A stretch of 64,000 nt of DNA, taken from a virus. The DNA lies in the IMG/VR virus record IMGVR_UViG_3300020056_002227, positions 105,743-169,742 of that record, one strand, 5' to 3'. Shown piece after piece: positions 1 to 64,000 of the stretch. The notes below the pieces were generated by a model that was not told the origin of the DNA, made no database searches, and saw only the letters and a list, made by a program, of their open reading frames with translations. Positions within the stretch are counted from its first letter, which is position 1. The number at the start of each line of letters is the position of its first letter. The position numbers were made by a program, and so were the translations under genes.

Positions 1-3000
1 AATTTTGGAACTGCAACTGTTGGTATTACTGGTCAAAACGGCAGATTACATTTACAAGCAAATAAGACATTCTTGCAAGAAGAAGCAATTGCGTACATTG
101 CACAAGAATTCCCCGGCTTTGTTTATGATCAAGCCAAGTGCAGAAGAGATATTGGTTATCTAGTAGATGCAATTTCTTTCGATATTTCTCATGGGTCTAA
201 TACCTCTGCAATCAATTTTGCTAGATTGTATTTCGATAAGGGTATTAGTACACTGCCTGAAAATCAAAAGGCTAAGACCGCAGAGGTTTATGAACACCTT
301 GCAAATGTTGCTTCTAATATTGTACAAGCAATTGGTGTTACACCCACCACAGGCAATGCACAAAGTCAAGATATTGCAAATGCCGATGCTGGAATTGAAA
401 TTGCTAAGAGAACATATGATCTGATGGATCTTACTGCTAAGGTGATCAGAGAGGATACTCTTGATTGGTTGCCAACAGCAATTGAACCCGGTTACAACAC
501 CGTGGCTCAGATGACAGCATCTAATACAATTGATGGAATTACAGAATCACTTCAGGGTGGTGTAATTAAGTACCTCAGAGAATTCCACAACGGTCTTCCT
601 TATAATAAAGAAAAGTGCTACAGAGATGTCGGTCTCATTACCGATGCAATTTCTAAGGATATCGAATACGGTGGAAATGCATCCACAATCGAAGCTGCAA
701 AATATTACTTCACTGTCGATGAAAGACTTGCATCTTCTTATGAAGAACTCAGAACCAAGAACGTTCTTTCTATTCCAGTAACAGGTCAGTTCTCTGTGCT
801 GGATGATCTGGCTGCAGTATCTGGTCTTAGAGAGGCTACAAATATTCTGCCTCAAGAACAGCGTATTCCTACCAAGAGAGCGTTCGAACATCTGGCTGCA
901 ACCGCGGCCTCTATCGTTCAAGAAGTTGCAGTAACACCTACCACAGGTAATGCTCAAGTACAGGACGTATCTGGTACAGCCGCAGATGCTGCTACAGGTA
1001 CAGCAGTGGCAAACCTGTTTAATATTATTTCTGGTGTTGTCGATGATAATGATCTCGACAATCTGACCACTACCGAAGTCAAGCCACTTGCTGATCCTAA
1101 TAGAACAGTTGCTCGTCAGCAGATCCAAATGAACAAAGAGTTCATTATTGATGAGGTTGTTGCTTATCTCAACGATGAGTTCTTCACCTTTGACGGTGAG
1201 AAATGTAAGAGAGATTTGGGCCTGATCATAGATGCAGTAAGACGAGACGTACTGACTGGTTCTGATTTCAATTCAAACTTTAACGGTCAGGCTTATAGGT
1301 CTGGAACTGTAGGTTCGAATTTGGTCATTGATGAACAGCTCACAGAAACCGTTTCTGCTATCAGATATGCAAAAGACCTTTGCGTGAATTCGATCGTCGA
1401 TCCTGCTACGGCAACAATTGCTGCAGCAAGATTCGACAAGATTATCGATATCATGGGTAATGGTACTGCATATTCTAACGTAATTGAATACGGTTTTGAT
1501 TCTGTCACGGCTGAAAGAATTAATGCAAGATCACAGTTACAGCTCAATAGAGCGTTCATCCAGGCAGAAATAACTGCATGGATTGCACTGAATTACGGAT
1601 CACTCACATATGATGTTGCTAAGTGTGAAAGAGACGTTGGCTATCTGGTAGATTCTGTGTCTTGGGATATTCAACACGGTGGTAATACAGCTTCGAGAAA
1701 TAATGCAACACTGTATTTTGAGAATGCTGTAAGCACTCTACCTGAAGATCAACGTGCTCCTACTGCAGCCGCATTTGTTCACCTTGCTGCAGTTGCTAGA
1801 TTAATTGCTAATGGTGATCCTGTCACACCTACAACTGGTAATGCCCAGACACAGAATACTGCTTCTGGTAACTCCGGTGGACCAATTGCAAGTGTTGTAG
1901 AGTCTCTATTCACAATTGTCGCAAATGCAATTCAGCAAAATGGAATCGACGGATTACCTGCTCTTGAAGAGCCTATTGTAACTGCTTATAATCCAGAATT
2001 GCAAGCCGCATATAATTCTATGGGCACAGCAAAGATAACTGCCCAAGACGGCGTATTGCAACACCTTTCTACTTACTTCAATACTCTTTACTACAATGAA
2101 GATAAGTGCAGAAGAGATACCGGCTACATTATCGATGCCGTATCACACGATATTCAATACGGTGGTAATGCTGCTACTGTAAATGCTGCTCACAACTACT
2201 TCCAAAATGCTGTAAGTACATTGCCTCTCAATCAGAGAGAACCTACCAGAAAGGCATTCTTACGCTTGGGTATGGTGATGAATCATATTACCCGCGAGAT
2301 GGAAGTAACACCGACTGTTGGAAACACACAGACTCAATTCTATAACCATGTTGCTGCAAATCCTGCAACAGGCATGTTGGTTGAAGATCTGGTTAAGATT
2401 GTTGCTAATTCGGTTGATGATGCAACTCCGGCAACTACAGCAATTCCTGCAATTGTTGAACCTTCTCAGACATGGGTTTCTGGCAATTACACCAGTGCTG
2501 TAGATGTGATAGAGAGTTCTTCTAAGACATGGGCAGACGGTGTGATCAGTCACATTAGTACCACTTACAACGGATTGAGCTTCCCACGAGGTAAGTGCAG
2601 AAGAGATGTTGGATATCTTGTTGATGCCGTTTCTCACGATGTTCAATACGGTGGAAACTATGCTAGTAGAATTGCGGCAGGAATTTATTTTGAGAATGGA
2701 ATTTCTGTACTCCCAGCAGACACTAGAGTACAAACCGCTGACATTTATAATTTCCTAGGTGTTCTATTGGCTGGTGTTGTGCAAGAGACTGATGTTTCTA
2801 ATACTACACTAACAGATACAGCACAAGATACAAGTGGTACTCCTGCTACTCTAACCGAAGGTACAAGAGTTGCAGAGTTGATATCGATAGTAGAAACCGT
2901 AATTAGAGATGACGATTTAGATGCTCTGCCAATTATGGAAGAGCCAGATACATCTTGGGTTGCGGCAGATCTCATTGCAACAGCAGAGATGATCGATGAC

Positions 3001-4356
3001 AATACCGAAGAGCTGTCAATTGATCTGGTCGAATTCTTAAGAAGAGAATTTGATGTTCTGGATTACAACCGAGATAAGTGTCGACGAGACACTGGATATC
3101 TACTTGATGCATTTAGCTATGATCTGAACTATGGAGGTAATACTGCATCTCGCTGGAATGCTGACTTCTACTTCTGGAATCAGATTTACAGAATCCCAGA
3201 AGATCAGAGAGTACCTACTGCTAGATCTTATCAGCAACTCGGTCGAATCTGTAAAGATGTTGTCCTTGGTAAATACCCAGGTCAGGTCGTCAAGAGTGGA
3301 ACTGGAACCGAGGTAGAATCTAAAAAGGTTCAGGACCTTGCAAACATCTTCTACCTGACTCAAATAAATAACGATACAACATATCTACCCGTAAAAGAAG
3401 AGCCAGATTATAGCTGGATTCCAGATATTGTATCTGATGTGTCATCGATTCTGGAGTTTAATAAGATTGATCTAGCTTTCGATACAGTAAGATATGTAAA
3501 TGCGACATATAAATACATTGATATTAATCTCACACGTAGAGATGGTTTGAATTTGTTGAAGGCCATTGAGCAAGACTTTAAGACGCTCAACCCACAGGGG
3601 CCACCTGCTTCAGATGATTACCTAGAGAACGGAGATAGACAAAGAACCAGAGCATATACAGCTGCATTGTTTGATTTCAATGGTAATCAGGCATTCCCTG
3701 TATTCAATGCTACAACACCTGGTTTGAGGTATCAAAGTTCTGTACAAAGAAGTGCTGGTGATGCAACTGATGTTGATGGTGCAATCCCTCTGGCAGACCG
3801 CAAACCATATTATGCATATATTGTGGCAACAGACTTGAATACAAGTTTCTACGCTGGAGATATATACTATTGGGATGGAACACAATGGATATTTGATGGG
3901 CCAAACAATACCGATCTACTAGATGCCTTTACTGGTGCTTGGGAGAGAATGAGAGATTATCTAGTTACTCTTTCACCAGATGCAGATCACACTGCAATGA
4001 TTAATGGCTTGATCGATGATTGTTTGATCGATAACGTACTAAGACCAGAAACATTGACATTCGGGTCTCTAGTTGAATCGATTGCTCACCAGTTTAACGG
4101 TGCCTCTGCTGGTGTAAACAGAAACGCACTTCCATTGAACTTCCGAAACCTTGGTCTGCCAATCTCGGCACTGGCCTCGGTTCTCTCAGAAGATGGAGGA
4201 CGTGTGAGATGGTCTGGTGCTGATGAATTGAATAACCAGTACTTTGCAAGGGGTTTGAGAATCAACGGTAGAACAGGAAGAATTGAAGGTAGACCATTTA
4301 CCTCATCGGTAAGAAAACTTGCAAGAAGAGCTTCTAACAGCAGAGCTTCAGTATAA
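1..4356 (+). CDS. Repeat-rich virion structural protein (5' partial)
   Basis: The reading frame is open from the first base, so this is the C-terminal 1451 residues of a longer protein. It contains seven clear copies, and an eighth degenerate one, of a unit of about 160 residues. Each unit carries a motif like KCRRDxGYLVDAVSxDIxYGGN and then a helical stretch with the motif LPxxQRxPT. Motif copies begin near bases 132, 609, 1198, 1618, 2101, 2590, 3073 and 3531. The last 300 residues differ, with a segment reading YYWDGTQWIFDG that resembles a carbohydrate-binding or fibre-type domain, and a basic tail. No signal peptide or enzyme motif is visible. I recall similar KCxRD-repeat proteins as virion structural proteins of marine T4-like phages. 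Position ahead of the fibre genes suggests a tail or baseplate component, but the exact role is unknown. Confidence 0.75.
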   Translation, partial: NFGTATVGITGQNGRLHLQANKTFLQEEAIAYIAQEFPGFVYDQAKCRRDIGYLVDAISFDISHGSNTSAINFARLYFDKGISTLPENQKAKTAEVYEHLANVASNIVQAIGVTPTTGNAQSQDIANADAGIEIAKRTYDLMDLTAKVIREDTLDWLPTAIEPGYNTVAQMTASNTIDGITESLQGGVIKYLREFHNGLPYNKEKCYRDVGLITDAISKDIEYGGNASTIEAAKYYFTVDERLASSYEELRTKNVLSIPVTGQFSVLDDLAAVSGLREATNILPQEQRIPTKRAFEHLAATAASIVQEVAVTPTTGNAQVQDVSGTAADAATGTAVANLFNIISGVVDDNDLDNLTTTEVKPLADPNRTVARQQIQMNKEFIIDEVVAYLNDEFFTFDGEKCKRDLGLIIDAVRRDVLTGSDFNSNFNGQAYRSGTVGSNLVIDEQLTETVSAIRYAKDLCVNSIVDPATATIAAARFDKIIDIMGNGTAYSNVIEYGFDSVTAERINARSQLQLNRAFIQAEITAWIALNYGSLTYDVAKCERDVGYLVDSVSWDIQHGGNTASRNNATLYFENAVSTLPEDQRAPTAAAFVHLAAVARLIANGDPVTPTTGNAQTQNTASGNSGGPIASVVESLFTIVANAIQQNGIDGLPALEEPIVTAYNPELQAAYNSMGTAKITAQDGVLQHLSTYFNTLYYNEDKCRRDTGYIIDAVSHDIQYGGNAATVNAAHNYFQNAVSTLPLNQREPTRKAFLRLGMVMNHITREMEVTPTVGNTQTQFYNHVAANPATGMLVEDLVKIVANSVDDATPATTAIPAIVEPSQTWVSGNYTSAVDVIESSSKTWADGVISHISTTYNGLSFPRGKCRRDVGYLVDAVSHDVQYGGNYASRIAAGIYFENGISVLPADTRVQTADIYNFLGVLLAGVVQETDVSNTTLTDTAQDTSGTPATLTEGTRVAELISIVETVIRDDDLDALPIMEEPDTSWVAADLIATAEMIDDNTEELSIDLVEFLRREFDVLDYNRDKCRRDTGYLLDAFSYDLNYGGNTASRWNADFYFWNQIYRIPEDQRVPTARSYQQLGRICKDVVLGKYPGQVVKSGTGTEVESKKVQDLANIFYLTQINNDTTYLPVKEEPDYSWIPDIVSDVSSILEFNKIDLAFDTVRYVNATYKYIDINLTRRDGLNLLKAIEQDFKTLNPQGPPASDDYLENGDRQRTRAYTAALFDFNGNQAFPVFNATTPGLRYQSSVQRSAGDATDVDGAIPLADRKPYYAYIVATDLNTSFYAGDIYYWDGTQWIFDGPNNTDLLDAFTGAWERMRDYLVTLSPDADHTAMINGLIDDCLIDNVLRPETLTFGSLVESIAHQFNGASAGVNRNALPLNFRNLGLPISALASVLSEDGGRVRWSGADELNNQYFARGLRINGRTGRIEGRPFTSSVRKLARRASNSRASV
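132..3600 (+). repeat. Tandem ~160-residue KCRRD-type repeats (7 plus 1 degenerate)
   Basis: Motif starts are spaced 477, 589, 420, 483, 489, 483 and 458 nt apart, so the unit length varies around 480 nt. The third copy (from 1198) is the longest and most diverged, having lost the YGGN ending. The eighth (3531) keeps only RRDG. The most conserved residues are K-C, R-D, the D-A pair and the final G-G-N. Confidence 0.85.
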
Positions 4357-4371
4357 AGGATAGAGAAATAA

Positions 4372-4842
4372 ATGTCATATACAACTAAAATAGATCCAGT
4401 AGACGGTACTACGATTATCGTTACTACCCAGGCTCCGGATGCACTACCAATTGGAAAGACCCTGGAGTTGAGTACAGAATGGCAGGTACTTATTGATGTT
4501 CCAAAATTTGAAGTTCCTGAGCTTGTATTCGGTGGTTCTACCACTATCGAACCTGGAATTGGTGAGGTAATTTCTCCTCTCATTGTTGCAAATAAAACAA
4601 GTAATACTGTTGCAATTGATGTGAGAACGCACCGATTCATAGAGCCGGTGCCAGGCCAAGGAAATGAATTTTATCTTATTAGAAACCTTAGGATACCTGC
4701 TTATGATACCATACCAATTCCGCTTAATGGACAGTTTTTTGCTACAGGTGACACATTAGAGGCCAAGGCCAGTGCAAACTTAGCAATTGACTCAACTATA
4801 TCATATACCTTAGGACAAGCGGAAGAGTACGATGTCGACTAG
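4372..4842 (+). CDS. Hypothetical tail/structural protein, 156 aa
   Basis: This 156-residue protein of unrecognised family starts 15 nt after the preceding stop, with AAAGGA upstream as ribosome-binding site. It is predicted mostly beta: a first part rich in T, I and V, then alternating hydrophobic strands through IGKTLELSTEWQVLIDVPKF and on to the C-terminus. The segment NKTSNTVAIDVRTHRF looks like a beta-sandwich. There is no signal peptide, membrane span or catalytic motif. It overlaps the collagen-like fibre gene by 11 nt, so the two are likely translationally coupled. It may be a small adaptor for that fibre; this is inference from position only. Confidence 0.6.
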   Translation: MSYTTKIDPVDGTTIIVTTQAPDALPIGKTLELSTEWQVLIDVPKFEVPELVFGGSTTIEPGIGEVISPLIVANKTSNTVAIDVRTHRFIEPVPGQGNEFYLIRNLRIPAYDTIPIPLNGQFFATGDTLEAKASANLAIDSTISYTLGQAEEYDVD

Positions 4843-7800
4843 ATTTAGATCCATTGGCTCCAAGACCATTACTCTTGGGCAGGGAATACCACAACAGTTT
4901 CCCATTCAATTAGATCCAGCCCCATTTGAGGGTGCCATTGTTTATGCAGATAATGGTACAATTAAACTCTCGAATGGTACGGCGTGGGTTGATGTTGGAG
5001 CAGGGCCTCAAGGTGTCCAAGGTTTTACAGGTACCCAAGGTGTCCAAGGTATCCAAGGTGAGTATGGGCCAGGATTTACAATCATCGGTTCGGTACCAGA
5101 TGTAGACGCAGGTGGTGATCCACAAGCAACTTTAAATGCAGCATTCCCCAGTCCAAATATAGGTGAAGGTGTCATCGATGATACCGACGACGAGCTTTGG
5201 ATTTGGGATGGTACCAATTGGATTAATATCGGTTCATTCCGTGGTGTTCAAGGTCTTCAAGGCACTCAGGGTGTTCAAGGTCTTCAAGGCACACTCGGAG
5301 AAAAAGGTATTCAAGGTACCCGTGGTTATAGAGGACCACAGGGAACCCAAGGTACTCAAGGTTTCCAAGGTGTTCAAGGCTTCCAAGGCAATCAGGGCAT
5401 ACAAGGTGTCCAAGGGCCTCAGGCCTCACAGGGTACCCAAGGTATTCAAGGTAATCAAGGACTTCAGGGTCTTCAAGGTGTTCAAGGACCGCAAGCTTCA
5501 CAAGGAACTCAAGGCTTCCAAGGCAATCAAGGGATGCAGGGTTTCAACGGTGATGATGCTGGATCGGTATATGAATATCGACTACTAAATTCTAATATTG
5601 AGGCTGACCCAGGTAGTGGTCAGATGATTTGGAATTTACCTAGCAACCCAACCGATACTTTCTCCACAACTACAAGAATTTGGATTGACGATGAAGCCTT
5701 CTATGGCGTAAACATGGAAGGAATTTATTCGGCAATCGCAGCAGCAGACTCTGTTAATAAAGCCTACATGAAGGTAACAAAGCGTGGGCAACCAGATGAT
5801 TATGTTGTATTTACTATTCAGGCAATTTCTGATAGTACCGGTTACTGGCAATTAGATGTAACATTTATAGCCGGTAATGCAATCAGAGAGAATTTCGTTG
5901 AAGAAACATCACCTGGTGTTTTTACTTCTTATCCTCTACTCGTAGATTTTTCTATCAGTGGTGATAAGGGAATTCAAGGTGATCAAGGCACCCAAGGTTT
6001 CCAAGGACTACAAGGACCTCAAGGTCCACAAGGAATGCAGGGAACACAAGGTGTTCAAGGTGTCCAAGGCCCACAAGGGCTTACCGGTAATCAAGGTACC
6101 GTTGGTGCTTACGGCGGTGTAACATTTAGATACGAGTATAATGCTCTCGATGTAACTAATACAGACCCCACACCCGGATTCTTAAAGGGTGATAATGCAA
6201 TATTAGGTAATGCTACTGAATTATACATTGACGTCACTGATGCTGATGGTGTTACCATTAGTGCAATGCTTGCAGATTTCTATGCGTCTTCAAATCCAAA
6301 TAGTAAGGGCTATTTGAAACTGGCAGATGCATCCAACGTCTATAATTATGCTCTCTTTGAGGTGACAGGTGGTAACCTTGTAGGTACTGCTGGAACTGGA
6401 TATCACGCAGTAGCAGTAAATAGTCTTGTTACAGGTCAAACCTATTCTAACGGTACAGATTTCCGAATCTCATTTATAAGAACTGGTGATCAAGGCATAC
6501 AGGGCAATCAAGGTACTCAGGGTATTCAAGGTTTCCAAGGTTCACAGGGTACTCAAGGCTTCCAAGGATCTCAAGGGACTCAGGGTATCCAAGGTGTTCA
6601 AGGACCACAAGGTCTTCAAGGTACTCAAGGTTTCCAAGGAACACAAGGCACACAGGGCATTCAAGGATTACAGGGTGTACAAGGTTCCGTTGGTGATTTC
6701 GGTGGCCTTACATTTGATTATACATTCGATTCTGCGACCACTGATGCAGATCCTGGTCAAGGTAATTTAAGGTTTGATAATGCTGCATTTGATTCAGCAA
6801 CTAAAATGTATATCGATGACCTCGATGATGCAGCTAATGATCTTTCTCCACTCTTCACGGAACTTGACATTAATGCAAGTGGTGTAAAAGGCCTGTTTAG
6901 AATTATTAATGCAGCCGATGTTACCGAGTTTGCTACATTCAATTATACAGAAATCACAGATTCTACCGGTTATCATACCTTTGATGTAGCCCACATTGCT
7001 GGTGTAACCTCGTTCACAAATGGCGCAGATATTAGAATTACATTTGTTCGAACTGGAGACCCAGGCCCTCAGGGTGCTCAAGGTTCTCAAGGACCTCAGG
7101 GTACCCAAGGTTTCCAAGGTGTTCAAGGGCTACAAGGTATCCAAGGTACACAGGGCATCCAAGGCACACAGGGCATCCAAGGTATGCAAGGTACCGTAGG
7201 AGATCACGGTGGACTTTCTTGGAATTATCTCTTTGATTCAAATACAAGTTCTGGATCGGCCCCAGTTGCAAATAGCTGGAAGATTGATAACTCCAATATA
7301 ACGCTTGCAACGAAGCTTGTCATCGATGATATTCCAGATGATGCATACAGCAACGAATTAGATGACTTCTTTACCTATCTTGGTGCAATACCCGGTTCTC
7401 CAAAGGGTCATATTCTTATTGAGAGCACAGCGGATAACGATGGACCTGCAGGTCATCACTTTGTTGTCTACGAGTTTACTGCATTTAACTGGGATAGTGC
7501 ATCTGAATTATACGGTATCTTTGATGTAAACTACATTGCATCAGGAGCTGTAACAAGTAATAACTGGAATAACGTAGAGTCCGATCACGGCCCAGATACA
7601 CTGGTTCACTTTATTCCGGCTGGACCACAAGGTACTCAGGGACCACAAGGTACTCAAGGATTTACTGGTATTCAAGGTGGTGCAGGTGCCTCCGGTGGTG
7701 TAACATTCGAATATGAGTTCGATACAGATACTGGCACTTCTCTCTTAGGTGCACCTGGATTATTGAAGTTCAACAATGCTTCTCTATCTTCAGCCACTGA

Positions 7801-10285
7801 AATGAGAATCAGTGATACTACTCAGAATGGTGCAAACCTTGATACACTTCTGAATAATTATATTCTGAACAACCCAGGGCCCATCAAAGGCTTTTATAAG
7901 ATCATTTCAATTAATGATCCTACGAAATATGTTGTTTATTCTATTACTGGTGGATCAAGCACTCTCACACAATTTGTAATAAACAGTACATATGTTACAG
8001 CCTCTACCGGTGCTGATGCTACATATTTTGGAAACAACCCAGCGCTATTCATTACCTTCAGTAGAAATGGAGATGACGGGCCACAAGGTGTTCAAGGTTA
8101 TCAAGGTACTCAGGGCATTCAAGGTATTCAAGGTATTCCCGGCCAAGGCACACAAGGTTTCCAAGGTACTCAGGGTATTCAAGGTGGCCAAGGTGATCAG
8201 GGTGAAGCTGGTGCCTTCGGCGGTGTAACATTTGACTATACATTCAGAACTGATACGAATCTAACTTCGGTCGCCCCCGGCGAAATAGAGCTCAACAATG
8301 CAGCTGCAAATATTGCCACACAGATGGCAATTCACCACAGGGACGATAACTTTATTGATATCAGTCAATATTTAGCTACGATTGATGATTCTACAAGCCC
8401 CATTAAAGGACACTTTAGAATCTCAGAAGTAGGCACACCATCTAATTTCGTTCTCTTCACAATAAGTTCGATGACCGTTGGTGGTAGCTTCAATACCATA
8501 ACCTGTTCATATGTTGACGGGTCTCTTGGTTCCGGCACATTTACAGACCAGGCAGATGTTGTAATTACATTTGCTCGAACAGGTGATCAAGGGCCTCCTG
8601 GTGCTCAAGGAGCTCAAGGACCTCAGGGTACCCAAGGTTTCCAAGGTAACCAAGGTATTGCTGGAGACGGTAATCAAGGTACTCAGGGACCTCAAGGTTT
8701 CCAAGGTACCCAAGGCTTTACTGGTGGCCCAGGTGACGAAGGGCCACAAGGACCACAAGGCCCTCAAGGATTCCAAGGTATTCAAGGTTTTGAAGGTAGC
8801 CAAGGGCCTTCGGGTGCTGGTTCTCAAGGCCCACAGGGAATGCAAGGAATGCAGGGTGTTCAAGGCTTTGTAGGATCTGGTGGTGATGGTAACCAAGGAC
8901 CTCAAGGTTTCCAAGGAATGCAGGGAACACAAGGGGTTCAAGGTTTCCAAGGTATTTCTGGTGGTGATGGACAACCAGGTGGCCCAGGTTCTCAAGGGCC
9001 TCAGGGCACCCAAGGTATCCAAGGTACTCAAGGTATCAGTGGTGATGGAGGCGATGGATCACAGGGTGCTCAGGGACCACAAGGTTTCCAAGGTATTCAA
9101 GGTATTCAAGGTATTACTGCGTCAGGTGGTGTAGGGCCGCAGGGACCACAAGGTACTCAAGGTGTTCAAGGTATACAAGGATTTGGCCAAGAAGGTGGTC
9201 AGGGTACTCAGGGTTTACAAGGACTACAAGGTATACAGGGGCCCCTTGGTACTGCAAGTACCGGCGCACAAGGTATGCAGGGTACTCAGGGCTGGGAGGG
9301 CCCTCAGGGTTCTATAGGGATCGGTGATCCCGGTACACAAGGCCCTCAGGGTATTCAAGGTATCCAAGGTTCACAAGGTACTACAGGCTCCGGTGCAGAT
9401 GGTTCTCAAGGCTTCCAAGGGACACAAGGTACCCAAGGCTTTACGGGTGCTCAAGGTAATCAAGGTTTTACCGGAGCAGGAGATGTTGGAGCTCAAGGTG
9501 CTCAAGGCCCTCAAGGTACTATTGGTCTCACTGGCTCACAGGGTGCTCAAGGATTTGAAGGCGCAGGTGATGAAGGCGCTCAGGGACCACAAGGTACTCA
9601 GGGCATACAAGGTGACTTTGGACCACAAGGTACTACTGGTGCGGGTGCTCAGGGTGCTATTGGTTTCCAAGGATTCACTGGTTTCCAAGGTACTCAGGGC
9701 TTTACAGGTAGTGCAGGTGCTTCAACATCTATTGATGTACAAGATGTTCATACCTCTGGTCTTCAAAGTACCGACCTACTCGTAACCTTTGTTCAAGGCG
9801 GAACCGGTAATAGACCTTTGTATGCTACACTGACACCCAACCCAGCACCAAGTGCCGGTGCTCAGAATTTCCTATACAGAGCTGACCAAGATAAACTATC
9901 AGTAGAGAATATCTTTGTTGGAGGCACAATTACTCAAGATACTGGTGCTTCATGGACTGCTTCAGATGGTACTTTAAATATAACCGGAAGTCTTGAAGCT
10001 TCAAATGATTTGATTACAGCTTCTGATGCAAGATATAAAGAAAATGTTATTGATATCGAAAATGCCCTAAGCAAGGTCTTGGCAATGAGAGGTGTCAATT
10101 ATAACATGATAGGTGATGATACACAGAAAATTGGTTTGATCGCACAAGAAGTGCAAGAGGTCATACCAGAAGTTGTATCTAATAATAATGATAGACTTGG
10201 GGTTTCATACGGTAATATAGTCGCACTATTGATCGAAGCCATTAAGGAGCAACAGGCACAGCTTGACGATTTGAGAGGTAAGTAA
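4832..10285 (+). CDS. Collagen-like tail fibre with C-terminal S74 chaperone domain, 1817 aa
   Basis: This is a long fibre. Residues 1-60 form a short N-terminal head. Then long runs of Gly-X-Gln triplets (GTQGVQGIQG style), expected to form a collagen-like triple helix, alternate with six globular insertions of roughly 110-140 residues. Five of those begin with G-G-V/L-T/S-F/W. An almost uninterrupted collagen stretch of about 380 residues follows (bases 8580-9720), then a beta-rich region. From residue 1731 the protein ends in an intramolecular chaperone autoprotease domain (peptidase S74): SDARYKEN, then IGLIAQEVQEVIPEVV. In that family the domain trimerises the fibre and cuts itself off at the Ser-Asp. 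The start ATG has GGAAGAG upstream and lies inside the end of the previous gene. It is a likely receptor-binding or side fibre of the virion. Confidence 0.88.
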   Translation: MSTRFRSIGSKTITLGQGIPQQFPIQLDPAPFEGAIVYADNGTIKLSNGTAWVDVGAGPQGVQGFTGTQGVQGIQGEYGPGFTIIGSVPDVDAGGDPQATLNAAFPSPNIGEGVIDDTDDELWIWDGTNWINIGSFRGVQGLQGTQGVQGLQGTLGEKGIQGTRGYRGPQGTQGTQGFQGVQGFQGNQGIQGVQGPQASQGTQGIQGNQGLQGLQGVQGPQASQGTQGFQGNQGMQGFNGDDAGSVYEYRLLNSNIEADPGSGQMIWNLPSNPTDTFSTTTRIWIDDEAFYGVNMEGIYSAIAAADSVNKAYMKVTKRGQPDDYVVFTIQAISDSTGYWQLDVTFIAGNAIRENFVEETSPGVFTSYPLLVDFSISGDKGIQGDQGTQGFQGLQGPQGPQGMQGTQGVQGVQGPQGLTGNQGTVGAYGGVTFRYEYNALDVTNTDPTPGFLKGDNAILGNATELYIDVTDADGVTISAMLADFYASSNPNSKGYLKLADASNVYNYALFEVTGGNLVGTAGTGYHAVAVNSLVTGQTYSNGTDFRISFIRTGDQGIQGNQGTQGIQGFQGSQGTQGFQGSQGTQGIQGVQGPQGLQGTQGFQGTQGTQGIQGLQGVQGSVGDFGGLTFDYTFDSATTDADPGQGNLRFDNAAFDSATKMYIDDLDDAANDLSPLFTELDINASGVKGLFRIINAADVTEFATFNYTEITDSTGYHTFDVAHIAGVTSFTNGADIRITFVRTGDPGPQGAQGSQGPQGTQGFQGVQGLQGIQGTQGIQGTQGIQGMQGTVGDHGGLSWNYLFDSNTSSGSAPVANSWKIDNSNITLATKLVIDDIPDDAYSNELDDFFTYLGAIPGSPKGHILIESTADNDGPAGHHFVVYEFTAFNWDSASELYGIFDVNYIASGAVTSNNWNNVESDHGPDTLVHFIPAGPQGTQGPQGTQGFTGIQGGAGASGGVTFEYEFDTDTGTSLLGAPGLLKFNNASLSSATEMRISDTTQNGANLDTLLNNYILNNPGPIKGFYKIISINDPTKYVVYSITGGSSTLTQFVINSTYVTASTGADATYFGNNPALFITFSRNGDDGPQGVQGYQGTQGIQGIQGIPGQGTQGFQGTQGIQGGQGDQGEAGAFGGVTFDYTFRTDTNLTSVAPGEIELNNAAANIATQMAIHHRDDNFIDISQYLATIDDSTSPIKGHFRISEVGTPSNFVLFTISSMTVGGSFNTITCSYVDGSLGSGTFTDQADVVITFARTGDQGPPGAQGAQGPQGTQGFQGNQGIAGDGNQGTQGPQGFQGTQGFTGGPGDEGPQGPQGPQGFQGIQGFEGSQGPSGAGSQGPQGMQGMQGVQGFVGSGGDGNQGPQGFQGMQGTQGVQGFQGISGGDGQPGGPGSQGPQGTQGIQGTQGISGDGGDGSQGAQGPQGFQGIQGIQGITASGGVGPQGPQGTQGVQGIQGFGQEGGQGTQGLQGLQGIQGPLGTASTGAQGMQGTQGWEGPQGSIGIGDPGTQGPQGIQGIQGSQGTTGSGADGSQGFQGTQGTQGFTGAQGNQGFTGAGDVGAQGAQGPQGTIGLTGSQGAQGFEGAGDEGAQGPQGTQGIQGDFGPQGTTGAGAQGAIGFQGFTGFQGTQGFTGSAGASTSIDVQDVHTSGLQSTDLLVTFVQGGTGNRPLYATLTPNPAPSAGAQNFLYRADQDKLSVENIFVGGTITQDTGASWTASDGTLNITGSLEASNDLITASDARYKENVIDIENALSKVLAMRGVNYNMIGDDTQKIGLIAQEVQEVIPEVVSNNNDRLGVSYGNIVALLIEAIKEQQAQLDDLRGK
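8580..9720 (+). repeat. Long Gly-X-Gln collagen-like tract
   Basis: Triplets coding Gly-X-Gln, or variants such as Gly-X-Gly and Gly-X-Glu, run almost without interruption here. Shorter tracts of the same kind separate the globular domains further upstream in the gene. Glutamine is written by both CAA and CAG and glycine mainly by GGT and GGC, so the repeat is stronger at protein than at DNA level. Confidence 0.85.
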
Positions 10286-10288
10286 ATA

Positions 10289-10978
10289 ATGGCTCTACAG
10301 ACTAGTGGCGCGATTAGTATCAATGATTTAAGAAATGAATTTGGTCTCGGCGGAACTCGAGGCCTTAATTCATTTTATGCTGATTCTTCAGACCCTTGGA
10401 TCGGTACAATTCCCACCAGCGGCACCATTGCCATGAATGATTTCTATGGTTCTAGTGTTAGAACTGCACGGCTGGGAAGGCCGGGGTTTGGTGACGCAGC
10501 AACTTCTACTGGTTATCTTAATCGCAGAATAGGATGGTCGCGACAAGATGGAAGCCAATTCTATCTTTATGAATATGGTAGTACGAATGCAGCATTCGGT
10601 AGTATTACGAGATCCACAAGCTTATCTACTACTGCACAGCTTGGTGGTATTTGGATAACTCAATATTGGTACGGTTCCGGCCCGTCCCGGCCGATCTTTA
10701 GTATCTCCCATAGAAGTAGCTCGGACAGTGGATGGACTACCGTACGGTTAAAAGGACCTTCATTTCCTAGCGGTGGCCAGGTGCAATTCTCACTTAACAG
10801 AACATCGAGATATACTTTTGCCCGACACTCATACGGTACTACTGAACAAAGAAATTATTATGCTTGGCGATATGTTTGGTGGCAGAGTAGCGGCATGAGC
10901 TCTTTACTCACTTCTATTGCTAATTTGTTTGTATATTGCAGAATATATAATAGATCCCTTTATGTAAAATTTGAATGA
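10289..10978 (+). CDS. Small tail-fibre-type protein, 229 aa
   Basis: This follows the collagen-like fibre by 3 nt. The N-terminus reads ISINDLRNEFG and later GTIAMNDFYGSS. Short ISxNDxRxEFG / ISxNDFYG motifs like these are, from memory, common at the start of tail proteins in marine myoviruses. The remainder is rich in S, Y, R and W (for example YWYGSGPSRPIFSISHRSSS) and looks like a beta-rich ligand-binding domain. No signal peptide or catalytic motif is visible. It is probably a small adhesin or cap that works with the fibre upstream. The function is not established. Confidence 0.6.
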   Translation: MALQTSGAISINDLRNEFGLGGTRGLNSFYADSSDPWIGTIPTSGTIAMNDFYGSSVRTARLGRPGFGDAATSTGYLNRRIGWSRQDGSQFYLYEYGSTNAAFGSITRSTSLSTTAQLGGIWITQYWYGSGPSRPIFSISHRSSSDSGWTTVRLKGPSFPSGGQVQFSLNRTSRYTFARHSYGTTEQRNYYAWRYVWWQSSGMSSLLTSIANLFVYCRIYNRSLYVKFE

Positions 10979-10986
10979 GGCTATAG

Positions 10987-11517
10987 ATGATTACTTACAA
11001 AATATTAAGAGTGAATACCGCAACTCAAACTGTTCAGATTCGTTATTCGAAAGATAACTATGATGATTTCTATGCGCAATACACTTACGATATTCCTTTC
11101 ACCGAAGAAAAATTGCACCAATTGGCAAAAACTCAAATAGAGGAAGCAGCACATCATTGGCAATTGGCTGATGATGCACAAGATTTTCAAATAGAACAGG
11201 ATACAGGTGTAGTCAAGGATAGAATTTATGAAGCCACACCTGATTATGATCACCTAACACATACAATAGAACCTGTTATTACGGAAACGGAAACCACCGA
11301 AACATACGGCTACAGGGTAGTAGAGTTAAGCTCTGATCAAAAGGCATTTAATATTAGAAATCAGAGAGATGGTTTTCTTTTTGAAACTGATATCTATGCA
11401 CTTTCTGATAGAACAATGTCAGATGAGATGATTGCTTATCGACAAGGATTAAGAGATATGACAGATCAAGAAGGGTTTCCCGATAACGTTATTTGGCCGG
11501 TTCGTCCGATAGATTAA
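10987..11517 (+). CDS. Putative tail (fibre) assembly chaperone, 176 aa
   Basis: This acidic 176-residue protein starts 8 nt after the previous stop, behind GAGG. The C-terminus, AYRQGLRDMTDQEGFPDNVI followed by WPVRP, closely matches the signature of phage tail assembly chaperones (the Phage_tail_APC-type ending YRxALRDxxxxxGFPxxVxWPxxP). Such proteins usually sit directly downstream of fibre genes and help fold or trimerise the fibre tip without staying in the virion. The N-terminal 130 residues are helix-rich and not recognised. Its position after two fibre genes agrees with that role. Confidence 0.65.
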   Translation: MITYKILRVNTATQTVQIRYSKDNYDDFYAQYTYDIPFTEEKLHQLAKTQIEEAAHHWQLADDAQDFQIEQDTGVVKDRIYEATPDYDHLTHTIEPVITETETTETYGYRVVELSSDQKAFNIRNQRDGFLFETDIYALSDRTMSDEMIAYRQGLRDMTDQEGFPDNVIWPVRPID

Positions 11518-11518
11518 A

Positions 11519-12577
11519 ATGAGCTCCCTTAAGTTTTATGTCTTAACATGCAGGAATTTATTTGCCTTAAAAAGACATGAAAAAACTATTCCAAAAGAAG
11601 ATTTGTGTATTATCATTAATACACAAAATTCTACCTACGAAGCTGAAGCAGTTTCTTATTGCCAAACTGCTGGAATCGAATATCACGTAACTGCCAGTGA
11701 CGGTACTGCTGCTACTGGTAAAAACTTTTTCTGCGACATATTCGAAGCCTCTACCAATGATTATGCTGTTTTAATTGACGGTGATGATTTCATCACACCA
11801 CATGGTGTATGGACATATAAGCAGGTTGCGGCAATGCCCACACCACCGGATGTTGTAGCACTTGAATATCAATATGCATTCTATAGGGCTTGGGGTTATA
11901 CTCCAGTTATTCCAGCACAGGTAGAAGATTGGAGCATATATGACCCGGATCGTGTACCAGCATGGGGTACACGATGTTTCACTAAACCAAAAGTTTGGTG
12001 GGAAGAAGCACTGTCAGGAGATCTCATTAAAGTTGGAGAAAATGAACCAGACGATTTTGCTCAAACTCTTCATGACATTCATAAAGCATGGGCAATTCAC
12101 TGTCACAAATATATCAATGAATGGGAAACACATTGTAGGCTGGTATTTTTCTCTAAGAAGGCTGTCGATGGCTTCAGATTCGATAATCAATACAGGGTGG
12201 GCGAAGATACATTAATGTATTTTGAATTAAAACATGCACACATGCAGGGTAATCTTGTAATGAAACACCTATTCGATAGATATCCTACTTATGTGTATGA
12301 CACAAGAATAGGTGGTGTGGTAGAAGAAGCCAGAGATGAAGCCGGTACTGATCGTGGCTTTGTTCAATGGCTTACACTTCTAGTTCAAGGTTATGATGAA
12401 TTGGAATTGGCTGGTAAAATGCACGAAGAAAAATTGCCAGAATTAAAGGTACACACTTACACTGCACCAGAAGATACTTTTAATGCAGATGACTGGGATA
12501 TAATTTGGCCAGAAGGTTACAGACCAGATGTAATGGGTCTCGTTAACTATCCAGGTAAAAGATTCATCAAACTATAA
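11519..12577 (+). CDS. Probable glycosyltransferase (GT-A-like), 352 aa
   Basis: The protein opens with beta-strand KFYVLTCRN. A second strand, DLCIIINTQN, resembles the nucleotide-binding start of family-2-like glycosyltransferases. NDYAVLIDGDDFITPHG at about residues 80-96 supplies a candidate DxD metal/nucleotide-sugar motif (D87-G-D-D90). The C-terminal half is aromatic-rich with no membrane span, so it is probably cytosolic. Start spacing is 1 nt after the preceding stop and no strong ribosome-binding site is seen, suggesting coupled translation. A sugar-transfer enzyme between fibre genes suggests modification of fibres or of another virion glycan. The acceptor and donor are unknown, and the family call rests on the DGDD context alone. 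Confidence 0.6.
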   Translation: MSSLKFYVLTCRNLFALKRHEKTIPKEDLCIIINTQNSTYEAEAVSYCQTAGIEYHVTASDGTAATGKNFFCDIFEASTNDYAVLIDGDDFITPHGVWTYKQVAAMPTPPDVVALEYQYAFYRAWGYTPVIPAQVEDWSIYDPDRVPAWGTRCFTKPKVWWEEALSGDLIKVGENEPDDFAQTLHDIHKAWAIHCHKYINEWETHCRLVFFSKKAVDGFRFDNQYRVGEDTLMYFELKHAHMQGNLVMKHLFDRYPTYVYDTRIGGVVEEARDEAGTDRGFVQWLTLLVQGYDELELAGKMHEEKLPELKVHTYTAPEDTFNADDWDIIWPEGYRPDVMGLVNYPGKRFIKL

Positions 12578-12612
12578 TCCTCCTAGTCTTTCAGTTCCTT
12601 TATTCTAGTAAT

Positions 12613-12620
12613 TATAAATA
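12613..12620 (+). promoter_or_regulatory. T4-type late promoter TATAAATA
   Basis: A perfect match to the T4 late promoter box, 19 nt upstream of the ATG at 12639, in a 61-nt gap after the glycosyltransferase gene. Confidence 0.7.
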
Positions 12621-12638
12621 CACTAAAAAGGAATTGTC

Positions 12639-13034
12639 ATGTCCTCAAGAGCAAATATTTACATTGATCAAGCAGCAGACTTTCGTGTCAGCCTCGAGTT
12701 ATTCGATGCAGATGACGACGAGCTGGTGATCGATAGCTATAATTTCTTTGCAAGTATGAGAAAAACCTACGGTACTACTAAAATATGTGATTTCGATGTT
12801 GAAAAGAATGGTAATGATATAACCTTGGTGCTTGCAGATGAACTTACAAAAACTCTCAAGCCCGGTAAATATCAGTATGATGTATTGATGGAAAAGCCAA
12901 CCGGTGAGATCTCAAAGATTGCGGAAGGTCTTGCAATCGTGGTGGACACAATAACAGACACAACAACATACACACCCAGTTCAACCAATACACCTCCTAC
13001 TGGAGATGGTGTGGCTGATGGTGGATCATTCTAA
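12639..13034 (+). CDS. Small baseplate/fibre-associated protein, 131 aa
   Basis: This 131-residue acidic protein begins IYIDQAADFRVSLELFD and continues with a beta-sandwich-like pattern (LKPGKYQYDVLMEKPTGE), then a low-complexity Thr/Pro/Asn/Gly tail. The fold pattern, polar strands and a KPGKYxYDV turn, is reminiscent of N-terminal domains of upper-baseplate proteins, but I cannot assign a family. It has its own late promoter (12613) and AAAAGGAA upstream, and is followed 17 nt later by a fibre gene, so it may anchor that fibre. No export signal or catalytic residues are visible. Confidence 0.55.
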   Translation: MSSRANIYIDQAADFRVSLELFDADDDELVIDSYNFFASMRKTYGTTKICDFDVEKNGNDITLVLADELTKTLKPGKYQYDVLMEKPTGEISKIAEGLAIVVDTITDTTTYTPSSTNTPPTGDGVADGGSF

Positions 13035-13051
13035 TATAGAGGAATACGTAG

Positions 13052-15436
13052 ATGGCTTTCATAACGATTCTACACAAAAGAAGCAATGTAGAAGATAGAC
13101 GCCCGACGACAGAGGATTTATTTGAGGGCGAACTTGCACTCAACACTTTTGACGGAAAATTATTTTTTAAGACTGTTAAAAATGGGGTAGAGAATGTCAT
13201 CGAAATTGGTGAGAATTTTGATGGTCAATATTCTAATCTTACAGGTGCACCTACATTATTGAGTTCATTCACCAATGACCCTGGTTATATTACAGATTAC
13301 ACAGTCACACTTGCGGATGTAACACAACACGAATCCGGCATCACGATCACAGAATCACAGATCAGTGATCTACAAAATTACCTCACGGCTGTTTCTTTTG
13401 GACAAGTTACTGACAAGCCTACTACATTGGCAGGATATGGAATTACAGATGCAGCCACAGCTGCACAGGGTGCTCTAGCAGATACTGCACTTCAACCAGG
13501 TAGAAATATTAGCACATTGCAAAACAATGTAGGATATCTCACCTCGGTTTCGAATACAGACGTTACTCAACACCAGACAGATATTATCATCACGGAATCT
13601 CAAATTAGTGATTTACGACCATATCTCTTATCTGTATCGAGCAGTGACGTTACTCAACATCAAGCTGATCTTCAGCTAACACAGTCTCAGATTACTGATT
13701 TCTATGTATCAAATAACGATGTAACACAACATCAGTCGGAGATTCGAATTACTGAATCTCAAATTACAGACTTAAAGACATATGCCACTGCTGATAATGC
13801 AATGAATTTTACCAATAAGACTGGTAATATTACACAGTGGACCAATGATGCCAATTATATCACAAATGCTCAAGAAATCAATGATCTAACTGCAAATGTT
13901 ACTTGGACCACGGTACCGGATCCTTACATATCTCAGTCTGCTGTCGTACAGCATGAACGTCAATTAATTATCTTTGAGAATCAGATTGGTGATTTACAGG
14001 ATTATCTGACAGCAGTTTCTAATACTGATGTAACTCAACATCAATCTGATATTCGATTAAATCAGTCTCAAATCGTTGATTTTGCTGTAACCAATACAGA
14101 CGTTACTCAACACCAAACGGACATTAGAATCACTGAGTCTCAGATTACAGATTTACAAGCATATCTGACTTCTGAAACGACAACATCACTGGTTGCAAAT
14201 ACTGTAAGTCAAGAATTACTCTTCACAGATGAAACCGGTGCAGTCAATTCAGTTGATCTAAGTTGGGCTGTAGATGATACAAATCTTGCAAGATTGGTTT
14301 CGGGTACATTAGATGCCAATACAGGTATTGCTACATTTACAAGAGATGATGCCAGCACATTCACGGTTAATTTCAATCCGTTATTCGATGATACCAATTT
14401 GACCAGAATTAATGCTGCTTCTTTCGATACAGCAAATGGTGTATTGACTCTTACAAGAACTGATGCCACAGAAGTTACCGTAGACCTCGATGGAAGATTT
14501 TTGACAGAGGTTACAAATACAGCAGTAACAGCTCATCAGTCTGATCTTCAAATTACCGAATCTCAGATTACAGACCTGCAAGCTTATATCACAGATTACA
14601 CGGTCACGGTTGGTGATGTAACTCAACACCAAGGTGCTCTTCAGATTCTAGAGTCACAGGTCGTTGGTCTTGGGCCATATGCTCCATTATCTAATGGTGT
14701 GGTACCAGATGCTAATATTTCAAACACATCGATCATTCAGCACCAATCGGAACTGACAATTACAGAAAGTCAGATTTCAGATTTGGGTTCTTATCTCACT
14801 GCTGAGGCAGATACGCTGGACGATGTAATTGGTAGGGGTGCAACCACAACCACTACGGCTGTGATCCCATTCCTTTATGCTAATCAAGCAGCATTCCCTG
14901 ACGCATCTACATATCACGGTGCAATTGCTCACAGTCATGCCGATGGTGCAATGTATTTTGCTCATAGCGGCTCTTGGAATTTGTTGGCGAATGACACATC
15001 TAATCGTAGGGTTGATATCGGCCGAGACAGAGACGATAGTTTTGCAAGGTCATTGAATGTAACCGGTCCTATTACATGGGCTGGAAGTCTTGATACCATG
15101 GTTGGTCGTGGTGTTACTGGTGCAACAACCTATACGGATAGATTCTCAATTAAGCATAGTATTACTGGTGCTACTGACGATATCCAAATTGAACTTGTCC
15201 CAGGCAATGGTGCTGGTGGTAGAGGCAGTGTGGGTGTTATTGGTGGTTTGAAGGTCACAGACGAGATCGAAACTGCTTCAACCTTAAATCTAACTCCATT
15301 ATCTGCTGCACCTTCAAGTCCGGTGGCAGGAATGTTTGCTGTTGCGGATTATACTAACTGGGATCCGGCATCATCATCTACACCAAGGCCATATCCAGTA
15401 TTTTATGATGGAGCGGTCTGGAATCCGCTGTATTAA
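13052..15436 (+). CDS. Tail fibre with ten VTQHxxx(I/L)xITESQIxDL repeats, 794 aa
   Basis: The N-terminus (LHKRSNVEDRRPTTEDLFEG followed by ELALNTFDGKLFF) is the short attachment motif seen at the start of many phage fibre proteins. Residues about 85-580 carry ten copies of a motif like DVTQHQSDIRITESQITDL, irregularly spaced, as expected of a slender repetitive shaft. Between them lie spacers such as DDTNLARLVSGTLDANTGIA. The last 200 residues form a different domain including AIAHSHADGAMYFAHSGSWN and a C-terminal YPVFYDGAVWNPLY, a common fibre-tip ending. The AGAGGAA before the ATG is a good ribosome-binding site. It is a virion adhesin or fibre; the receptor is unknown. Confidence 0.8.
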   Translation: MAFITILHKRSNVEDRRPTTEDLFEGELALNTFDGKLFFKTVKNGVENVIEIGENFDGQYSNLTGAPTLLSSFTNDPGYITDYTVTLADVTQHESGITITESQISDLQNYLTAVSFGQVTDKPTTLAGYGITDAATAAQGALADTALQPGRNISTLQNNVGYLTSVSNTDVTQHQTDIIITESQISDLRPYLLSVSSSDVTQHQADLQLTQSQITDFYVSNNDVTQHQSEIRITESQITDLKTYATADNAMNFTNKTGNITQWTNDANYITNAQEINDLTANVTWTTVPDPYISQSAVVQHERQLIIFENQIGDLQDYLTAVSNTDVTQHQSDIRLNQSQIVDFAVTNTDVTQHQTDIRITESQITDLQAYLTSETTTSLVANTVSQELLFTDETGAVNSVDLSWAVDDTNLARLVSGTLDANTGIATFTRDDASTFTVNFNPLFDDTNLTRINAASFDTANGVLTLTRTDATEVTVDLDGRFLTEVTNTAVTAHQSDLQITESQITDLQAYITDYTVTVGDVTQHQGALQILESQVVGLGPYAPLSNGVVPDANISNTSIIQHQSELTITESQISDLGSYLTAEADTLDDVIGRGATTTTTAVIPFLYANQAAFPDASTYHGAIAHSHADGAMYFAHSGSWNLLANDTSNRRVDIGRDRDDSFARSLNVTGPITWAGSLDTMVGRGVTGATTYTDRFSIKHSITGATDDIQIELVPGNGAGGRGSVGVIGGLKVTDEIETASTLNLTPLSAAPSSPVAGMFAVADYTNWDPASSSTPRPYPVFYDGAVWNPLY
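13320..14790 (+). repeat. Ten-copy VTQH...ESQIxDL protein repeat
   Basis: Ten copies of an approximately 19-residue motif with conserved Q-H at its start and S-Q-I-x-D-L at its end. Two copies are degenerate (VVQHERQLIIFENQIGDL and VTQHQGALQILESQVVGL). Spacers range from a few residues to about 130. Confidence 0.8.
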
Positions 15437-15450
15437 GATCAGGCTAAAAC

Positions 15451-15458
15451 CATAAATA
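15451..15458 (+). promoter_or_regulatory. Late-promoter-like box CATAAATA
   Basis: Matches the T4 late box at 7 of 8 positions with an intact TAAATA core, 52 nt before the ATG at 15510 in the only intergenic gap of this stretch. Confidence 0.5.
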
Positions 15459-15509
15459 GCTCAGGTACTTCTATGACTAAAGCTATATAAGAATAACAGG
15501 ACATAAGGG

Positions 15510-18500
15510 ATGAGCATCAAGATAAAGGTTGGCGGATCTAAATCGATTCGATCTGTACCTAAACAAGATTCGACTCGTACAGTTGTTGCCGCAGGTGAGA
15601 AAAAGCCTGTAATTACCCCAGATTCTATCGCCCTTGGTGTAGATACTGTTGGTGCTTATGTTCGTAGCATCCAAGAAGGTATTGGGCTTGATGTAACTCT
15701 TAATAATAGAGAAGATGCAGAAGTAACGATTTCACACGAAATCACAACTGCCGAAGTTAGTTCCAATAATTCGATTTTAGGGTTCACACGAAATGTAGAT
15801 ATTGATCAGTTTGGTCATGTCACTGCGTTCTACAATTCTTCACTCAATCCTGATAATTTTACCTCTGATGGTACCATCATTACTGCCAAAGATATCGTCT
15901 TTGGTAATACTGCCATCACAATCGGTGAATCTACTGATACAATAGAAGGTCTATCGTCATTTAATGTGGGTAATCTTACACTCACTGGTAGTACGATTTC
16001 ATCTCCAGCGACAATCAATTTCAATTCAAATACATCGCTGATTAATGTCGGTGGAGCAACCATCACTGGTCTCGGTACACCTACAGGGCCGTCTGATGCA
16101 GTAACAGTAGACTACTTAAGCAATTCTCTTACGACTGTACCAGATCCAGTAGACCCCACCGACGCTGCAAATAAGAGATACGTAGATCTTCAAAGAGATA
16201 ATATTCTTTCTAGGATGACTGCTCTTGCAGCAACCACTGCTGATCTGGGTTCGAACTACACGTTCTCGGGTAATACAATTACTAGAATACCCGGGCCGAG
16301 TTTTCAGATTGATGCTGTAACCGTATGGGAAGTTGGTGACGGTCTCTTAGTAAAAGATCAGAATGACCCTACACAAAATGGTCACTACCAGTTAACACAG
16401 AAAGGTGATGCTACAACACCTTGGATCTTAGAGAGATCGACACTCACAAATGAATCTGGTGAGATTGCTGGCAATGCAGTATTTGTAACCGATGGTTTTG
16501 CTAATAAGCATACAGGGTGGGTTGCAACTGTAGAGGATGATGAGAGGTTTATTCTAGGTACGGATGATATCACCTATGTTCAATTCCAAGGTGAGGGTCT
16601 TTATACAGCTGGTCGAGGGCTTACACTACTCAATAATACAGAATTTGAGGTCGACCATACCCAAACCTTCTCTACTATTAATGGTCTTGGTGATAATCTG
16701 ATTATATCATCTACTTTGGTAGATGTCAATAGTAATGGCGGATTAATTTTACCAGTTGGTACAACACTTCAGAGACCAACACCACAGCAAGGAATGATTC
16801 GGTATAATACTACCGATTCCAGATTTGAAGCATATAATGGTGTTACATGGTCTGGGTTAGGTGGTGTAGTTGATGCTGACCAAGACACATACATTCGAGC
16901 AGAAACTTCTGCTGGTGCTGATGGTGATGACCTTGAGTTCTTTACTGCAAATGTTCGTAGATTAACCATTGATGATCAAGGTGATTTAAAATACGGTGTT
17001 GCCAGTAACCGATTTACAGTAGATTTTAATACTGGTGATGCAATATTCAAAGGTGCTGTAGATTTTCAGGCCAGATCAGCAATAACAATTCCTCGTGGAT
17101 TCACGATAGAAAGACCAAGCACTCCTGTTGCTGGTATGATTCGCTTCAATGATACTACGGATTCTTTCGAGGGATACAATGGAAATAACTGGGGTACCCT
17201 AGGTGGTCTGGTAGATTCTGACCAAGACACCTATATTCGGGTAGAAGCTTCACCCGGCACAGATAATGATGATATCGAATTCTATACTCGAGGCACAAGA
17301 AGGTTAACAATTGACCAAGACGGCAATATCAATATTGGTGCCGCAAGCAACAAAATAACAATTGATTATCTGACGGGTGATACCGTATTTGCCGGCAGTG
17401 TTGACTTTAATTCTGTAGGTGCAATTACGGTTCCAAATGGTGCAACCGTTCAAAGACCATTAACACCCGACGAAGGGATGCTTCGTTTCAATAGCACAGA
17501 TGGCAGATTTGAAGGCTATGACGGCACAAACTGGGCTGGACTTGGTGGTGTTTCAGACCTAGATAATGATACCTATATCAAGGCAGAAACAAATCCTGGT
17601 GATGACAATGATCGACTTGATTTCTATACTGCTGGTGTTGAAAGAATCCGTCTTAACAGTCTCGGTAATTTCAGATTCGGTCAAAATTTTGACAAGTTCA
17701 CAGTTGACTATGCTACTGGCCACGGTTCATTTGCAGGTACTCTGGATGTAGGAAATCAATTAACTGCCGCAAGTGCTGCAGTACAAGATCTCACGATTGC
17801 TAGAGTTGTCCACGTTGGTAATAACGGTGAATTGATCGACGATGATGGATTTACATTCTTCAATGATGAACTGACAGTACCAGATCTTCATGCGACTGGT
17901 GATTTAACCGTTGATGGTGATACGTCATTTGGTCAATTATCAGTTGGTGATCTCACACCAAATCGTGTTATATTTGCAGGACCAGATGGTAGATTAACAA
18001 CCGACACAACACTTAGATTCAGCACCACCGGGCCTCGTATGGTGGTCAAGGGCTTCCTTGACGTAGAAAAAGATCTTACTATCGGTGGTAATTTAATTAT
18101 TGGTGATGCTGCTACTGATACAGTTACAGTCGTTTCAGATTTTGATAGTAACTTGGTGCCAGATGAATTTGGTAATTACACACTCGGTACAATCGGTAAG
18201 AACTGGCATAGAGTCTTCACTCCCACAATTTTAAGTGATACTGAAATAGTCACGATTGATGGTGCTGGTGCTCTTAAACTGCCTGTAGGTACACGTGCTG
18301 AAGGACCTGATGCCTCTACCCGTCAAGCAGGTATGATTCGATTTAATTCACAGGATAATCGATTCGAAGGTTATGATGGGACACGATGGTCTGGTCTTGC
18401 AGGTTCGGTTGTAGATATTGACCAAGATACAAAGATTCTTGCTGAATCTACCTCTGATGTAGATAGACTAGAATTCTTCACTCAGGGTGTTCGAAGATTC

Positions 18501-20111
18501 TTCATTGAAAATGATGGAAAGATTACCACCGATAGTGGTGTCGACCTTGTCTTTGATGTATCTGGTAATATCAATGTTGGTAATAGTATTATAACAGGTT
18601 TAGCCAAACCTGTCAACCCCACAGACGCAGTTAGTAAAGAATATTTGGAAGATGATTTTACGTCGACAATGACGTTCAATCAGGAGAACGGCCCTCTCAC
18701 CGGAATTACTAGAACGGTAGATGCAGTTGCTGATCCCACAATTAATCTTGTAAATGGATTAGAAATTAAGGCATTCGATACTGCCAATAACTCAATCGAT
18801 CTTGGTCTTACGTCTCCAATGGCTGGTAGTACGGGGATATACGGTAATGATGGCTTTACACCAAGAATCAGAATTACCGAAGATGGTCGAATTGATTTTG
18901 CTACCGAGATTCCAGTAGAACTCCAAGCCAACGCAATTCCAGACTTTACAGAAACTGCCCGTGACATTATTGCTCTGATGCTTGAAGAAGGTATTCAGAG
19001 AGGTATTGCTGTTACCAACGATGATGCCAATGATACAATGGATTTTATCGTCGATGATTTTGATATCATATTGACAGGTGATGTTACAGGTACAGGTCGG
19101 GTTACAGCAGCGTCGAATACTACAATCAGTACGAGCTTTGATACAGTAGTTCTTGATCAACGATATCTCAACACGACTGGAGATACTGCAACAGGAAACC
19201 TTGCTGCTCCTAGATTTGTAGATTCTGGTAATACAGTATTTTATGTTGAACCGGCAGATGTTTCAAGGATTAAAGATTTACACGTTGGATATCTAAACCA
19301 GTCTGCTAGAATTGATCTTTCAGATGGTATTGGTACTGTATCCACGATCTTTGCTCTTGGTGGAAAAATAGGTTTCTTAAATAGTGCTGCAAATTGGTCT
19401 TTAAATGTCGATAAGACTACGGGGCAATTATCGGCATTTGGGGATACTCATTCATATAAATTTGTAGATTTAGATGCCCCCACATATTTCTTGCATCCAG
19501 GTGATACCGATTCTGTATTCAAGCAATTGGCACTGGATAATCAACTTGATGTTGGTTCTAATTTAACGGTTGATTCATTAGGGCTTTCTACTGTAGCAGG
19601 TGATTTGATTCTTCGGCCTCAAAGTGGCACGATAGATGCAAACACATCAATTATTTCAAATCTGTCAGACCCGATTGCAAACCTTGATGCTGTCAATAAA
19701 CAATATCTTGACGGGCAATTATCAACAAGTATTAATAATCTGGTCGGCGGTGCTGGTCTTACATATAATGCCAACACCACGACATTTGATGCAAACGTCG
19801 ATAATATCACATTAGAAATTGTCGGCGATATTATAAGAGTAAAAGATAGCGGTATTGCAAATGCTAAGATCGCTAATCCCTTTATATCTTTTGCAGCCGA
19901 AACAGGGAATACAGATATTGTTTCTCTGGGTGAGGTAATTACCTTTGCAGCTGGAGAGGGTATTGATACACAGGTAAGTAATAACCAGATATTGATTGCT
20001 GGAGAATTGGCAACCACCACAAATGTAGGTGTTGCTTCTTTTGCCGCAGCCAATTTTAACGTAAATTCAGGAGAGGTTACCGTCGCCGAAATAGACGGTG
20101 GTACTTTTTAA
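15510..20111 (+). CDS. Large tail-fibre protein with four GMIRFN...FEGYxG repeats, 1533 aa
   Basis: The basic N-terminus (MSIKIKVGGSKSIRSVPKQD) precedes a beta-rich fibre. The phrase VDIDQFGHVTAF is shared with the next gene. Four modules of about 114 residues carry GMIRxN, FE(A/G)YxGxxWxGLGG and DQDTYIxAE, typical of repetitive fibre shafts; they begin near bases 16790, 17133, 17475 and 18331. The phrases GxPTxPxDAVTVDYLS and NLDAVNKQYLDGQL near both ends are short helices that often cap fibre domains. The C-terminus is beta-rich without an S74 chaperone. It probably assembles as a trimeric fibre. No enzyme motif is visible. The ribosome-binding site is ACAGGA about 8 nt upstream. Confidence 0.8.
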   Translation: MSIKIKVGGSKSIRSVPKQDSTRTVVAAGEKKPVITPDSIALGVDTVGAYVRSIQEGIGLDVTLNNREDAEVTISHEITTAEVSSNNSILGFTRNVDIDQFGHVTAFYNSSLNPDNFTSDGTIITAKDIVFGNTAITIGESTDTIEGLSSFNVGNLTLTGSTISSPATINFNSNTSLINVGGATITGLGTPTGPSDAVTVDYLSNSLTTVPDPVDPTDAANKRYVDLQRDNILSRMTALAATTADLGSNYTFSGNTITRIPGPSFQIDAVTVWEVGDGLLVKDQNDPTQNGHYQLTQKGDATTPWILERSTLTNESGEIAGNAVFVTDGFANKHTGWVATVEDDERFILGTDDITYVQFQGEGLYTAGRGLTLLNNTEFEVDHTQTFSTINGLGDNLIISSTLVDVNSNGGLILPVGTTLQRPTPQQGMIRYNTTDSRFEAYNGVTWSGLGGVVDADQDTYIRAETSAGADGDDLEFFTANVRRLTIDDQGDLKYGVASNRFTVDFNTGDAIFKGAVDFQARSAITIPRGFTIERPSTPVAGMIRFNDTTDSFEGYNGNNWGTLGGLVDSDQDTYIRVEASPGTDNDDIEFYTRGTRRLTIDQDGNINIGAASNKITIDYLTGDTVFAGSVDFNSVGAITVPNGATVQRPLTPDEGMLRFNSTDGRFEGYDGTNWAGLGGVSDLDNDTYIKAETNPGDDNDRLDFYTAGVERIRLNSLGNFRFGQNFDKFTVDYATGHGSFAGTLDVGNQLTAASAAVQDLTIARVVHVGNNGELIDDDGFTFFNDELTVPDLHATGDLTVDGDTSFGQLSVGDLTPNRVIFAGPDGRLTTDTTLRFSTTGPRMVVKGFLDVEKDLTIGGNLIIGDAATDTVTVVSDFDSNLVPDEFGNYTLGTIGKNWHRVFTPTILSDTEIVTIDGAGALKLPVGTRAEGPDASTRQAGMIRFNSQDNRFEGYDGTRWSGLAGSVVDIDQDTKILAESTSDVDRLEFFTQGVRRFFIENDGKITTDSGVDLVFDVSGNINVGNSIITGLAKPVNPTDAVSKEYLEDDFTSTMTFNQENGPLTGITRTVDAVADPTINLVNGLEIKAFDTANNSIDLGLTSPMAGSTGIYGNDGFTPRIRITEDGRIDFATEIPVELQANAIPDFTETARDIIALMLEEGIQRGIAVTNDDANDTMDFIVDDFDIILTGDVTGTGRVTAASNTTISTSFDTVVLDQRYLNTTGDTATGNLAAPRFVDSGNTVFYVEPADVSRIKDLHVGYLNQSARIDLSDGIGTVSTIFALGGKIGFLNSAANWSLNVDKTTGQLSAFGDTHSYKFVDLDAPTYFLHPGDTDSVFKQLALDNQLDVGSNLTVDSLGLSTVAGDLILRPQSGTIDANTSIISNLSDPIANLDAVNKQYLDGQLSTSINNLVGGAGLTYNANTTTFDANVDNITLEIVGDIIRVKDSGIANAKIANPFISFAAETGNTDIVSLGEVITFAAGEGIDTQVSNNQILIAGELATTTNVGVASFAAANFNVNSGEVTVAEIDGGTF
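16745..18500 (+). repeat. Four GMIRFN/FEGYxG fibre modules
   Basis: The first three copies are tandem with a period of about 342-343 nt. The fourth lies about 860 nt further on, after an inserted segment. Each has the order Q-R-P, GM(I/L)R(F/Y)N, FE(A/G)Y, WxGLGG, DxDTYI, then E-F/L-x-F-x-T-x-G/N-V. Confidence 0.75.
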
Positions 20112-20117
20112 AAACTA

Positions 20118-20131
20118 GATCTATATAGATC
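20118..20131. repeat. 14-bp perfect palindrome GATCTATATAGATC
   Basis: A self-complementary 14-mer in the 42-nt gap between two fibre genes, 23 nt before the ATG at 20154. It could be a short mRNA hairpin or a protein-binding site. There is no T-run, so it is not a typical terminator. Confidence 0.5.
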
Positions 20132-20153
20132 GTGAAATGGAAAGGGCATTTAT

Positions 20154-23100
20154 ATGTCGACATTAATTAGGCTTCGCAGAAGTGCTGTCCCCGGCCGTGC
20201 ACCGACTACTGCACAACTTGAATTGGGTGAGATCGCACTTAATACTGCTGACGGCAAAATTTATATTAAGAAATACGATGCTGTTGCAAATACAGAAAGC
20301 ATCGTAGAGTTCAGCGCTGATCCTAATGATATCTTGGCGCTGATCAAAACTGTCGATGGTGCCAACTCTGGACTAGATGCAGATTTACTTGATGGTTTAG
20401 ATTCTACTCAATTCCTCCGTTCAGACCAAGACGATACCTTACAGGGTAGTCTAGTTATTACTGGTGATCTTACTGTATCAGGAAATACGACATATGTCAA
20501 TACAGAAACTATTAATCTTTCTGATAACATTATCACTCTTAATGCTAATCACACAGGCAGTCCGACTCAAAATGCTGGTCTCGAAGTTGAAAGAGGAACA
20601 TCAAATACAGTAACACTTCAATGGAATGAAACTGGTGATTACTGGGAAATTGCTTCTGGTGGTATCACTGGCAGAATTCTTACTACTGGAGATGAGGGTG
20701 CTGGAAACGGTTTAGATTCCGACACACTCGATGGCCAAGAAGGCACATACTACCTAGACTATAATAACTTCTTTAATGTACCCCCTGCAACACTTGACTT
20801 GACCTTAAACGGTAAAGTTACGGGTACTGCATTCTCTAATACCGGGGTGATGACCCTTACCACAGAATTAGCAAATACTGGTGTGGTACCCGGTACTTAT
20901 GGAACACCTTCACAGATCCCTGTCATTACAATAGATGAAGATGGTCGTATCACCTCCGCGGGTAATACCGCTGTAGCGGGGGTTGACAATTTTACATGGG
21001 ATTCTTCGAATAACCAGTTAGTGTTGACTACGGGTGATGGTTCGATCTACAACATCTACCTGAATCAATTCAAAGATATTACGGTAGAAGATCTTACAGC
21101 CAATTCGGTCAATATCACCAATCTAGGCTTCGATACACTCGATGTTGAAGGTGATATCAGCGCAAACAATATTCACGTTACTGGAACAATTGACGGTAGA
21201 GACATTGCAGCAGATGGTATTGTATTAGATGGTCTGGCTGCCGCAACCACTACACTCAATATCTCTGGTAAAGTCACAGGATCTGCGGTATCAAATAATA
21301 ATGTCATTGATATCGTTACCGAACTTGCAAATACTGGTGTTGTATCAGGAACCTATGGTACATCTTCACAAATACCTATCGTCACAGTTGATGAAGACGG
21401 CCGAATTACAGCAATGTCGAATACAGCCGTTGCTGGGGTTGATGCAGTTGAGTGGTATAGTGCAAACAGTACCCTATCGATTCAGACCGGTGACGGTTCG
21501 GTTTTCAAGAATGCGATTGATCAATTCGACGAAATTACCGTTACTGGTGATATCATCGTCAATGGTACGGTTGATGGCAGAGACGTTGCATTAGATGGTG
21601 CAAAGCTTGATCGATTAGAAGAAGATTTAACTGTCACGTTAACCGGAAAGGTGACAGGAAGCGTGACATCAAACACAGGTATTGTGGCAATTCCCACCGA
21701 ATTAGCAAATACTGGTGTTACTGCTGGAACATACGGTTCGGCAATAAGGGTACCAATTTTCACGGTTGATGAAGACGGTCGAATTACCAGTGCGACTGAT
21801 GTTTCTTCCCCTTCTGGAACCACAGTACAGAATGTCGATTGGTTGGTTGCGAATAATACCCTTCAAGTTTATTTGACAAACGGCACGCTGTTCAATACTC
21901 TGATAGATCAATTTACAGGTCTTGATGCAGATACTCTTGATGGTCTTCATGCAGCAGATATCACAGCAATTGCGGCAAACAATGTTGGAAATGGTACAAT
22001 TTCCATTGAGGCAAATACTGGTCTTACTGGTAGTGGCGTATTCACACTTAACCAATACACTGATCTTTCGATTGATATTGCTCATGCTGATACATCCTCA
22101 GTCACAGATACGAACAATGCTGATGGAAATGTTTTAAGAAACATCACCTTTGATACATTCGGTCACGTTCAGACGATCAGTTCATTCGACCTCGATACCA
22201 GATATTATACCATCAATCAGTTAGATGGTGGTCAATTAGATAATCGTTATTATACTGAAACTGAATTAAATTCTGGTACATTGGATTTCAGATATTACAC
22301 CGAAGTAGAATTAAATGCTGGTGCTCTTGATGGTCGATACTATACAGAAGCAGAATTAAATACCGGACAGCTAGATAGTCGTTATTACACCGAGACGGAA
22401 TTAAACAACGGCCAATTAGATACCCGATACTATACTGAAACCGAATCTGATCAACGGTTTGTATTCAAGGCCGGCGATACAATGACGGGCGATTTGACTG
22501 TCACCGCAAACGTCGACATTACTGGAACACTCACGGCAGGAATCATTGATAGAGATCCCAATATCACCGTCGCTTTGTCTGGTGATATCGCTGGTTCTGG
22601 CAACACGACACTTACAAATTTACAGAATGGTACAATTAATATTGTCACTACTGTACAGCCTGATTCAGTAGCACTCGGTACAGACACTACCGGTGATTAT
22701 GTCGAATCTGTTTCGAATACGGTAGGTATCATTATTACTGGAACGACTGGAGAGGGTGGTATACCGATTATTGGTCACGCTGATACCTCCAGTGTTATTA
22801 ATGTATCAACCTCTGGTAAAGATATTATTTCTAGTGTTGATTTTGATCAGTTTGGTCATGTCACTGCACACACCACAAGAACTCTTGATTTCTTAACTGA
22901 GGCTGAACTAGACGCACGATATGTAAATGTCACCGGCGACACGATGACTGGTGATTTGATTGTAAATGCAAGTATAGAGCAAGATCATGCTCGATTTACA
23001 ACGGAATCACTAACGACAACAAGTACCAGTCAAGTGGTTCTTTCTTCATTCAACGCCACGACTTATAATAGTGCTGAGGTTGTAATCACAGCAACACAAG

Positions 23101-23303
23101 GAATAAATAGACATATAACTAAATTGCTTATTGTTCACGATGGAAGTACTGCATCTGCCACGGAATTTGGTTCAATAGCTACTGGCTTCGATCTTGCATT
23201 ATATGATGTATCGATCGGTAGTGGCAATGTAAGAATCAATGTTACTCCTGCTAGTACATCTTCAACAACATTCAAGGTAGTGACCACGCTGATTAAAGAT
23301 TAA
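20154..23303 (+). CDS. Tail fibre with RYYTExEL tandem repeats, 1049 aa
   Basis: The N-terminal attachment motif (LGEIALNTADGKIYIKK) parallels that of the fibre at 13052. It is followed by LDADLLDGLDSTQFLRSDQD, a fibre motif shared with the next, giant gene. Three modules of about 130 residues carry GKVTG, TELANTGV, GTYG and VDEDGRIT. Near residues 683-770 lie six 17-residue units of the form RYYTExELNxGxLDx. VDFDQFGHVTAH and a final beta domain without an S74 chaperone follow. AAAGGG lies 7 nt before the ATG. It is most likely a homotrimeric virion fibre sharing modules with its neighbours through duplication and recombination. Confidence 0.8.
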   Translation: MSTLIRLRRSAVPGRAPTTAQLELGEIALNTADGKIYIKKYDAVANTESIVEFSADPNDILALIKTVDGANSGLDADLLDGLDSTQFLRSDQDDTLQGSLVITGDLTVSGNTTYVNTETINLSDNIITLNANHTGSPTQNAGLEVERGTSNTVTLQWNETGDYWEIASGGITGRILTTGDEGAGNGLDSDTLDGQEGTYYLDYNNFFNVPPATLDLTLNGKVTGTAFSNTGVMTLTTELANTGVVPGTYGTPSQIPVITIDEDGRITSAGNTAVAGVDNFTWDSSNNQLVLTTGDGSIYNIYLNQFKDITVEDLTANSVNITNLGFDTLDVEGDISANNIHVTGTIDGRDIAADGIVLDGLAAATTTLNISGKVTGSAVSNNNVIDIVTELANTGVVSGTYGTSSQIPIVTVDEDGRITAMSNTAVAGVDAVEWYSANSTLSIQTGDGSVFKNAIDQFDEITVTGDIIVNGTVDGRDVALDGAKLDRLEEDLTVTLTGKVTGSVTSNTGIVAIPTELANTGVTAGTYGSAIRVPIFTVDEDGRITSATDVSSPSGTTVQNVDWLVANNTLQVYLTNGTLFNTLIDQFTGLDADTLDGLHAADITAIAANNVGNGTISIEANTGLTGSGVFTLNQYTDLSIDIAHADTSSVTDTNNADGNVLRNITFDTFGHVQTISSFDLDTRYYTINQLDGGQLDNRYYTETELNSGTLDFRYYTEVELNAGALDGRYYTEAELNTGQLDSRYYTETELNNGQLDTRYYTETESDQRFVFKAGDTMTGDLTVTANVDITGTLTAGIIDRDPNITVALSGDIAGSGNTTLTNLQNGTINIVTTVQPDSVALGTDTTGDYVESVSNTVGIIITGTTGEGGIPIIGHADTSSVINVSTSGKDIISSVDFDQFGHVTAHTTRTLDFLTEAELDARYVNVTGDTMTGDLIVNASIEQDHARFTTESLTTTSTSQVVLSSFNATTYNSAEVVITATQGINRHITKLLIVHDGSTASATEFGSIATGFDLALYDVSIGSGNVRINVTPASTSSTTFKVVTTLIKD
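22199..22460 (+). repeat. Six 51-nt RYYT(E/I)xxL units
   Basis: Tandem 17-residue units begin RYYT and end with G-Q/T/A-L-D-x. They are near-regular at the protein level, with scattered silent changes at DNA level. Confidence 0.85.
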
Positions 23304-23311
23304 AATAAATA
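23304..23311 (+). promoter_or_regulatory. Late-promoter-like box AATAAATA
   Basis: Seven of eight matches to the T4 late box, starting at the stop codon of the upstream fibre gene and 43 nt before the giant fibre gene ATG at 23355. Confidence 0.5.
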
Positions 23312-23354
23312 GATTAGTAAAAAATTAAACGCCTATCTGGGGAGAGTGAACCGA

Positions 23355-26300
23355 ATGGCAAATGATAAAAAGTTTATAGCCAAAAATGGCCTATTGACTC
23401 CACAAAAAGCGATCATTGGATCGACTACCGATAACGGTGTAGATGAATTACAGGTTACCGGAACAAGTAATCTTGCCGGTGCTGTAACAATTGAAAACGC
23501 CACTGCATCTACGATATCACTTGAGGTCGAAAACACTGGTGCCGGTGGCTTTACCCCAACAGCAAATATTGCTAAATTTACTGGTGATATAGATTCACTC
23601 TCTATTCAAAATGTGATAGGTGGTTCTTATCGCATTACCAATCCGGGCAATAACAATAGAATAATTTTTTATAATAACACATCTGGCATTGATATTCAAT
23701 ATGCTGGATCAAGTCGTCTTGCAATAACTTCCACGGGAAATGATTTCTCTGGGTTGAATACCACTACTATCGATGGTAACAGAATTATCACGGTATTAGA
23801 TCAGGCAAGTCAAGGTGGTTCATTTGACGCTGCTACTCTTGATCAATTAGACTCCACACAATTTGTTCGGTCAGATGAATCTGACACAATGAATGGTAGT
23901 TACATCATTACAGGCGACCTCACAGTCAGTGGTAATACAACCTTCATTAACACGGAACAATTACTTGTTGCAGATAACATCTTCACTCTTAACTCGGACT
24001 TCACAACTGGAAACCCGACCGAAGATGCTGGAATGGAAATCCGTAGAGGTGGTCAAGCAAATTCTTCGTTTGTTTGGGATGAAACGAATGATTATTTCAA
24101 ACTAATTTCTGCTGGAACAGATCTTGGTCGTATCATCACCACTGCTGATGAGGGCCCGGGCAATGGATTTGATGCAGACACCGTCGATGGCTTGCATGGA
24201 TATCAATTCTTAAGATCAGACGTCGACGATACCGCAAATGGCAATATTACAATCCTAGGTGGATTGACGGTTGGAGATGGTAACGGCCCTGCTCGAATCG
24301 ATATGAACGGTTCTGGTCAGGCAAGAACAATCTACACAAATAACGGCGAGATTGGTTTCCTCAATTCTGGCTATAACTGGGCCGTTAAATCAGATGCCAA
24401 TGGTGATCTTGAAGTAGAACGCGATGTTGAAGCAGGCAGAGATGTACTAGCAGATGGTGATGTTACTGCTCAAAATAATATTACTGCAACCACTGGAAAT
24501 ATTACTGCTACTGCTGGTTCTATCTCTGCTGCAACCACTGTAACAGCCGGTACAGATGTTATAGGTCAACGATTTGTAGATGCTGACGATAATGCTTACT
24601 ATGCTGATCCGGCAAGTAATTCGATTTTTAGTGGCCTAGGGTTAGATGATAATCTTTTCCATAACGGTGATACAGATACCAGACTACGATTCGAAACCGA
24701 TCACATCAAATTAGAAACTGGTGGTAACGTTCGATTCGATGTTAATAATTCAAGAGTATTGGCTTCACTCGACACATATGTCCCTAATCTTGTAGTCAAT
24801 GATGCAATCATTCATAATAATGATACAGATACTCGAATTCTTTTTACCACTGACGTTGTTCAAATTGATACGGGTGGTAGCACAAGATTACAAGTAGATA
24901 ATGCTGGTGTAGATATATTCGGCAATCTCGACGTTACTAATACAGCAACTGCAAATACAGTAATAGGTCTCACCTCGATGAGATCGCCGATTTACTACGA
25001 TACAGATAATGATTCATATTTCGGTAACTTTGCTGGCACATCGGTGATGAATGATATCAGCATCGATGATTATATTTCTCATAATGGTGATGCTGATACA
25101 TATTTCGGTTTTGTTGGCCCAGATCAAATCAGATTTGCTACGGGTAATGCACAAAGACTTTATATTAGTAATAGTCAGATTGAATCTTCGGTTTATTTCT
25201 ATGCTCCAAGATTCGTTGATTTGGATAATAACAGTTATTATGTTGATCCAAACAGCACTTCTATTCTATCAACGGTTAATGTTGATGACTGGTTGCAACA
25301 TATTGGTAACGAAGATACTCGCATAGGCTTCCCTGCAACTGATACGATCAATATACAGACTGATGGTTTCACAAGATTTATTGCCAATAATAGTCAGGTA
25401 ACAGTAACCACCGATCTCAAAGTAGACGGTAACATTATCTCTGGTGGTGACGGCATCTTTGACGGTGACGTATACGCATCTAAATTCATCGATTCAGACG
25501 ATAATAATTATTACGCAGACCCAAATGCCACATCCGTGATGAAGACAGTTGGCATCGATGACTACATCGTACATAATGGTGATTCTGATACCAAGATTGG
25601 ATTCTTAATGAATGATACTCTGCAAATGGATGCAGGTGGAACGACAATTTTCATCGCGCAATCTACTGCAGCAGAATATTACGTCGACCTTTATGGTGAA
25701 GATGCCTATTTCAGAACATTCTACGATAATGACAATTCTGCTTACTTCTTGAATCCAGCCGAAACGGGCGTTTCTTTGAATGTTGCTGGTCTTGTAAGAA
25801 CAGGAAACGGATCCGCAGCAGGCCCGGCCTATTCATTCGGCAGTGATACCAATACCGGCATGTATCGAAAGGGAGCCGATCAGATTGGATTCTCGGCTGG
25901 AGGTAACGAAGAGTTAGTTGTTTACAATAACAGAGTAGAGGCACCGGGTGAAGTTAGATCCCCTATCTTTTACGATTTAGCCACTCCAGCATATTATGGT
26001 GACTTTGCCTCAACATCTCAAATGAATCGTATCGATATCGATGATTATATTCGCCATCGAGGTGATACCAATACCTACATGGGATTCGATGCAGCAGATA
26101 GTTGGGGTGTTTGGGCCGGTGGCACGAAGAGATTAGGTATTGATACTGACTCAGCAGACTTTACTGTTGATGTATACGCACCTAAATTTATTGATAGCGA
26201 TAATAACAGTTACTACCTCGATCCTGCTGATACAAGCACATCTGCCACATTGAATGGTAAGGTGTTAATCGGTAATGTCTCCGATGCTGCAAGATGGGAT

Positions 26301-29300
26301 GACAACACGGGTAACGGTGGCATCTCGTTAATGAATCATGGTTCATATGCTTCGGGACAAAATACAACTGTAGGAATCAGTGGTAATTACGCTGGTGGTT
26401 ATTCATTGATGTATCTCAATAGAATTGATCCTAACACAAATCCTTTCAATGCCGGCAATAGATACATTCATTTTTACCATGATGGAAATCAAGGTACAAA
26501 TTTAAGTGGTGACAGTAGTGGTAATCTCTATTGGTTGATGCTAGCCGGTACATCGCAATCATACTGGACACAAGCAGGATCTACTATATTTACTATCAAT
26601 GATAATGGTAATCTTGTTGTCGGGGGTAGTAGCCCAACGTATACAGACGGAGGTGACAATACACCTCTTACTGCAGCAATCAATCCTGCTAAACTGCACG
26701 TCAATGGATCTATCTACCTCAATGGTGCTAATGACGGTATTATCTTCGGTAGAGGAACTGCGTCATTCTTAAGAGATGAAGAACTAGGATTTGGGTGGGG
26801 CGGTGGTTGGTATATGACCGATGCTACCTACTTGCGTGTTCGAAATAATAAGGCTGTTTATTCTGGTGGAGATGCGTATTTCAATCGTTATTATGATACA
26901 AACGCAACAAGCCGCTGGATAGAGCCAGGTGGTGGTGGTATCCTCGCTGGTAATTTTGAGTTTGCAGCTACAGATACTGGTACATCTTATTCGACTGCTG
27001 CTATTGAACTTCGTGAATCTAACTATACTGGTAACGGTACTGCTACTCCACCTCGCATTTCTTGGCACTGGGGCGGTGTTGTTGCTTCACAAATGGCTAT
27101 CGAATCGTCTGGCCGCATTGTTGTCAGAAACAATCCCGGTAATGGTTATGAGGCGTTTGGTGCTGGAAATATCTATGGTACAAAATTCTGGGATATAGAC
27201 AACAATAACTTTTCATTTGAACCCAATGTATCTAATGCTTGGAGATTACAGACTCCAACCGGCTACCTCGATTTTGGTTCAATGAACGCTAGTTATCTTC
27301 ACTTCCAAACAGATAGGCCAGCATTCTACTTTAACCAACCAGTAAGTTTCGATGGTAATATTGCTGGTTATGGTGGTAATGAGACTGCATCGTTTGCTCG
27401 ATACTACGATAGTAATGATACCGATTATTGGGTAGACCCTCATACATTCTCGCGGATGAACGGTATCAATTTCGGTATACCAGGAAATGGAACAAATACC
27501 AAAGGCCGTTACCTTTCAATTGAAGGTAATACTGACGGAAGTGGGGAAGGTTCTTCAAGGATCTTCTTTGCAGAGCATAACAGCACGACAGGTTCAATGT
27601 CTGCTTACGGCATGTCTCTTGGTTATAGAGGTGGAGCTACAAGTATTGTTGGTGGTGATGGAAATACATGGACGGGCTTAAGTCAGATCAATAACGGTGA
27701 ATGGGGTCTATGGGGCCACAATGGTTCTGCCATTGGTTCATGGGCAATGAAAGGACCAAGAGACGGCACCTATGTTGTTGCCTCGGGTTCATTCCGTGCT
27801 CCTATTTTCTATGACTGGACAAGCTCTTCTTGGTACGTCAATCCAGACGGTGATTCAAGACTCAATACAATTACTCTTGATGGTAATGCTGTACAGCTTA
27901 GAGAACCCACTGGAAACTATGGTTCATTCATGGTTGATGGTGGTGCTAGAGGTGGTTACGAAGGATTCTCAATCGGTGGCCGTGTTGTCTTTATGCACAA
28001 CAATGCATCGGCTTCTGGTATTTACGACGATGTTAATAACCAATGGATGGCAAGATTTAATCTTGGTTCTAATGTCGATCTCCGCTATGCTGGTGTTGTA
28101 CAAGCAGAAACTGCAAACGGTTATTTCCTTGCTAATAATGAGATTCGATCACCAATCTTTAGAGACACGACATCGCCTACTACATGGTTCGTAGATCCTT
28201 CGGGTACTTCTCGAGTCAACACACTGAGAACAAATCGAATTTATCCCGCGTACGATAATGACACAAGCATTTATATCGACTATGTTGGTGGTGATTATGG
28301 ATCACTTCAGATTAATGGTGGTGGTAAAAACGGTTGGAGAGGTCTATCTCTTCTAGGTCAATTCGTATGGATGACACCTGGTGATGGCGCTCGAAACGGC
28401 ATCTATAACGACATTGATAATCAATGGCAACAGCAATGGTATCGTGGTGCCGGTTCAATATTATATTATGCAGGCGGTTCACAATTCTCAATTGAAAACG
28501 GTTATGCTCTCGCAACAAATCAAATGCGAGCTCCAATTTACTATCCACCATCTACTACCTCCTATTATCTGGATCTTGATAGAGGAAATACAAATCAGGC
28601 ATTGAGAGTCGGTGGTATCATAGAAAGAGTTGGATTCCAAACCTCTGGTGATGGTAACAATAACATTTTCAATCGTGCTCAAGATTATTCTCATTGGATT
28701 TGGCAGACAGCAACTGATTGGGGTATTTTCTGGGCTGGAAACAACAACCCATATCGTTCATATTTCAGTACCTCAAACCCGAATGAAATCGTCTTTATTG
28801 GTAATGGTAATCTCAGAGCTTCTATTGATCTGGATGATGGACGTGCTCACTTTACAGGTAATGTTAGTGCTCCAGACTTTTTACTAAATGGTGGCAATGA
28901 AGATATATCGTTGAACCCAGCATATGGTTCTGGTGGTGCGGATCTTGTACTCTTTGATATGACACCATATTTTGAGGCTCGTGTTACTCGAGTTTTGAGG
29001 GGAGCTGAAAACAATTTAACTGGTACGACATCTGAATATGTTAAAGGTGACGGACCATTTGCCGGTTCTTATGTTCTCCAAACATCTAATTACCGTACAT
29101 TCTATTCTGATTATATTCCAGTTGTGCCAGGTGAAGATCTGTACGGTGAAATTTCTCATAGAGTCGTTTCTGGATCTGGTGGTAGACTATACTACGGTAT
29201 CGAAAGATTCGATAAAGATAAGAGACCGATCGCAGGCAATACAGGTACTACATACTTCGTAGCTGGTGGTAGCATTTATACGAACACTACTTGGCAGACA

Positions 29301-32300
29301 CAAAGAGCTCATACAACTCTTCCAACCAGCCACACACCATACAATGGATCAGACGGTGGTGGTGTACACTGGGTAAGAATTCGAATTCTAATCAACTACA
29401 ATTCCGGTGGTGCTCTTAGACAGATCGGTGGCATTATGCTTAAACGGCGTAATGTTGAGTCTAATTTACTCGTCGATAACATCGTAGCAAATGACATTCT
29501 TGCAGATGATATTACTGCCGATAATGTTGATGCATATCGATTCAGAGATCGTGATGCGACTGGATATTATGTTGAACCTGCTAACATAACCCAATCTGCT
29601 CGTTTCAGAGGTCAAACCTACTACGGGCCGAATGCTACTTGGGGCGCTTACTTAACGGTTGGTGGCGACGGCCGAAACGGCTATATCAATAGTGGTACTG
29701 CTTCTGTTGCTACTACAAACGGTAATTTACACCTTGATTCTGGATCCGGTTACAATACCTACATTAATTACTATGACGGAAGTAATATTTACTTTGGTAC
29801 TGGAGGCAACGCAACACATTCAGTATGGGAAAGTAACGGTGATCTTAGAATTGGTGGTTCCGGTTCCACGGCCGCTTCAGGATTTAAGCTTCATGTAGAT
29901 GGAAACACTTATGTAAATGGTAATGTAAGAGCTAATAGATTCGAAGACACTTCGTCTCCTAGTAGTCGGTACGTTGACCCTGCTAGCACTTCACAAATCA
30001 ATCGACTTAATGTTAATGAAATTAAGTCTTTCCCGAGTCCACAATACGGACAACTTTTCTTTGATCACAGCGGCATCGCATACCCCAGTGGAAGAAGTCA
30101 GGTAGTTGGTACAGGTCTAGGAATTTACTCTTCTTATAGTGGAGGTTCCGGCAATCCATTTACTTACGACATTACAGCGTCTTTCAATAATAATGGAAAG
30201 GCATTTGAAATTGCAGCCGACTGGATTAATACGAACAGAACACCTCTATTAGTAAGATCTCTTAGAGATTGCTGTCAGAACTGGACACCTTGGACACAGA
30301 TTGCTACATCAGGTGTAGAATTCCTTACTGGTGCTGGAATCAAGGCTCCATGGTTTGCAGATAGCGATAATGATTTCTATAGAATGGATCCAGCCAGTAC
30401 CTCGCAAATTAATGCCATGAATATGCGTGGCACATTGAATATGGAGTTCGGCGCACAGATCAACTTACGTGCACCAGGTACGAACAACCTTCGTGGTTAT
30501 ATTCAGGTACGAGACTCGAACGACGGCCACTTAAGAATTGCTACCTCGGGTGGTGAAGATATTCGCTTCATGGATGGCGGCCTCGATGGTCAATGGAATA
30601 TGATTATCAGAGGCGATGGTAATACTCTGATTAATAACTACATTGACGCTACAAGATTCAGAGATCGTAATGATCCATCCAATTACTATGGTGACTTTGC
30701 TTCTACATCGATAATGAATCAGGTCGACGTAAATCGAATTAGAAGTAGAAATTCAACCGGTTACTTCTGGGATGGAAATGAAGACCTTGCGATGTATGTC
30801 TATGGTGAGATTTCTAACTCTAACTATGCAACCGGTAATTTACAGCCAGGTGCTCTGAATATTGGTCGAACAGATCGTAACTATAGATTTACTGGAGACG
30901 GTGGAAGTTGGGCAGGTGATATTCGTGCTGGAATCTTGGCCAACTGTTCTGAATACTGGGAATTTGCACTTCATGACTCAGGTCGATCTGTTGAATCCCT
31001 TTTGTATTATGATACGGCAAACATTCACATTGGTCGAAATATTGGCTGGGGTACTTCTCGTGTAATTCATCCGGGTGGTACGGCATCTACTATCTATACG
31101 GATTGGACTAACACTGGTTATTACTTGAACCCTGAAGGTCTCAATGATTCGAATATTAATGGTGTGAATAACCGTACATCGGCTATGATGGGCATGCCTG
31201 GGCATACAAGAAATTCAGGTTATTATTACAGAGCAAGACCGAGACAAACTAGTAATACCGACTATTGGACAGGTGCCTTTGGTTGGGGTCGTATCGACAT
31301 GAACCAGGTTGCAACATGGGGTTCTGGCTTTATTGATTCTTGGAGTAATCCACCTAACCAACCTTCGGGTACATCTCACTGGGTTGGTGCTCAGGCCTTC
31401 CACTATAGAAATAGTAATACATCTGGTTATGGCTGGCAGATGGTTGGTGGTCCCATTGAAGGATTGAGATTCCGTTCCTCTTGGCCAAGCTGGAGATCGT
31501 GGAGAAATATTGTAGTAGGTGGTGTCAACGATGGCTCTGCTGCCGGCACGATTTACGCACCTAGATTTACTAATACAACTAATACCGGCTATTATGGTGA
31601 CTTCGACACAACGTCAAGAATGAATGTTATTGACATTAACGAAGGGTATAACTACGGCTGGTGGAGAAATAGAACCTCAGGTCGCGGCTTATATAGCCAG
31701 GCAAATGGCAGACACTTCTATAGCCCGGGCAACGTGTATTGGCATATCGATGGTAGAAGTGATGTTGGTGGCCTTATTTTCTACGATCGTTATAATAGTT
31801 CACAGGGCAGTGGTACAGGTCGTCGTGGTTACGTATACTACGATGGTTCCGGCTTCGGTCTTTTACACAGCGGTGGAGGCTGGGCAGTTCGAACAGTTTC
31901 TGGTACTACAGAACTTTATGGTAATGCCTATGCTGGAACATTCCGAGCAAATATCATCTATGATCGTGACAACGGTGATGGTTGGTATTGGAATGGTGGC
32001 GGTACTTCTAGGTCTAATGTAACAATTACCAATACGAGCTATTTTAGTTCAAATACGAATAGAGGTTATGCGGAAGGTTACGGTACCAGAGGTTCCGCAC
32101 TGCGCAGAATATCCTATATTTCGATGAACAACGGAAGCAGTGCTTGGAATAGCTATAACTATCACGGTATTGCATCTACTAACTCATCTAATAACTTTGC
32201 TGATAGTATATCGATTAACTCTTACAATGATATTACTATGCGGCTTGATTCGAATAGCAATAATACAAACAGCTATCTACGAATCATGGATAATACTGTC

Positions 32301-33398
32301 GGCAGTGCTACCAATGTAGCATATATGGGTAGAGAAAATGGTAATGCGATCGCTTACTTCTATAACAGAGTATATGGTCGGATTTACTACGATATTGATG
32401 GTGGCTCGAGTTACTATGGTGATTTTGCAGGTACGACTCGAGTAAATCAGCTTACTCCAAACAGAATTAACTCACCATACGCTGGTGGAAACTCTGGTAT
32501 TACAAGAGCTAGTTCACCATACTCATTCGGCTTCCAAGAATCGGGTGGTTGGGGTAGCCCATTTCCTGACTTAGTACTCCAGTATCACACTGGTATATCT
32601 ATGGCAGCTAACCCAAGCTACCAAGGTATTAGATTCTTTAATGACTATAACAGTAGTGCTCTAAGATTCCAGATTAATGGTGGCTCTAGTTATACTTACA
32701 AATATACATGGATGTACACAAACCGAGATAGTGGTATGTACACCAGCGACTCTGACGGTAATGGTGCTCACATCTATCCTAACCGACAGACATCTTATGG
32801 TTCTTGGAACTTCTTAGGAAGCAGAAGTGGTTGGAGAGGTCTTGCATTCTCTGATTCAACATATAGACCTCACATAATGTTTGATGGTAGTTCGAGTGGT
32901 GGTTACTATATTCAGGATCTAGGACGTTGGGTATACTATCATAACCGCGCTAGGAACTGTACAGGCTTTGCTTCATCTTCAACAGTTTCCGGGTATCGTG
33001 TACGTATTAATGGTTCACTCTATTGTAACGGTAACGTTGTTGCTTACTCAGACAGACGTAAGAAAAAGAATATTGTTACTATTGATAATGCTCTTGATAA
33101 AGTATTACAATTACGTGGTGTATACTACGAAAGAATTGAAGATTTAGTTGATGACCGCGATGACCTCTATAAGGGCCGTCAGTTAGGTATGATTGCTCAA
33201 GAAGTAGAAGAAATTGTACCTGAGGTTGTATCATACGCAGAAGAAATTGATGAGTATGCACTTGACTATCCTAAGATGGTCGGTCTACTTGTCGAAGCTC
33301 ATAAGGATCAACAAGAGATTATAAATAGCCAACAAGAAAAGATTGACAAACTCGAAGAAATGGTATATAATATGATGCAAAAAATGGAGAACCTATAA
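23355..33398 (+). CDS. Giant tail fibre/adhesin with S74 chaperone domain, 3347 aa
   Basis: I place the start at ATG 23355 because GGGGAG lies about 10 nt upstream; an in-frame GTG at 23346 would abut that site. The N-terminal region has LTPQKAIIGSTTDNGVDELQ and the LDQLDSTQFVRSDESD motif shared with the previous fibre. The long shaft is built from many modules reading like F-x-D-x-D-N-x-x-Y-Y-x-D-P-x-x-T-S, followed by DDYIxHxGDxDTxIGF early on. Later modules are diverse and rich in Tyr, Asn, Gly, Ser and Trp, probably ligand-binding inserts. The end (from base 33048) is an S74 intramolecular chaperone: SDRRKKKN, LGMIAQEVEEIVPEVV, then a coiled coil of Q, E, K and I. At 10 kb this is the longest gene in the window and a likely main receptor-binding fibre. 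Confidence 0.85.
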   Translation: MANDKKFIAKNGLLTPQKAIIGSTTDNGVDELQVTGTSNLAGAVTIENATASTISLEVENTGAGGFTPTANIAKFTGDIDSLSIQNVIGGSYRITNPGNNNRIIFYNNTSGIDIQYAGSSRLAITSTGNDFSGLNTTTIDGNRIITVLDQASQGGSFDAATLDQLDSTQFVRSDESDTMNGSYIITGDLTVSGNTTFINTEQLLVADNIFTLNSDFTTGNPTEDAGMEIRRGGQANSSFVWDETNDYFKLISAGTDLGRIITTADEGPGNGFDADTVDGLHGYQFLRSDVDDTANGNITILGGLTVGDGNGPARIDMNGSGQARTIYTNNGEIGFLNSGYNWAVKSDANGDLEVERDVEAGRDVLADGDVTAQNNITATTGNITATAGSISAATTVTAGTDVIGQRFVDADDNAYYADPASNSIFSGLGLDDNLFHNGDTDTRLRFETDHIKLETGGNVRFDVNNSRVLASLDTYVPNLVVNDAIIHNNDTDTRILFTTDVVQIDTGGSTRLQVDNAGVDIFGNLDVTNTATANTVIGLTSMRSPIYYDTDNDSYFGNFAGTSVMNDISIDDYISHNGDADTYFGFVGPDQIRFATGNAQRLYISNSQIESSVYFYAPRFVDLDNNSYYVDPNSTSILSTVNVDDWLQHIGNEDTRIGFPATDTINIQTDGFTRFIANNSQVTVTTDLKVDGNIISGGDGIFDGDVYASKFIDSDDNNYYADPNATSVMKTVGIDDYIVHNGDSDTKIGFLMNDTLQMDAGGTTIFIAQSTAAEYYVDLYGEDAYFRTFYDNDNSAYFLNPAETGVSLNVAGLVRTGNGSAAGPAYSFGSDTNTGMYRKGADQIGFSAGGNEELVVYNNRVEAPGEVRSPIFYDLATPAYYGDFASTSQMNRIDIDDYIRHRGDTNTYMGFDAADSWGVWAGGTKRLGIDTDSADFTVDVYAPKFIDSDNNSYYLDPADTSTSATLNGKVLIGNVSDAARWDDNTGNGGISLMNHGSYASGQNTTVGISGNYAGGYSLMYLNRIDPNTNPFNAGNRYIHFYHDGNQGTNLSGDSSGNLYWLMLAGTSQSYWTQAGSTIFTINDNGNLVVGGSSPTYTDGGDNTPLTAAINPAKLHVNGSIYLNGANDGIIFGRGTASFLRDEELGFGWGGGWYMTDATYLRVRNNKAVYSGGDAYFNRYYDTNATSRWIEPGGGGILAGNFEFAATDTGTSYSTAAIELRESNYTGNGTATPPRISWHWGGVVASQMAIESSGRIVVRNNPGNGYEAFGAGNIYGTKFWDIDNNNFSFEPNVSNAWRLQTPTGYLDFGSMNASYLHFQTDRPAFYFNQPVSFDGNIAGYGGNETASFARYYDSNDTDYWVDPHTFSRMNGINFGIPGNGTNTKGRYLSIEGNTDGSGEGSSRIFFAEHNSTTGSMSAYGMSLGYRGGATSIVGGDGNTWTGLSQINNGEWGLWGHNGSAIGSWAMKGPRDGTYVVASGSFRAPIFYDWTSSSWYVNPDGDSRLNTITLDGNAVQLREPTGNYGSFMVDGGARGGYEGFSIGGRVVFMHNNASASGIYDDVNNQWMARFNLGSNVDLRYAGVVQAETANGYFLANNEIRSPIFRDTTSPTTWFVDPSGTSRVNTLRTNRIYPAYDNDTSIYIDYVGGDYGSLQINGGGKNGWRGLSLLGQFVWMTPGDGARNGIYNDIDNQWQQQWYRGAGSILYYAGGSQFSIENGYALATNQMRAPIYYPPSTTSYYLDLDRGNTNQALRVGGIIERVGFQTSGDGNNNIFNRAQDYSHWIWQTATDWGIFWAGNNNPYRSYFSTSNPNEIVFIGNGNLRASIDLDDGRAHFTGNVSAPDFLLNGGNEDISLNPAYGSGGADLVLFDMTPYFEARVTRVLRGAENNLTGTTSEYVKGDGPFAGSYVLQTSNYRTFYSDYIPVVPGEDLYGEISHRVVSGSGGRLYYGIERFDKDKRPIAGNTGTTYFVAGGSIYTNTTWQTQRAHTTLPTSHTPYNGSDGGGVHWVRIRILINYNSGGALRQIGGIMLKRRNVESNLLVDNIVANDILADDITADNVDAYRFRDRDATGYYVEPANITQSARFRGQTYYGPNATWGAYLTVGGDGRNGYINSGTASVATTNGNLHLDSGSGYNTYINYYDGSNIYFGTGGNATHSVWESNGDLRIGGSGSTAASGFKLHVDGNTYVNGNVRANRFEDTSSPSSRYVDPASTSQINRLNVNEIKSFPSPQYGQLFFDHSGIAYPSGRSQVVGTGLGIYSSYSGGSGNPFTYDITASFNNNGKAFEIAADWINTNRTPLLVRSLRDCCQNWTPWTQIATSGVEFLTGAGIKAPWFADSDNDFYRMDPASTSQINAMNMRGTLNMEFGAQINLRAPGTNNLRGYIQVRDSNDGHLRIATSGGEDIRFMDGGLDGQWNMIIRGDGNTLINNYIDATRFRDRNDPSNYYGDFASTSIMNQVDVNRIRSRNSTGYFWDGNEDLAMYVYGEISNSNYATGNLQPGALNIGRTDRNYRFTGDGGSWAGDIRAGILANCSEYWEFALHDSGRSVESLLYYDTANIHIGRNIGWGTSRVIHPGGTASTIYTDWTNTGYYLNPEGLNDSNINGVNNRTSAMMGMPGHTRNSGYYYRARPRQTSNTDYWTGAFGWGRIDMNQVATWGSGFIDSWSNPPNQPSGTSHWVGAQAFHYRNSNTSGYGWQMVGGPIEGLRFRSSWPSWRSWRNIVVGGVNDGSAAGTIYAPRFTNTTNTGYYGDFDTTSRMNVIDINEGYNYGWWRNRTSGRGLYSQANGRHFYSPGNVYWHIDGRSDVGGLIFYDRYNSSQGSGTGRRGYVYYDGSGFGLLHSGGGWAVRTVSGTTELYGNAYAGTFRANIIYDRDNGDGWYWNGGGTSRSNVTITNTSYFSSNTNRGYAEGYGTRGSALRRISYISMNNGSSAWNSYNYHGIASTNSSNNFADSISINSYNDITMRLDSNSNNTNSYLRIMDNTVGSATNVAYMGRENGNAIAYFYNRVYGRIYYDIDGGSSYYGDFAGTTRVNQLTPNRINSPYAGGNSGITRASSPYSFGFQESGGWGSPFPDLVLQYHTGISMAANPSYQGIRFFNDYNSSALRFQINGGSSYTYKYTWMYTNRDSGMYTSDSDGNGAHIYPNRQTSYGSWNFLGSRSGWRGLAFSDSTYRPHIMFDGSSSGGYYIQDLGRWVYYHNRARNCTGFASSSTVSGYRVRINGSLYCNGNVVAYSDRRKKKNIVTIDNALDKVLQLRGVYYERIEDLVDDRDDLYKGRQLGMIAQEVEEIVPEVVSYAEEIDEYALDYPKMVGLLVEAHKDQQEIINSQQEKIDKLEEMVYNMMQKMENL

Positions 33399-33829
33399 TG
33401 GCTTTAATTCAATCATATGAAATTCCCGGCACAGGTCTTAGTGCACCCAATGCGTATTTTGTGGTAACCGATGTTAAGGTTCAAAAGAGAATGCAAGACA
33501 TATTACCACCACCGGATGAGTCTGACCCCACCGGCCTTACCAATGGGGGTATACAAGAAGGCCCGGAGGTTTATTGGAAGTCAGGATATGTGGCAACTAT
33601 ATCAGTTACAATCTGGACTGATAAGACTGCTAGAGAGGAAGGAAAGAAACCTGTCGGTTTTGCAGGAGTAAACCCTACTGATATGGAAGCAGATCTGCAC
33701 ATCGGAACGGAAGGATTAGACCACAGATGTGTCTTTATGCTAGATATGGATTCACCCGATAGCCATGTTGTTCAGGCATATTCTCATTTGAAGTCTCTTG
33801 ACTATTTTGCCGGGGCAACCGAAGACTAA
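33398..33829 (+). CDS. Small protein after the giant fibre, 143 aa
   Basis: The ATG overlaps the fibre stop by one base (TAATG), with GGAG about 9 nt upstream, so it is co-translated with the giant fibre. The protein has 143 residues with a Pro-rich loop (DILPPPDESDPTG) and beta-strands such as GYVATISVTIWTDK. No known family, signal or catalytic motif is recognised. Coupling to the fibre suggests an accessory, chaperone or adaptor; that is inference. Confidence 0.55.
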   Translation: MALIQSYEIPGTGLSAPNAYFVVTDVKVQKRMQDILPPPDESDPTGLTNGGIQEGPEVYWKSGYVATISVTIWTDKTAREEGKKPVGFAGVNPTDMEADLHIGTEGLDHRCVFMLDMDSPDSHVVQAYSHLKSLDYFAGATED

Positions 33830-33835
33830 TAAATA
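33828..33835 (+). promoter_or_regulatory. Late-promoter-like box AATAAATA
   Basis: The box starts at the stop codon of the preceding gene, 34 nt before the ATG at 33870. It keeps the TAAATA core. Confidence 0.5.
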
Positions 33836-33869
33836 GATTTCATAAATTAATTTTTACGGAGAACAAATA

Positions 33870-34295
33870 ATGGCATTAACCTATACATATAAGGTAACTG
33901 GTCTTAAGACGCGCGATCAGGTAAACAGTGATGGAATAACTCTTGCTGATGCAGTTGTCCAAACCTATTGGGAAATGGAAGGCACAGATGAAAATGGCGA
34001 CACGGCCATCCATTCTGGTGCAACTCCTTTCACTGCTGAGAATGTGGTTGCAGGATCTTTCGTATCTTTCTCTGAATTGACGGAAGAAACTGTGCTTCAA
34101 TGGATTAAAGATTACATTGCTAGTGAACCAACTTATTCAGCACATATCGAAGAGCAGATGCGCAAAGAAATCGATCGCAGAGCAATCAAGGACGCTACTT
34201 TACCCTGGGCACCTGAAGCGAATACAACACCAACACCAGGTGCAGAAGCAGATCCGGTGGAAGATGACAGCCCTTCAGAGCCCGCACCTGAGTAA
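33870..34295 (+). CDS. Small phage protein, paralogue of the next gene, 141 aa
   Basis: This 141-residue protein starts behind ACGGAGAAC. The sequence YTYKVTGLKTRDQVN is followed by LADAVVQTYWEMEGTDENGD, then LTEETVLQWIKDYI and LPWAP, with an acidic Pro-rich tail. The downstream 109-residue protein shares the same layout (LQDAVCQIVWR, SLTPGMLIEWAQSW, IPWL), so the pair arose by duplication. I recall proteins of this layout in marine T4-like phages near tail genes, with no known function. There is no signal peptide or enzyme motif. Confidence 0.6.
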   Translation: MALTYTYKVTGLKTRDQVNSDGITLADAVVQTYWEMEGTDENGDTAIHSGATPFTAENVVAGSFVSFSELTEETVLQWIKDYIASEPTYSAHIEEQMRKEIDRRAIKDATLPWAPEANTTPTPGAEADPVEDDSPSEPAPE

Positions 34296-34309
34296 TACGG
34301 AGTAAACTC

Positions 34310-34639
34310 ATGACCTATTCGTGGGAGATCCTCGAGCTCTATACTGAAGACGTAACCAACTCGGAAGATGTTGTATTGCAAGACGCCGTCTGTCAGATTG
34401 TTTGGAGAAAAACTCTAACAACCGAAGACGGCGATAAGTCCTCATATCTGAGTACAACAAGTGTAAGTGCGGCAGAAACTTTGCAGGCAGATTTTGTTGA
34501 ATATGCTTCACTGACACCCGGGATGCTAATAGAGTGGGCTCAGTCTTGGCATACAGAGTCGGATACTGACATGATAAATAAAATCTTGATTAAGAGATTG
34601 AATAACACAAGGGAAGAAAAAGCCATACCTTGGTTATAA
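34310..34639 (+). CDS. Small phage protein, paralogue of the previous gene, 109 aa
   Basis: The gene starts 14 nt after its paralogue, behind ACGGAG. It shares with it the order VxLQDAVxQ, a Thr/Ser-rich strand (TTSVSAAETL aligned with GATPFTAENV), the amphipathic helix LIEWAQSW and the terminal IPWL. It lacks the acidic proline-rich tail of the longer copy. Function is unknown. It closes the fibre operon, since a sigma70-like promoter follows 3 nt later. Confidence 0.55.
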   Translation: MTYSWEILELYTEDVTNSEDVVLQDAVCQIVWRKTLTTEDGDKSSYLSTTSVSAAETLQADFVEYASLTPGMLIEWAQSWHTESDTDMINKILIKRLNNTREEKAIPWL

Positions 34640-34642
34640 CGG

Positions 34643-34671
34643 TTGACTTTCACGGTTGGCCGTGATATAAT
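34643..34671 (+). promoter_or_regulatory. Sigma70-type promoter TTGACT-17-TATAAT
   Basis: The -35 box TTGACT (34643-34648) and -10 box TATAAT (34666-34671) are exactly 17 nt apart, and the ATG of the next gene follows at 34698. It is the only near-consensus host-type promoter I found in the window, so the glycan-related cassette can probably be transcribed early by host polymerase independently of the late genes. Confidence 0.75.
34651..34664. promoter_or_regulatory. Inverted repeat CACGG-TTGG-CCGTG in the promoter spacer
   Basis: A perfect 5-bp inverted repeat with a 4-nt centre fills most of the 17-nt spacer between -35 and -10. This placement is classic for an operator. A chance repeat or a weak hairpin cannot be excluded. 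Confidence 0.4.
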
Positions 34672-34697
34672 ATAATATATTTTATTATGGAGTTGCT

Positions 34698-35729
34698 ATG
34701 TATGACTTGCGAAAGCATGGATTAGTTTATTACGCCCTTCAAAGGGGTGCATCAATTCATCCAATTATCCTACCTAAAGAACTAACTGGTGAATCGGGAA
34801 TTATGAATCCGTCTATTTTCAATAGAAACGGAAAAATTCTCATGAACATTCGCCATGTAAATTATACACTTCACCACAGTGAAGGCCACAAATTTCCTCA
34901 CGTTTGGGGCCCACTGCAATATATCCATCCAGAAAATGATATCAGTCTAGGTACAAATAATATCATTTGTGAACTAGACGAAGACCTCAATCTAATGGAG
35001 GTCTGTAAATTAAAAATGAATTACGATACCAAACCTACTTGGAATTTTATAGGCTTGGAAGATGCTCGTCTTTTTGAATGGGAAGATAGATTGTTCCTAT
35101 GCGGTGTTCGTCGAGACTGCTATGACGATAAGGGCACTGGAAGAATGGAATTGTGTGAGATTGATTTTGTCGATGGTATATGGCAAGAGTTGGGCCGATA
35201 TCCAATTCCTGCTCCACCACCCGATCTTTCATATTGTGAAAAGAATTGGATGCCAGTACTAGACAAACCTTGGCATTTCGTCAAGTGGACCAACCCCACA
35301 GAGGTTGTTGAATATGATATTAATAACCGTGAGACCAAGCAGGTTGTACATGATCCAAACAAAAGATATCCTATTTGGCGTGATGTGAGGGGTGGAACAC
35401 AGGTGGTTCAAATTGCCCCAGATAAGAGAATGGCAATCACACACGAGGTAGATTTGACCAAAGATGTTCATGGTAGAAAAGACGGTCATTACATGCATAG
35501 GTGTATCGTATGGGATGATGATTGGAATGTGATTCACCACACCGATAGTTTTACATTTCATGGTACTCAAAAAGATCATTCGAGAGGCTTGGAATACTGT
35601 ATTGAATTTGCCACAGGGTTGTGTTTCCATGGTGATCATGCTCTGATTTCCTATGGCTTTCAAGATAATGGGGTTTACATTTTAAAAATGAATGTCCAAG
35701 ACTTTTTTGATTTTTTGGTGAAGGGATAA
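34698..35729 (+). CDS. GH130-like beta-propeller, putative glycan enzyme, 343 aa
   Basis: The protein reads as a five-bladed beta-propeller of the GH130/GH32-like kind: MNPSIFNRNGKILMNIRHVN at about residues 36-55, then FIGLEDARLFEWEDRLFLCG (117-136), which matches the EDxR-type motif at the centre of such propellers. Later blades include NWMPVLDKPWHFVKW and RGGTQVVQIAPDKRMAITHE. In GH130 relatives these proteins phosphorolyse or hydrolyse mannosides, and some propeller proteins of viruses and bacteria are fused to glycosyltransferases. Actual activity cannot be read here. It is the first gene after the sigma70-like promoter, with GGAG before the ATG, and is followed by a methyltransferase and a sugar-nucleotide-type fusion protein. 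Cytosolic. Confidence 0.6.
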   Translation: MYDLRKHGLVYYALQRGASIHPIILPKELTGESGIMNPSIFNRNGKILMNIRHVNYTLHHSEGHKFPHVWGPLQYIHPENDISLGTNNIICELDEDLNLMEVCKLKMNYDTKPTWNFIGLEDARLFEWEDRLFLCGVRRDCYDDKGTGRMELCEIDFVDGIWQELGRYPIPAPPPDLSYCEKNWMPVLDKPWHFVKWTNPTEVVEYDINNRETKQVVHDPNKRYPIWRDVRGGTQVVQIAPDKRMAITHEVDLTKDVHGRKDGHYMHRCIVWDDDWNVIHHTDSFTFHGTQKDHSRGLEYCIEFATGLCFHGDHALISYGFQDNGVYILKMNVQDFFDFLVKG

Positions 35730-35733
35730 TAAT

Positions 35734-37038
35734 ATGAGTGAACAACGTCTTCGTGATTTGGTAACAGAATTAGGATTCGATCCCAAAAACACCACAAAAA
35801 TGTATCATCTTGCCAGGGAATATGATCGGCTAGAACAAGGAGCAATGGCAATTTCTCTTTATCTAAGAGCAGCAGATATTGAAGAAAATAATGTAGATTT
35901 ACAGTATCGTTGTATGGTCTATATGTCCGAATGTTATCATAGACAAGGAGATCGAAAAAACAGTGTTTTGGCATCACTGCAACACGCAGTCATGTTAGAT
36001 CCATCCCGGCCAGAAGCATATTGGTTGATGTGTAAGATATATGAAGAATTTGGTGATTGGAGAAATATGGGTATCTTTGCTGAGATAGGCCTCAAGGTTT
36101 CAACACCATCGGATGATCCTATCACGGATATAGGCTATCCTGGTAGATGGGTGTTCTATTACTATAAGGCCTACTCTGATTGGAAATGGAAGGGTGGTCA
36201 ACCTGCCAAGGAAATGCTATTTAATTTTAGATATCGCATGAAAAAAGGACCCTTCTACGCTCATAAGGCACTTGAATTACAAATGCGCGAAATAGGTGTT
36301 CCCGAATTCTTGTATTATAAGAAACAAGATTTTAAAAGAGCTCGATTTAAATTTCCTGGCTTAGAAAATGTAGAAAGAAACTATTCTTCCTCTTTACAAG
36401 ATCTATTCGTATTAACAGTATTAAATGGTAAGAAAAATGGATCTTATGTAGAGCTGGGTAGTGGTCACCCTCATGTAGGTAATAATACTGCTTTGCTAGA
36501 AGAAAAATTTGGGTGGCGAGGTATCTCCCTTGACAATAATCAGACTTTTGCTAGGGAATTCAGTGAAGAGAGAAAAAACTCTGTTTTATGTGCTGACAGT
36601 ACCGGAATAGATTATTCAGTTTTATTCAAACAGTTTTGTTTAGATGACCAAATTGATTATCTTCAGATTGATGTTGATGACGCAACATACGACACCCTTC
36701 TTAAAATACCATTTGATCAATACAAATTTGGTGTGATTACCATTGAGCATGACCATTATAGGTGGATAAAATTAGACCCAGAGGTAAGAAAAACAAGGCC
36801 AGATATAAGAGAGTTCAGTCGTAAATACCTGTCTGAAAAAGGCTATGTTCTACTTGTACCTGATGCTGGACTTGGACCTAGAAGCCCCTATGAAGACTGG
36901 TGGATACACCCGAGTCTAGTTGAATCTTGTGAACATCTCAAACCTCAAGACCCTGGTAAGAGTGTTAATTTTGTTTGGGAGTACTTGATGCATCACGATG
37001 AAGAATATCTTGACGACATTGAGGAGTTTCTGAATTGA
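35734..37038 (+). CDS. TPR protein with FkbM-like SAM methyltransferase domain, 434 aa
   Basis: Residues about 20-120 form TPR-like helical hairpins (YHLAREYDRLEQGAMAISLY, ASLQHAVMLDPSRPEAYWLM), a protein-interaction module. The C-terminal half carries a Rossmann methyltransferase: motif I YVELGSGHP (238-246), the acidic strand end ISLDNNQTF (264-272) and DYLQIDVDD (308-316). This layout resembles FkbM-type O-methyltransferases, which often act on sugars. It is preceded 4 nt earlier by the propeller gene, and its stop overlaps the next start by four bases, so the three genes form one operon. The likely role is methylation of a glycan made or remodelled by the cassette; the substrate is unknown. 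Confidence 0.65.
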   Translation: MSEQRLRDLVTELGFDPKNTTKMYHLAREYDRLEQGAMAISLYLRAADIEENNVDLQYRCMVYMSECYHRQGDRKNSVLASLQHAVMLDPSRPEAYWLMCKIYEEFGDWRNMGIFAEIGLKVSTPSDDPITDIGYPGRWVFYYYKAYSDWKWKGGQPAKEMLFNFRYRMKKGPFYAHKALELQMREIGVPEFLYYKKQDFKRARFKFPGLENVERNYSSSLQDLFVLTVLNGKKNGSYVELGSGHPHVGNNTALLEEKFGWRGISLDNNQTFAREFSEERKNSVLCADSTGIDYSVLFKQFCLDDQIDYLQIDVDDATYDTLLKIPFDQYKFGVITIEHDHYRWIKLDPEVRKTRPDIREFSRKYLSEKGYVLLVPDAGLGPRSPYEDWWIHPSLVESCEHLKPQDPGKSVNFVWEYLMHHDEEYLDDIEEFLN

Positions 37039-37817
37039 AAAGAATTCAGAAAGTGGTAATAGCAACTGGTGGTTTCGATCCAATTCACAGTGGTCATATA
37101 CGATATTTAAATAATGCAAGACTTTTGGGTGATGTGCTAATAGTAGGTTTGAATTCGGATTCTTGGTTACAAAGAAAGAAGGGAAAGGAATTCATGCCGA
37201 TCGAAGAGAGATCAGCAATAGTCAGTAATTTAAAATGTGTAGACGATGTAATCACTTTTGATGATTCTGATAATAGCGCAAAAGATGCAATTACTCAAGT
37301 AAGAAACCGATACCCTAAAGCTCACCTAATCTTTGCTAACGGGGGAGACCGTACCTCAACTAATATACCAGAGAAGTCATTAAATATTTCTGGTTCAATC
37401 GAATTTTATTTTGGTGTCGGTGGTAATGATAAGGCAAATAGTTCAAGCTGGATTTTATCGAGTTGGGGTGATTGGAAAGACGAGAAGTGGCCACGAGCAT
37501 GGGGACATTACAGAGTTCTCTATGAGGTGGACAGTAAAACAAAGGTCAAGGAACTAACTGTCTACCCTGGCCGAAAATTAAGCCTTCAGAAACATTTTCA
37601 TCGTCATGAATATTGGATGTGTATAGAAGGTTCAGCAACCGTATATACAGGCTATGAACCATCGAATTTAAAAATGAAACAACTTGACGCTCACGAAGAA
37701 ATCACTATACCCCTTGGTTATTGGCATAGACTTGAAAACAACACAGACGAAAACGTAAAGATAATAGAGATACAATACGGCACAGAATGTGTTGAGAGTG
37801 ATATTACTCGATTATAA
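37035..37817 (+). CDS. Nucleotidyltransferase fused to mannose-6-phosphate isomerase-type cupin, 260 aa
   Basis: The start is TTG at 37035, chosen because GAGGAG lies 8 nt upstream and it overlaps the previous stop. Residues 1-143 are a cytidylyl/adenylyltransferase of the HldE C-terminal or TagD kind, with GGFDPIHSGHIRYL (HxGH at 18-21), ERSAIVSNLKCVDDV and SSSWILSSW. Residues 154-260 match the type II phosphomannose isomerase cupin found at the end of ManC-like enzymes: RAWGHYRVL, PGRKLSLQKHFHRHEYW (metal ligands H187, H189 and E192 likely), IPLGYWHRLEN and EIQYGTE. Usually these are separate enzymes or occur in other fusions. It could link sugar isomerisation and nucleotide activation. Third gene of the glycan cassette. 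Confidence 0.75.
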   Translation: MKRIQKVVIATGGFDPIHSGHIRYLNNARLLGDVLIVGLNSDSWLQRKKGKEFMPIEERSAIVSNLKCVDDVITFDDSDNSAKDAITQVRNRYPKAHLIFANGGDRTSTNIPEKSLNISGSIEFYFGVGGNDKANSSSWILSSWGDWKDEKWPRAWGHYRVLYEVDSKTKVKELTVYPGRKLSLQKHFHRHEYWMCIEGSATVYTGYEPSNLKMKQLDAHEEITIPLGYWHRLENNTDENVKIIEIQYGTECVESDITRL

Positions 37818-37820
37818 ATA
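37813..37820 (+). promoter_or_regulatory. T4-type late promoter TATAAATA
   Basis: A perfect late box overlapping the end of the fusion gene, 31 nt upstream of the ATG at 37852. It returns transcription of the adhesin array to late control. Confidence 0.7.
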
Positions 37821-37828
37821 AAAGAAAA

Positions 37829-37856
37829 GCTAATAGTCCAAGGAGACGAAGATGGC
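37829..37856 (+). repeat. 28-bp direct repeat, copy 1 (leader and start of adhesin gene)
   Basis: Identical to 40480-40507. It covers the ribosome-binding site AAGGAG and the ATG plus the first bases of the gene. The two genes behind the copies are paralogues, so the repeat marks a duplicated 5' end. Confidence 0.9.
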
Positions 37857-38763
37857 TATCGAAATCGGTGAAATAGAAGTAATCAGTAACGGTCGTGCCC
37901 TTGTAGATATTCAAGGCGCTAATGGAAAGTACGATAATTTTCAGCCTAATGTAACTGATCTGACCGGTACTCAAATCAACTTCAATAATCCATTCAATAA
38001 TGTTACCCTCTCAGCAAACAGAACTTTTACTTTCTTTGCACTTGGGGCTGGGAAAACAACAATCGTAAATATAGACACTAGTGCTGATTTATACACGCCG
38101 ATATTTAATTTTGAATCTACTACCTTTCAGTGGCAATCTGATGCTGAACCAGATTGGGCTACTCGTAGATATTGGACTGTTGCACTAGTATGCTGGAGTG
38201 GAACAGTTGTTCGAGCCTCGGCAACCGGTTATGACGTCCAAGAAGGTGGTTCTACTAGTCCTGGTGCTCCAGAAATAATTGATCTTGGCAACGGGCTGCG
38301 AACGGCACCAACTGGTATTAATCCAGAATCCGCGGGTTTAGCCAGAGCAGGATTTTCATTCCTATCTAACGGCGAACTTAAGATGAATAATGTAGAAGGA
38401 GAATTGTCTTCTGGTAATATATTTACTCAAACAGCAGGAGCTCCAAGCCGTTGGTGTAGTGTAACTCCCACACAAACTTATTATATCAGAGCAACAATCC
38501 TTCAAAATTCCACTCATCCCGATGGCACTCTTGGTTTTGCCCAGGGCACTAGCTTAGATAATACATCTACCCTAGGCCAACTTGGCCCATGGTATTCATT
38601 AGCCGAAAATCGCACCTGGTGTATCGAAGAGACTGATGCTGGATCCCTTCTGGAGGACACTGAGCTTCGAATGAGAATAGAGATAGCATCGGATGACAAT
38701 GAAGATAGTATTCTTGCATCTAATGAATTTTTAATGATATGTAATTTGCAGGCGAATGATTAA
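37852..38763 (+). CDS. Adhesin-array protein A, 303 aa
   Basis: Residues 1-130 are the array's shared N-terminal module: VISNGRALVDIQGANGKYDN, an NVTLSANRTFTF strand, and PDWATRRYWTVALVCWSG followed by VVRASATGYD. The same order appears in the genes at 38778, 40503 and 40892. Residues 140-303 are a distinct beta-rich module beginning EIIDLGNGLRTAPTGINPES and ending LASNEFLMICNLQAND, not seen in the other copies. No signal or enzyme motif is visible. The leader repeat and late promoter lie directly upstream. It is probably a virion surface or fibre-tip protein, a possible receptor-binding variant. Function is inferred only from context. Confidence 0.6.
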   Translation: MAIEIGEIEVISNGRALVDIQGANGKYDNFQPNVTDLTGTQINFNNPFNNVTLSANRTFTFFALGAGKTTIVNIDTSADLYTPIFNFESTTFQWQSDAEPDWATRRYWTVALVCWSGTVVRASATGYDVQEGGSTSPGAPEIIDLGNGLRTAPTGINPESAGLARAGFSFLSNGELKMNNVEGELSSGNIFTQTAGAPSRWCSVTPTQTYYIRATILQNSTHPDGTLGFAQGTSLDNTSTLGQLGPWYSLAENRTWCIEETDAGSLLEDTELRMRIEIASDDNEDSILASNEFLMICNLQAND

Positions 38764-38777
38764 AAGGTTTAGTATCT

Positions 38778-39863
38778 ATGGCACATGAAATAGGAACAGA
38801 TGTTGTAATAGATAATAATCGTCGGCTGCAAAATATCACTGGAGCTGATGGGGTTTATTCTGATCTTTCGCCTACTGTAACCCAAATTACAAATACAATC
38901 AATTTTGATTTTCCGGTAATGTCTTGTGACATGACAGAAAATCTTACCTTCACCGCTACAAATATACCAACATCAGCAGACGATACCAGAATTTCGATGT
39001 TATTATTGAATAGGTCGGCTGATCTTCACACATTAAGTTTTGCAAACGTTAGTGGTGGAATTATTTGGACTACTGATAATGGACAAGAACCAACTTGGAG
39101 TGATTACCAATATTGGCAAGTGGTATTTACTGCATCTTCCGATAGAATTACTGCGGCCGCAGGAGGTTTCGGTGATGTGAGTGGTGGTGGTGGCGGTACG
39201 GCAGAAATGTCTACCAATATTAGTGTACCGAATGAATGGCTTAATAGATTAACACAAATCGAAGATACTGGATTTGGAACCACCCCCACAGCTTTCGTTG
39301 CAATTAGGTTTTTGCACGAACCGAATGATAATCGAATTGCAATTAGATGGACAGGGGGCCGAAGTACCGACACCATCCCCCAAAGTACGAATATAACAAC
39401 ATATGTAAATTATTCTGGTATCACTAACATTACAGCTCTTGATATTCAATATAATGTAGAAATTCAGGGCATTACCACCGGTGACAGCCTAACATTTAAC
39501 TGCACCCCAGCAGACCCATCTACTTTACAAACGGGTGACTTGCGAACGACTGGAATTCACGATTCTGGTGTAGATTATAATCTACTTGGTAGCACCGCGG
39601 GGGTTTATCTCTTGTGGCAAGGACAAGGTAGATCGCGCGATATCAATAACAATATACCAGGTACTCTGGGTTATTCTTACGCGGGTTTTCCGAGCCCACT
39701 TGATCCAAATTTCGCACCACATTTAAAAATTACTATGGTATGTGATCAGGGGACTTTTGTTGCAACTGGTTCAATGCCTATTACCGGCTCAGGTGTTAGC
39801 ATACCTGACGCTTTAAGTATATACCAGGCTGGAGATGGTACGGGCACGGGGGGATTTAATTAA
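38778..39863 (+). CDS. Adhesin-array protein B, 361 aa
   Basis: This starts 14 nt after protein A, behind AAAAGG. The shared N-terminal module covers residues 1-135 (VVIDNNRRLQNITGADGVYS, MTENLTFTATN, PTWSDYQYWQVVFTASSDRI). A Gly-rich linker follows, then a C-terminal module with FVAIRFLHEPNDNRIAIRW and YVNYSGITNITALDIQYNVE. That second module recurs at the end of the Calx-beta-like protein at 42428 (ITFQIDHEPSNNRIKIE, YVDYTGLSNITSLDVKYNVS), showing domain exchange across the array. There is no enzyme motif. The stop overlaps the next ATG by one base. Likely a structural or adhesive protein. Confidence 0.6.
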   Translation: MAHEIGTDVVIDNNRRLQNITGADGVYSDLSPTVTQITNTINFDFPVMSCDMTENLTFTATNIPTSADDTRISMLLLNRSADLHTLSFANVSGGIIWTTDNGQEPTWSDYQYWQVVFTASSDRITAAAGGFGDVSGGGGGTAEMSTNISVPNEWLNRLTQIEDTGFGTTPTAFVAIRFLHEPNDNRIAIRWTGGRSTDTIPQSTNITTYVNYSGITNITALDIQYNVEIQGITTGDSLTFNCTPADPSTLQTGDLRTTGIHDSGVDYNLLGSTAGVYLLWQGQGRSRDINNNIPGTLGYSYAGFPSPLDPNFAPHLKITMVCDQGTFVATGSMPITGSGVSIPDALSIYQAGDGTGTGGFN

Positions 39864-40462
39864 TGAGCTTAAATCATACACATTTAATTTTAGCAGGAGT
39901 GATGAGCCCCGGTCCAGTAGCCGCACCTCTTGATCCTATACCTACTAGTGGTTCGGGTGTAAGTATTCTTGCAAGGCAGGCTGCAGCCGGATTGACTGCA
40001 AAGGTAAGAGAGGATGCTGAAGACAGCGGTGTTGTTTCTTCATCTTCTAGTATTGCTTTACAAGTTTTTCATGTGTTTGGTGATATATTTCAAGTAAGAG
40101 TTCAAGGTCTTAGTGGTAGACAAAATACCGGTTTCTCTGCATGGTATAATCCGGCTGGTGATCCACAGACTTTACCTTTTACTCCTTCTACCGGACAAAC
40201 AATATACACAAATAATGTAAGACCGAATGCAGTTCAATTTGTACAGGATGGTGATGCAGGATCATGGTTAGATTTATCAACGGTCGGTTCTAGCCAAGAG
40301 GTGACCGTGGGTGCAAGTGTTTCTATAACAGGTGGTGCTGATATCCAGGAAGATGTCGATACGAGAGATATACAAATTTGGCTAAGATCTGACGGATATG
40401 CAGATACTCATCTAGTAACATTTAAAATACAGGCATATGCCTGGGCTCGAGCCTATAGTTAA
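39863..40462 (+). CDS. Adhesin-array protein C, 199 aa
   Basis: TAATG links this gene to protein B, so it is translationally coupled. It lacks the array's N-terminal module. Its C-terminus, DTRDIQIWLRSDGYADTHLV followed by TFKIQAYAWARAYS, resembles residues just ahead of the Hint domain in the 40892 gene (NPTFEFYIRASGYHDALAAT and so on), so it is a free-standing copy of that beta module. The first 60 residues are small and polar. It could be a partner domain that completes protein B or a separate fibre tip. No enzyme motif is seen. Confidence 0.55.
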   Translation: MSLNHTHLILAGVMSPGPVAAPLDPIPTSGSGVSILARQAAAGLTAKVREDAEDSGVVSSSSSIALQVFHVFGDIFQVRVQGLSGRQNTGFSAWYNPAGDPQTLPFTPSTGQTIYTNNVRPNAVQFVQDGDAGSWLDLSTVGSSQEVTVGASVSITGGADIQEDVDTRDIQIWLRSDGYADTHLVTFKIQAYAWARAYS

Positions 40463-40463
40463 A

Positions 40464-40471
40464 AATAAATA
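40464..40471 (+). promoter_or_regulatory. Late-promoter-like box AATAAATA
   Basis: A seven-of-eight late box, 31 nt before the ATG at 40503. This is the same spacing as the perfect box before the paralogous gene at 37852, consistent with duplication of the whole upstream region. Confidence 0.5.
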
Positions 40472-40479
40472 AAATTAAT

Positions 40480-40507
40480 GCTAATAGTCCAAGGAGACGA
40501 AGATGGC
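40480..40507 (+). repeat. 28-bp direct repeat, copy 2
   Basis: Identical to 37829-37856 and placed the same way relative to the ATG (40503), including AAGGAG. The identity ends shortly after the start codon although the proteins remain alike. Confidence 0.9.
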
Positions 40508-40880
40508 AATTAAAGTAGCTTCAACCACAGTCATAGATAACTCGCGGGTATTGACAAACCTTGTCGGAGCATCTGGTAATTACACATCATTTTACCCTAC
40601 AGTCACGGCAGTCAGTAGCGTATTAAATTTCACAAAGCCGGTGATGACACTTACCATGACTTCTAACGTAACTTTTTCTGAAAGTAATAAAGGTCAAGGT
40701 AGGAATTCTATTCTACTGCTTGATAGAAATACAAGTGGTTACACCCCTTCCTTTTCTGCTAACGTAAACTGGGCTGAAGATACTGAACCAACTTGGTCTG
40801 ATCACAGATATTGGCACATTTCTATGTGGTGCTGGAGTAATACTGTCGTGAGAGCGGCAGCAGTTGGCTACGATAATTAA
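40503..40880 (+). CDS. Adhesin-array protein D (single module), 125 aa
   Basis: This gene consists only of the shared module: TTVIDNSRVLTNLVGASGNY, LTMTSNVTFSESNKGQGRNS, PTWSDHRYWHISMWCWSN and a final VVRAAAVGYDN. It stops exactly where protein A changes to its private domain, so it is either a minimal version or a copy that lost its C-terminal module. The GTG of the Hint-domain gene follows 11 nt later. Small beta-rich virion-type protein; function unknown. Confidence 0.6.
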   Translation: MAIKVASTTVIDNSRVLTNLVGASGNYTSFYPTVTAVSSVLNFTKPVMTLTMTSNVTFSESNKGQGRNSILLLDRNTSGYTPSFSANVNWAEDTEPTWSDHRYWHISMWCWSNTVVRAAAVGYDN

Positions 40881-40891
40881 GGTATAGTGCA

Positions 40892-42418
40892 GTGAGCGAG
40901 ATTAAAGTAGCAAACACCAGAGTCGTAGGTAGATATTTTACCTCACCATATCTGGAAAGTATTACCGATACCACCAATAGTACATACGGCGTATCAACTA
41001 ATGAGGCCTGGCCGAATTCTCTGACTATTACAGGAGGCGGTGGTACTAATGGTGTCATAGCCTTAAGTTTTTCCTATGGGGGAGTAGCAACGGGGCGCAA
41101 GCCAGAACATCTAACTTGGCTTGCCGAAGACACAACATTTTATTTTATTAATGGTACACAGGGTGCTATTGCTCACATTTTAATCGATAGAATGTCTCAA
41201 GACGCAAGCCCTTCCTTAAAAAATCTTACATTTTCTTCTTCCGAAACCAATGCAATGAATATTTATTGGGATCGTAGCACAGAACCCGATTGGAGTAATT
41301 GGAGATATTGGCACGTATCTGGTATTTGTCTTGACTCTACAAAGATTAGATGTTCTGCTGTTCCATTTGATTCCCAAGCATTAACATATCCTGCTGGAAC
41401 ATTTTATGGTCGCTCTAGTGTCTCCGGAGCCACAACCAGTACCGGAGATGTAGCTTACATTAGAGCAGATGAAACAGTTGGTAACGGAGGCTTCGCATCC
41501 GCGGTGGCAAGTGGTAAGTTTGTAATTAATACGCCGTCGGGGCAATCACATCCAGTTTATATAAGAGTATATAGAGAAACGGGCACAAATGTCACAACCG
41601 CTACTTTCTATAATACATCAGGGACCGGGAGCACACTTAACACATCAACGAATCCTAATGTAGCATGGGGAGGCCCTACTGGTATTACACCTACTGCATA
41701 TAGAGTAAAACAGGTTGGTGGTGGTACAGATACGGGATATATCACAGCAAATGCTGGTGGATTGAATGTTGCTTTTTCTGCCAGTGCGGATGTTGGTGGT
41801 GTGGGTACTGATAGCGATACTCAGAATCCAACATTTGAATTTTATATAAGGGCATCTGGCTATCATGATGCTCTTGCTGCAACATTCTCTGCTACAGCAT
41901 ATGCTACTGCTGAATCTACTTGTTTCATAGGAACCTCTTTACTTACAATGGTTGATGAATCCGGTAATTTCCTAGAGAAGATAGCTCTAGAGGATGGTTA
42001 TACAACGTATCATGCAGATACAACCATTCCCCGATACGTCAAGGGCCAGGATGGTGTTGTAAATAGGATCTTAGATTTTAGACAGCACGAAGGTCATGGA
42101 ACTCTTCATGGATTTAATGGCTCTGATAATTTTGTAACTGGAGCACATCCATTTTTGACCACCGATGGTTGGAAGGCATTTGATGGAGAAATAGCTCGAT
42201 CTATGCATCCAAATTTAAGTATTACGAACTTAGAGGTTGGAGATATTCTTATAAAGTACAATTCTGATACCGGAGAATATTATGAGGAAGAACTAACGTC
42301 TGTAACGTCAGAGAGAAGGCTTTGTATTGTTTACTCTTTGGATGTTACAGGCCCAGATTCAGACACCGATGGTAATGACACATATATCGTCGATGATTAT
42401 GTTGTACACAATAAGTAA
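40892..42418 (+). CDS. Adhesin-array protein E with C-terminal Hint (intein-like) domain, 508 aa
   Basis: The start is GTG at 40892, with AAGG about 9 nt upstream. Residues 1-165 are a diverged shared module (PDWSNWRYWHVSGICLDSTK). Residues 175-343 are a beta module related to protein C. At C344 a Hint domain begins: CFIGTSLLTMVDESG (block A), then NFVTGAHPFLTTDGW with the TxxH block (T416, H419), NLEVGDILIKYN, LCIVYSLDV, and a C-terminal YIVDDYVVHN. It ends His-Asn-Lys, so the catalytic Cys, TxxH and HN of protein splicing elements are all present. There is no downstream extein and the +1 residue is Lys, not Cys, Ser or Thr. In bacterial intein-like proteins this layout gives self-cleavage rather than splicing. 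There is no homing endonuclease insert. Probable self-processing virion adhesin. Confidence 0.75.
   Translation: MSEIKVANTRVVGRYFTSPYLESITDTTNSTYGVSTNEAWPNSLTITGGGGTNGVIALSFSYGGVATGRKPEHLTWLAEDTTFYFINGTQGAIAHILIDRMSQDASPSLKNLTFSSSETNAMNIYWDRSTEPDWSNWRYWHVSGICLDSTKIRCSAVPFDSQALTYPAGTFYGRSSVSGATTSTGDVAYIRADETVGNGGFASAVASGKFVINTPSGQSHPVYIRVYRETGTNVTTATFYNTSGTGSTLNTSTNPNVAWGGPTGITPTAYRVKQVGGGTDTGYITANAGGLNVAFSASADVGGVGTDSDTQNPTFEFYIRASGYHDALAATFSATAYATAESTCFIGTSLLTMVDESGNFLEKIALEDGYTTYHADTTIPRYVKGQDGVVNRILDFRQHEGHGTLHGFNGSDNFVTGAHPFLTTDGWKAFDGEIARSMHPNLSITNLEVGDILIKYNSDTGEYYEEELTSVTSERRLCIVYSLDVTGPDSDTDGNDTYIVDDYVVHNK
41921..42415 (+). other. Hint/intein-like domain coding segment
   Basis: Codes residues 344-508. 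It starts at the invariant Cys and ends HN plus one Lys. At about 165 residues it has the size of a mini-intein or bacterial intein-like (BIL) domain. Confidence 0.75.
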
Positions 42419-42427
42419 GGAATTATA

Positions 42428-45121
42428 ATGCCATTACCCCATTCTGGTTTACATTTAACTTACGGTAATAATTATAACTATACCGGTGGTAGTGGCCCCG
42501 TGTCACCACCCGCACCGGATACAGGTGCTATTTCTTCAATAACGCCTTCTACCACAACGGTCAATGAAGGCAACTCTGTTACATTTACCGTAGCAACATC
42601 TAATATTTCTGATGGTACCTCTATCAGTTGGGAGGTTGTGGTTGGAGGTAATGCATACCCTGCTGCAACAATTACTCCAAATAATGATTTTAGTACTGCT
42701 ACTTCTGGTACTACAACTGTTACAAGTAACTCTGCACAATTTACAGTAGGTGCCGCGGCTGATTTAACGACAGAAGGGTTTGAACAATTTCGTGTTCGTG
42801 TCACATATTCAGGTACCGGATCTACTGTTACATCATCATATATCACGATCAATGACACCTCACAGACGCCGGCAACACCAACTATTATTAGTGTTACGCC
42901 CCAGGGAGGTGCAACGTCAACTGTAGAAGGAAACACGAGAACTTTTGATGTTGTAACCTCTGCTATTCCTGATAGCACTTCACTTAACTGGGCAGTTAAT
43001 CATATAGGCACAACATCGGCAGATTTTACGACAAGCTTCGGTACAGTTACGATTACTTCAAATAGTGGCTCGTTTAATGTTCCAATTGCTTCAGACGCAA
43101 CAAATGAAGGAACAGAAGAATATACAATTACTGTTTCGGGTACAGTCAGTGCAACAGCTGTTTCTAAAACGACTGGATCTCAATACATTGTTGATGCTTC
43201 TTCACCGAGAATCGATGGATTGAGTGTTTCTTCATCATCAGTCGAAGAGGGGACTAATCTTAATGTTATCGTAGATACACTCGACTATCCAGACGGTAAT
43301 AAAGTATTCAACTGGGCCGTTTCGCACGTAAGTACAATTGCACAAGATTTTGATACTACAAGCAGCACAGTGACAGTTAACACCTCGTCTGGTTCGGGCA
43401 CAGGAAACTTTAATGTTCCTATTAGAGCAGATACTGTTGCGAATGAAGGTAGTGAAACGTTTAGAGTTACTGTAACAGATCCGGTTACTCCTAGCATTAA
43501 CGCACAGACTATTTTAGTTACGATCGTTGATAAAACACCAAGAATTGTAAGTGTTACAGGCCCCACCACTATTACAGAGGCAGGAACGGGTAACTACTTT
43601 ACATATAACGTTACAACGGAGAATATTCCTAACGGCACCACTCTCGATTGGGATGTGAATCATGGCACTACGGTCGTGGGTGATTTTGGTGGTAATGGGC
43701 AGTTTGGAACATTTACAGTTAATAATAATGCTGGATCTTTTCAAATTGATATAGACCAGGATGAAACCACAGAAGGCGATGAAACGTTTACTCTCACAGC
43801 ATCTGGTACTGTAGCACATCCGAATGATGGATCGGTAAATGTTTCTGTAAGTGCTACTACGGGCACAATTACTATCACAGATACCTCCACAGAGCCATCT
43901 ATTAGTATTTCGAGTACACCGACTCAAGCTAATGAAACAAATTTGAATTCGAGGACTTGGACGATTACCACCGCTGGATTCGATGAGGGAGACACCCTTA
44001 ATTGGATAATCAATCATGGTAGTACATCTGCGGCCGACTTTTCAGCAAGTTCAGGGACCACTTCAGCAATAAGTGGTGGTTCTTGTACAATGACAATTGT
44101 TGTTGATGAAGATTTTACCACAGAAGGTGATGAGACATTTACATTTACGGTATCCGGCACATCGTCTGGTGGCGCATCGGTAAGTGAAACTTCTCATACT
44201 GTTACGATATTCGATACGTCTCAAACACCTTCTATCAGCTCTGTTTCTGGTCCTAGTAGTATTGACGAAGGATCATCTGGTGATTTTGATATTACTTGTG
44301 TTAATGTTCCCAATGGCACTTCTTTGACTTGGCAGATCCAAACCACGAGTGGCACCGCACCACCACTTACTGGATCTGGGCTGGCTGCCGATGATTTTAA
44401 TAGTGCAACTGTATCTGGTACTGTTACGGTAAACAACAATACCGCGACAGTTACTGTTTACCCGTATGCCGATGCAACAACTGAAGGAGCTGAAGTCTTC
44501 AAATTGTTTGTGTATGGTACTGCAGGACCAAATAGTACATCAATAAATGGGACCTCTGGTAATTGCACGATTAACGATACATCACAGCCTACCGCAAGTA
44601 TGGACTCTTCTTTTTCTATTACTGGCGGCTTTCAGAGCGAATCCGGATCTGCCGGTTTTGTTGAAGCTTATATAACCTTTCAAATTGATCATGAGCCTAG
44701 TAATAACAGAATAAAAATTGAATCACATAGAGGTGGATCACAAACACAGGCTATTATTATTACTGATTACGTTGATTACACCGGTTTAAGTAATATTACG
44801 TCTCTTGATGTTAAATATAATGTTTCCTCACATTCTTGTATTGGAACGTGTTACTCGGGAGGGGCATTTGGACCTTTGCCTACTAACGATGGATTTTCAA
44901 CAAATACTTACTATAGTGTTCCGACTACCCCCGGCGCGCGGGAATTTGGATGGATGGCCAAGGCCAATCCTAATTTAGGTAATAATAGTACAGCCGTCGA
45001 TGCAAGTGATGTTGAATTAACAATAAGACTTATAGATTCAGTGGGCGGTACATTTACGGCAACGTCCAATTCGGTGGATATAGATCTTAACGCAAGTGTT
45101 GGCTCCTCCCCACAGGTTTAG
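42428..45121 (+). CDS. Adhesin-array protein F with six Calx-beta-like repeats, 897 aa
   Basis: After a short N-terminus (residues 1-34) come six domains at about 35-148, 152-258, 261-369, 371-488, 490-598 and 600-720. Each starts with a V-N-E-G / I-D-E-G type strand and ends with an acidic TTEGDETF-like loop followed by FxxTVSGT. This pattern is characteristic of Calx-beta-like immunoglobulin folds, which often bind calcium through those acidic loops. Residues 722-897 are the module shared with protein B. There is no signal peptide or transmembrane span. Such extended repeats act as stalks in adhesins. Here it is most likely a virion appendage. AAGGA precedes the ATG, 9 nt after the Hint gene. 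Confidence 0.7.
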   Translation: MPLPHSGLHLTYGNNYNYTGGSGPVSPPAPDTGAISSITPSTTTVNEGNSVTFTVATSNISDGTSISWEVVVGGNAYPAATITPNNDFSTATSGTTTVTSNSAQFTVGAAADLTTEGFEQFRVRVTYSGTGSTVTSSYITINDTSQTPATPTIISVTPQGGATSTVEGNTRTFDVVTSAIPDSTSLNWAVNHIGTTSADFTTSFGTVTITSNSGSFNVPIASDATNEGTEEYTITVSGTVSATAVSKTTGSQYIVDASSPRIDGLSVSSSSVEEGTNLNVIVDTLDYPDGNKVFNWAVSHVSTIAQDFDTTSSTVTVNTSSGSGTGNFNVPIRADTVANEGSETFRVTVTDPVTPSINAQTILVTIVDKTPRIVSVTGPTTITEAGTGNYFTYNVTTENIPNGTTLDWDVNHGTTVVGDFGGNGQFGTFTVNNNAGSFQIDIDQDETTEGDETFTLTASGTVAHPNDGSVNVSVSATTGTITITDTSTEPSISISSTPTQANETNLNSRTWTITTAGFDEGDTLNWIINHGSTSAADFSASSGTTSAISGGSCTMTIVVDEDFTTEGDETFTFTVSGTSSGGASVSETSHTVTIFDTSQTPSISSVSGPSSIDEGSSGDFDITCVNVPNGTSLTWQIQTTSGTAPPLTGSGLAADDFNSATVSGTVTVNNNTATVTVYPYADATTEGAEVFKLFVYGTAGPNSTSINGTSGNCTINDTSQPTASMDSSFSITGGFQSESGSAGFVEAYITFQIDHEPSNNRIKIESHRGGSQTQAIIITDYVDYTGLSNITSLDVKYNVSSHSCIGTCYSGGAFGPLPTNDGFSTNTYYSVPTTPGAREFGWMAKANPNLGNNSTAVDASDVELTIRLIDSVGGTFTATSNSVDIDLNASVGSSPQV

Positions 45122-45131
45122 GTTAATAGAT

Positions 45132-45416
45132 ATGGCAAATAAAATAGGTACTAGATCCCTTAAAATTCATGTTAAAGCATATGAAGGGGATGTTAACGGA
45201 AAAAACTTTTATCAACTGATTACACTTTGGGACACTCAAGATCATAATGATTTTGAAGAAAATTTTGTCCGCGACCAATTTCAGGATACTTTTTTGAATA
45301 TGATTGTAAGTGTGGAAGAGCATACACCAGATCGGTATGAGGTGACCTCAGATCCAACGGTTTTACGAAAAGTGTATCCAGTACCAGAAGAAATTGCAGA
45401 CACCTACGACATATAA
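45132..45416 (+). CDS. Hypothetical protein closing the adhesin array, 94 aa
   Basis: I prefer ATG 45132 (MANKIGTRSLKIHVKAYEGD) over an in-frame start at 45096, which would run back into the previous gene. AGGTT is a weak ribosome-binding site. This 94-residue protein is acidic with HVKAYEGDVNGKNFYQLITL; no family is recognised. Its stop codon lies inside the late promoter of the neck gene, and it is the last gene before the conserved head/tail block. Confidence 0.55.
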   Translation: MANKIGTRSLKIHVKAYEGDVNGKNFYQLITLWDTQDHNDFEENFVRDQFQDTFLNMIVSVEEHTPDRYEVTSDPTVLRKVYPVPEEIADTYDI

Positions 45417-45419
45417 ATA
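45412..45419 (+). promoter_or_regulatory. T4-type late promoter TATAAATA
   Basis: A perfect late box, 35 nt before the ATG at 45455. It starts the transcript of the neck and terminase genes. Confidence 0.75.
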
Positions 45420-45454
45420 TAGAGATAAACATTTTCGATTAGAGAAAAGAAAAC

Positions 45455-46198
45455 ATGCCACAGCCTACCTCAAGACAAGAATTCATAGATTATACGATGA
45501 GAAAGCTCGGTGCTCCTGTCATCGAAATTAACGTGTCTGAAGAACAGGTAGAAGATCGAGTTGATGAAGCAATTTCCTATTGGCGAGATTACCATTATAA
45601 TGGAAGCCAATTAGTTTACCTGAAACATCAAATCACACAAGCAGATAAAGATAATGGATACATTACCTTGCCCCAGGGTTTGCTTGGTATTTCAAAGGTG
45701 TTCGACCTATCATCGTCAATATCTACCGGTGCTGGAATGTTCAATGTACAATATCAATTTGTACTGAATAATTTGGAAGACATTACCGGCTATAATGTTC
45801 AGCATTATTATATGACAATGCAACACCTTGAATTTCTGCAAGAGATTCTGGTGGGTAGACCATTAATTCGTTATAATAAGCACGTAAATAGACTGTTCAT
45901 CGATGTAGAGCAAGATCATTTGGTAGTAGGTGATTATGTAGTTATTGAAGCTTATGATATCATTGATCCCAATTCATTCCCAGATGTTTGGGGTGATCGA
46001 TGGCTCCAAAATTATGCAGCAACCCTTGTGAGAGAACAGTGGGGGCTTAATCTTACTAAATTCACAGGCATGCAGCTTGTGGGTGGAGTATCCTTTAACG
46101 GAGAACAAATTCTAGCAGAGGCGAGAGAAGATAGACAAAGAATGGAAGAAGAAGCAACCACAAGTCTACAGCCCCTGACCTATAACTTTATTGGGTAA
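45455..46198 (+). CDS. 13: Neck protein gp13 (head completion)
   Basis: 247 residues against about 309 in T4. The opening (RQEFIDYTMRKLGAPVIEIN, then VSEEQVEDRVDEAISYWRDY) and a long helix-rich C-terminus fit the neck protein of T4-like phages. In T4, gp13 with gp14 closes the filled head and provides the tail attachment site. Order 13-14-15 upstream of terminase 16-17 is the T4 order and supports the name. The gene has its own late promoter and is followed 3 nt later by gp14. Confidence 0.85.
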   Translation: MPQPTSRQEFIDYTMRKLGAPVIEINVSEEQVEDRVDEAISYWRDYHYNGSQLVYLKHQITQADKDNGYITLPQGLLGISKVFDLSSSISTGAGMFNVQYQFVLNNLEDITGYNVQHYYMTMQHLEFLQEILVGRPLIRYNKHVNRLFIDVEQDHLVVGDYVVIEAYDIIDPNSFPDVWGDRWLQNYAATLVREQWGLNLTKFTGMQLVGGVSFNGEQILAEAREDRQRMEEEATTSLQPLTYNFIG

Positions 46199-46201
46199 AT
46201 C

Positions 46202-46900
46202 ATGGCCACCAATGTATTCTTCAGAAACTATGATAACTTCAATGAACAGAATTTAATTGATGATCTAGTAATCGAATCAATTAAAATGTATGGAGTCGAT
46301 GTTCTGTATATCAGCAGAACTATAGGCTCTCGGGATTCTGTATTCAACGAAGACGACACACCCATTTATGATCAGGTTTTCGAATTTGAATCCTACGTCA
46401 AGAATGTGGAAGGTTTCGAAGGTGAGGGTGATTTCTTATCTAAGTTTGGTATTCAAATTCGTGATCAAATGACCCTGAGTGTGGCCAATCGGACATTTGA
46501 AAAATATGTTACCCGTGAAGAGAATACCATTGTAAGACCTCGAGAAGGCGATCTCATATTCTTCCCATTGAATAGTAAAATGTTCGAAATCAAAAACGTC
46601 GAACATGAAAGTGTATTCTATCAGACCGGTGCCTTACAGGTATTCGATATCGTGTGTGAATTGATCGAATACAGCAATCAGATCTTCAGAACCGGCCGAG
46701 ACAATATTGACGCTTATTTTGATGACATTATTACTGATACATATACTACTGTCGGGGCAAACAACGCATCGACTCTCGTTGGATTGGCCAACACCGATCC
46801 GATTGCAAGAAACCTTTTCTATGAAAGAGAGGGTGATTCAATCATTGACTTTACTGAAATCGATCCCTTCAGTGAGGTCATTGAGATACAGGATTCTTAA
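46202..46900 (+). CDS. 14: Neck protein gp14
   Basis: 232 residues (T4 about 256). The N-terminus NVFFRNYDNFNEQNLIDDLV, then VESIKMYGVDVLYISR-like text and GFEGEGDFLSKFGIQIRDQM, is typical of gp14 of T4-like phages. It works with gp13 in the neck between head and tail. The ATG comes 3 nt after gp13 with only a weak ribosome-binding site, so it is probably coupled. The stop abuts the next ATG directly. Confidence 0.9.
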   Translation: MATNVFFRNYDNFNEQNLIDDLVIESIKMYGVDVLYISRTIGSRDSVFNEDDTPIYDQVFEFESYVKNVEGFEGEGDFLSKFGIQIRDQMTLSVANRTFEKYVTREENTIVRPREGDLIFFPLNSKMFEIKNVEHESVFYQTGALQVFDIVCELIEYSNQIFRTGRDNIDAYFDDIITDTYTTVGANNASTLVGLANTDPIARNLFYEREGDSIIDFTEIDPFSEVIEIQDS

Positions 46901-47716
46901 ATGGCAATCGCAAATTATTTTTACAATTCAACGACCAGAAAATATGTAGCTCTCTTTGGTACATATTTTAATCAGTTGACCATTGAAAGGCAGAATCTTC
47001 AAGGCACTCCAATTCAGCGTATGGTGGTGCCTATCTCATACGCACCATTTCAAAAGATTTTGGCCAGACTTGAACAAGACCCAGAATTCGCAAATAAATC
47101 AGGCATCACTTTACCTAGAATGTCATTTGAACTCACATCTATGGCGTATGATCCTGATAGAAAGATTTCACCCACGAGAAAGATAAGAAAGATCACCAAA
47201 GACGAGTCTACGGGGGCTCGTAATTTCATCTATGCTGGCACTCCGTATAATTTAGATTTCTCACTCTATATAATGGCCAAATATAACGAAGATGCAGTAA
47301 AATTACTAGAGCAGATTCTTCCGTTCTTTAATCCAGAATTTACGAGTACGGTAAGATTGATCGATGGAATTGAGCCAATCGATGTGCCTCTGATACTAAA
47401 TAGTGTAGATACTGAAGAGTTATACGAAGCAGATTTTACAGAAAGACGCAGTATCCTTTACACACTTAATTTTACAATGAAGGCATGGTTCTTTGGCCCA
47501 GAGAGAGAAAAGAAGATTATCAAATTTGTGGATATTCGCGAATGGACCTCTATGGATCCACCCGAATCAAAAGGACCCGATGGTCAAATCACAATTCAGC
47601 CGGGCATGACCTCTGATGGTCAACCCACAACGATACTAAGCAATACAGTAGATTATAGTCTGATCGACTTTGATGATAACTGGGATTACATAGTCACACT
47701 TGATGATGGTTCTTAA
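46901..47716 (+). CDS. 15: Tail completion / proximal sheath stabiliser gp15
   Basis: 271 residues, nearly the T4 length (272). It contains YFNQLTIERQNLQGTPIQRM near the start and MSFELTSMAYDPDRK, features of T4 gp15. That protein caps the finished tail as a hexamer and connects it to the neck. The ATG follows the gp14 stop with no gap. Ends 16 nt before a nucleotidyltransferase gene. Confidence 0.9.
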   Translation: MAIANYFYNSTTRKYVALFGTYFNQLTIERQNLQGTPIQRMVVPISYAPFQKILARLEQDPEFANKSGITLPRMSFELTSMAYDPDRKISPTRKIRKITKDESTGARNFIYAGTPYNLDFSLYIMAKYNEDAVKLLEQILPFFNPEFTSTVRLIDGIEPIDVPLILNSVDTEELYEADFTERRSILYTLNFTMKAWFFGPEREKKIIKFVDIREWTSMDPPESKGPDGQITIQPGMTSDGQPTTILSNTVDYSLIDFDDNWDYIVTLDDGS

Positions 47717-47732
47717 ATGATGGAGTTATATT

Positions 47733-48167
47733 ATGAAAATAGGTTTTACTTGTTCTACATTTGATCTACTGCATGCAGGTCACATACAAATGTTACGGGA
47801 TGCTAAATCTCAATGTGATTATCTGATATGTGGCCTCCAGGTTGATCCTTCACTAGATAGACTGGAAAAGAACGCACCAATTCAGACATTGGTTGAAAGG
47901 TATACACAGCTGAAATCCGTGCAATATGTGGACGAAATTATTCCTTATGAAACTGAATTGGATCTGAAAGACATACTTGAAATGTACCACATTGATGTTC
48001 GTATTCTTGGTGATGAATATCGTAATTTAGAATTCACTGGCAAAGAAATATGTCAAAGCAGAAATATCGAATTATTCTTTAATAAAAGAGATCATCGGTT
48101 TTCTACTAGCGATCTAAGAAAAAGAGTCTGCCAGAAGGAGATAAGAGAAAATGCCAAAGAAAGATAA
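47733..48167 (+). CDS. Cytidylyltransferase-like nucleotidyltransferase, 144 aa
   Basis: A compact single-domain enzyme of the glycerol-3-phosphate cytidylyltransferase (TagD) kind: GFTCSTFDLLHAGHIQML with HxGH at residues 14-17, KSVQYVDEIIPY, ILGDEYRN, and the C-terminal STSDLRKRV that completes the nucleotide site. It would join CTP or ATP to a phospho-alcohol or sugar phosphate in the cytosol. It lies between gp15 and gp16 in an otherwise fixed block, a location I recall for such genes in marine T4-like phages. It is related to the N-terminal half of the fusion at 37035. It overlaps gp16 by 17 nt; GGAG precedes the ATG. Substrate unknown. Confidence 0.8.
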   Translation: MKIGFTCSTFDLLHAGHIQMLRDAKSQCDYLICGLQVDPSLDRLEKNAPIQTLVERYTQLKSVQYVDEIIPYETELDLKDILEMYHIDVRILGDEYRNLEFTGKEICQSRNIELFFNKRDHRFSTSDLRKRVCQKEIRENAKER

Positions 48168-48615
48168 AATTGCTGAGACACTTGGTATTAGGGATCTTGA
48201 CGAAATCAAATCTGAATTAGAAGTGGTAAATCAACCTGCTCCAGTACAAGAAACACTACCCGCAAATTCCTTTGATGGCGAAGACCGTCTGCCGGCCGTA
48301 ACACAAGAGGCCGAGGAAAATCTAGCAGATATTGAACTTGCAAAAAGGAATATCGAAAATATTATCAATCTCGGTGATGATTCGGTAAAAGAAATGGTAG
48401 AGATTGCGAAACAATCCGAATCACCCAGAGCATTCGAAGTCGTATCAACTCTTATGAAGACGTTACTCGATGCAAATAAAGATTATGTCGAAATGTCTAC
48501 CAAGAAAAGATATGCAAGGGAAGAAGCTAACCCAAGTAAAAATCAGGTGACAAATAACAATCTAATCGTTTCAACGGCAGATCTTCTTAAGATGTTGAAG
48601 GATGGAAGCGAATGA
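48151..48615 (+). CDS. 16: Terminase small subunit gp16
   Basis: 154 residues (T4 164). It is helical, with an unstructured N-terminal region and a central block including AKRNIENIINLGDDSVKEMV and FEVVSTLMKTLLDANKDYVE, as in gp16 of T4-like phages. It recognises concatemeric DNA and regulates the large subunit. The start, with AAGGAG upstream, lies inside the end of the nucleotidyltransferase gene. The stop overlaps the gp17 ATG (ATGA). Confidence 0.88.
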   Translation: MPKKDKIAETLGIRDLDEIKSELEVVNQPAPVQETLPANSFDGEDRLPAVTQEAEENLADIELAKRNIENIINLGDDSVKEMVEIAKQSESPRAFEVVSTLMKTLLDANKDYVEMSTKKRYAREEANPSKNQVTNNNLIVSTADLLKMLKDGSE

Positions 48616-50216
48616 TAACTGGTTATCTGGGCAATACCAATCTCAAAAAGATTGGTGAGCAGATAGAATTTACACCCGAGAATCTAAAAGAATATATGAG
48701 GTGTATGAACGACCCTGTATATTTTTGTAAATATATCAAAATTGTTCATGTTGATAAGGGGCTAGTCCCCTTTGACCTATATGATTATCAGGAAGAAATC
48801 GTCAATAAAATTACTGACCATAGAAGATTGGCAGTCCTCACTGCGCGTCAGTCAGGTAAGACAACTACAGCAGTCGCAGTGATTCTTCATTATATCCTTT
48901 TTAATGAATATAAAACAGTAGCCATTCTCGCAAATAAAGGTGATTCTGCCAGAGAAGTATTGAGCCGTGTGCAATTGGCATATGAAGCATTGCCCAAATG
49001 GATGCAACAAGGCGTTGAAGAATGGAATAAAGGTAGTATCTCATTAGAAAATGGCTGTAAGATATACGCAGGAACGACTTCATCAAGTGCCATTAGAGGT
49101 AAATCTATTTCATTCCTTTACCTTGATGAGGTCGCGTTTATCGAAGGCTACGATGATTTCTTCGCATCGGTCTATCCTACAATTTCATCTGGTGAGTCAA
49201 CAAAGCTGATGATGACCTCTACTCCCAATGGTCTGAACCATTTTTGGAAAACCTGTAAGGGTGCTGAAGAGGGTACAAACGGTTATGAATTTACCAAGGT
49301 AATGTGGGATGATGTTCCAGGTCGTGATGAAAAATGGAGACAAGAAACCCTCGAAGCCTTAGATTTTGACGAACAAAAATTTAGACAAGAGTATTGCTGT
49401 GAATTTCTTGGTAGTTCTGGTACCCTGATTGATGGTTCAAAACTAAAAAATCTGGCATACTCTAGACCTATTGCAGAAAATGAAGGCCTTTACCAGTATA
49501 TTAAAGCCGAAGAAGGCCACACTTATGTAATGACTGTGGATGTATCAAGAGGTAAAGGTCTTGATTATTCTACATTTAATATTATTGATATCACTGAAAT
49601 GCCCTACCAACAGGTTTGTACTTACAGGGATAATCTGATCGGGCCTGTTGATTTTGCCTCAGTTATATATAGGGTAGGCTTACTCTATAATGAAGCTGCA
49701 TTACTTATAGAAATCAACGACATTGGTGAGCAAGTTTCTGATGTTCTTACTATGGATTATGGGTATGAGAATTTCTTGTATACAGAGAACGCAGGAAGAA
49801 CAGGAAAGAGAATATCAAGTGGTTTTGGGAAGAAAGTTGATAATGGTGTGAGAACAACAAAAAGTGTGAAATCAATTGGCTGTACGATCTTAAAGATGTT
49901 GATCGAACAAGACCAATTGCTTTTACGAGATTTTAACACAATACAGGAATTGTCCCGATTTTCGAAAAAAGGATCCTCATATGAAGCCGAATCCGGCGCT
50001 CATGATGATTTGGTTATGAATTTGGTTTTATTCGCATGGCTATCAGATCAGAACTACTTCAAAGAGATGACTGATATAAACACCCTTATGAAATTAAGGG
50101 AAAGAACGGAAGAGCAAATTGAACAAGATCTTTTACCCTTTGGTTTTATTGACGATGGAAGTGATGATGAGATGTCCGTGTGGCAAGATGCCCGGGAAGG
50201 TTGGCAAATCCTGTAA
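48612..50216 (+). CDS. 17: Terminase large subunit gp17 (packaging ATPase/nuclease)
   Basis: 534 residues, shorter than T4 gp17 (610). ATPase: Walker A ARQSGKTT at 78-85, Walker B FLYLDE at 168-173 with E173 as the catalytic carboxylate, and coupling motif TSTPNG at 202-207. Nuclease: D310 in VMTVDVSRG, E367 in LLIEIND and D465/D466 in SGAHDDLVMN match the acidic triad of RNase H-like terminase nucleases. Together these pump DNA into the head at the portal and cut it to length. All key residues are intact. It starts 4 nt inside gp16. Confidence 0.96.
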   Translation: MITGYLGNTNLKKIGEQIEFTPENLKEYMRCMNDPVYFCKYIKIVHVDKGLVPFDLYDYQEEIVNKITDHRRLAVLTARQSGKTTTAVAVILHYILFNEYKTVAILANKGDSAREVLSRVQLAYEALPKWMQQGVEEWNKGSISLENGCKIYAGTTSSSAIRGKSISFLYLDEVAFIEGYDDFFASVYPTISSGESTKLMMTSTPNGLNHFWKTCKGAEEGTNGYEFTKVMWDDVPGRDEKWRQETLEALDFDEQKFRQEYCCEFLGSSGTLIDGSKLKNLAYSRPIAENEGLYQYIKAEEGHTYVMTVDVSRGKGLDYSTFNIIDITEMPYQQVCTYRDNLIGPVDFASVIYRVGLLYNEAALLIEINDIGEQVSDVLTMDYGYENFLYTENAGRTGKRISSGFGKKVDNGVRTTKSVKSIGCTILKMLIEQDQLLLRDFNTIQELSRFSKKGSSYEAESGAHDDLVMNLVLFAWLSDQNYFKEMTDINTLMKLRERTEEQIEQDLLPFGFIDDGSDDEMSVWQDAREGWQIL

Positions 50217-50227
50217 GTCCGGTATTT

Positions 50228-50235
50228 TATAAATA
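50228..50235 (+). promoter_or_regulatory. T4-type late promoter TATAAATA
   Basis: A perfect late box in the 78-nt gap between gp17 and the sheath gene, 59 nt before the ATG at 50295. Confidence 0.75.
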
Positions 50236-50294
50236 TAGTTAGTGAAGATATCTGAAAATTTTTTAAAATACGATAATAATTAAAGGAGAAAAAT

Positions 50295-52325
50295 ATGGCT
50301 TTTTCCGTAAGTCCTTCCGTAATCGTTCGAGAAGTGGACGCATCGGCCGCGGTACCAGCCATCGCAACACCACCTGCCGCTGTTGCCGGTGTATTTAGAT
50401 GGGGTCCTATTAACGAACCAATTCTATGTTCATCGGAAAATGATCTTGTAAATCGCTTCGGTAAGCCTACCGATGACAATTATGAGACATTCTTTGTTGC
50501 AGCAGATTATCTGTCATATGCAAATGCCCTATGGGTTGCACGTGTAGATAATGGAGCTGAAACAGCAGATGCATCCGACGTTGTACTGCATACTTCTGCA
50601 ACTGCTTACGCTAACACTGCTGCCCCCGGTTACATTGCCGGTCAGACACCAGGTTCCGTAGGTAGTGTTGATATTGCTAATACAACATATGGTGCATTTG
50701 AAGGTCTATATGCAGGTGCTCTTGCGAATGGTATTGAAATTTCGTATGTAAAAGATAGCAGCTATGAGGCAGCACTCTTTGGTGTTGGTGATATTCCTGC
50801 TTCTAACCCTTTTGCAACGGATACCCGCGCGGTTTCTGGTTCAATCGTTGCACCCACAGATCAAACTTTTGCATTTAATACCAACTCTTTCCAGTTTACC
50901 ACATCTAGTAATACTGATTTCTATGATGTTACTGGCATGCCAGGTGATACTCTTGTAATCGGTAATGATTCAGTAGGCTATCAAGAACTGTCCATTTCTA
51001 CTGTAACTCGAGAAGCAAACGAGATTGATTTAGACCCAACTGCAAACACGAATATTGTTGATGGATATTACACATATACATTCACAACGAGTGGTAATTA
51101 CACACTTGCAGAAACCGAACCTAACAGCCTGTCTCTTTCAGTTAAGTGGAAGCATTCGAATCTGTTTGGTAAGGCTCCAGATACTGGTAATTACCACGTT
51201 GCAGTAATCGATTCTACTGGTAGTGTTACTGGTAATCTTGGATCGGCAGTAGAAATTTATGAGAACGTATCTACATCACCGACTGCAACACTTCCTGATG
51301 GTAGAACAAACTACTATAAAGATGTGATTGATAACTTCTCTTCTTGGGTGAAGGTTGCAAATACTGTTCACTTTGAAGCTCAAACGGCATCTGTATATGA
51401 ACTTCTTGAAGGTGGTACTGATGGAACCACAGAGGCAGCAACATCTCTTGCCGCTCTTGCTGGTGGTTACGACCTATTCAAGAACTCTAATGAGATCGAT
51501 ATTTCCTTTGTTCTTCAAGGTAAAGGCGATAACAGTGCTAATCTGGCAAATTACATCATTAGTAATATTGCTGATTACAGAAAAGACTGTGTGGCATTCC
51601 TTTCTCCATCGAAAGAAGCAGTTGTTGATGAATTAAGAACCAATGCTAAGATGACAAATACTATTGCATATCGCAATAAGCTACAGAGTTCTTCTTACTG
51701 GTTCATGGATTCTGGTTACAAGTACAGATACGACAAGTACAATGACAAGTACCGATATGTACCTCTCAACGGCGACATGGCTGGACTTTCATCTAGGGTA
51801 GAACCTTATGAGTCTCCGGCTGGATTTAGAAAGGGCGTTGTGAAAAATGTTATCAAGCTTGCTTTCAATCCAAATAAGGCTCAGAGAGATCAACTTTACA
51901 GCGCAGATATTAACCCTGTAATGTCACAGGTTGGTCAAGGGATTGTCCTCTTTGGTGATAAGACTGGTCTTGGTTCGACTAGTGCTTTCGATAGACTCAA
52001 TGTTCGAAGATTGTTCATTGCTGTTGAGAAGGCTATTGCTAATGCAGCTCAATCTTTCTTGTTTGAATTGAATGATGAATTCACTCAGACACAGTTCAGA
52101 AACATTGTTGAGCCGTTCCTGAGAGATATCCAAGGTAGAAGAGGAATCATCGATTTCAGAGTGGTTTCTGATGCTACCGTAAATACTCCTACAGTAATTG
52201 ATCAGAACAAATTCAGAGCAAATATCTTTATCAAGCCTGCACGATCCATCAACGTCATCGAACTCACGTTTGTGGCTACTAGGAGCGGTGTAGAATTTGA
52301 AGAGATAGTCGGCGCGCTTACATAA
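50295..52325 (+). CDS. 18: Tail sheath protein gp18
   Basis: 676 residues, close to T4 gp18 (659). It begins SPSVIVREVDASAAVPAIAT, then AVAGVFRWGPINEP, the typical sheath start. The C-terminal domain includes YKYRYDKYNDKYRYVPLNGD and a final RSINVIELTFVATRSGVEFE, the interlocking end arm of sheath proteins. Protease-resistant surface domains lie in the middle. It forms the contractile outer tube and contracts during infection. AAAGGAG lies upstream. The gene is driven by its own late promoter, as expected for an abundant protein. Confidence 0.95.
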   Translation: MAFSVSPSVIVREVDASAAVPAIATPPAAVAGVFRWGPINEPILCSSENDLVNRFGKPTDDNYETFFVAADYLSYANALWVARVDNGAETADASDVVLHTSATAYANTAAPGYIAGQTPGSVGSVDIANTTYGAFEGLYAGALANGIEISYVKDSSYEAALFGVGDIPASNPFATDTRAVSGSIVAPTDQTFAFNTNSFQFTTSSNTDFYDVTGMPGDTLVIGNDSVGYQELSISTVTREANEIDLDPTANTNIVDGYYTYTFTTSGNYTLAETEPNSLSLSVKWKHSNLFGKAPDTGNYHVAVIDSTGSVTGNLGSAVEIYENVSTSPTATLPDGRTNYYKDVIDNFSSWVKVANTVHFEAQTASVYELLEGGTDGTTEAATSLAALAGGYDLFKNSNEIDISFVLQGKGDNSANLANYIISNIADYRKDCVAFLSPSKEAVVDELRTNAKMTNTIAYRNKLQSSSYWFMDSGYKYRYDKYNDKYRYVPLNGDMAGLSSRVEPYESPAGFRKGVVKNVIKLAFNPNKAQRDQLYSADINPVMSQVGQGIVLFGDKTGLGSTSAFDRLNVRRLFIAVEKAIANAAQSFLFELNDEFTQTQFRNIVEPFLRDIQGRRGIIDFRVVSDATVNTPTVIDQNKFRANIFIKPARSINVIELTFVATRSGVEFEEIVGALT

Positions 52326-52331
52326 TAAATA
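52324..52331 (+). promoter_or_regulatory. Late-promoter-like box AATAAATA
   Basis: Overlaps the stop of gp18, 25 nt before the tube gene ATG at 52357. Seven of eight matches. Confidence 0.55.
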
Positions 52332-52356
52332 AGATTATTAAAAGGAGAACACGAAT

Positions 52357-52890
52357 ATGAGTTTTAATATCAACGAGTTTAAATCACAGCTTGTCGGCGG
52401 TGGTGCTCGTCCAACTCTTTTCCAAGTTCAGATTCTAAATCCTGTAGATCCGGCCGCTGACTTTAAAGTTCCATTTATGGTACGAGCGGCTGGTATTCCA
52501 GGCTCAACTGTAGGACAATATGAGGTGCCCTACTTTGGTCGGAATATCAAGTACGCAGGAGATCGAACATTTGAAGATTGGACAATCACAGTAATCAACG
52601 ATGAAGATTTTGCGGTTAGAAATGCTATGGAAGCATGGTCTAATGCTATCAATACCCATGATAGCAACGTAAGAGCTTTGCCACAAGATTACAAGTCAAA
52701 TGCTATCATTACGCAATTTAGTAAAGATGGAGATCCACTTAGATCGTATGTATTTGAAGGCATGTTCCCTGTTTCAATCGACCAGATTGAAATGGATTGG
52801 GGTACAGTCGATGCTATTGAGGAATTCGGTGTAACATTCAGTTATGATTTTTGGAGAGTTGAAGGCGTAACCGGCATTCCTACAAGCTAA
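52357..52890 (+). CDS. 19: Tail tube protein gp19
   Basis: 177 residues (T4 163). The sequence FKVPFMVRAAGIPGSTVGQY, then YFGRNIKYAGDRTFEDWTIT and a C-terminal VDAIEEFGVTFSYDFWRVEG, is the standard tube-protein fold that stacks in hexameric rings inside the sheath. AAAAGGAG precedes the ATG. It lies between the sheath and portal genes, the T4 order. Confidence 0.95.
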   Translation: MSFNINEFKSQLVGGGARPTLFQVQILNPVDPAADFKVPFMVRAAGIPGSTVGQYEVPYFGRNIKYAGDRTFEDWTITVINDEDFAVRNAMEAWSNAINTHDSNVRALPQDYKSNAIITQFSKDGDPLRSYVFEGMFPVSIDQIEMDWGTVDAIEEFGVTFSYDFWRVEGVTGIPTS

Positions 52891-52913
52891 TTGATTATTG
52901 AGGAATTTAAATA

Positions 52914-54419
52914 ATGAAGATTTTTGGCTTTGAGATTAAACGAGAAGCAGAAGAGGCCAATGAGGTACCGGTCTCTTTTGCTGAACCTCTCAACGATGAC
53001 GGTGCGATTACTGTTGGTAGTGCCCTTGGTGGGTTCTATAATACATTAATCGATTTAGAGGGCTCGGCTAAAACCGAGTCCGAACTCGTCACGAAATATA
53101 GGGGTATGGCCATGCAGCCTGAGATTGCTCAGGCTATTGATGAGGTTGTCAACGAAGCAATCAATGTTGACACGCACGAAAAAGTTGTCGATATTGTACT
53201 AGAAGATACTGAACTACCAGACAAAGTAAAGAAAATGGTAGCTGAGGAATTTGATAATGTCCTCGGCTTGTTAGATTTTACTAATAATGCATATGATATG
53301 TTCAGCAAATTTTATGTTGATGGCAGAATGAACTATCATATCATCATTGACGATGATAATTTAAAGAAAGGGATCACAGAACTTAGATACGTAGATCCTC
53401 GTAAAATTAAATTGATTCGTGAGGTGGATAAAAAGGGCAAGGACGAATGGTCTGGAATGCCCACAAAAAAGGTGAAGAACGAATACTATTTGTATTCAGA
53501 TAATGGGTTTGGCAATGGCCCAGGTGATTCTTCTACCGGATATAAGATTTCGAAAGATTCTATTGCCAGGATTACATCGGGCTTGATGAATGAAAACAAT
53601 TCATTGGTCCTTTCATATTTGCATCCTTCTATCAAGCCTCTTAATCAATTGAGAATGTTAGAAGATGCAACGGTCATTTACACACTGACACGAGCACCAG
53701 AAAGACGTATTTTCTATATTGATGTAGGTAACTTGCCAAAGAATAAAGCAGAACAGTATCTCCGTGATATGATGGTTCGGCACAAGAACAAGTTACAATA
53801 CAATGCATCTACTGGTGAAATTGCAGATTCTCGTAAGATGATGACAATGACTGAAGATTTTTGGTTCCCTCGCCGAGGTGGTGAGAGATCCACAGAAGTA
53901 GATACACTTGCCGGTGGTAGTGCACAGGGCTTGAGTACAGATGAAAATTTACAGTATTTCCAACGTAAATTGTATAAGGCGTTGAGAGTACCTTTAACCA
54001 GATTGGAACCAGAGACAATGGTTTCATTTGGTCGTGTATCTGAGATTACACGAGATGAATTGAAATTCAGTAAATTCATTCGAAGGCTCAGAGCAAGATT
54101 TTCTTGGTTCTTCAATCTGGTATTGGAAAAACAGCTTGTCTTAAAAGGTGTAATGTCACCGGAAGAATTTGACCAGATCAGAAATAAAATTCGTTATGAT
54201 TTTATTAGAGACAACTATTTTGAAGAACTAAAAGAGGCCGAGATTCTTAGAGAAAGAATGACTACTCTTAGAGAAATGGAAGAATCGGTCGGTGTTTATT
54301 ATTCTCGTCAATGGGTTGTCCGTAATGTTCTTCAGATGAGTGAAGAAGAATTTGAAGAAATTAGGGATCAGATCGAAGCAGAAAAAGAGATGTTCCCCGA
54401 CGAAGATGAAGACATTTAA
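52914..54419 (+). CDS. 20: Portal vertex protein gp20
   Basis: 501 residues (T4 524). It has the portal features VTKYRGMAMQPEIAQAIDEV, ELRYVDPRKIKLIREV, TRAPERRIFYIDVGNLPKNK, EDFWFPRRGGERSTEVDTL and a helical C-terminus. It forms the dodecameric ring through which DNA enters and leaves the head, and binds terminase and neck. AGGAATTT lies before the ATG. It is in the expected place between tube and prohead core genes. Confidence 0.96.
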   Translation: MKIFGFEIKREAEEANEVPVSFAEPLNDDGAITVGSALGGFYNTLIDLEGSAKTESELVTKYRGMAMQPEIAQAIDEVVNEAINVDTHEKVVDIVLEDTELPDKVKKMVAEEFDNVLGLLDFTNNAYDMFSKFYVDGRMNYHIIIDDDNLKKGITELRYVDPRKIKLIREVDKKGKDEWSGMPTKKVKNEYYLYSDNGFGNGPGDSSTGYKISKDSIARITSGLMNENNSLVLSYLHPSIKPLNQLRMLEDATVIYTLTRAPERRIFYIDVGNLPKNKAEQYLRDMMVRHKNKLQYNASTGEIADSRKMMTMTEDFWFPRRGGERSTEVDTLAGGSAQGLSTDENLQYFQRKLYKALRVPLTRLEPETMVSFGRVSEITRDELKFSKFIRRLRARFSWFFNLVLEKQLVLKGVMSPEEFDQIRNKIRYDFIRDNYFEELKEAEILRERMTTLREMEESVGVYYSRQWVVRNVLQMSEEEFEEIRDQIEAEKEMFPDEDEDI

Positions 54420-54425
54420 TAAATA
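54418..54425 (+). promoter_or_regulatory. Late-promoter-like box AATAAATA
   Basis: Overlaps the portal stop codon, 31 nt before the ATG at 54457. Seven of eight matches. Confidence 0.55.
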
Positions 54426-54456
54426 TTCATATTAGATAAAAAAAGGACTCACAGAA

Positions 54457-55062
54457 ATGAAACGGTTCAAGCAACTTCGCGAATACGCACAACCAAAATC
54501 TCCCGAAGAAAAGAGATTTAAGGATCAGCACTCTGTAGAGGTACTTGATCCCGAAGGTCATGGGGATGATATTAAGCCAAAGACCCAGAAGAAAAAGAGA
54601 TTGGCAGATTATATGGACGGCCAAGATAAGGCCGCATATGATAAAGCTTATACTGTTAAGCAAGAATCTATCGAAGAAGATTGGGATGCGATCGAGGCAG
54701 AAATATTGGAAAATCACGATATTTCTGAACTTTCCGAAGAGCAGCTCGATGAATTGATCGGTAAGATTGCAAAGGGTATTGGCAAGGGAGTCAAAAAGGC
54801 TGCCAAAAGAATGTCCACCTCTGGTCGAGCAGATGCGGCTGAAAAGAGAGCAGCTAAAGCAGAAAAGAAAAACAAAGATCGTGAGAGATTGAAGAAAGCT
54901 AAGGAGCGCATTGCAGCTGCCAAGGCAAAGAAAAATGAATCCTCTTTAGAAGAAGATATTGCTGATATTCTCGTAGAAGCATATGGAGAATCTTTGCTTG
55001 AGATGACTGACGAAGAGATGGATTTAATCATCGATAGGCTTCACGAAGATCTGCAGGGCTAA
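54457..55062 (+). CDS. Probable prohead core protein (gp67/gp68-like position), 201 aa
   Basis: A highly charged, Lys/Glu/Ala-rich helical protein with a long basic segment (AKGIGKGVKKAAKRMSTSGR and the following KAEKKNKDRERLKKAKERIA) and acidic ends. It contains candidate prohead protease sites of the L/I-x-E kind, for example ILE and LSE. In T4, the small core proteins gp67 and gp68 lie between genes 20 and 21 and are digested by gp21. Composition and position fit, but no sequence family is certain. The name is by analogy. Confidence 0.6.
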   Translation: MKRFKQLREYAQPKSPEEKRFKDQHSVEVLDPEGHGDDIKPKTQKKKRLADYMDGQDKAAYDKAYTVKQESIEEDWDAIEAEILENHDISELSEEQLDELIGKIAKGIGKGVKKAAKRMSTSGRADAAEKRAAKAEKKNKDRERLKKAKERIAAAKAKKNESSLEEDIADILVEAYGESLLEMTDEEMDLIIDRLHEDLQG

Positions 55063-55066
55063 TAAT

Positions 55067-55810
55067 ATGAAGAGCTTCAAAGATATCTACGAAGACGCAC
55101 AAGACGAAAAAAGAATGATGCGCCAACAACTCATGTTTATCTCATATGCTGCAAAAGAAATTGCCGCATACGTAGATCGAGTTAATGATCCAGAAGAATG
55201 GTATCAGAATAAAATGGCCACTACCCATTCAATGATGAAGACTCTTTATTCTTATGCACAAGGCCAGATGCAATCAATGAATGCAGATGATGATCTGATG
55301 GCTGGATACTACGGTGAAGAGATTACAAAGCTCGATGCTCGCAGAAGAGAATTCAAAGAAAAGCTTCGTAAATTGGCATATGAAAAATATGGCAAGAAAA
55401 AGGTAGATGCTGTTGATAAGGCAGAACTAGACGAAGAGACTTGGAAAGAAATCGAAGTATATGCTAAAAAGCACGGTGGTATCGACAAGAAAGATATGCT
55501 AAAAGTTGCGATGATGCTAAAGAAGGGTGATCGTAAAGGTGCTGAAAAATATGCTCGTGGATTGGATACAGATCCTCGTGATTGGCTATTAGATAAGATG
55601 GATGATCTTGATGAAGCAAACTTCAAGCCTGGTAGCCTCAAATTGAAAGATGGTTCTAAGGTTAAGATTTCGATGGATAACGCAAAGGCGATCACTGCAG
55701 TAATGAAGACACTCAGCCCAAAGAATCGTAAAGAGATGGAAACACGAATGATGGCTGATAAAAAAGGCTTTGATGAAATCATGGCCTTCGTTGATGCTGC
55801 AGGTATGTGA
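55067..55810 (+). CDS. Probable prohead/scaffold-associated protein, 247 aa
   Basis: A charged helical protein starting MKSFKDIYEDAQDEKRMMRQ and including EEWYQNKMATTHSMMKTLYS. A second part has GGIDKKDMLKVAMMLKKGDR and ends with KVKISMDNAKAITAVMKTLS. I recall proteins beginning with a MKSFxxxxED-like stretch between genes 20 and 21 in marine T4-like phages, probably core or internal head proteins. There is no enzyme motif. It starts 4 nt after the previous stop, and its own stop shares bases with the following ATG (TGATG). Confidence 0.5.
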   Translation: MKSFKDIYEDAQDEKRMMRQQLMFISYAAKEIAAYVDRVNDPEEWYQNKMATTHSMMKTLYSYAQGQMQSMNADDDLMAGYYGEEITKLDARRREFKEKLRKLAYEKYGKKKVDAVDKAELDEETWKEIEVYAKKHGGIDKKDMLKVAMMLKKGDRKGAEKYARGLDTDPRDWLLDKMDDLDEANFKPGSLKLKDGSKVKISMDNAKAITAVMKTLSPKNRKEMETRMMADKKGFDEIMAFVDAAGM

Positions 55811-56037
55811 TGGCTTGGGTTGCCGTAACAAATTCAAATGGTCTTTGGGAATACGATAATGCTGCTACTGCGGCGGACCCAGACACCTATGATGATATGA
55901 ATGGTACGGTAACGGCCGGTATTAGATCGTTTACACCAACTGGCGGGAATACGCAGTATACTTACATTAAATGTAGACGAACTGGGACAACACAGATTCG
56001 AGGTGAACTGTCCAAAAATTATTACGATGCGCAGTAA
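55810..56037 (+). CDS. Small hypothetical protein, 75 aa
   Basis: I take ATG 55810, which overlaps the previous stop; an in-frame GTG sits one codon earlier. The product is 75 residues: WVAVTNSNGLWEYDNAATAA, DDMNGTVTAGIRSFTPTGGN and YIKCRRTGTTQIRGELSKNY. It looks like a small beta-barrel or sandwich and resembles a carbohydrate- or fibre-type fold more than the charged core proteins before it. No family is recognised. Conserved small genes between 20 and 21 are usual in these phages. Confidence 0.5.
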   Translation: MAWVAVTNSNGLWEYDNAATAADPDTYDDMNGTVTAGIRSFTPTGGNTQYTYIKCRRTGTTQIRGELSKNYYDAQ

Positions 56038-56046
56038 TCGAAAAAT

Positions 56047-56054
56047 TATAAATA
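56047..56054 (+). promoter_or_regulatory. T4-type late promoter TATAAATA
   Basis: A perfect late box, 31 nt before the gp21 ATG at 56086. Confidence 0.75.
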
Positions 56055-56085
56055 CAATTTAAGAATAAAAAGGTAAGGTAAATTT

Positions 56086-56781
56086 ATGAAGCTTATTACA
56101 GAAATTACCGAAAATTGTGAGATCCTTTCTGAAATCAACGAAGAAACTGGCAAGAAGTCTTTCTTCATTGAGGGAATTTTCATGCAGGGAAATCTCAAGA
56201 ATCGTAATGGCCGTATCTATCCCAGTGAAGTCCTTGAAAATGAAATGAAGCGTTATCAAAAGGAATTCATCGATACGAAGAGAGCTTTAGGTGAACTTGG
56301 TCATCCAGATGGACCACAAATCAATGGTGAGAGAGTATCTCATTTGATTACTGAGATGAAGAGAGATGGTGATAATTTTTATGGTAAAGCCAAAATTCTT
56401 GGTACACCTATGGGTGAAATCGTAAAGACATTTCTTGATGAAGGTGTGAAGATTGGTGTTTCTACCAGGGGTCTGGGTTCGGTGAAGGCAAAGAATGGAG
56501 TAATGGAAGTACAAAAAGACTTCCATCTGGCTACCGTTGACATCGTTACCGATCCTTCTGCTCCTAATGCTTTTGTAAATGGCATTATGGAAAATGTAGA
56601 ATACTATTACGATCTTGCATCTAATGCATGGCTTCCTGCTCAACAGCAAGAGGAAGTGGCTGAAGTGGTTGAGCAAATCACAAAGCAAGTGCATAAGAAG
56701 TATAATAGAATTGTGAACAGAGTTGATGAGGAAACTGCATCGAAATTGTTCCAAAAATTCATTAGAACGCTTCAAAAGTAA
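56086..56781 (+). CDS. 21: Prohead core scaffold protease gp21
   Basis: 231 residues (T4 212). The sequence SFFIEGIFMQGNLKNRNGRI, then RALGELGHPDGPQINGERVS with H73, and VKIGVSTRGLGSV with S126, are the signature and likely catalytic His and Ser of the herpesvirus-assemblin-like T4 prohead protease. DIVTDPSAPNAFVNGIMEN follows. It matures the prohead by cutting core and capsid proteins after L/I-x-E. The C-terminal 50 residues are a helical tail probably removed by self-cleavage. It has its own late promoter. Confidence 0.94.
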   Translation: MKLITEITENCEILSEINEETGKKSFFIEGIFMQGNLKNRNGRIYPSEVLENEMKRYQKEFIDTKRALGELGHPDGPQINGERVSHLITEMKRDGDNFYGKAKILGTPMGEIVKTFLDEGVKIGVSTRGLGSVKAKNGVMEVQKDFHLATVDIVTDPSAPNAFVNGIMENVEYYYDLASNAWLPAQQQEEVAEVVEQITKQVHKKYNRIVNRVDEETASKLFQKFIRTLQK

Positions 56782-56787
56782 AAGATT

Positions 56788-56795
56788 TATAAATA
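56788..56795 (+). promoter_or_regulatory. T4-type late promoter TATAAATA
   Basis: A perfect late box, 43 nt before the scaffold ATG at 56839. Confidence 0.75.
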
Positions 56796-56838
56796 GAGTT
56801 TGCAACAAGTTAAATTGTTACATAAAAGGAGACTAAAT

Positions 56839-57744
56839 ATGGCAGATGATCAAAGCAAGGTTGTTGCTGAAGAGGAAACTCTATCAGCCGCACCAGAAAC
56901 TGTTGAAGAGCAGGTTGAGTCTGTTGAGGAAGTCGCACAGGAAGAGGAAGTAACTACGGAAGTAGTTGAAGAGGTTGTGGAAGAGACAGAGGTTGTTACC
57001 GAAGTCGATCCTACAATTGCTTCTATCTTTGAAGGCGTCGACCTTTCAGATGAATTCAAAAACAAGGTATCAGTTGTTTTTGACGCCGCAGTCAATGAGC
57101 AGGTTACAGAGAAAGTTAAGGCAATCGAAACTGATCTGAACGAGAAACTCGAAGCAGAGCTTCAAGAATCTCTGACAGCAAAAGTAGACGAGATTGTTGA
57201 AAATCTTGACAAGTATCTTGACTATGTTGTTGAAGAGTGGATGTCGGAAAACGAAATTGCTATCGAGGCCGGTATTAAGGTTGAAATGGCAGAATCTCTA
57301 ATGACTGGTCTTAAGGATCTATTCGAAGAGCACAACATCGATGTAAATGATGAGACTGTTGATGTGGTAACAGGCTTGGAAGAGCAGGTTGCAGAAGCAG
57401 AAGCTAAGAGAAATGAACTCGTGAATGAGAACATTGCTTTGGCACAAGAAATTACCAATATGAAGGCTGAAAGAGTCTTTGAGGAAATTACTGAAGGTCT
57501 GACTGCTACTCAACGCGAAAGACTAGTTGTTCTTTCTGAGAAACTAGATCGAAGTGATCTGGAAGATTACTCTGCTAATCTCCAGACCATTAAAGAATCT
57601 TTCTTTACAGAAACAGCTGTGAAAAAGGATGAGGTGATTGAGGAAGAAATCATTACGGAAGAGGAAGTAATTAAGCGTCCTGTTTCTGATTATTCTTCGG
57701 TCAATGCTCTTGTAGAGGCACTCAACGCAAGAAAAAGCAACTAA
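56839..57744 (+). CDS. 22: Prohead core scaffold protein gp22, 301 aa
   Basis: I use ATG 56839 with AAAAGGAGA upstream; the frame is open back to 56800 without a better site. The first 60 residues are strongly acidic (VEEVAQEEEVTTEVVEEVVE). The rest is coiled-coil-like and rich in Glu, Lys and Val. T4 gp22 (269 aa) is the major scaffold around which the capsid assembles, later digested by gp21. Composition, size and order between 21 and 23 identify it. Confidence 0.88.
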   Translation: MADDQSKVVAEEETLSAAPETVEEQVESVEEVAQEEEVTTEVVEEVVEETEVVTEVDPTIASIFEGVDLSDEFKNKVSVVFDAAVNEQVTEKVKAIETDLNEKLEAELQESLTAKVDEIVENLDKYLDYVVEEWMSENEIAIEAGIKVEMAESLMTGLKDLFEEHNIDVNDETVDVVTGLEEQVAEAEAKRNELVNENIALAQEITNMKAERVFEEITEGLTATQRERLVVLSEKLDRSDLEDYSANLQTIKESFFTETAVKKDEVIEEEIITEEEVIKRPVSDYSSVNALVEALNARKSN

Positions 57745-57756
57745 GAAATTAGTTTT

Positions 57757-57764
57757 TATAAATA
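57757..57764 (+). promoter_or_regulatory. T4-type late promoter TATAAATA
   Basis: A perfect late box, 42 nt before the major capsid ATG, matching the need for very high gp23 output. Confidence 0.75.
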
Positions 57765-57806
57765 AACAGTAACACACTAATTTAAGTAACAAGGAGATAG
57801 AATAAT

Positions 57807-59141
57807 ATGTCACAGACAAACTATCAGAAGCTTGTGGAAAAGTGGGGGCCAATCCTAGAGCACGAATCTTTTTCACCTATTGCTGATCAACACAGAAAGT
57901 CGGTAACCGCGACTATCTTGGAGAACACAGAACGTGCGCTGCAAGAATCCGGTGATCTTTCTGCAAACATGAGCTCTCTTCTTTCTGAAGCAGCTCCTGT
58001 CAACGCTGCTGGCGCTGACGGTTTCACATCTGGTGCGACTGACGCTGGTCCGGTTGCTGGATACGATCCAGTCCTGATCTCTCTCGTGCGTCGTGCGATG
58101 CCCAACCTGATTGCATATGATATTTGTGGTGTCCAGCCTATGACTGGTCCTACAGGTCTCATCTTCGCAATGCGGTCTCGTAAGGGTACTCAATCTGGTG
58201 CAGAAACTGGTTACGGTGAAGCAGATACCACTCATTCTGGTGTAGGCACTCAAACTGGCACGATCCCTGTAGCAGATGCTGCTAATACTACTCTCTTTGA
58301 GACTGGTACTGGTATGGCAACAAACGTTGCTGAAGCTCTCGGTGATGGTGTTGGTGCAGACTTCGCAGAAATGGCCTTCTCTATTGAGAAAGTAACTGTT
58401 GCTGCTAAGACACGTGCACTGAAGGCTGAGTACACCACTGAACTGGCTCAAGACCTGAAAGCTGTTCACGGTCTGGATGCTGAAACAGAACTGGCTAACA
58501 TTCTCCAGTCTGAGATCTTGACTGAAATCAACCGTGAAGTTGTACGTACTATCTACACCACTGCTGAAGTTGGTGCTGGAAATACTGCTGCCTCTGGTGT
58601 TTTCGATCTCGACGTTGATGCTAACGGCCGTTGGTCTGTTGAGAAGTTCAAGGGTCTGATGTTCCAGGTTGAGCAAGAAGCTAACGCTATTGCTAAGGGA
58701 ACTCGTCGCGGTAAGGGTAACATTGTTATCTGTTCTTCTGATGTGGCTTCTGCTCTTCAGATGGCCGGTGTACTTGATCACACTCCTGCACTCAATGCCA
58801 ATGCTTTGGATGTTGATGATACTGGTAACACCTTCGCTGGTGTTCTGAACGGTCGCTTCCGTGTATACATCGATCCATATGCTGGTGGTAACTACATGGT
58901 TGTTGGTTACAAAGGTTCTTCTGCCTTTGATGCTGGTCTCTTCTACTGCCCATACGTACCTCTTCAGATGGTTCGTGCAGTTGGCGAGAACACTTTCCAG
59001 CCCAAGATCGGATTCAAGACTCGCTACGGCATGGTTGCAAACCCATTTGCTCAAGGCGATGCCTCTTCTCAAGGTCTTGGTGCTCTTACAGCCAACGTCA
59101 ACAAGTACTACAGAAAAGTACGAGTTACAAACTTGTTCTAA
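57807..59141 (+). CDS. 23: Major capsid protein gp23, 444 aa
   Basis: A short gp23 (T4 521), as in marine relatives. The sequence YDPVLISLVRRAMPNLIAYD, then CGVQPMTGPTGLIFAMRSRK and a C-terminal FKTRYGMVANPFAQG are the diagnostic gp23 blocks. The precursor segment ends at MSSLLSE (E61), a likely gp21 cleavage site, so the mature shell protein would start AAPVNAAG. It forms the capsid hexamers. AAGGAGAT lies upstream, with a strong late promoter before it and a terminator pair behind it. Confidence 0.97.
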   Translation: MSQTNYQKLVEKWGPILEHESFSPIADQHRKSVTATILENTERALQESGDLSANMSSLLSEAAPVNAAGADGFTSGATDAGPVAGYDPVLISLVRRAMPNLIAYDICGVQPMTGPTGLIFAMRSRKGTQSGAETGYGEADTTHSGVGTQTGTIPVADAANTTLFETGTGMATNVAEALGDGVGADFAEMAFSIEKVTVAAKTRALKAEYTTELAQDLKAVHGLDAETELANILQSEILTEINREVVRTIYTTAEVGAGNTAASGVFDLDVDANGRWSVEKFKGLMFQVEQEANAIAKGTRRGKGNIVICSSDVASALQMAGVLDHTPALNANALDVDDTGNTFAGVLNGRFRVYIDPYAGGNYMVVGYKGSSAFDAGLFYCPYVPLQMVRAVGENTFQPKIGFKTRYGMVANPFAQGDASSQGLGALTANVNKYYRKVRVTNLF

Positions 59142-59151
59142 TAACAAGAAG

Positions 59152-59163
59152 CCCTTTAAAGGG
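59152..59163. repeat. 12-bp palindrome CCCTTTAAAGGG
   Basis: A perfect self-complementary sequence starting 11 nt after the gp23 stop, upstream of the strong terminator. Probably part of the 3' end structure of the capsid mRNA. Confidence 0.5.
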
Positions 59164-59173
59164 ACTACTTCAA

Positions 59174-59200
59174 GGGAGATCTTCGGATCTCCCTTTTTTT
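59174..59200 (+). terminator. Rho-independent terminator after gp23
   Basis: An 8-bp perfect stem (GGGAGATC/GATCTCCC) closed by the very stable TTCG tetraloop and followed by seven T. This is a textbook intrinsic terminator, 33 nt after the gp23 stop, ending the head/tail transcript. Confidence 0.92.
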
Positions 59201-59280
59201 ATGAGCTGTATTTGAGTAAAGTGTCATATCATTGAAACTCAATCTTAACACAAACTTCATAAAACTTTTGTTCCTCAATG

Positions 59281-59288
59281 ATTAAATA
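59281..59288 (+). promoter_or_regulatory. Possible late-promoter variant ATTAAATA
   Basis: Six of eight matches to the late box with the TAAATA core intact, in the gap between the gp23 terminator and the TonB receptor gene (ATG 59363). If used, RNA would begin just before the terminator-like hairpin at 59309. Confidence 0.3.
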
Positions 59289-59308
59289 AAGATATGAAAA
59301 CAAAGAAC

Positions 59309-59340
59309 CCCCGGCCGCTAACGCGACGGGGATTTTTTTT
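59309..59340 (+). terminator. Terminator-like hairpin in the TonB-receptor leader
   Basis: CCCCG (59309-59313) pairs with CGGGG (59327-59331), with a further inner CGC/GCG pairing (59316-59318 with 59323-59325), and is followed by A and eight T. It ends 22 nt before the ATG at 59363. It is either a second terminator for readthrough from gp23 or an attenuator/5' structure in the receptor mRNA. Confidence 0.65.
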
Positions 59341-59362
59341 GGACAAAAAGAGGAAACAAAGT

Positions 59363-62152
59363 ATGAAATTGAAACAACTTTTTGCAATGACCTTGGTACT
59401 AATACCATTACTAGGTCTAGCAGAAGAAATCCACTATGATAGAAATCAACTCCCACAGCTAAACATTGCCATACTAGAACAAAGTGAATTTGCAGATCGT
59501 ATTGAGGTTACAACTGTACCTGTTGCAGAATTGAAGCCAGTACAGACTCAACGTGTAAAGGATCTGGTAAAACACGAAAAAAGATTAATCAAGGTTCAAC
59601 AAGATACCTATAGACCGCTAGTAATCGATCATGATTACTACATTATTGATGGCCACCATCGGTATGATGCACTTACCGAGATGGGTGTAGAAAAGGCCAG
59701 AGTTGTTATAGTACACGCAAATATTGCTGATGTGGTAGAAGCGTTTCCTCAATACCGAGATGATACACCTACATACGAACCCATGGAAGAAGTTCGAGTA
59801 GTAGGCTCTCGAGCAAATCTAATCAATGCCGTCGATAAGCAAATGATGGCAGATAACATTATCTCAGTTGTCGATTCAGATGCACTAGGTAATTTCCCCG
59901 ATGCAACTGCAGCAGATGCTGTTCGGCGACTCTCTGGTATCAATGTAGAGAATGATCAAGGTGAAGGTCGGTATATTACCATTCGTGGTTTATCCTCTGA
60001 CCTGAATGCAGTTTCTGTAAATGGTGCTTCTATGGTTGCACCAGAGAATGGCCGATCTGTTATCATGGATGGAATTCCAACTGAATTGCTTGACAGCATC
60101 ACAGTGGCAAAATCTTTGGTACCCGAAATGGATTCTGATAGTATTGGTGGCCGTGTAGAATTCAATACAAAGAGAGCAACCGAACTTGAAGATCGTTTAT
60201 TCAATGTAAAGCTTGCTACCAAATGGAGCGAGAAGGATGATAAGAAGATGCCTAATGCATCTGTCATCTATGGTGATTATATTACCGATAATCTTGCACA
60301 CATTGTAGGTCTCACTTATTCTTCTCGCAGAATCATCTCGCATAATAATGAGACTGGTTTTGGTTGGGAAGATGGTTTAATGAATGACGATTATGAAATG
60401 CGTTGGTATGATGTTGAGCGCGAGCGATATGGATTTAGTTATGATATTGCTTACGATGCAGGAACAACTTTATACTATGCAAACATTCTTCATAACCAAT
60501 ACGATGAGACAGAAACACGTTTTAAAAATGAATATGGTAAGATTAAGAACACCGGAGTAGTCTTTGATAATGCTGTAGAATCTTCTCGTGTTCGGCATGA
60601 CGTGGAGACAAAACAACGGTATGAAACTAGAACAATCAGTGCAGCCTCTCTTGGATTCGAGCATTTGGGTGCCGTTACGATTGATGGTCAACTGTCTTTC
60701 TCCAGAGCAGAAGAGGATGATTCTGATAACGCCGATGTTACCTTCCGTAATTACGACAAAGATTTCGGTGCTCTTTTCGATTGGAGCAATCCACGACTCC
60801 CCACAGTCACTCCATATGATCTCACTCTAAGAGATCCAGCTAATCTTGAATTTGATGCGTTCGAAACATGGTCGAATGTGAGTCAAGATGAAGAGGTTGC
60901 CGCACAGTTGAATTTCGAATTCGATACAGGCATTGGCATGATCAAGACTGGTGTGAAATATCGAGGTCGAGAAAAGGTCGTCGATGACTACATCATCGGC
61001 TACACTTGGGATCGTACCCTTGCAGATTTCGAATCAGAATCCCCTGATTGGATTTGGGATCAAACATTTGGTTCTCACCTTTCTGGATCTGATACATATG
61101 CACTACTTGATTCCGTCGGGCAAATGGAAGTCGATTTTGAAGATGATTTGAGCAGAGATTTTTCTACCAAAGAAAATATCATGGCTGCATATATTCAAGA
61201 CACGATTGACTTAGAAAATGCTGTTATCATTTTCGGTGTTCGGTACGAAGCCACTGATTTCAAATCTATTGCATATGATCAGAATGGTGATCTCGTATAT
61301 GCAGAAAATGATTACGATTTTGTTGCTCCAAACCTGACGGTTAAGTATTTTTTAAATGATAATATTCAGGTTCGTGGCGCATTGTGGCGTGGACTCTCTA
61401 GACCTGGTTTCAAAGAGACTGCTCCAAAAACATCTGTTGATGTAGACACCTCTGGTGATACTACTGGATCAGTTGGTAACCCAGATCTCTTACCATATGA
61501 AGCAGATAACTTTGATCTGTCTATCGAATATTATGGTGAAGGGATGACCTTTGCATCGATTGGTTTCTTCTATAAGAATATTGCTAATGCCATCTACCCA
61601 ACATATCAACTGAATGGTACATTTAATGGCATTATATTCAACGATGGAGTAGAGACATGGATTAATGCTGATGATTCTACTGTAAGAGGTCTCGAGGTCA
61701 ACCTACAGTACGGCTGGGAGAATGGACTCTACGTTGCTCTAAATGGTACGCTCACTGACAGTGAATCCGTGTTCTCGTTCGATAATGATCAGACATTCTC
61801 TACCCCTTTCCGTAAATTAGCTGACAAGGCTGCAAACTTGAGTTTGGGCTATGAGACAGATAAGATCGATATTCGACTTGCTGGGACATATAGAGATGAA
61901 TATCTTGATTGGCTTGCAGATGAAGATGGAGATATCACGAGTGTGAGTGATAATAACTCCAGATTTGTTGCACCTCATATGCAGATCGACTTGACTGCAA
62001 AATATATCGTGAATGAATCAATGACGCTTCGATTTGAAGCAATTAACATCAATGATCGCGATGAGTATTACTACTGGGGTAATGAGAATCAACTCTCTCA
62101 GTTCGATAACTACGGTGTATCATATGTCGTGGGGATTGACTTCAGACTCTAA
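59363..62152 (+). CDS. TonB-dependent outer-membrane receptor with ParB-like N-terminal domain, 929 aa
   Basis: ATG 59363 is chosen over 59294 because AAGAGGAA lies 8 nt upstream and it begins a clean signal peptide (MKLKQLFAMTLVLIPLLGLA, cut after A20). Residues about 47-117 resemble a ParB/sulfiredoxin-like domain: PLVIDHDYYIIDGHHRYDAL with the G-H-H-R turn at 97-100. A TonB-box-like EEVRVVGSR (142-150) and the plug domain follow, with FPDATAADAVRRLSGINVEN, YITIRGLSSDLNAVSVNG and IGGRVEFNTK (to about 272). This matches the large TonB receptor family typified by TIGR01782. Residues 275-929 alternate beta-strands as a 22-stranded barrel and end VVGIDFRL, so the usual final Phe is replaced by Leu. 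These receptors import iron chelates or oligosaccharides using TonB energy. The length is complete, without stops or frameshifts. It is highly unexpected after gp23 in a phage. Confidence 0.88.
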   Translation: MKLKQLFAMTLVLIPLLGLAEEIHYDRNQLPQLNIAILEQSEFADRIEVTTVPVAELKPVQTQRVKDLVKHEKRLIKVQQDTYRPLVIDHDYYIIDGHHRYDALTEMGVEKARVVIVHANIADVVEAFPQYRDDTPTYEPMEEVRVVGSRANLINAVDKQMMADNIISVVDSDALGNFPDATAADAVRRLSGINVENDQGEGRYITIRGLSSDLNAVSVNGASMVAPENGRSVIMDGIPTELLDSITVAKSLVPEMDSDSIGGRVEFNTKRATELEDRLFNVKLATKWSEKDDKKMPNASVIYGDYITDNLAHIVGLTYSSRRIISHNNETGFGWEDGLMNDDYEMRWYDVERERYGFSYDIAYDAGTTLYYANILHNQYDETETRFKNEYGKIKNTGVVFDNAVESSRVRHDVETKQRYETRTISAASLGFEHLGAVTIDGQLSFSRAEEDDSDNADVTFRNYDKDFGALFDWSNPRLPTVTPYDLTLRDPANLEFDAFETWSNVSQDEEVAAQLNFEFDTGIGMIKTGVKYRGREKVVDDYIIGYTWDRTLADFESESPDWIWDQTFGSHLSGSDTYALLDSVGQMEVDFEDDLSRDFSTKENIMAAYIQDTIDLENAVIIFGVRYEATDFKSIAYDQNGDLVYAENDYDFVAPNLTVKYFLNDNIQVRGALWRGLSRPGFKETAPKTSVDVDTSGDTTGSVGNPDLLPYEADNFDLSIEYYGEGMTFASIGFFYKNIANAIYPTYQLNGTFNGIIFNDGVETWINADDSTVRGLEVNLQYGWENGLYVALNGTLTDSESVFSFDNDQTFSTPFRKLADKAANLSLGYETDKIDIRLAGTYRDEYLDWLADEDGDITSVSDNNSRFVAPHMQIDLTAKYIVNESMTLRFEAININDRDEYYYWGNENQLSQFDNYGVSYVVGIDFRL

Positions 62153-63798
62153 AAAAGACAAATGTCGGCTGGGGCATTTGTCCAGATGCTCCAGACCGGC
62201 TCATCTTCCACATCAATATTACGAGAGAATTGAATTTGATGTTCTTTCTCACTTAATTGACTCATCAGCCATCTTGCTCTTAGGAGAGAATCTACTGAAT
62301 CCGTGGGTGGTGGCTGATTTTCTATTTCGTCTAAGCAGAAGCAACCACCATTAGTTCCAATGGAAACACTCTGTCCTGTTTCTGGTATTTCACAGGTAAC
62401 ACTTCTATCTGAAAATCTGCCTGTTGCTAAGTCAGCATATGACATAATCGTACCGTAACCACCGTATATACCTTCATATTCTGGATTATCGGCCTGAGCA
62501 TTATAACCTGGTATATTGTATCCATAAGAATATTCAAACAAGCCTGGTTCATTTGCATCTTCCCATTCGTGCTGTAAGCCTAATAAATGACCCGCCTCAT
62601 GTATGAATGTCTCATGAGCCCTTTCATAATATCTAGTATTTGCTGCCTCTTGAAACGTGCTATTGTGGAAGCATTGAGTGATACCTCTACTCTTATCTAT
62701 CCCTCTCGTAGCGTCCAAGTGAGCGACCCCACAAGCGACAGGGTCATTGTGTTTCTTCTTGAATAAAAACGCTAGGTCAGCATTAGCTTCACGTTGCCAT
62801 CTATCAATGTTCTGAAATTCATATTTACCATTGAAAAATGCCCGATATTGCCTATACAGGTCACCTTCAGCAACATCAACCATTACTATATCTGCTACTC
62901 GTAAAAGAACATATGTACCGCTTACCATAAACATATGATTTGCCTCGTAGAATTGCTTATCTACAAATTCTTCTACAGTCATACCATCACGTTCTTCTTC
63001 AGTCATATTCGTATCAAACACTACCAACATATCAATAATCGCGCGACCCGCGTGCTCTTCTACTGGCTGATATGGATACGATACATCGGTTTTTTGTTTA
63101 ATACCATCACAGGTCATATAATCATAGCGACCGTCACCAGTATCAGTTCGAACTGTCGGGCAGTCTGTTGGTTTTTCCATTTGAACAAAACAAGATGGAT
63201 CGAGGTGTACAGTACGTTCTGTATATGTGCCACCTTCTCCGTCTGCATAGTCTTGCAGTCTATCTTCTGGTAATAGATGATTGATGTTTTGCCAGTGGGG
63301 ATCGTATTCTTCTGGTGTCAATGATCCAGCACAATATGAGTCACCTAGTAGTGTACCTTCTTCGGGCGGTGGTTCCCAGCCACAATCTGCTGAATCAGTC
63401 TCTACCACCTCTGTATAAGAACCACCTTCGCCGTCAGCAAAATCCTGTACCTTATCAAAATCACCAAGATTTTGTATCGTATTGAGTAGGTCTAAAAATT
63501 GTTGTTCTGTACTGTTTGCACAGTAGGGATCGGAGAGGGGTGTACCAAACAGTGGTGGTTTTTCATACCCACAAGCTTCAGAATTTGGAGTTTCTTCAGT
63601 TGTTGATCCACCATTACCATCAGCAATGACTTGAATAAGAGTAGTACCGTCACACGATTCTTCTAAAACGGTTCCAGCATCGGGGTATGAGGGCGCGGGT
63701 GTTACAACAATTGGTTCGGTGGGTTCAGGTTCATTTGTACTGCCTCCACCACAAGCAGTAAGAAGGAAAATCAGTAGACTCAGGGTAATTTGTTTCAT
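62149..63798 (-). CDS. Lipoprotein zinc metalloprotease (metzincin), 549 aa
   Basis: Start at 63798 on the minus strand: GAGGT lies 5 nt upstream and the product begins MKQITLSLLIFLLTACGGGS, a lipoprotein signal with lipobox LTAC (C16). Residues about 42-204 hold three Cys-containing repeats around ADGxGGxxTE. From about 250 comes a protease domain (GRAIIDMLVVFDTNMTEEER) with the zinc site HEAGHLLGLQH at 400-410 (H400, H404, H410, catalytic E401) and Met-turn IMSYADL (M452). All metzincin residues are present. It should be exported and anchored by lipid, probably in the outer membrane. The substrate is unknown. It is convergent with the TonB receptor gene; the two 3' ends overlap by 4 nt. In-frame upstream ATGs at 63819 and 63840 are less well placed. 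Confidence 0.85.
   Translation of the reverse strand: MKQITLSLLIFLLTACGGGSTNEPEPTEPIVVTPAPSYPDAGTVLEESCDGTTLIQVIADGNGGSTTEETPNSEACGYEKPPLFGTPLSDPYCANSTEQQFLDLLNTIQNLGDFDKVQDFADGEGGSYTEVVETDSADCGWEPPPEEGTLLGDSYCAGSLTPEEYDPHWQNINHLLPEDRLQDYADGEGGTYTERTVHLDPSCFVQMEKPTDCPTVRTDTGDGRYDYMTCDGIKQKTDVSYPYQPVEEHAGRAIIDMLVVFDTNMTEEERDGMTVEEFVDKQFYEANHMFMVSGTYVLLRVADIVMVDVAEGDLYRQYRAFFNGKYEFQNIDRWQREANADLAFLFKKKHNDPVACGVAHLDATRGIDKSRGITQCFHNSTFQEAANTRYYERAHETFIHEAGHLLGLQHEWEDANEPGLFEYSYGYNIPGYNAQADNPEYEGIYGGYGTIMSYADLATGRFSDRSVTCEIPETGQSVSIGTNGGCFCLDEIENQPPPTDSVDSLLRARWLMSQLSEKEHQIQFSRNIDVEDEPVWSIWTNAPADICLF
62151..62182 (-). terminator. Rho-independent terminator for the metalloprotease gene, inside its 3' end
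   Basis: On the minus strand an 8-bp stem (GACAAATG/CATTTGTC, 62157-62164 with 62175-62182, 10-nt loop) is followed by six T (62151-62156). It lies within the last codons of the protease and just beyond the receptor stop. On the plus strand no T-run follows, so it serves mainly the minus-strand gene. Confidence 0.75.
63187..63675 (-). repeat. Three Cys-containing ADGxGGxxTE repeats in the metalloprotease
   Basis: Residues about 42-82, 85-146 and 148-204 each run GT-x-L, a Cys, then ADGxGGxxTE and a second Cys. I recall similar GTLL...C...YADGxGGxY(T) repeats in phage tail proteins, which would make this a phage-style surface module fused to a protease. Confidence 0.7.
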
Positions 63799-63858
63799 AT
63801 GTACCTCATGTTTAAACATATCAGTACATGATACCACCATGAATCTACTGAATTTCTT

Positions 63859-64000
63859 TTATTTATTCTTACCCTGCCAAGGTTGTGTGCAATCCATTTT
63901 ATGGTTTCCTTTCATGCCACACTGAGGACAAGGCTTTGCAAAAATACGATCCCAATTACTCTCGTATACTTTACGATCTACCTTTATTGGTCTAGGTTTA
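63859..64000 (-). CDS. C-terminal end of a small zinc-knuckle-like protein (partial)
   Basis: The minus-strand frame is open from the window edge to a TAA at 63859-63861, giving the last 46 residues. It contains CPQCGMKGNHKMDC, a Cys-x2-Cys-x5-His-x3-Cys pattern like a zinc knuckle or short zinc ribbon, and a basic end WQGKNK. This suggests a nucleic-acid-binding or structural zinc site. The start lies outside the window, so length and family are unknown. Confidence 0.6.
   Translation of the reverse strand, partial: KPRPIKVDRKVYESNWDRIFAKPCPQCGMKGNHKMDCTQPWQGKNK
63860..63867 (-). promoter_or_regulatory. Late-promoter-like box AATAAATA on the minus strand
   Basis: Reads AATAAATA on the minus strand, overlapping the stop of the upstream minus-strand gene, about 61 nt before the protease ATG at 63798. 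Seven of eight matches. Confidence 0.4.

Follow-up and report, generated by a model that had tools for sequence, protein, structure and literature searches.

A predicted C-terminal Hint module on phage tail proteins, a candidate for self-removal, related to A-type bacterial intein-like domains

What might a Hint domain do at the very end of a phage structural protein, with a single residue beyond its terminal His-Asn pair? The question is raised by an open reading frame in a 64,000-nucleotide stretch of DNA (hereafter the window) taken from the 169,742-base record of an uncultured virus, which is a marine T4-like virus of bacteria. The frame at 40892–42418 begins with GTG, comprises 508 codons and ends with TAA at 42416–42418. 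An earlier note, made from the letters alone, had placed a Hint domain at the C-terminus of the product, where H506-N507-K508 is followed by the stop; this position was confirmed, and the coordinates it gave for the domain and the residue numbers it gave for C344, H419 and N507 proved exact. The analysis reported here indicates that the last 165 residues are probably a Hint domain with its catalytic residues intact, of the A-type bacterial intein-like (BIL) kind, serving as a detachable C-terminal processing module that removes itself. The features concerned are listed in Table 1.

Table 1. Features of the Hint-bearing gene and of adjacent paralogues, in window coordinates
Feature	Position	Strand	Basis
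Hint-bearing gene, 508-aa precursor (N1 and N2 modules, then C-terminal Hint)	40892..42418	+	ORF, translation
N1 module, residues ~1-162	40892..41377	+	Family HMM; also alone or N-terminal in neighbour genes
N2 module, residues ~163-343, expected C-terminal part of released product	41378..41920	+	HMM matches to Hint-less paralogues
Predicted scissile junction Thr343 / Cys344	41918..41923	+	Cys invariant 38/38; -1 residue unconstrained
Predicted Hint domain, A-type BIL-like, residues 344-508	41921..42415	+	Profile vs PDB; AlphaFold; Foldseek to BIL2, inteins and Hedgehog
Block A nucleophile Cys344 (CFIGTSLLTM)	41921..41923	+	32/32 in alignment, 38/38 distinct domains
Block B T416-G-A-H419 (TxxH)	42137..42148	+	His 32/32; Thr/Ser 31/32
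G426-W427-K428 adjoining block B	42167..42175	+	Invariant 32/32
Block F VYSLDV(TG)...GNDTYIV; Ser482 at usual intein Asp position	42329..42391	+	N or S 27/32, Asp 0/32
Block G His506-Asn507	42407..42412	+	32/32 aligned, 38/38 distinct domains
+1 Lys508, the entire C-extein, and stop codon	42413..42418	+	Lys 37/38, Arg 1/38
N1-only paralogue, adjoining gene	40503..40880	+	BLASTP E 6e-14
Hint-less N2 paralogue, C-terminus at Hint boundary	39863..40462	+	BLASTP; HMM E 6.5e-22

Searched as a single sequence, the window protein had no hit in Pfam, PHROG or NCBIfam. Routine annotation would therefore overlook the Hint domain, and a family of homologues was built for this reason. Scans of IMG/VR yielded relatives at 73%, 58%, ca. 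46–48% and ca. 40% identity, down to ca. 30%. The resulting family holds 38 distinct complete phage domains in 15 clusters at 50% identity, of which 32, with a mean identity of ca. 40%, make up the alignment and profile. Compared with the PDB, the 32-sequence profile matched best the BIL domain of Clostridium thermocellum (2lwy, E 1.3e-8), nearly equalled by the DnaB intein 1mi8 (E 3.8e-8), and also matched Tetrahymena BIL2 (6y75/6tmm, E ca. 5e-8). An AlphaFold model of the domain (pLDDT 93.3, pTM 0.88) was closest in Foldseek to Tetrahymena BIL2 (E 5.5e-8), and further fold matches in the PDB included the Mtu RecA intein, DnaB inteins, 2lwy and Hedgehog 1at0 (E 3.2e-4); there were 30 such matches at E≤0.001, and every one inspected was a Hint structure. 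Relatives L036, L050, L058, L061, L063 and L005 pass the cut-offs of Pfam Hint-family models (e.g. Hom_end_hint, PT-HINT, Vint). By profile and predicted structure, residues 344–508 are a Hint domain with the horseshoe Hint fold, which backs the identity first proposed, and the domain is only 165 residues long and free of any insert, in agreement with the earlier note that it carries no endonuclease. Its nearest kind is probably the A-type BIL domain, as it has no endonuclease, no Cys, Ser or Thr at +1 and no Hedgehog lipid-binding region. No second Hint domain was found in the window's own virus record. Searches by tblastn of cultured phages with the window Hint, the 343-residue upstream part and relatives L026 and L005 gave no match; a first scan of genome contigs (query A3) gave no relative, and a second (query A6) found relatives in bacterial MAGs.

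The alignment of 32 sequences has only 13 invariant columns, C344, H419, H506 and N507 among them, and both Cys1 and His-Asn are kept in all 38 distinct phage homologues. The catalytic residues earlier read as intact are all retained in homologues at 73%, 58%, ca. 48% and ca. 40% identity. In block F, the position of Ser482 is N in BIL 2lwy and D in the DnaB intein. Since the search for loci used short peptides conserved around GWK and GNDTY, the invariance of these two motifs comes partly from the selection of loci, whereas that of Cys1, HN and the final Lys does not. Judged on these alignments, the Hint match is more than chance. Selection on the Hint domain is purifying: pairwise dN/dS lies at ca. 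0.04–0.34, with synonymous sites saturated in the more distant pairs. It is below that of the upstream part in most pairs (for example 0.14 versus 0.45 in L029/L040, and 0.07 versus 0.20 in L043/L041), and the Hint domain is under no stronger constraint than the upstream part in L052/L053, L055/L054, L043/L048 and L040/L037. With invariant catalytic residues and these dN/dS values the domain bears no sign of decay; it looks active, with residues that appear competent. One further phage protein (L013:2863–4245) ends in YIVHNK after a Cys-containing stretch, seems to have no TxxH and matches no Pfam model; its end is possibly a degenerate Hint or a chance likeness.

The part ahead of the domain had been called an adhesin, a role that stays putative, as residues 1–343 find no match among known families or cultured phages. 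This part consists of two modules, N1 and N2; in the full-length AlphaFold model residues 1–70 are too poor for reading the N-terminal modules. The N1 family HMM matches the window at 40503–40880, 37852–38763 and 38778–39863, and relatives over the full length are L003 (55%), L021 (48%), L024, L027, L026, L017 and L029. Comparison of N2 proteins with and without Hint located the boundary. In Hint-less N2 proteins from the same clusters the stop lies 2–7 residues past the end of the N2 profile (2 residues in the paralogue at 39863–40462), and in those with Hint the Cys lies 0–2 residues past it. Cleavage before Cys344 would accordingly give a product ending much as the Hint-less paralogues do. 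One phage contig carries two different Hint-bearing N2 proteins near each other (L026:4398–5492 and 5905–7305). In the stretches compared of Sinorhizobium phage phiM12 and others, the nearest phages by terminase, no N1, N2 or Hint was found.

The gene belongs to a group of small modular genes that precedes the gp13 (head-tail adaptor), gp14-like, gp15-like and terminase gp17 genes. T4-like phages keep fibre and baseplate genes at this place, and in the related Rhizobium phage RHph_I1_18 the genes found there are named structural and tail fibre proteins. A place in the virion, like the name adhesin, is inferred from this setting among tail genes, directly ahead of gp13-gp14-gp15-gp17, and from the shared modules, and the product is a probable tail-fibre protein. 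A long fibre of ca. 3360 residues in the same window carries Peptidase_S74 at its C-terminus (33048–33230, plus strand, ORF ending at 33395, E 8.8e-15); PF13884 matches this fibre and gave no match to the Hint protein. The gene downstream (42428–45121) encodes 897 residues of repeated beta-sandwich-like units with sub-threshold similarity to Calx-beta. Also among the tail genes, at 35734–37817 and 47733–48167, are an FkbM-like methyltransferase with TPR, a cytidylyltransferase fused to a cupin of the mannose-6-phosphate-isomerase type, and a second cytidylyltransferase, which together suggest possible phage-encoded glycan modification.

The predicted Hint module is carried by several virion or tail protein families that are unrelated to one another. 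Its carriers include N1-N2 proteins of T4-like phages (the window, L003, L017, L021, L024, L026, L027 and L029, among others), collagen-like repeat proteins (L005, L007), gpI-like tail assembly proteins of phrog_32 (L043, L054), a phrog_10938 virion structural protein (L034/L036), a Phage-tail_3 protein (L060) and DUF4815 proteins (L061, L063). The recurrence of one module on unrelated tail proteins suggests a little-studied way to trim or chemically activate virion proteins. L048 and L051 have nearly identical Hint domains (pS 0.02) and diverged upstream parts (pS 0.41), which points to exchange of the module by recombination. In the DUF4815 virion proteins the domain occurs in tandem: five copies in L061 (4494–7067), with the end of the last one degenerate, and two in L063 (4548–5471). 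These proteins are 2355 and 2434 residues long, respectively, and HNK|C and HNR|C junctions join their Hint domains directly.

Autocleavage at C344 is the best-supported outcome predicted from these sequences, and it gains support from the Hint-less paralogues that end at the same boundary. After folding, Cys344 would take over the peptide bond of Thr343 in an N-S acyl shift helped by H419, forming a thioester, as the chemistry of the family suggests. Water, or a small or protein amine, would then resolve the thioester and release residues 1–343, a step with which the boundary agrees. The released product would be a fibre or baseplate protein made of N1 and N2, with a new C-terminus matching the one found in the genome's own Hint-less paralogues. 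Cyclisation of Asn507 may free Lys508. By analogy with the S74 intramolecular chaperone, removal might take place during or after assembly, although both its timing and its role are speculation. The invariance of Cys1 and HN, the Hint fold, purifying selection, the recurrence on unrelated tail proteins and the boundary all argue for such self-removal, and the S74-bearing fibre of the same window offers a parallel. The lack of a +1 nucleophile and of the block F Asp points the same way, as both are BIL-like; BIL domains lack the +1 nucleophile and mainly yield cleaved products (PMC7664689, PMC7765530). Against it, N-terminal cleavage by simple hydrolysis leaves the retained terminal His-Asn and the near-invariant +1 Lys unexplained, and the few pairs in which the Hint domain is not the more constrained part also count on this side. 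Hedgehog proteins do without a terminal His-Asn. More ambitiously, and as a tentative proposal of modest probability, the module may belong to a widespread system of phage tail-protein modification, in which Hint would turn the fibre C-terminus into a thioester that is ligated to its own +1 Lys, to a virion subunit or to a host-surface amine, so that parts of the virion are capped or linked covalently with no need for ATP.

Among the alternatives to self-removal, the one that fares best, unlikely as it is, has residues 1–343 transferred to an amine of another virion subunit or of a host surface group, with a peptide or isopeptide link as in Tetrahymena BIL2 and its ubiquitin-like domains. The closest structural match is reported to make isopeptide bonds (PMC8616854), and there is no +1 Cys, Ser or Thr to capture the thioester internally. 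However, neither an acceptor protein nor a conserved acceptor lysine was identified, no conserved recognition extension follows the Hint domain, and the likeness to BIL2 is one of fold, at ca. 16% identity.

Next in order, and improbable as well, is splicing onto a single residue, in which the side-chain amine of Lys508, or its alpha-amine after cyclisation of Asn507, would attack the thioester to give residues 1–343 plus one lysine. The conservation of the residue after His-Asn speaks for it. This residue is Lys in 37 of the 38 distinct domains and Arg in the remaining one, with Lys in 14 of the 15 clusters, and more distant relatives from bacterial MAGs have S, T, V or N there and, in one case, K. 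A stop codon directly follows HNK in 35 of 41 distinct C-terminal halves, the others being internal copies in the DUF4815 proteins L061 and L063 (L062 is a partial second record of the L063 type). Because these internal copies also have Lys or Arg at +1, the notion that Lys is mere stop-codon context is weakened. If the lysine acceptor were built in, the conservation of HN and that of Lys would both be accounted for, and BIL ligation without a nucleophilic side chain has reportedly been described (Dassa 2004 and Aranko 2013, as cited in PMC7765530 and PMC7664689). Against this, the Lys could serve folding, the positioning of Asn or protection from C-terminal degradation. Readthrough into the downstream gene was considered and rejected: the window, L003 and L017 have a frame in common with that gene, but L019 does not, and readthrough would still leave Lys at +1. 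Inteins need Cys, Ser or Thr at +1. Two of the MAG relatives, from Gracilibacteria and Pacebacteria (L074:3218–4444 and L075:2–979), end in HN-SGAHQE and HN-TELKP; with a C-terminal Hint, a tail of 5–6 residues and Ser or Thr at +1, they are potentially splicing.

Still less probable is a reading in which the domain is never cleaved and its Hint fold is retained for structure or binding. Replacement of the block F Asp by Ser or Asn would fit it, as would the weak candidate relative L013 with its HNK end and apparent lack of TxxH; yet residues that are required for the chemistry and otherwise dispensable, the terminal HN included, are strictly kept (38 of 38). A decayed intein left as a selfish remnant at the gene end is scarcely credible: the fold and blocks A, B, F and G are intein-like and many phages carry true inteins, for instance in terminase, but there is no endonuclease, no C-extein and no conserved insertion site, and the domain is under purifying selection and recurs at the C-termini of unrelated tail proteins. 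Two established classes were also rejected. A classical (class 1) intein is at odds with the absence of a C-extein (HN-K-stop), of a +1 Cys, Ser or Thr and of the block F Asp (0 of 32), and Hedgehog-like lipid attachment with a protein that ends one residue after the Hint domain and has no extension past it.

The BIL-like chemistry proposed for self-removal is already known. What is new here is the conservation of Cys1, HN and +1 Lys across phage homologues, the module on unrelated tail proteins, the match with the Hint-less boundary and the purifying selection; in the open-access literature, only inteins in phage enzymes were found, and no work on tail proteins that end in a Hint module. BIL domains would gain a concrete context, with Hint-bearing and Hint-less versions of one module in one gene cluster, and the near-invariant Lys after His-Asn stands out as a specific unexplained feature. 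Like the A-type BIL domains described by Amitai, Dassa and Pietrokovski (solved example: 2lwy), the phage module has Cys1, TxxH, Asn or Ser instead of Asp in block F and a terminal HN, with neither a +1 nucleophile nor an endonuclease. The reviewed examples occur in non-conserved bacterial proteins, within hypervariable regions, and have flanking sequence on either side; the phage module ends a probable tail protein, its HN is followed by one conserved Lys, and its GWK is invariant. Class 1 mini-inteins (Ssp/Npu DnaB, Mtu RecA) share the fold and blocks A, B and G; unlike them, the phage module has no C-extein, no +1 Cys, Ser or Thr, no block F Asp and no insertion into a conserved enzyme. The C-terminal (Hog) domain of Hedgehog is alike in its autoprocessing position at the C-terminus and in fold (1at0), but the phage Hint has no sterol-binding extension and keeps the terminal HN that is missing from Hog. 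Among viral structures, the best matches (E 2.7e-10) were proteins of uncultured Caudovirales in BFVD called 'Hint domain containing protein' (e.g. A0A6J5KSY2), and others were named collagen-repeat or fibronectin III proteins, all BFVD names being automatic only; the open-access literature yielded no paper on how these proteins are processed. Tetrahymena BIL2, from the BUBL polyubiquitin locus (6tmm, 6y75), is the closest in fold and sets a precedent for thioester transfer to lysine: it is reported to form K(epsilon-NH2)-C-terminus isopeptide bonds and to dispense ubl4 onto other proteins (PMC8616854). It differs in sequence (16% identity) and in being flanked by ubiquitin-like domains, the phage module having no downstream acceptor domain; were the phage thioester captured by an amine, the module would be a natural covalent-attachment device in virions. 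Peptidase_S74, an autocleavable chaperone domain (compare PMC4728585), is likewise a self-removed C-terminal module on phage fibres, including the long fibre of this window, and is unrelated in fold and chemistry. If active, the Hint module would be a chemically distinct, self-contained means of tail and fibre maturation on several unrelated virion families, parallel to S74 self-cleavage.

Follow-up and report, generated by a model that had tools for sequence, protein, structure and literature searches.

A phage-encoded TonB-dependent receptor with a ParB-like N-terminal domain, a probable phosphorus-acquisition gene of marine T4-like phages

TonB-dependent receptors (TBDTs) such as FhuA serve as entry receptors for phages. 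Among bacteria, a TBDT encoded next to a phytase has been predicted to take up phytic acid (PMC3400609). Among phages, the marine megaphage Mar_Mega_1 carries a putative SusC TBDT, proposed to be an auxiliary gene with a carbohydrate role (PMC9723777); this corrects an earlier note on the DNA described here, which knew of no phage with a complete TBDT. Control of a phage phosphorus gene by the host has been described for cyanophage pstS, which is controlled by the host PhoBR system (PMC10976474). Neither a fusion of a ParB-like domain with a TBDT nor a phage TBDT for phosphorus was reported in the open papers searched, and the fusion described below appears to be new.

The window analyzed here is a stretch of 64,000 nucleotides, positions 105743-169742, that forms the 3' end (the last 64 kb) of a linear virus record of 169,742 b. 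It contains a receptor gene with the following parts, in positions of the window:

59363..62152, + strand: TBDT with an N-terminal ParB-like domain, intact ORF of 929 aa (PF00593, PF07715, TIGR01782)
59363..59422, + strand: signal peptide, residues 1-20 (MKLKQLFAMTLVLIPLLGLA), ending before 59423, read by eye from the sequence
59423..59776, + strand: ParB/sulfiredoxin-like domain with a DGHHR loop, residues 21-138 (about 115 aa; Pfam, AlphaFold, Foldseek)
59786..59806, + strand: TonB box EEVRVVG, residues 142-148, aligned in phage and cellular homologues
59846..60151, + strand: plug domain, residues 162-263 (PF07715)
60170..62149, + strand: beta-barrel, approximately residues 270-929 (PF00593; strands in the AlphaFold model)

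Pfam matched both the barrel (TonB_dep_Rec_b-barrel PF00593, E-value 1.2e-33, residues 453-896) and the plug (Plug PF07715, E-value 1.4e-13) above the cut-offs, and the NCBIfam model TIGR01782 (TonB-Xanth-Caul), whose cut-off is 310, scored 443 bits over residues 141-928. The full-length AlphaFold model was built from 9 alignment rows and reached a pLDDT of only 57, and the barrel model was therefore left out of residue-level claims; the best 50 Foldseek matches of this low-confidence model were all TBDTs. A PDB sequence search with the full receptor found no relative at E≤0.001. An alternative in-frame ATG at 59294 would give a protein of 952 aa, but the start at 59363 is favored because it is accompanied by the RBS-like GAGGAAAC and by the signal peptide. 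The latter has a basic start, a hydrophobic core and an A-x-A-like end, and all complete phage versions start in a similar way. In the TonB box, E142, V146 and G148 are invariant in the 9-row alignment. The claim of the earlier note that the phage encodes an intact, complete TBDT of 929 residues was thus borne out by the open frame and the Pfam and TIGR01782 matches. The signal peptide, TonB box, plug and barrel that it listed are likewise present, except that the TonB box follows the ParB-like domain and does not lie near the mature N-terminus. The protein is predicted from its sequence to function, probably, in TonB-dependent ligand uptake.

The domain between the signal peptide and the TonB box matched Pfam ParBc_2 (PF08857) over residues 71-121 with 21.7 bits, below the cut-off of 23.6, and its counterpart in the related contig L005 scored 23.6, equal to the cut-off. 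Modeled in isolation, it reached a pLDDT of 87.6, and Foldseek matched it to ParB, Noc, sulfiredoxin and free serine kinase with E-values from 1.8e-5 and TM-scores of only 0.4-0.6. IDGHH is invariant among 33 aligned phage domains and the next R is nearly so. By fold and DGHHR-type loop the domain thus belongs to the ParB/sulfiredoxin superfamily, with a Pfam score just under or at the cut-off. The order signal peptide, ParB/sulfiredoxin-like domain, TonB box, plug and barrel was found in the gp23-linked phage lineages described below and in the contigs L056, L057 and L131. Neither L132 and L133 nor any of the cellular homologues inspected has the domain, and every receptor version that bears it is viral. 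Its nearest stand-alone relatives are phage ParB-like proteins of 107 aa (L060-L064; 37-38%), which have no signal peptide and whose surroundings resemble phage DNA-replication neighborhoods; on the sequence comparison, the fused domain could plausibly derive from proteins of this type.

The receptor gene starts 221 b after the end of gp23. The elements found upstream of it are:

57807..59141, + strand: gp23 major capsid protein (PF07068, E-value 9e-145)
59171..59200, + strand: intrinsic-terminator-like hairpin after gp23 (−16.4 kcal/mol, z −3.64), followed by T7
59221..59260, + strand: Pho-box-like array of four 7-mers (GTGTCAT, TTGAAAC, TCTTAAC and ACTTCAT, separated by atca, tcaa and acaa) with an 11-bp period
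59301..59341, + strand: second terminator-like hairpin with a U-run, in the receptor leader (−18.1 kcal/mol, z −3.63)

Among the viral contigs scanned, nine others from four phage lineages carry the receptor directly 3' of gp23, with gp20-gp21-gp22 upstream where covered; identities in these contigs are 67-100% for the receptor and 79-100% for gp23. A wider profile scan gave 14 viral contigs with the receptor, five of which place it elsewhere: beside gp4/gp19-like genes in L056, near gp43 in L131 and beside gp46/47-like genes in L132 (translations read by eye), beside curli genes in L133, and in another region in L057. Among known isolate phages, only four unannotated human-fecal fragments were matched, at 22-28% identity. 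When the window is compared with L004, synonymous changes approach saturation, and dN is 0.027 for the plug and 0.091 for the barrel. In comparisons that were neither saturated nor near-identical, dN/dS was 0.02-0.10 for the plug (0.020 between the window and L005) and 0.03-0.06 for the barrel (0.032 between L004 and L005). The receptor is therefore selectively maintained under purifying selection, and the TonB box and plug are its most strongly conserved parts. L004 and L005 are 97% identical over plug and barrel, as against 78% in gp23 and 64% in the ParB-like domain, indicating that the transporter part moves among phages independently of its neighbors. The same contrast places recombination near the border of the ParB-like domain.

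Searches for cellular homologues spanned family, order and class, and the closest ones were 33-64% identical over plug and barrel. In two SAR92 genomes (L011 and L012), homologues of 55-57% identity are directly followed by a beta-propeller phytase (PF02333, E-value 1e-47). A phytase (31-100% by tblastn) adjoins every homologue with enough flanking sequence except that of L043, and in nine of the ten genomes scanned it is the sole phytase of the genome. In L043, which carries the closest cellular homologue (64%), no phytase was found in the genome, and an alkaline phosphatase gene (PF00245, E-value 2e-129) lies nearby. PiT, PPK2 and Ppx were additionally found in L050, as was PPK2 in L011. In the tree, the phage receptors and L043 form one clade (100/99) that is sister to the phytase-linked SAR92 receptors. 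The phage receptor is thus homologous to phytase- and phosphatase-linked receptors, while PF02333 is absent from the phage record itself, so the phage must rely on a phytase of its host. Given the receptor's relatives, we infer that this host would be a gammaproteobacterium.

The array between gp23 and the receptor is the best intergenic Pho-box-like site in the record. Scored with textbook Pho half-site weights, it exceeded all 172 other upstream regions of the phage, and none of 300 shuffles reached its score; its held-out K=3 score was also above all 172. When a leave-one-out position weight matrix (PWM) with period 11 was applied, all nine phage receptor upstream regions fell within the top 3% of the 172 background regions. 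The combined Fisher chi2 was 82-86 (df 18) at period 11 and 20-39 at periods 8-10 and 12-14, the nine tests being not fully independent as the regions are partly related. With a refined cellular half-site PWM alone, L005 and L132 did not pass, nor, weakly, did L008 and L131; these four pass only when the sites of other phages contribute to the matrix, as they do in the leave-one-out PWM. A TATAAT lies exactly 10 bp 3' of the box in L057 and L133, and a TAAAAT (5/6 match) in L132. The array of the window is less canonical than that of L133, and no good −10 follows it at the distance expected. It is likely a phosphate-starvation switch and a predicted PhoB target, a Pho box being present at the level of sequence only; Pho boxes predicted in phages are unreliable without binding assays (PMC10976474).

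The position directly downstream of gp23, in a late region, is as first described, but the strong hairpin and U-run between the two genes suggest that the receptor is probably outside the gp23 transcription unit. The window contains nine copies of TATAAATA, each of them on the + strand and several just 5' of late genes. A late promoter for the receptor was considered and rejected, as no TATAAATA and only the imperfect TTAAATAA lies upstream of it. A late-promoter-like TAAATA and the second hairpin sit between the array and the receptor start. This hairpin with its U-run makes attenuation possible, and similar hairpins are visible upstream of the receptor in L004 and L005. Rfam gave no match across 57000-64000.

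Downstream, the receptor converges with one gene:

62149..63840, − strand: M12B/reprolysin-like metalloprotease, secreted, probable lipoprotein (PF13582, E-value 5e-9)

An HExxHxxGxxH motif and a lipoprotein-like start (LLTAC) were read in its sequence, and a metalloprotease also adjoins the receptor in L002, L003 and L004. A search of 295 genomes from the order found no homologue at E≤1e-20, and the gene is therefore uninformative about the host. Elsewhere, the record encodes 5-aminolevulinate synthase (record 8086-9357, − strand; L135:8086-9306; TIGR01821, 566 bits), alternative oxidase (record 10842-11423, − strand; L135; PF01786, E-value 2e-63) and heme oxygenase (record 38601-39209, − strand; L136:18601-19161; PF01126, E-value 3e-19), which by their sequence matches are assigned as auxiliary genes of respiration and heme metabolism. 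Phage AlaS with HemO has been described (PMC11480375). Of the related contigs, L133, viral according to IMG/VR, encodes a TBDT followed by CsgF (PF10614), CsgG (PF03783, E-value 1e-52) and a FecR-domain protein (5769-7078 and 7759-8880), apparently curli export genes on a phage. L131, a 160-kb T4-like contig that also bears the receptor, encodes isocitrate lyase (348-1589; NF011645, 611 bits, above cut-off). The Fe-S scaffold IscU is encoded by L002 (14164-14547, − strand; TIGR01999 above cut-off) and L131 (14305-14694), with 79% identity between the two phages.

We consider it probable that the receptor is a phosphorus-acquisition auxiliary gene, controlled by the PhoB of the host and serving the TonB-driven import of phytate or phosphate esters. 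Under phosphate limitation, PhoB of the infected gammaproteobacterium would activate the phage gene via the Pho-box-like array. The receptor would then be exported to the outer membrane and inserted there; energized by the host TonB-ExbBD, it could import inositol hexakisphosphate (phytate) or a related phosphate ester. A periplasmic phytase or phosphatase of the host would free the phosphate, which the host Pst or PiT would take in for phage DNA synthesis. The ParB/sulfiredoxin-like domain would lie on the periplasmic side, where its role may be to bind the imported ligand through its phosphoryl groups or to make contact with a host partner. A more specific proposal, which we regard as speculative and rather doubtful, is that a cytoplasmic phage protein of the ParB/sulfiredoxin fold became exported and joined to a phytate receptor that the phages had captured, ahead of its TonB box, with the DGHHR loop binding or processing the phosphorylated ligand in the periplasm and so partly replacing the phytase left behind. 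Weighing against the phosphorus reading are the phytase-less phage record, the non-canonical array without a good −10, and the TAAATA and hairpin in the leader.

Several other roles were weighed. The heme genes of the same phage leave room for a receptor that raises the supply of iron or heme, with the phytate link reflecting ferric-phytate use or ancestral context only. The record encodes 5-aminolevulinate synthase and heme oxygenase, the related contig L002 encodes IscU, phytic acid chelates iron (PMC3400609), and the top PDB matches of Foldseek are siderophore receptors, though these dominate solved TBDTs. However, the homologues accompany phytase, alkaline phosphatase, PiT, PPK2 and Ppx, no iron gene was recognized in the homologue flanks read, and the upstream arrays resemble Pho boxes, which makes an iron or heme role unlikely. 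A supply of carbon through a glycan transporter of the SusC/TonB-Xanth-Caul type could be argued from the TIGR01782 match and from the interpretation of the Mar_Mega_1 SusC (PMC9723777), but it is highly improbable, as the phytase-linked receptors align across the same region as that match and no glycoside hydrolase was recognized beside the homologues whose neighbors were read. The earlier suggestion that the receptor feeds the infected cell was therefore of the right class, with phosphorus as the most likely nutrient and not iron or glycans. That note missed the ParB-like domain, the phytase- and phosphatase-linked relatives and the upstream array.

Its other suggestion, a decoy or a block to superinfection, would have the phage TBDT mask, replace or titrate a host receptor used by competing phages. 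The location after late genes is consistent with this, and FhuA is the target of Llp, a lipoprotein of superinfection exclusion (the solved complex, 8a60, is among the Foldseek matches). Yet neither function requires a TonB box or a plug, and it is these parts of the receptor that are best conserved; the Pho-box-like arrays and the hairpin separation from the gp23 unit misfit a simple late structural role, and the receptor occupies several other genome places. We thus regard exclusion as quite improbable. A chimeric assembly joining phage with bacterial DNA, or a lack of related phages, had been named as grounds for dismissing the finding. Although the window reaches the end of its linear record, the 14 viral contigs carrying the receptor rule out a chimera for practical purposes: nine have the same junction with gp23, their capsid genes have co-diverged, and the phage clade, with its exclusively viral ParB-like versions, is distinct from the SAR92 receptors.

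If phosphorus acquisition is indeed the role of the receptor, phages would, in hosts other than cyanobacteria, remodel what can be imported from dissolved organic matter, and would do so under the host's own starvation switch. To our knowledge, the phage phosphorus genes described to date have periplasmic or cytoplasmic sites of action, and most of them concern inorganic phosphate or nucleotides. The fusion adds a domain without counterpart in the cellular homologues examined, and concrete tests are now enabled, namely PhoB binding and phytate uptake.

The closest known systems are the phytase-linked TBDTs of marine proteobacteria (Citromicrobium, PMC3400609; SAR92 L011 and L012), which are of the same family over plug and barrel and have a TonB box. 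Many of the phytase-linked cellular TBDTs found here also have a Pho-box-like sequence upstream, as in the phage; unlike them, the phage receptor has no phytase in its record and carries the ParB/sulfiredoxin-like domain before the TonB box. Mar_Mega_1, likened here by description only, shares a phage-borne TBDT but differs in its SusC type, megaphage genome and proposed carbohydrate role. Cyanophage pstS would be a functional analogue, as phosphorus acquisition by a T4-like phage under host Pho control; PstS, however, is a soluble periplasmic binder of inorganic phosphate, whereas the receptor belongs to the outer membrane and probably takes organic phosphate. ParBc_2 (PF08857), SerK, sulfiredoxin and L060-L064 share the fold and the DGHHR-type loop with the extra domain, which, unlike them, is exported as part of a TBDT fusion. 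The signaling TBDTs FecA and FpvA likewise place an extra folded domain before the TonB box, but theirs has the STN fold and that of the phage receptor is ParB/sulfiredoxin-like.
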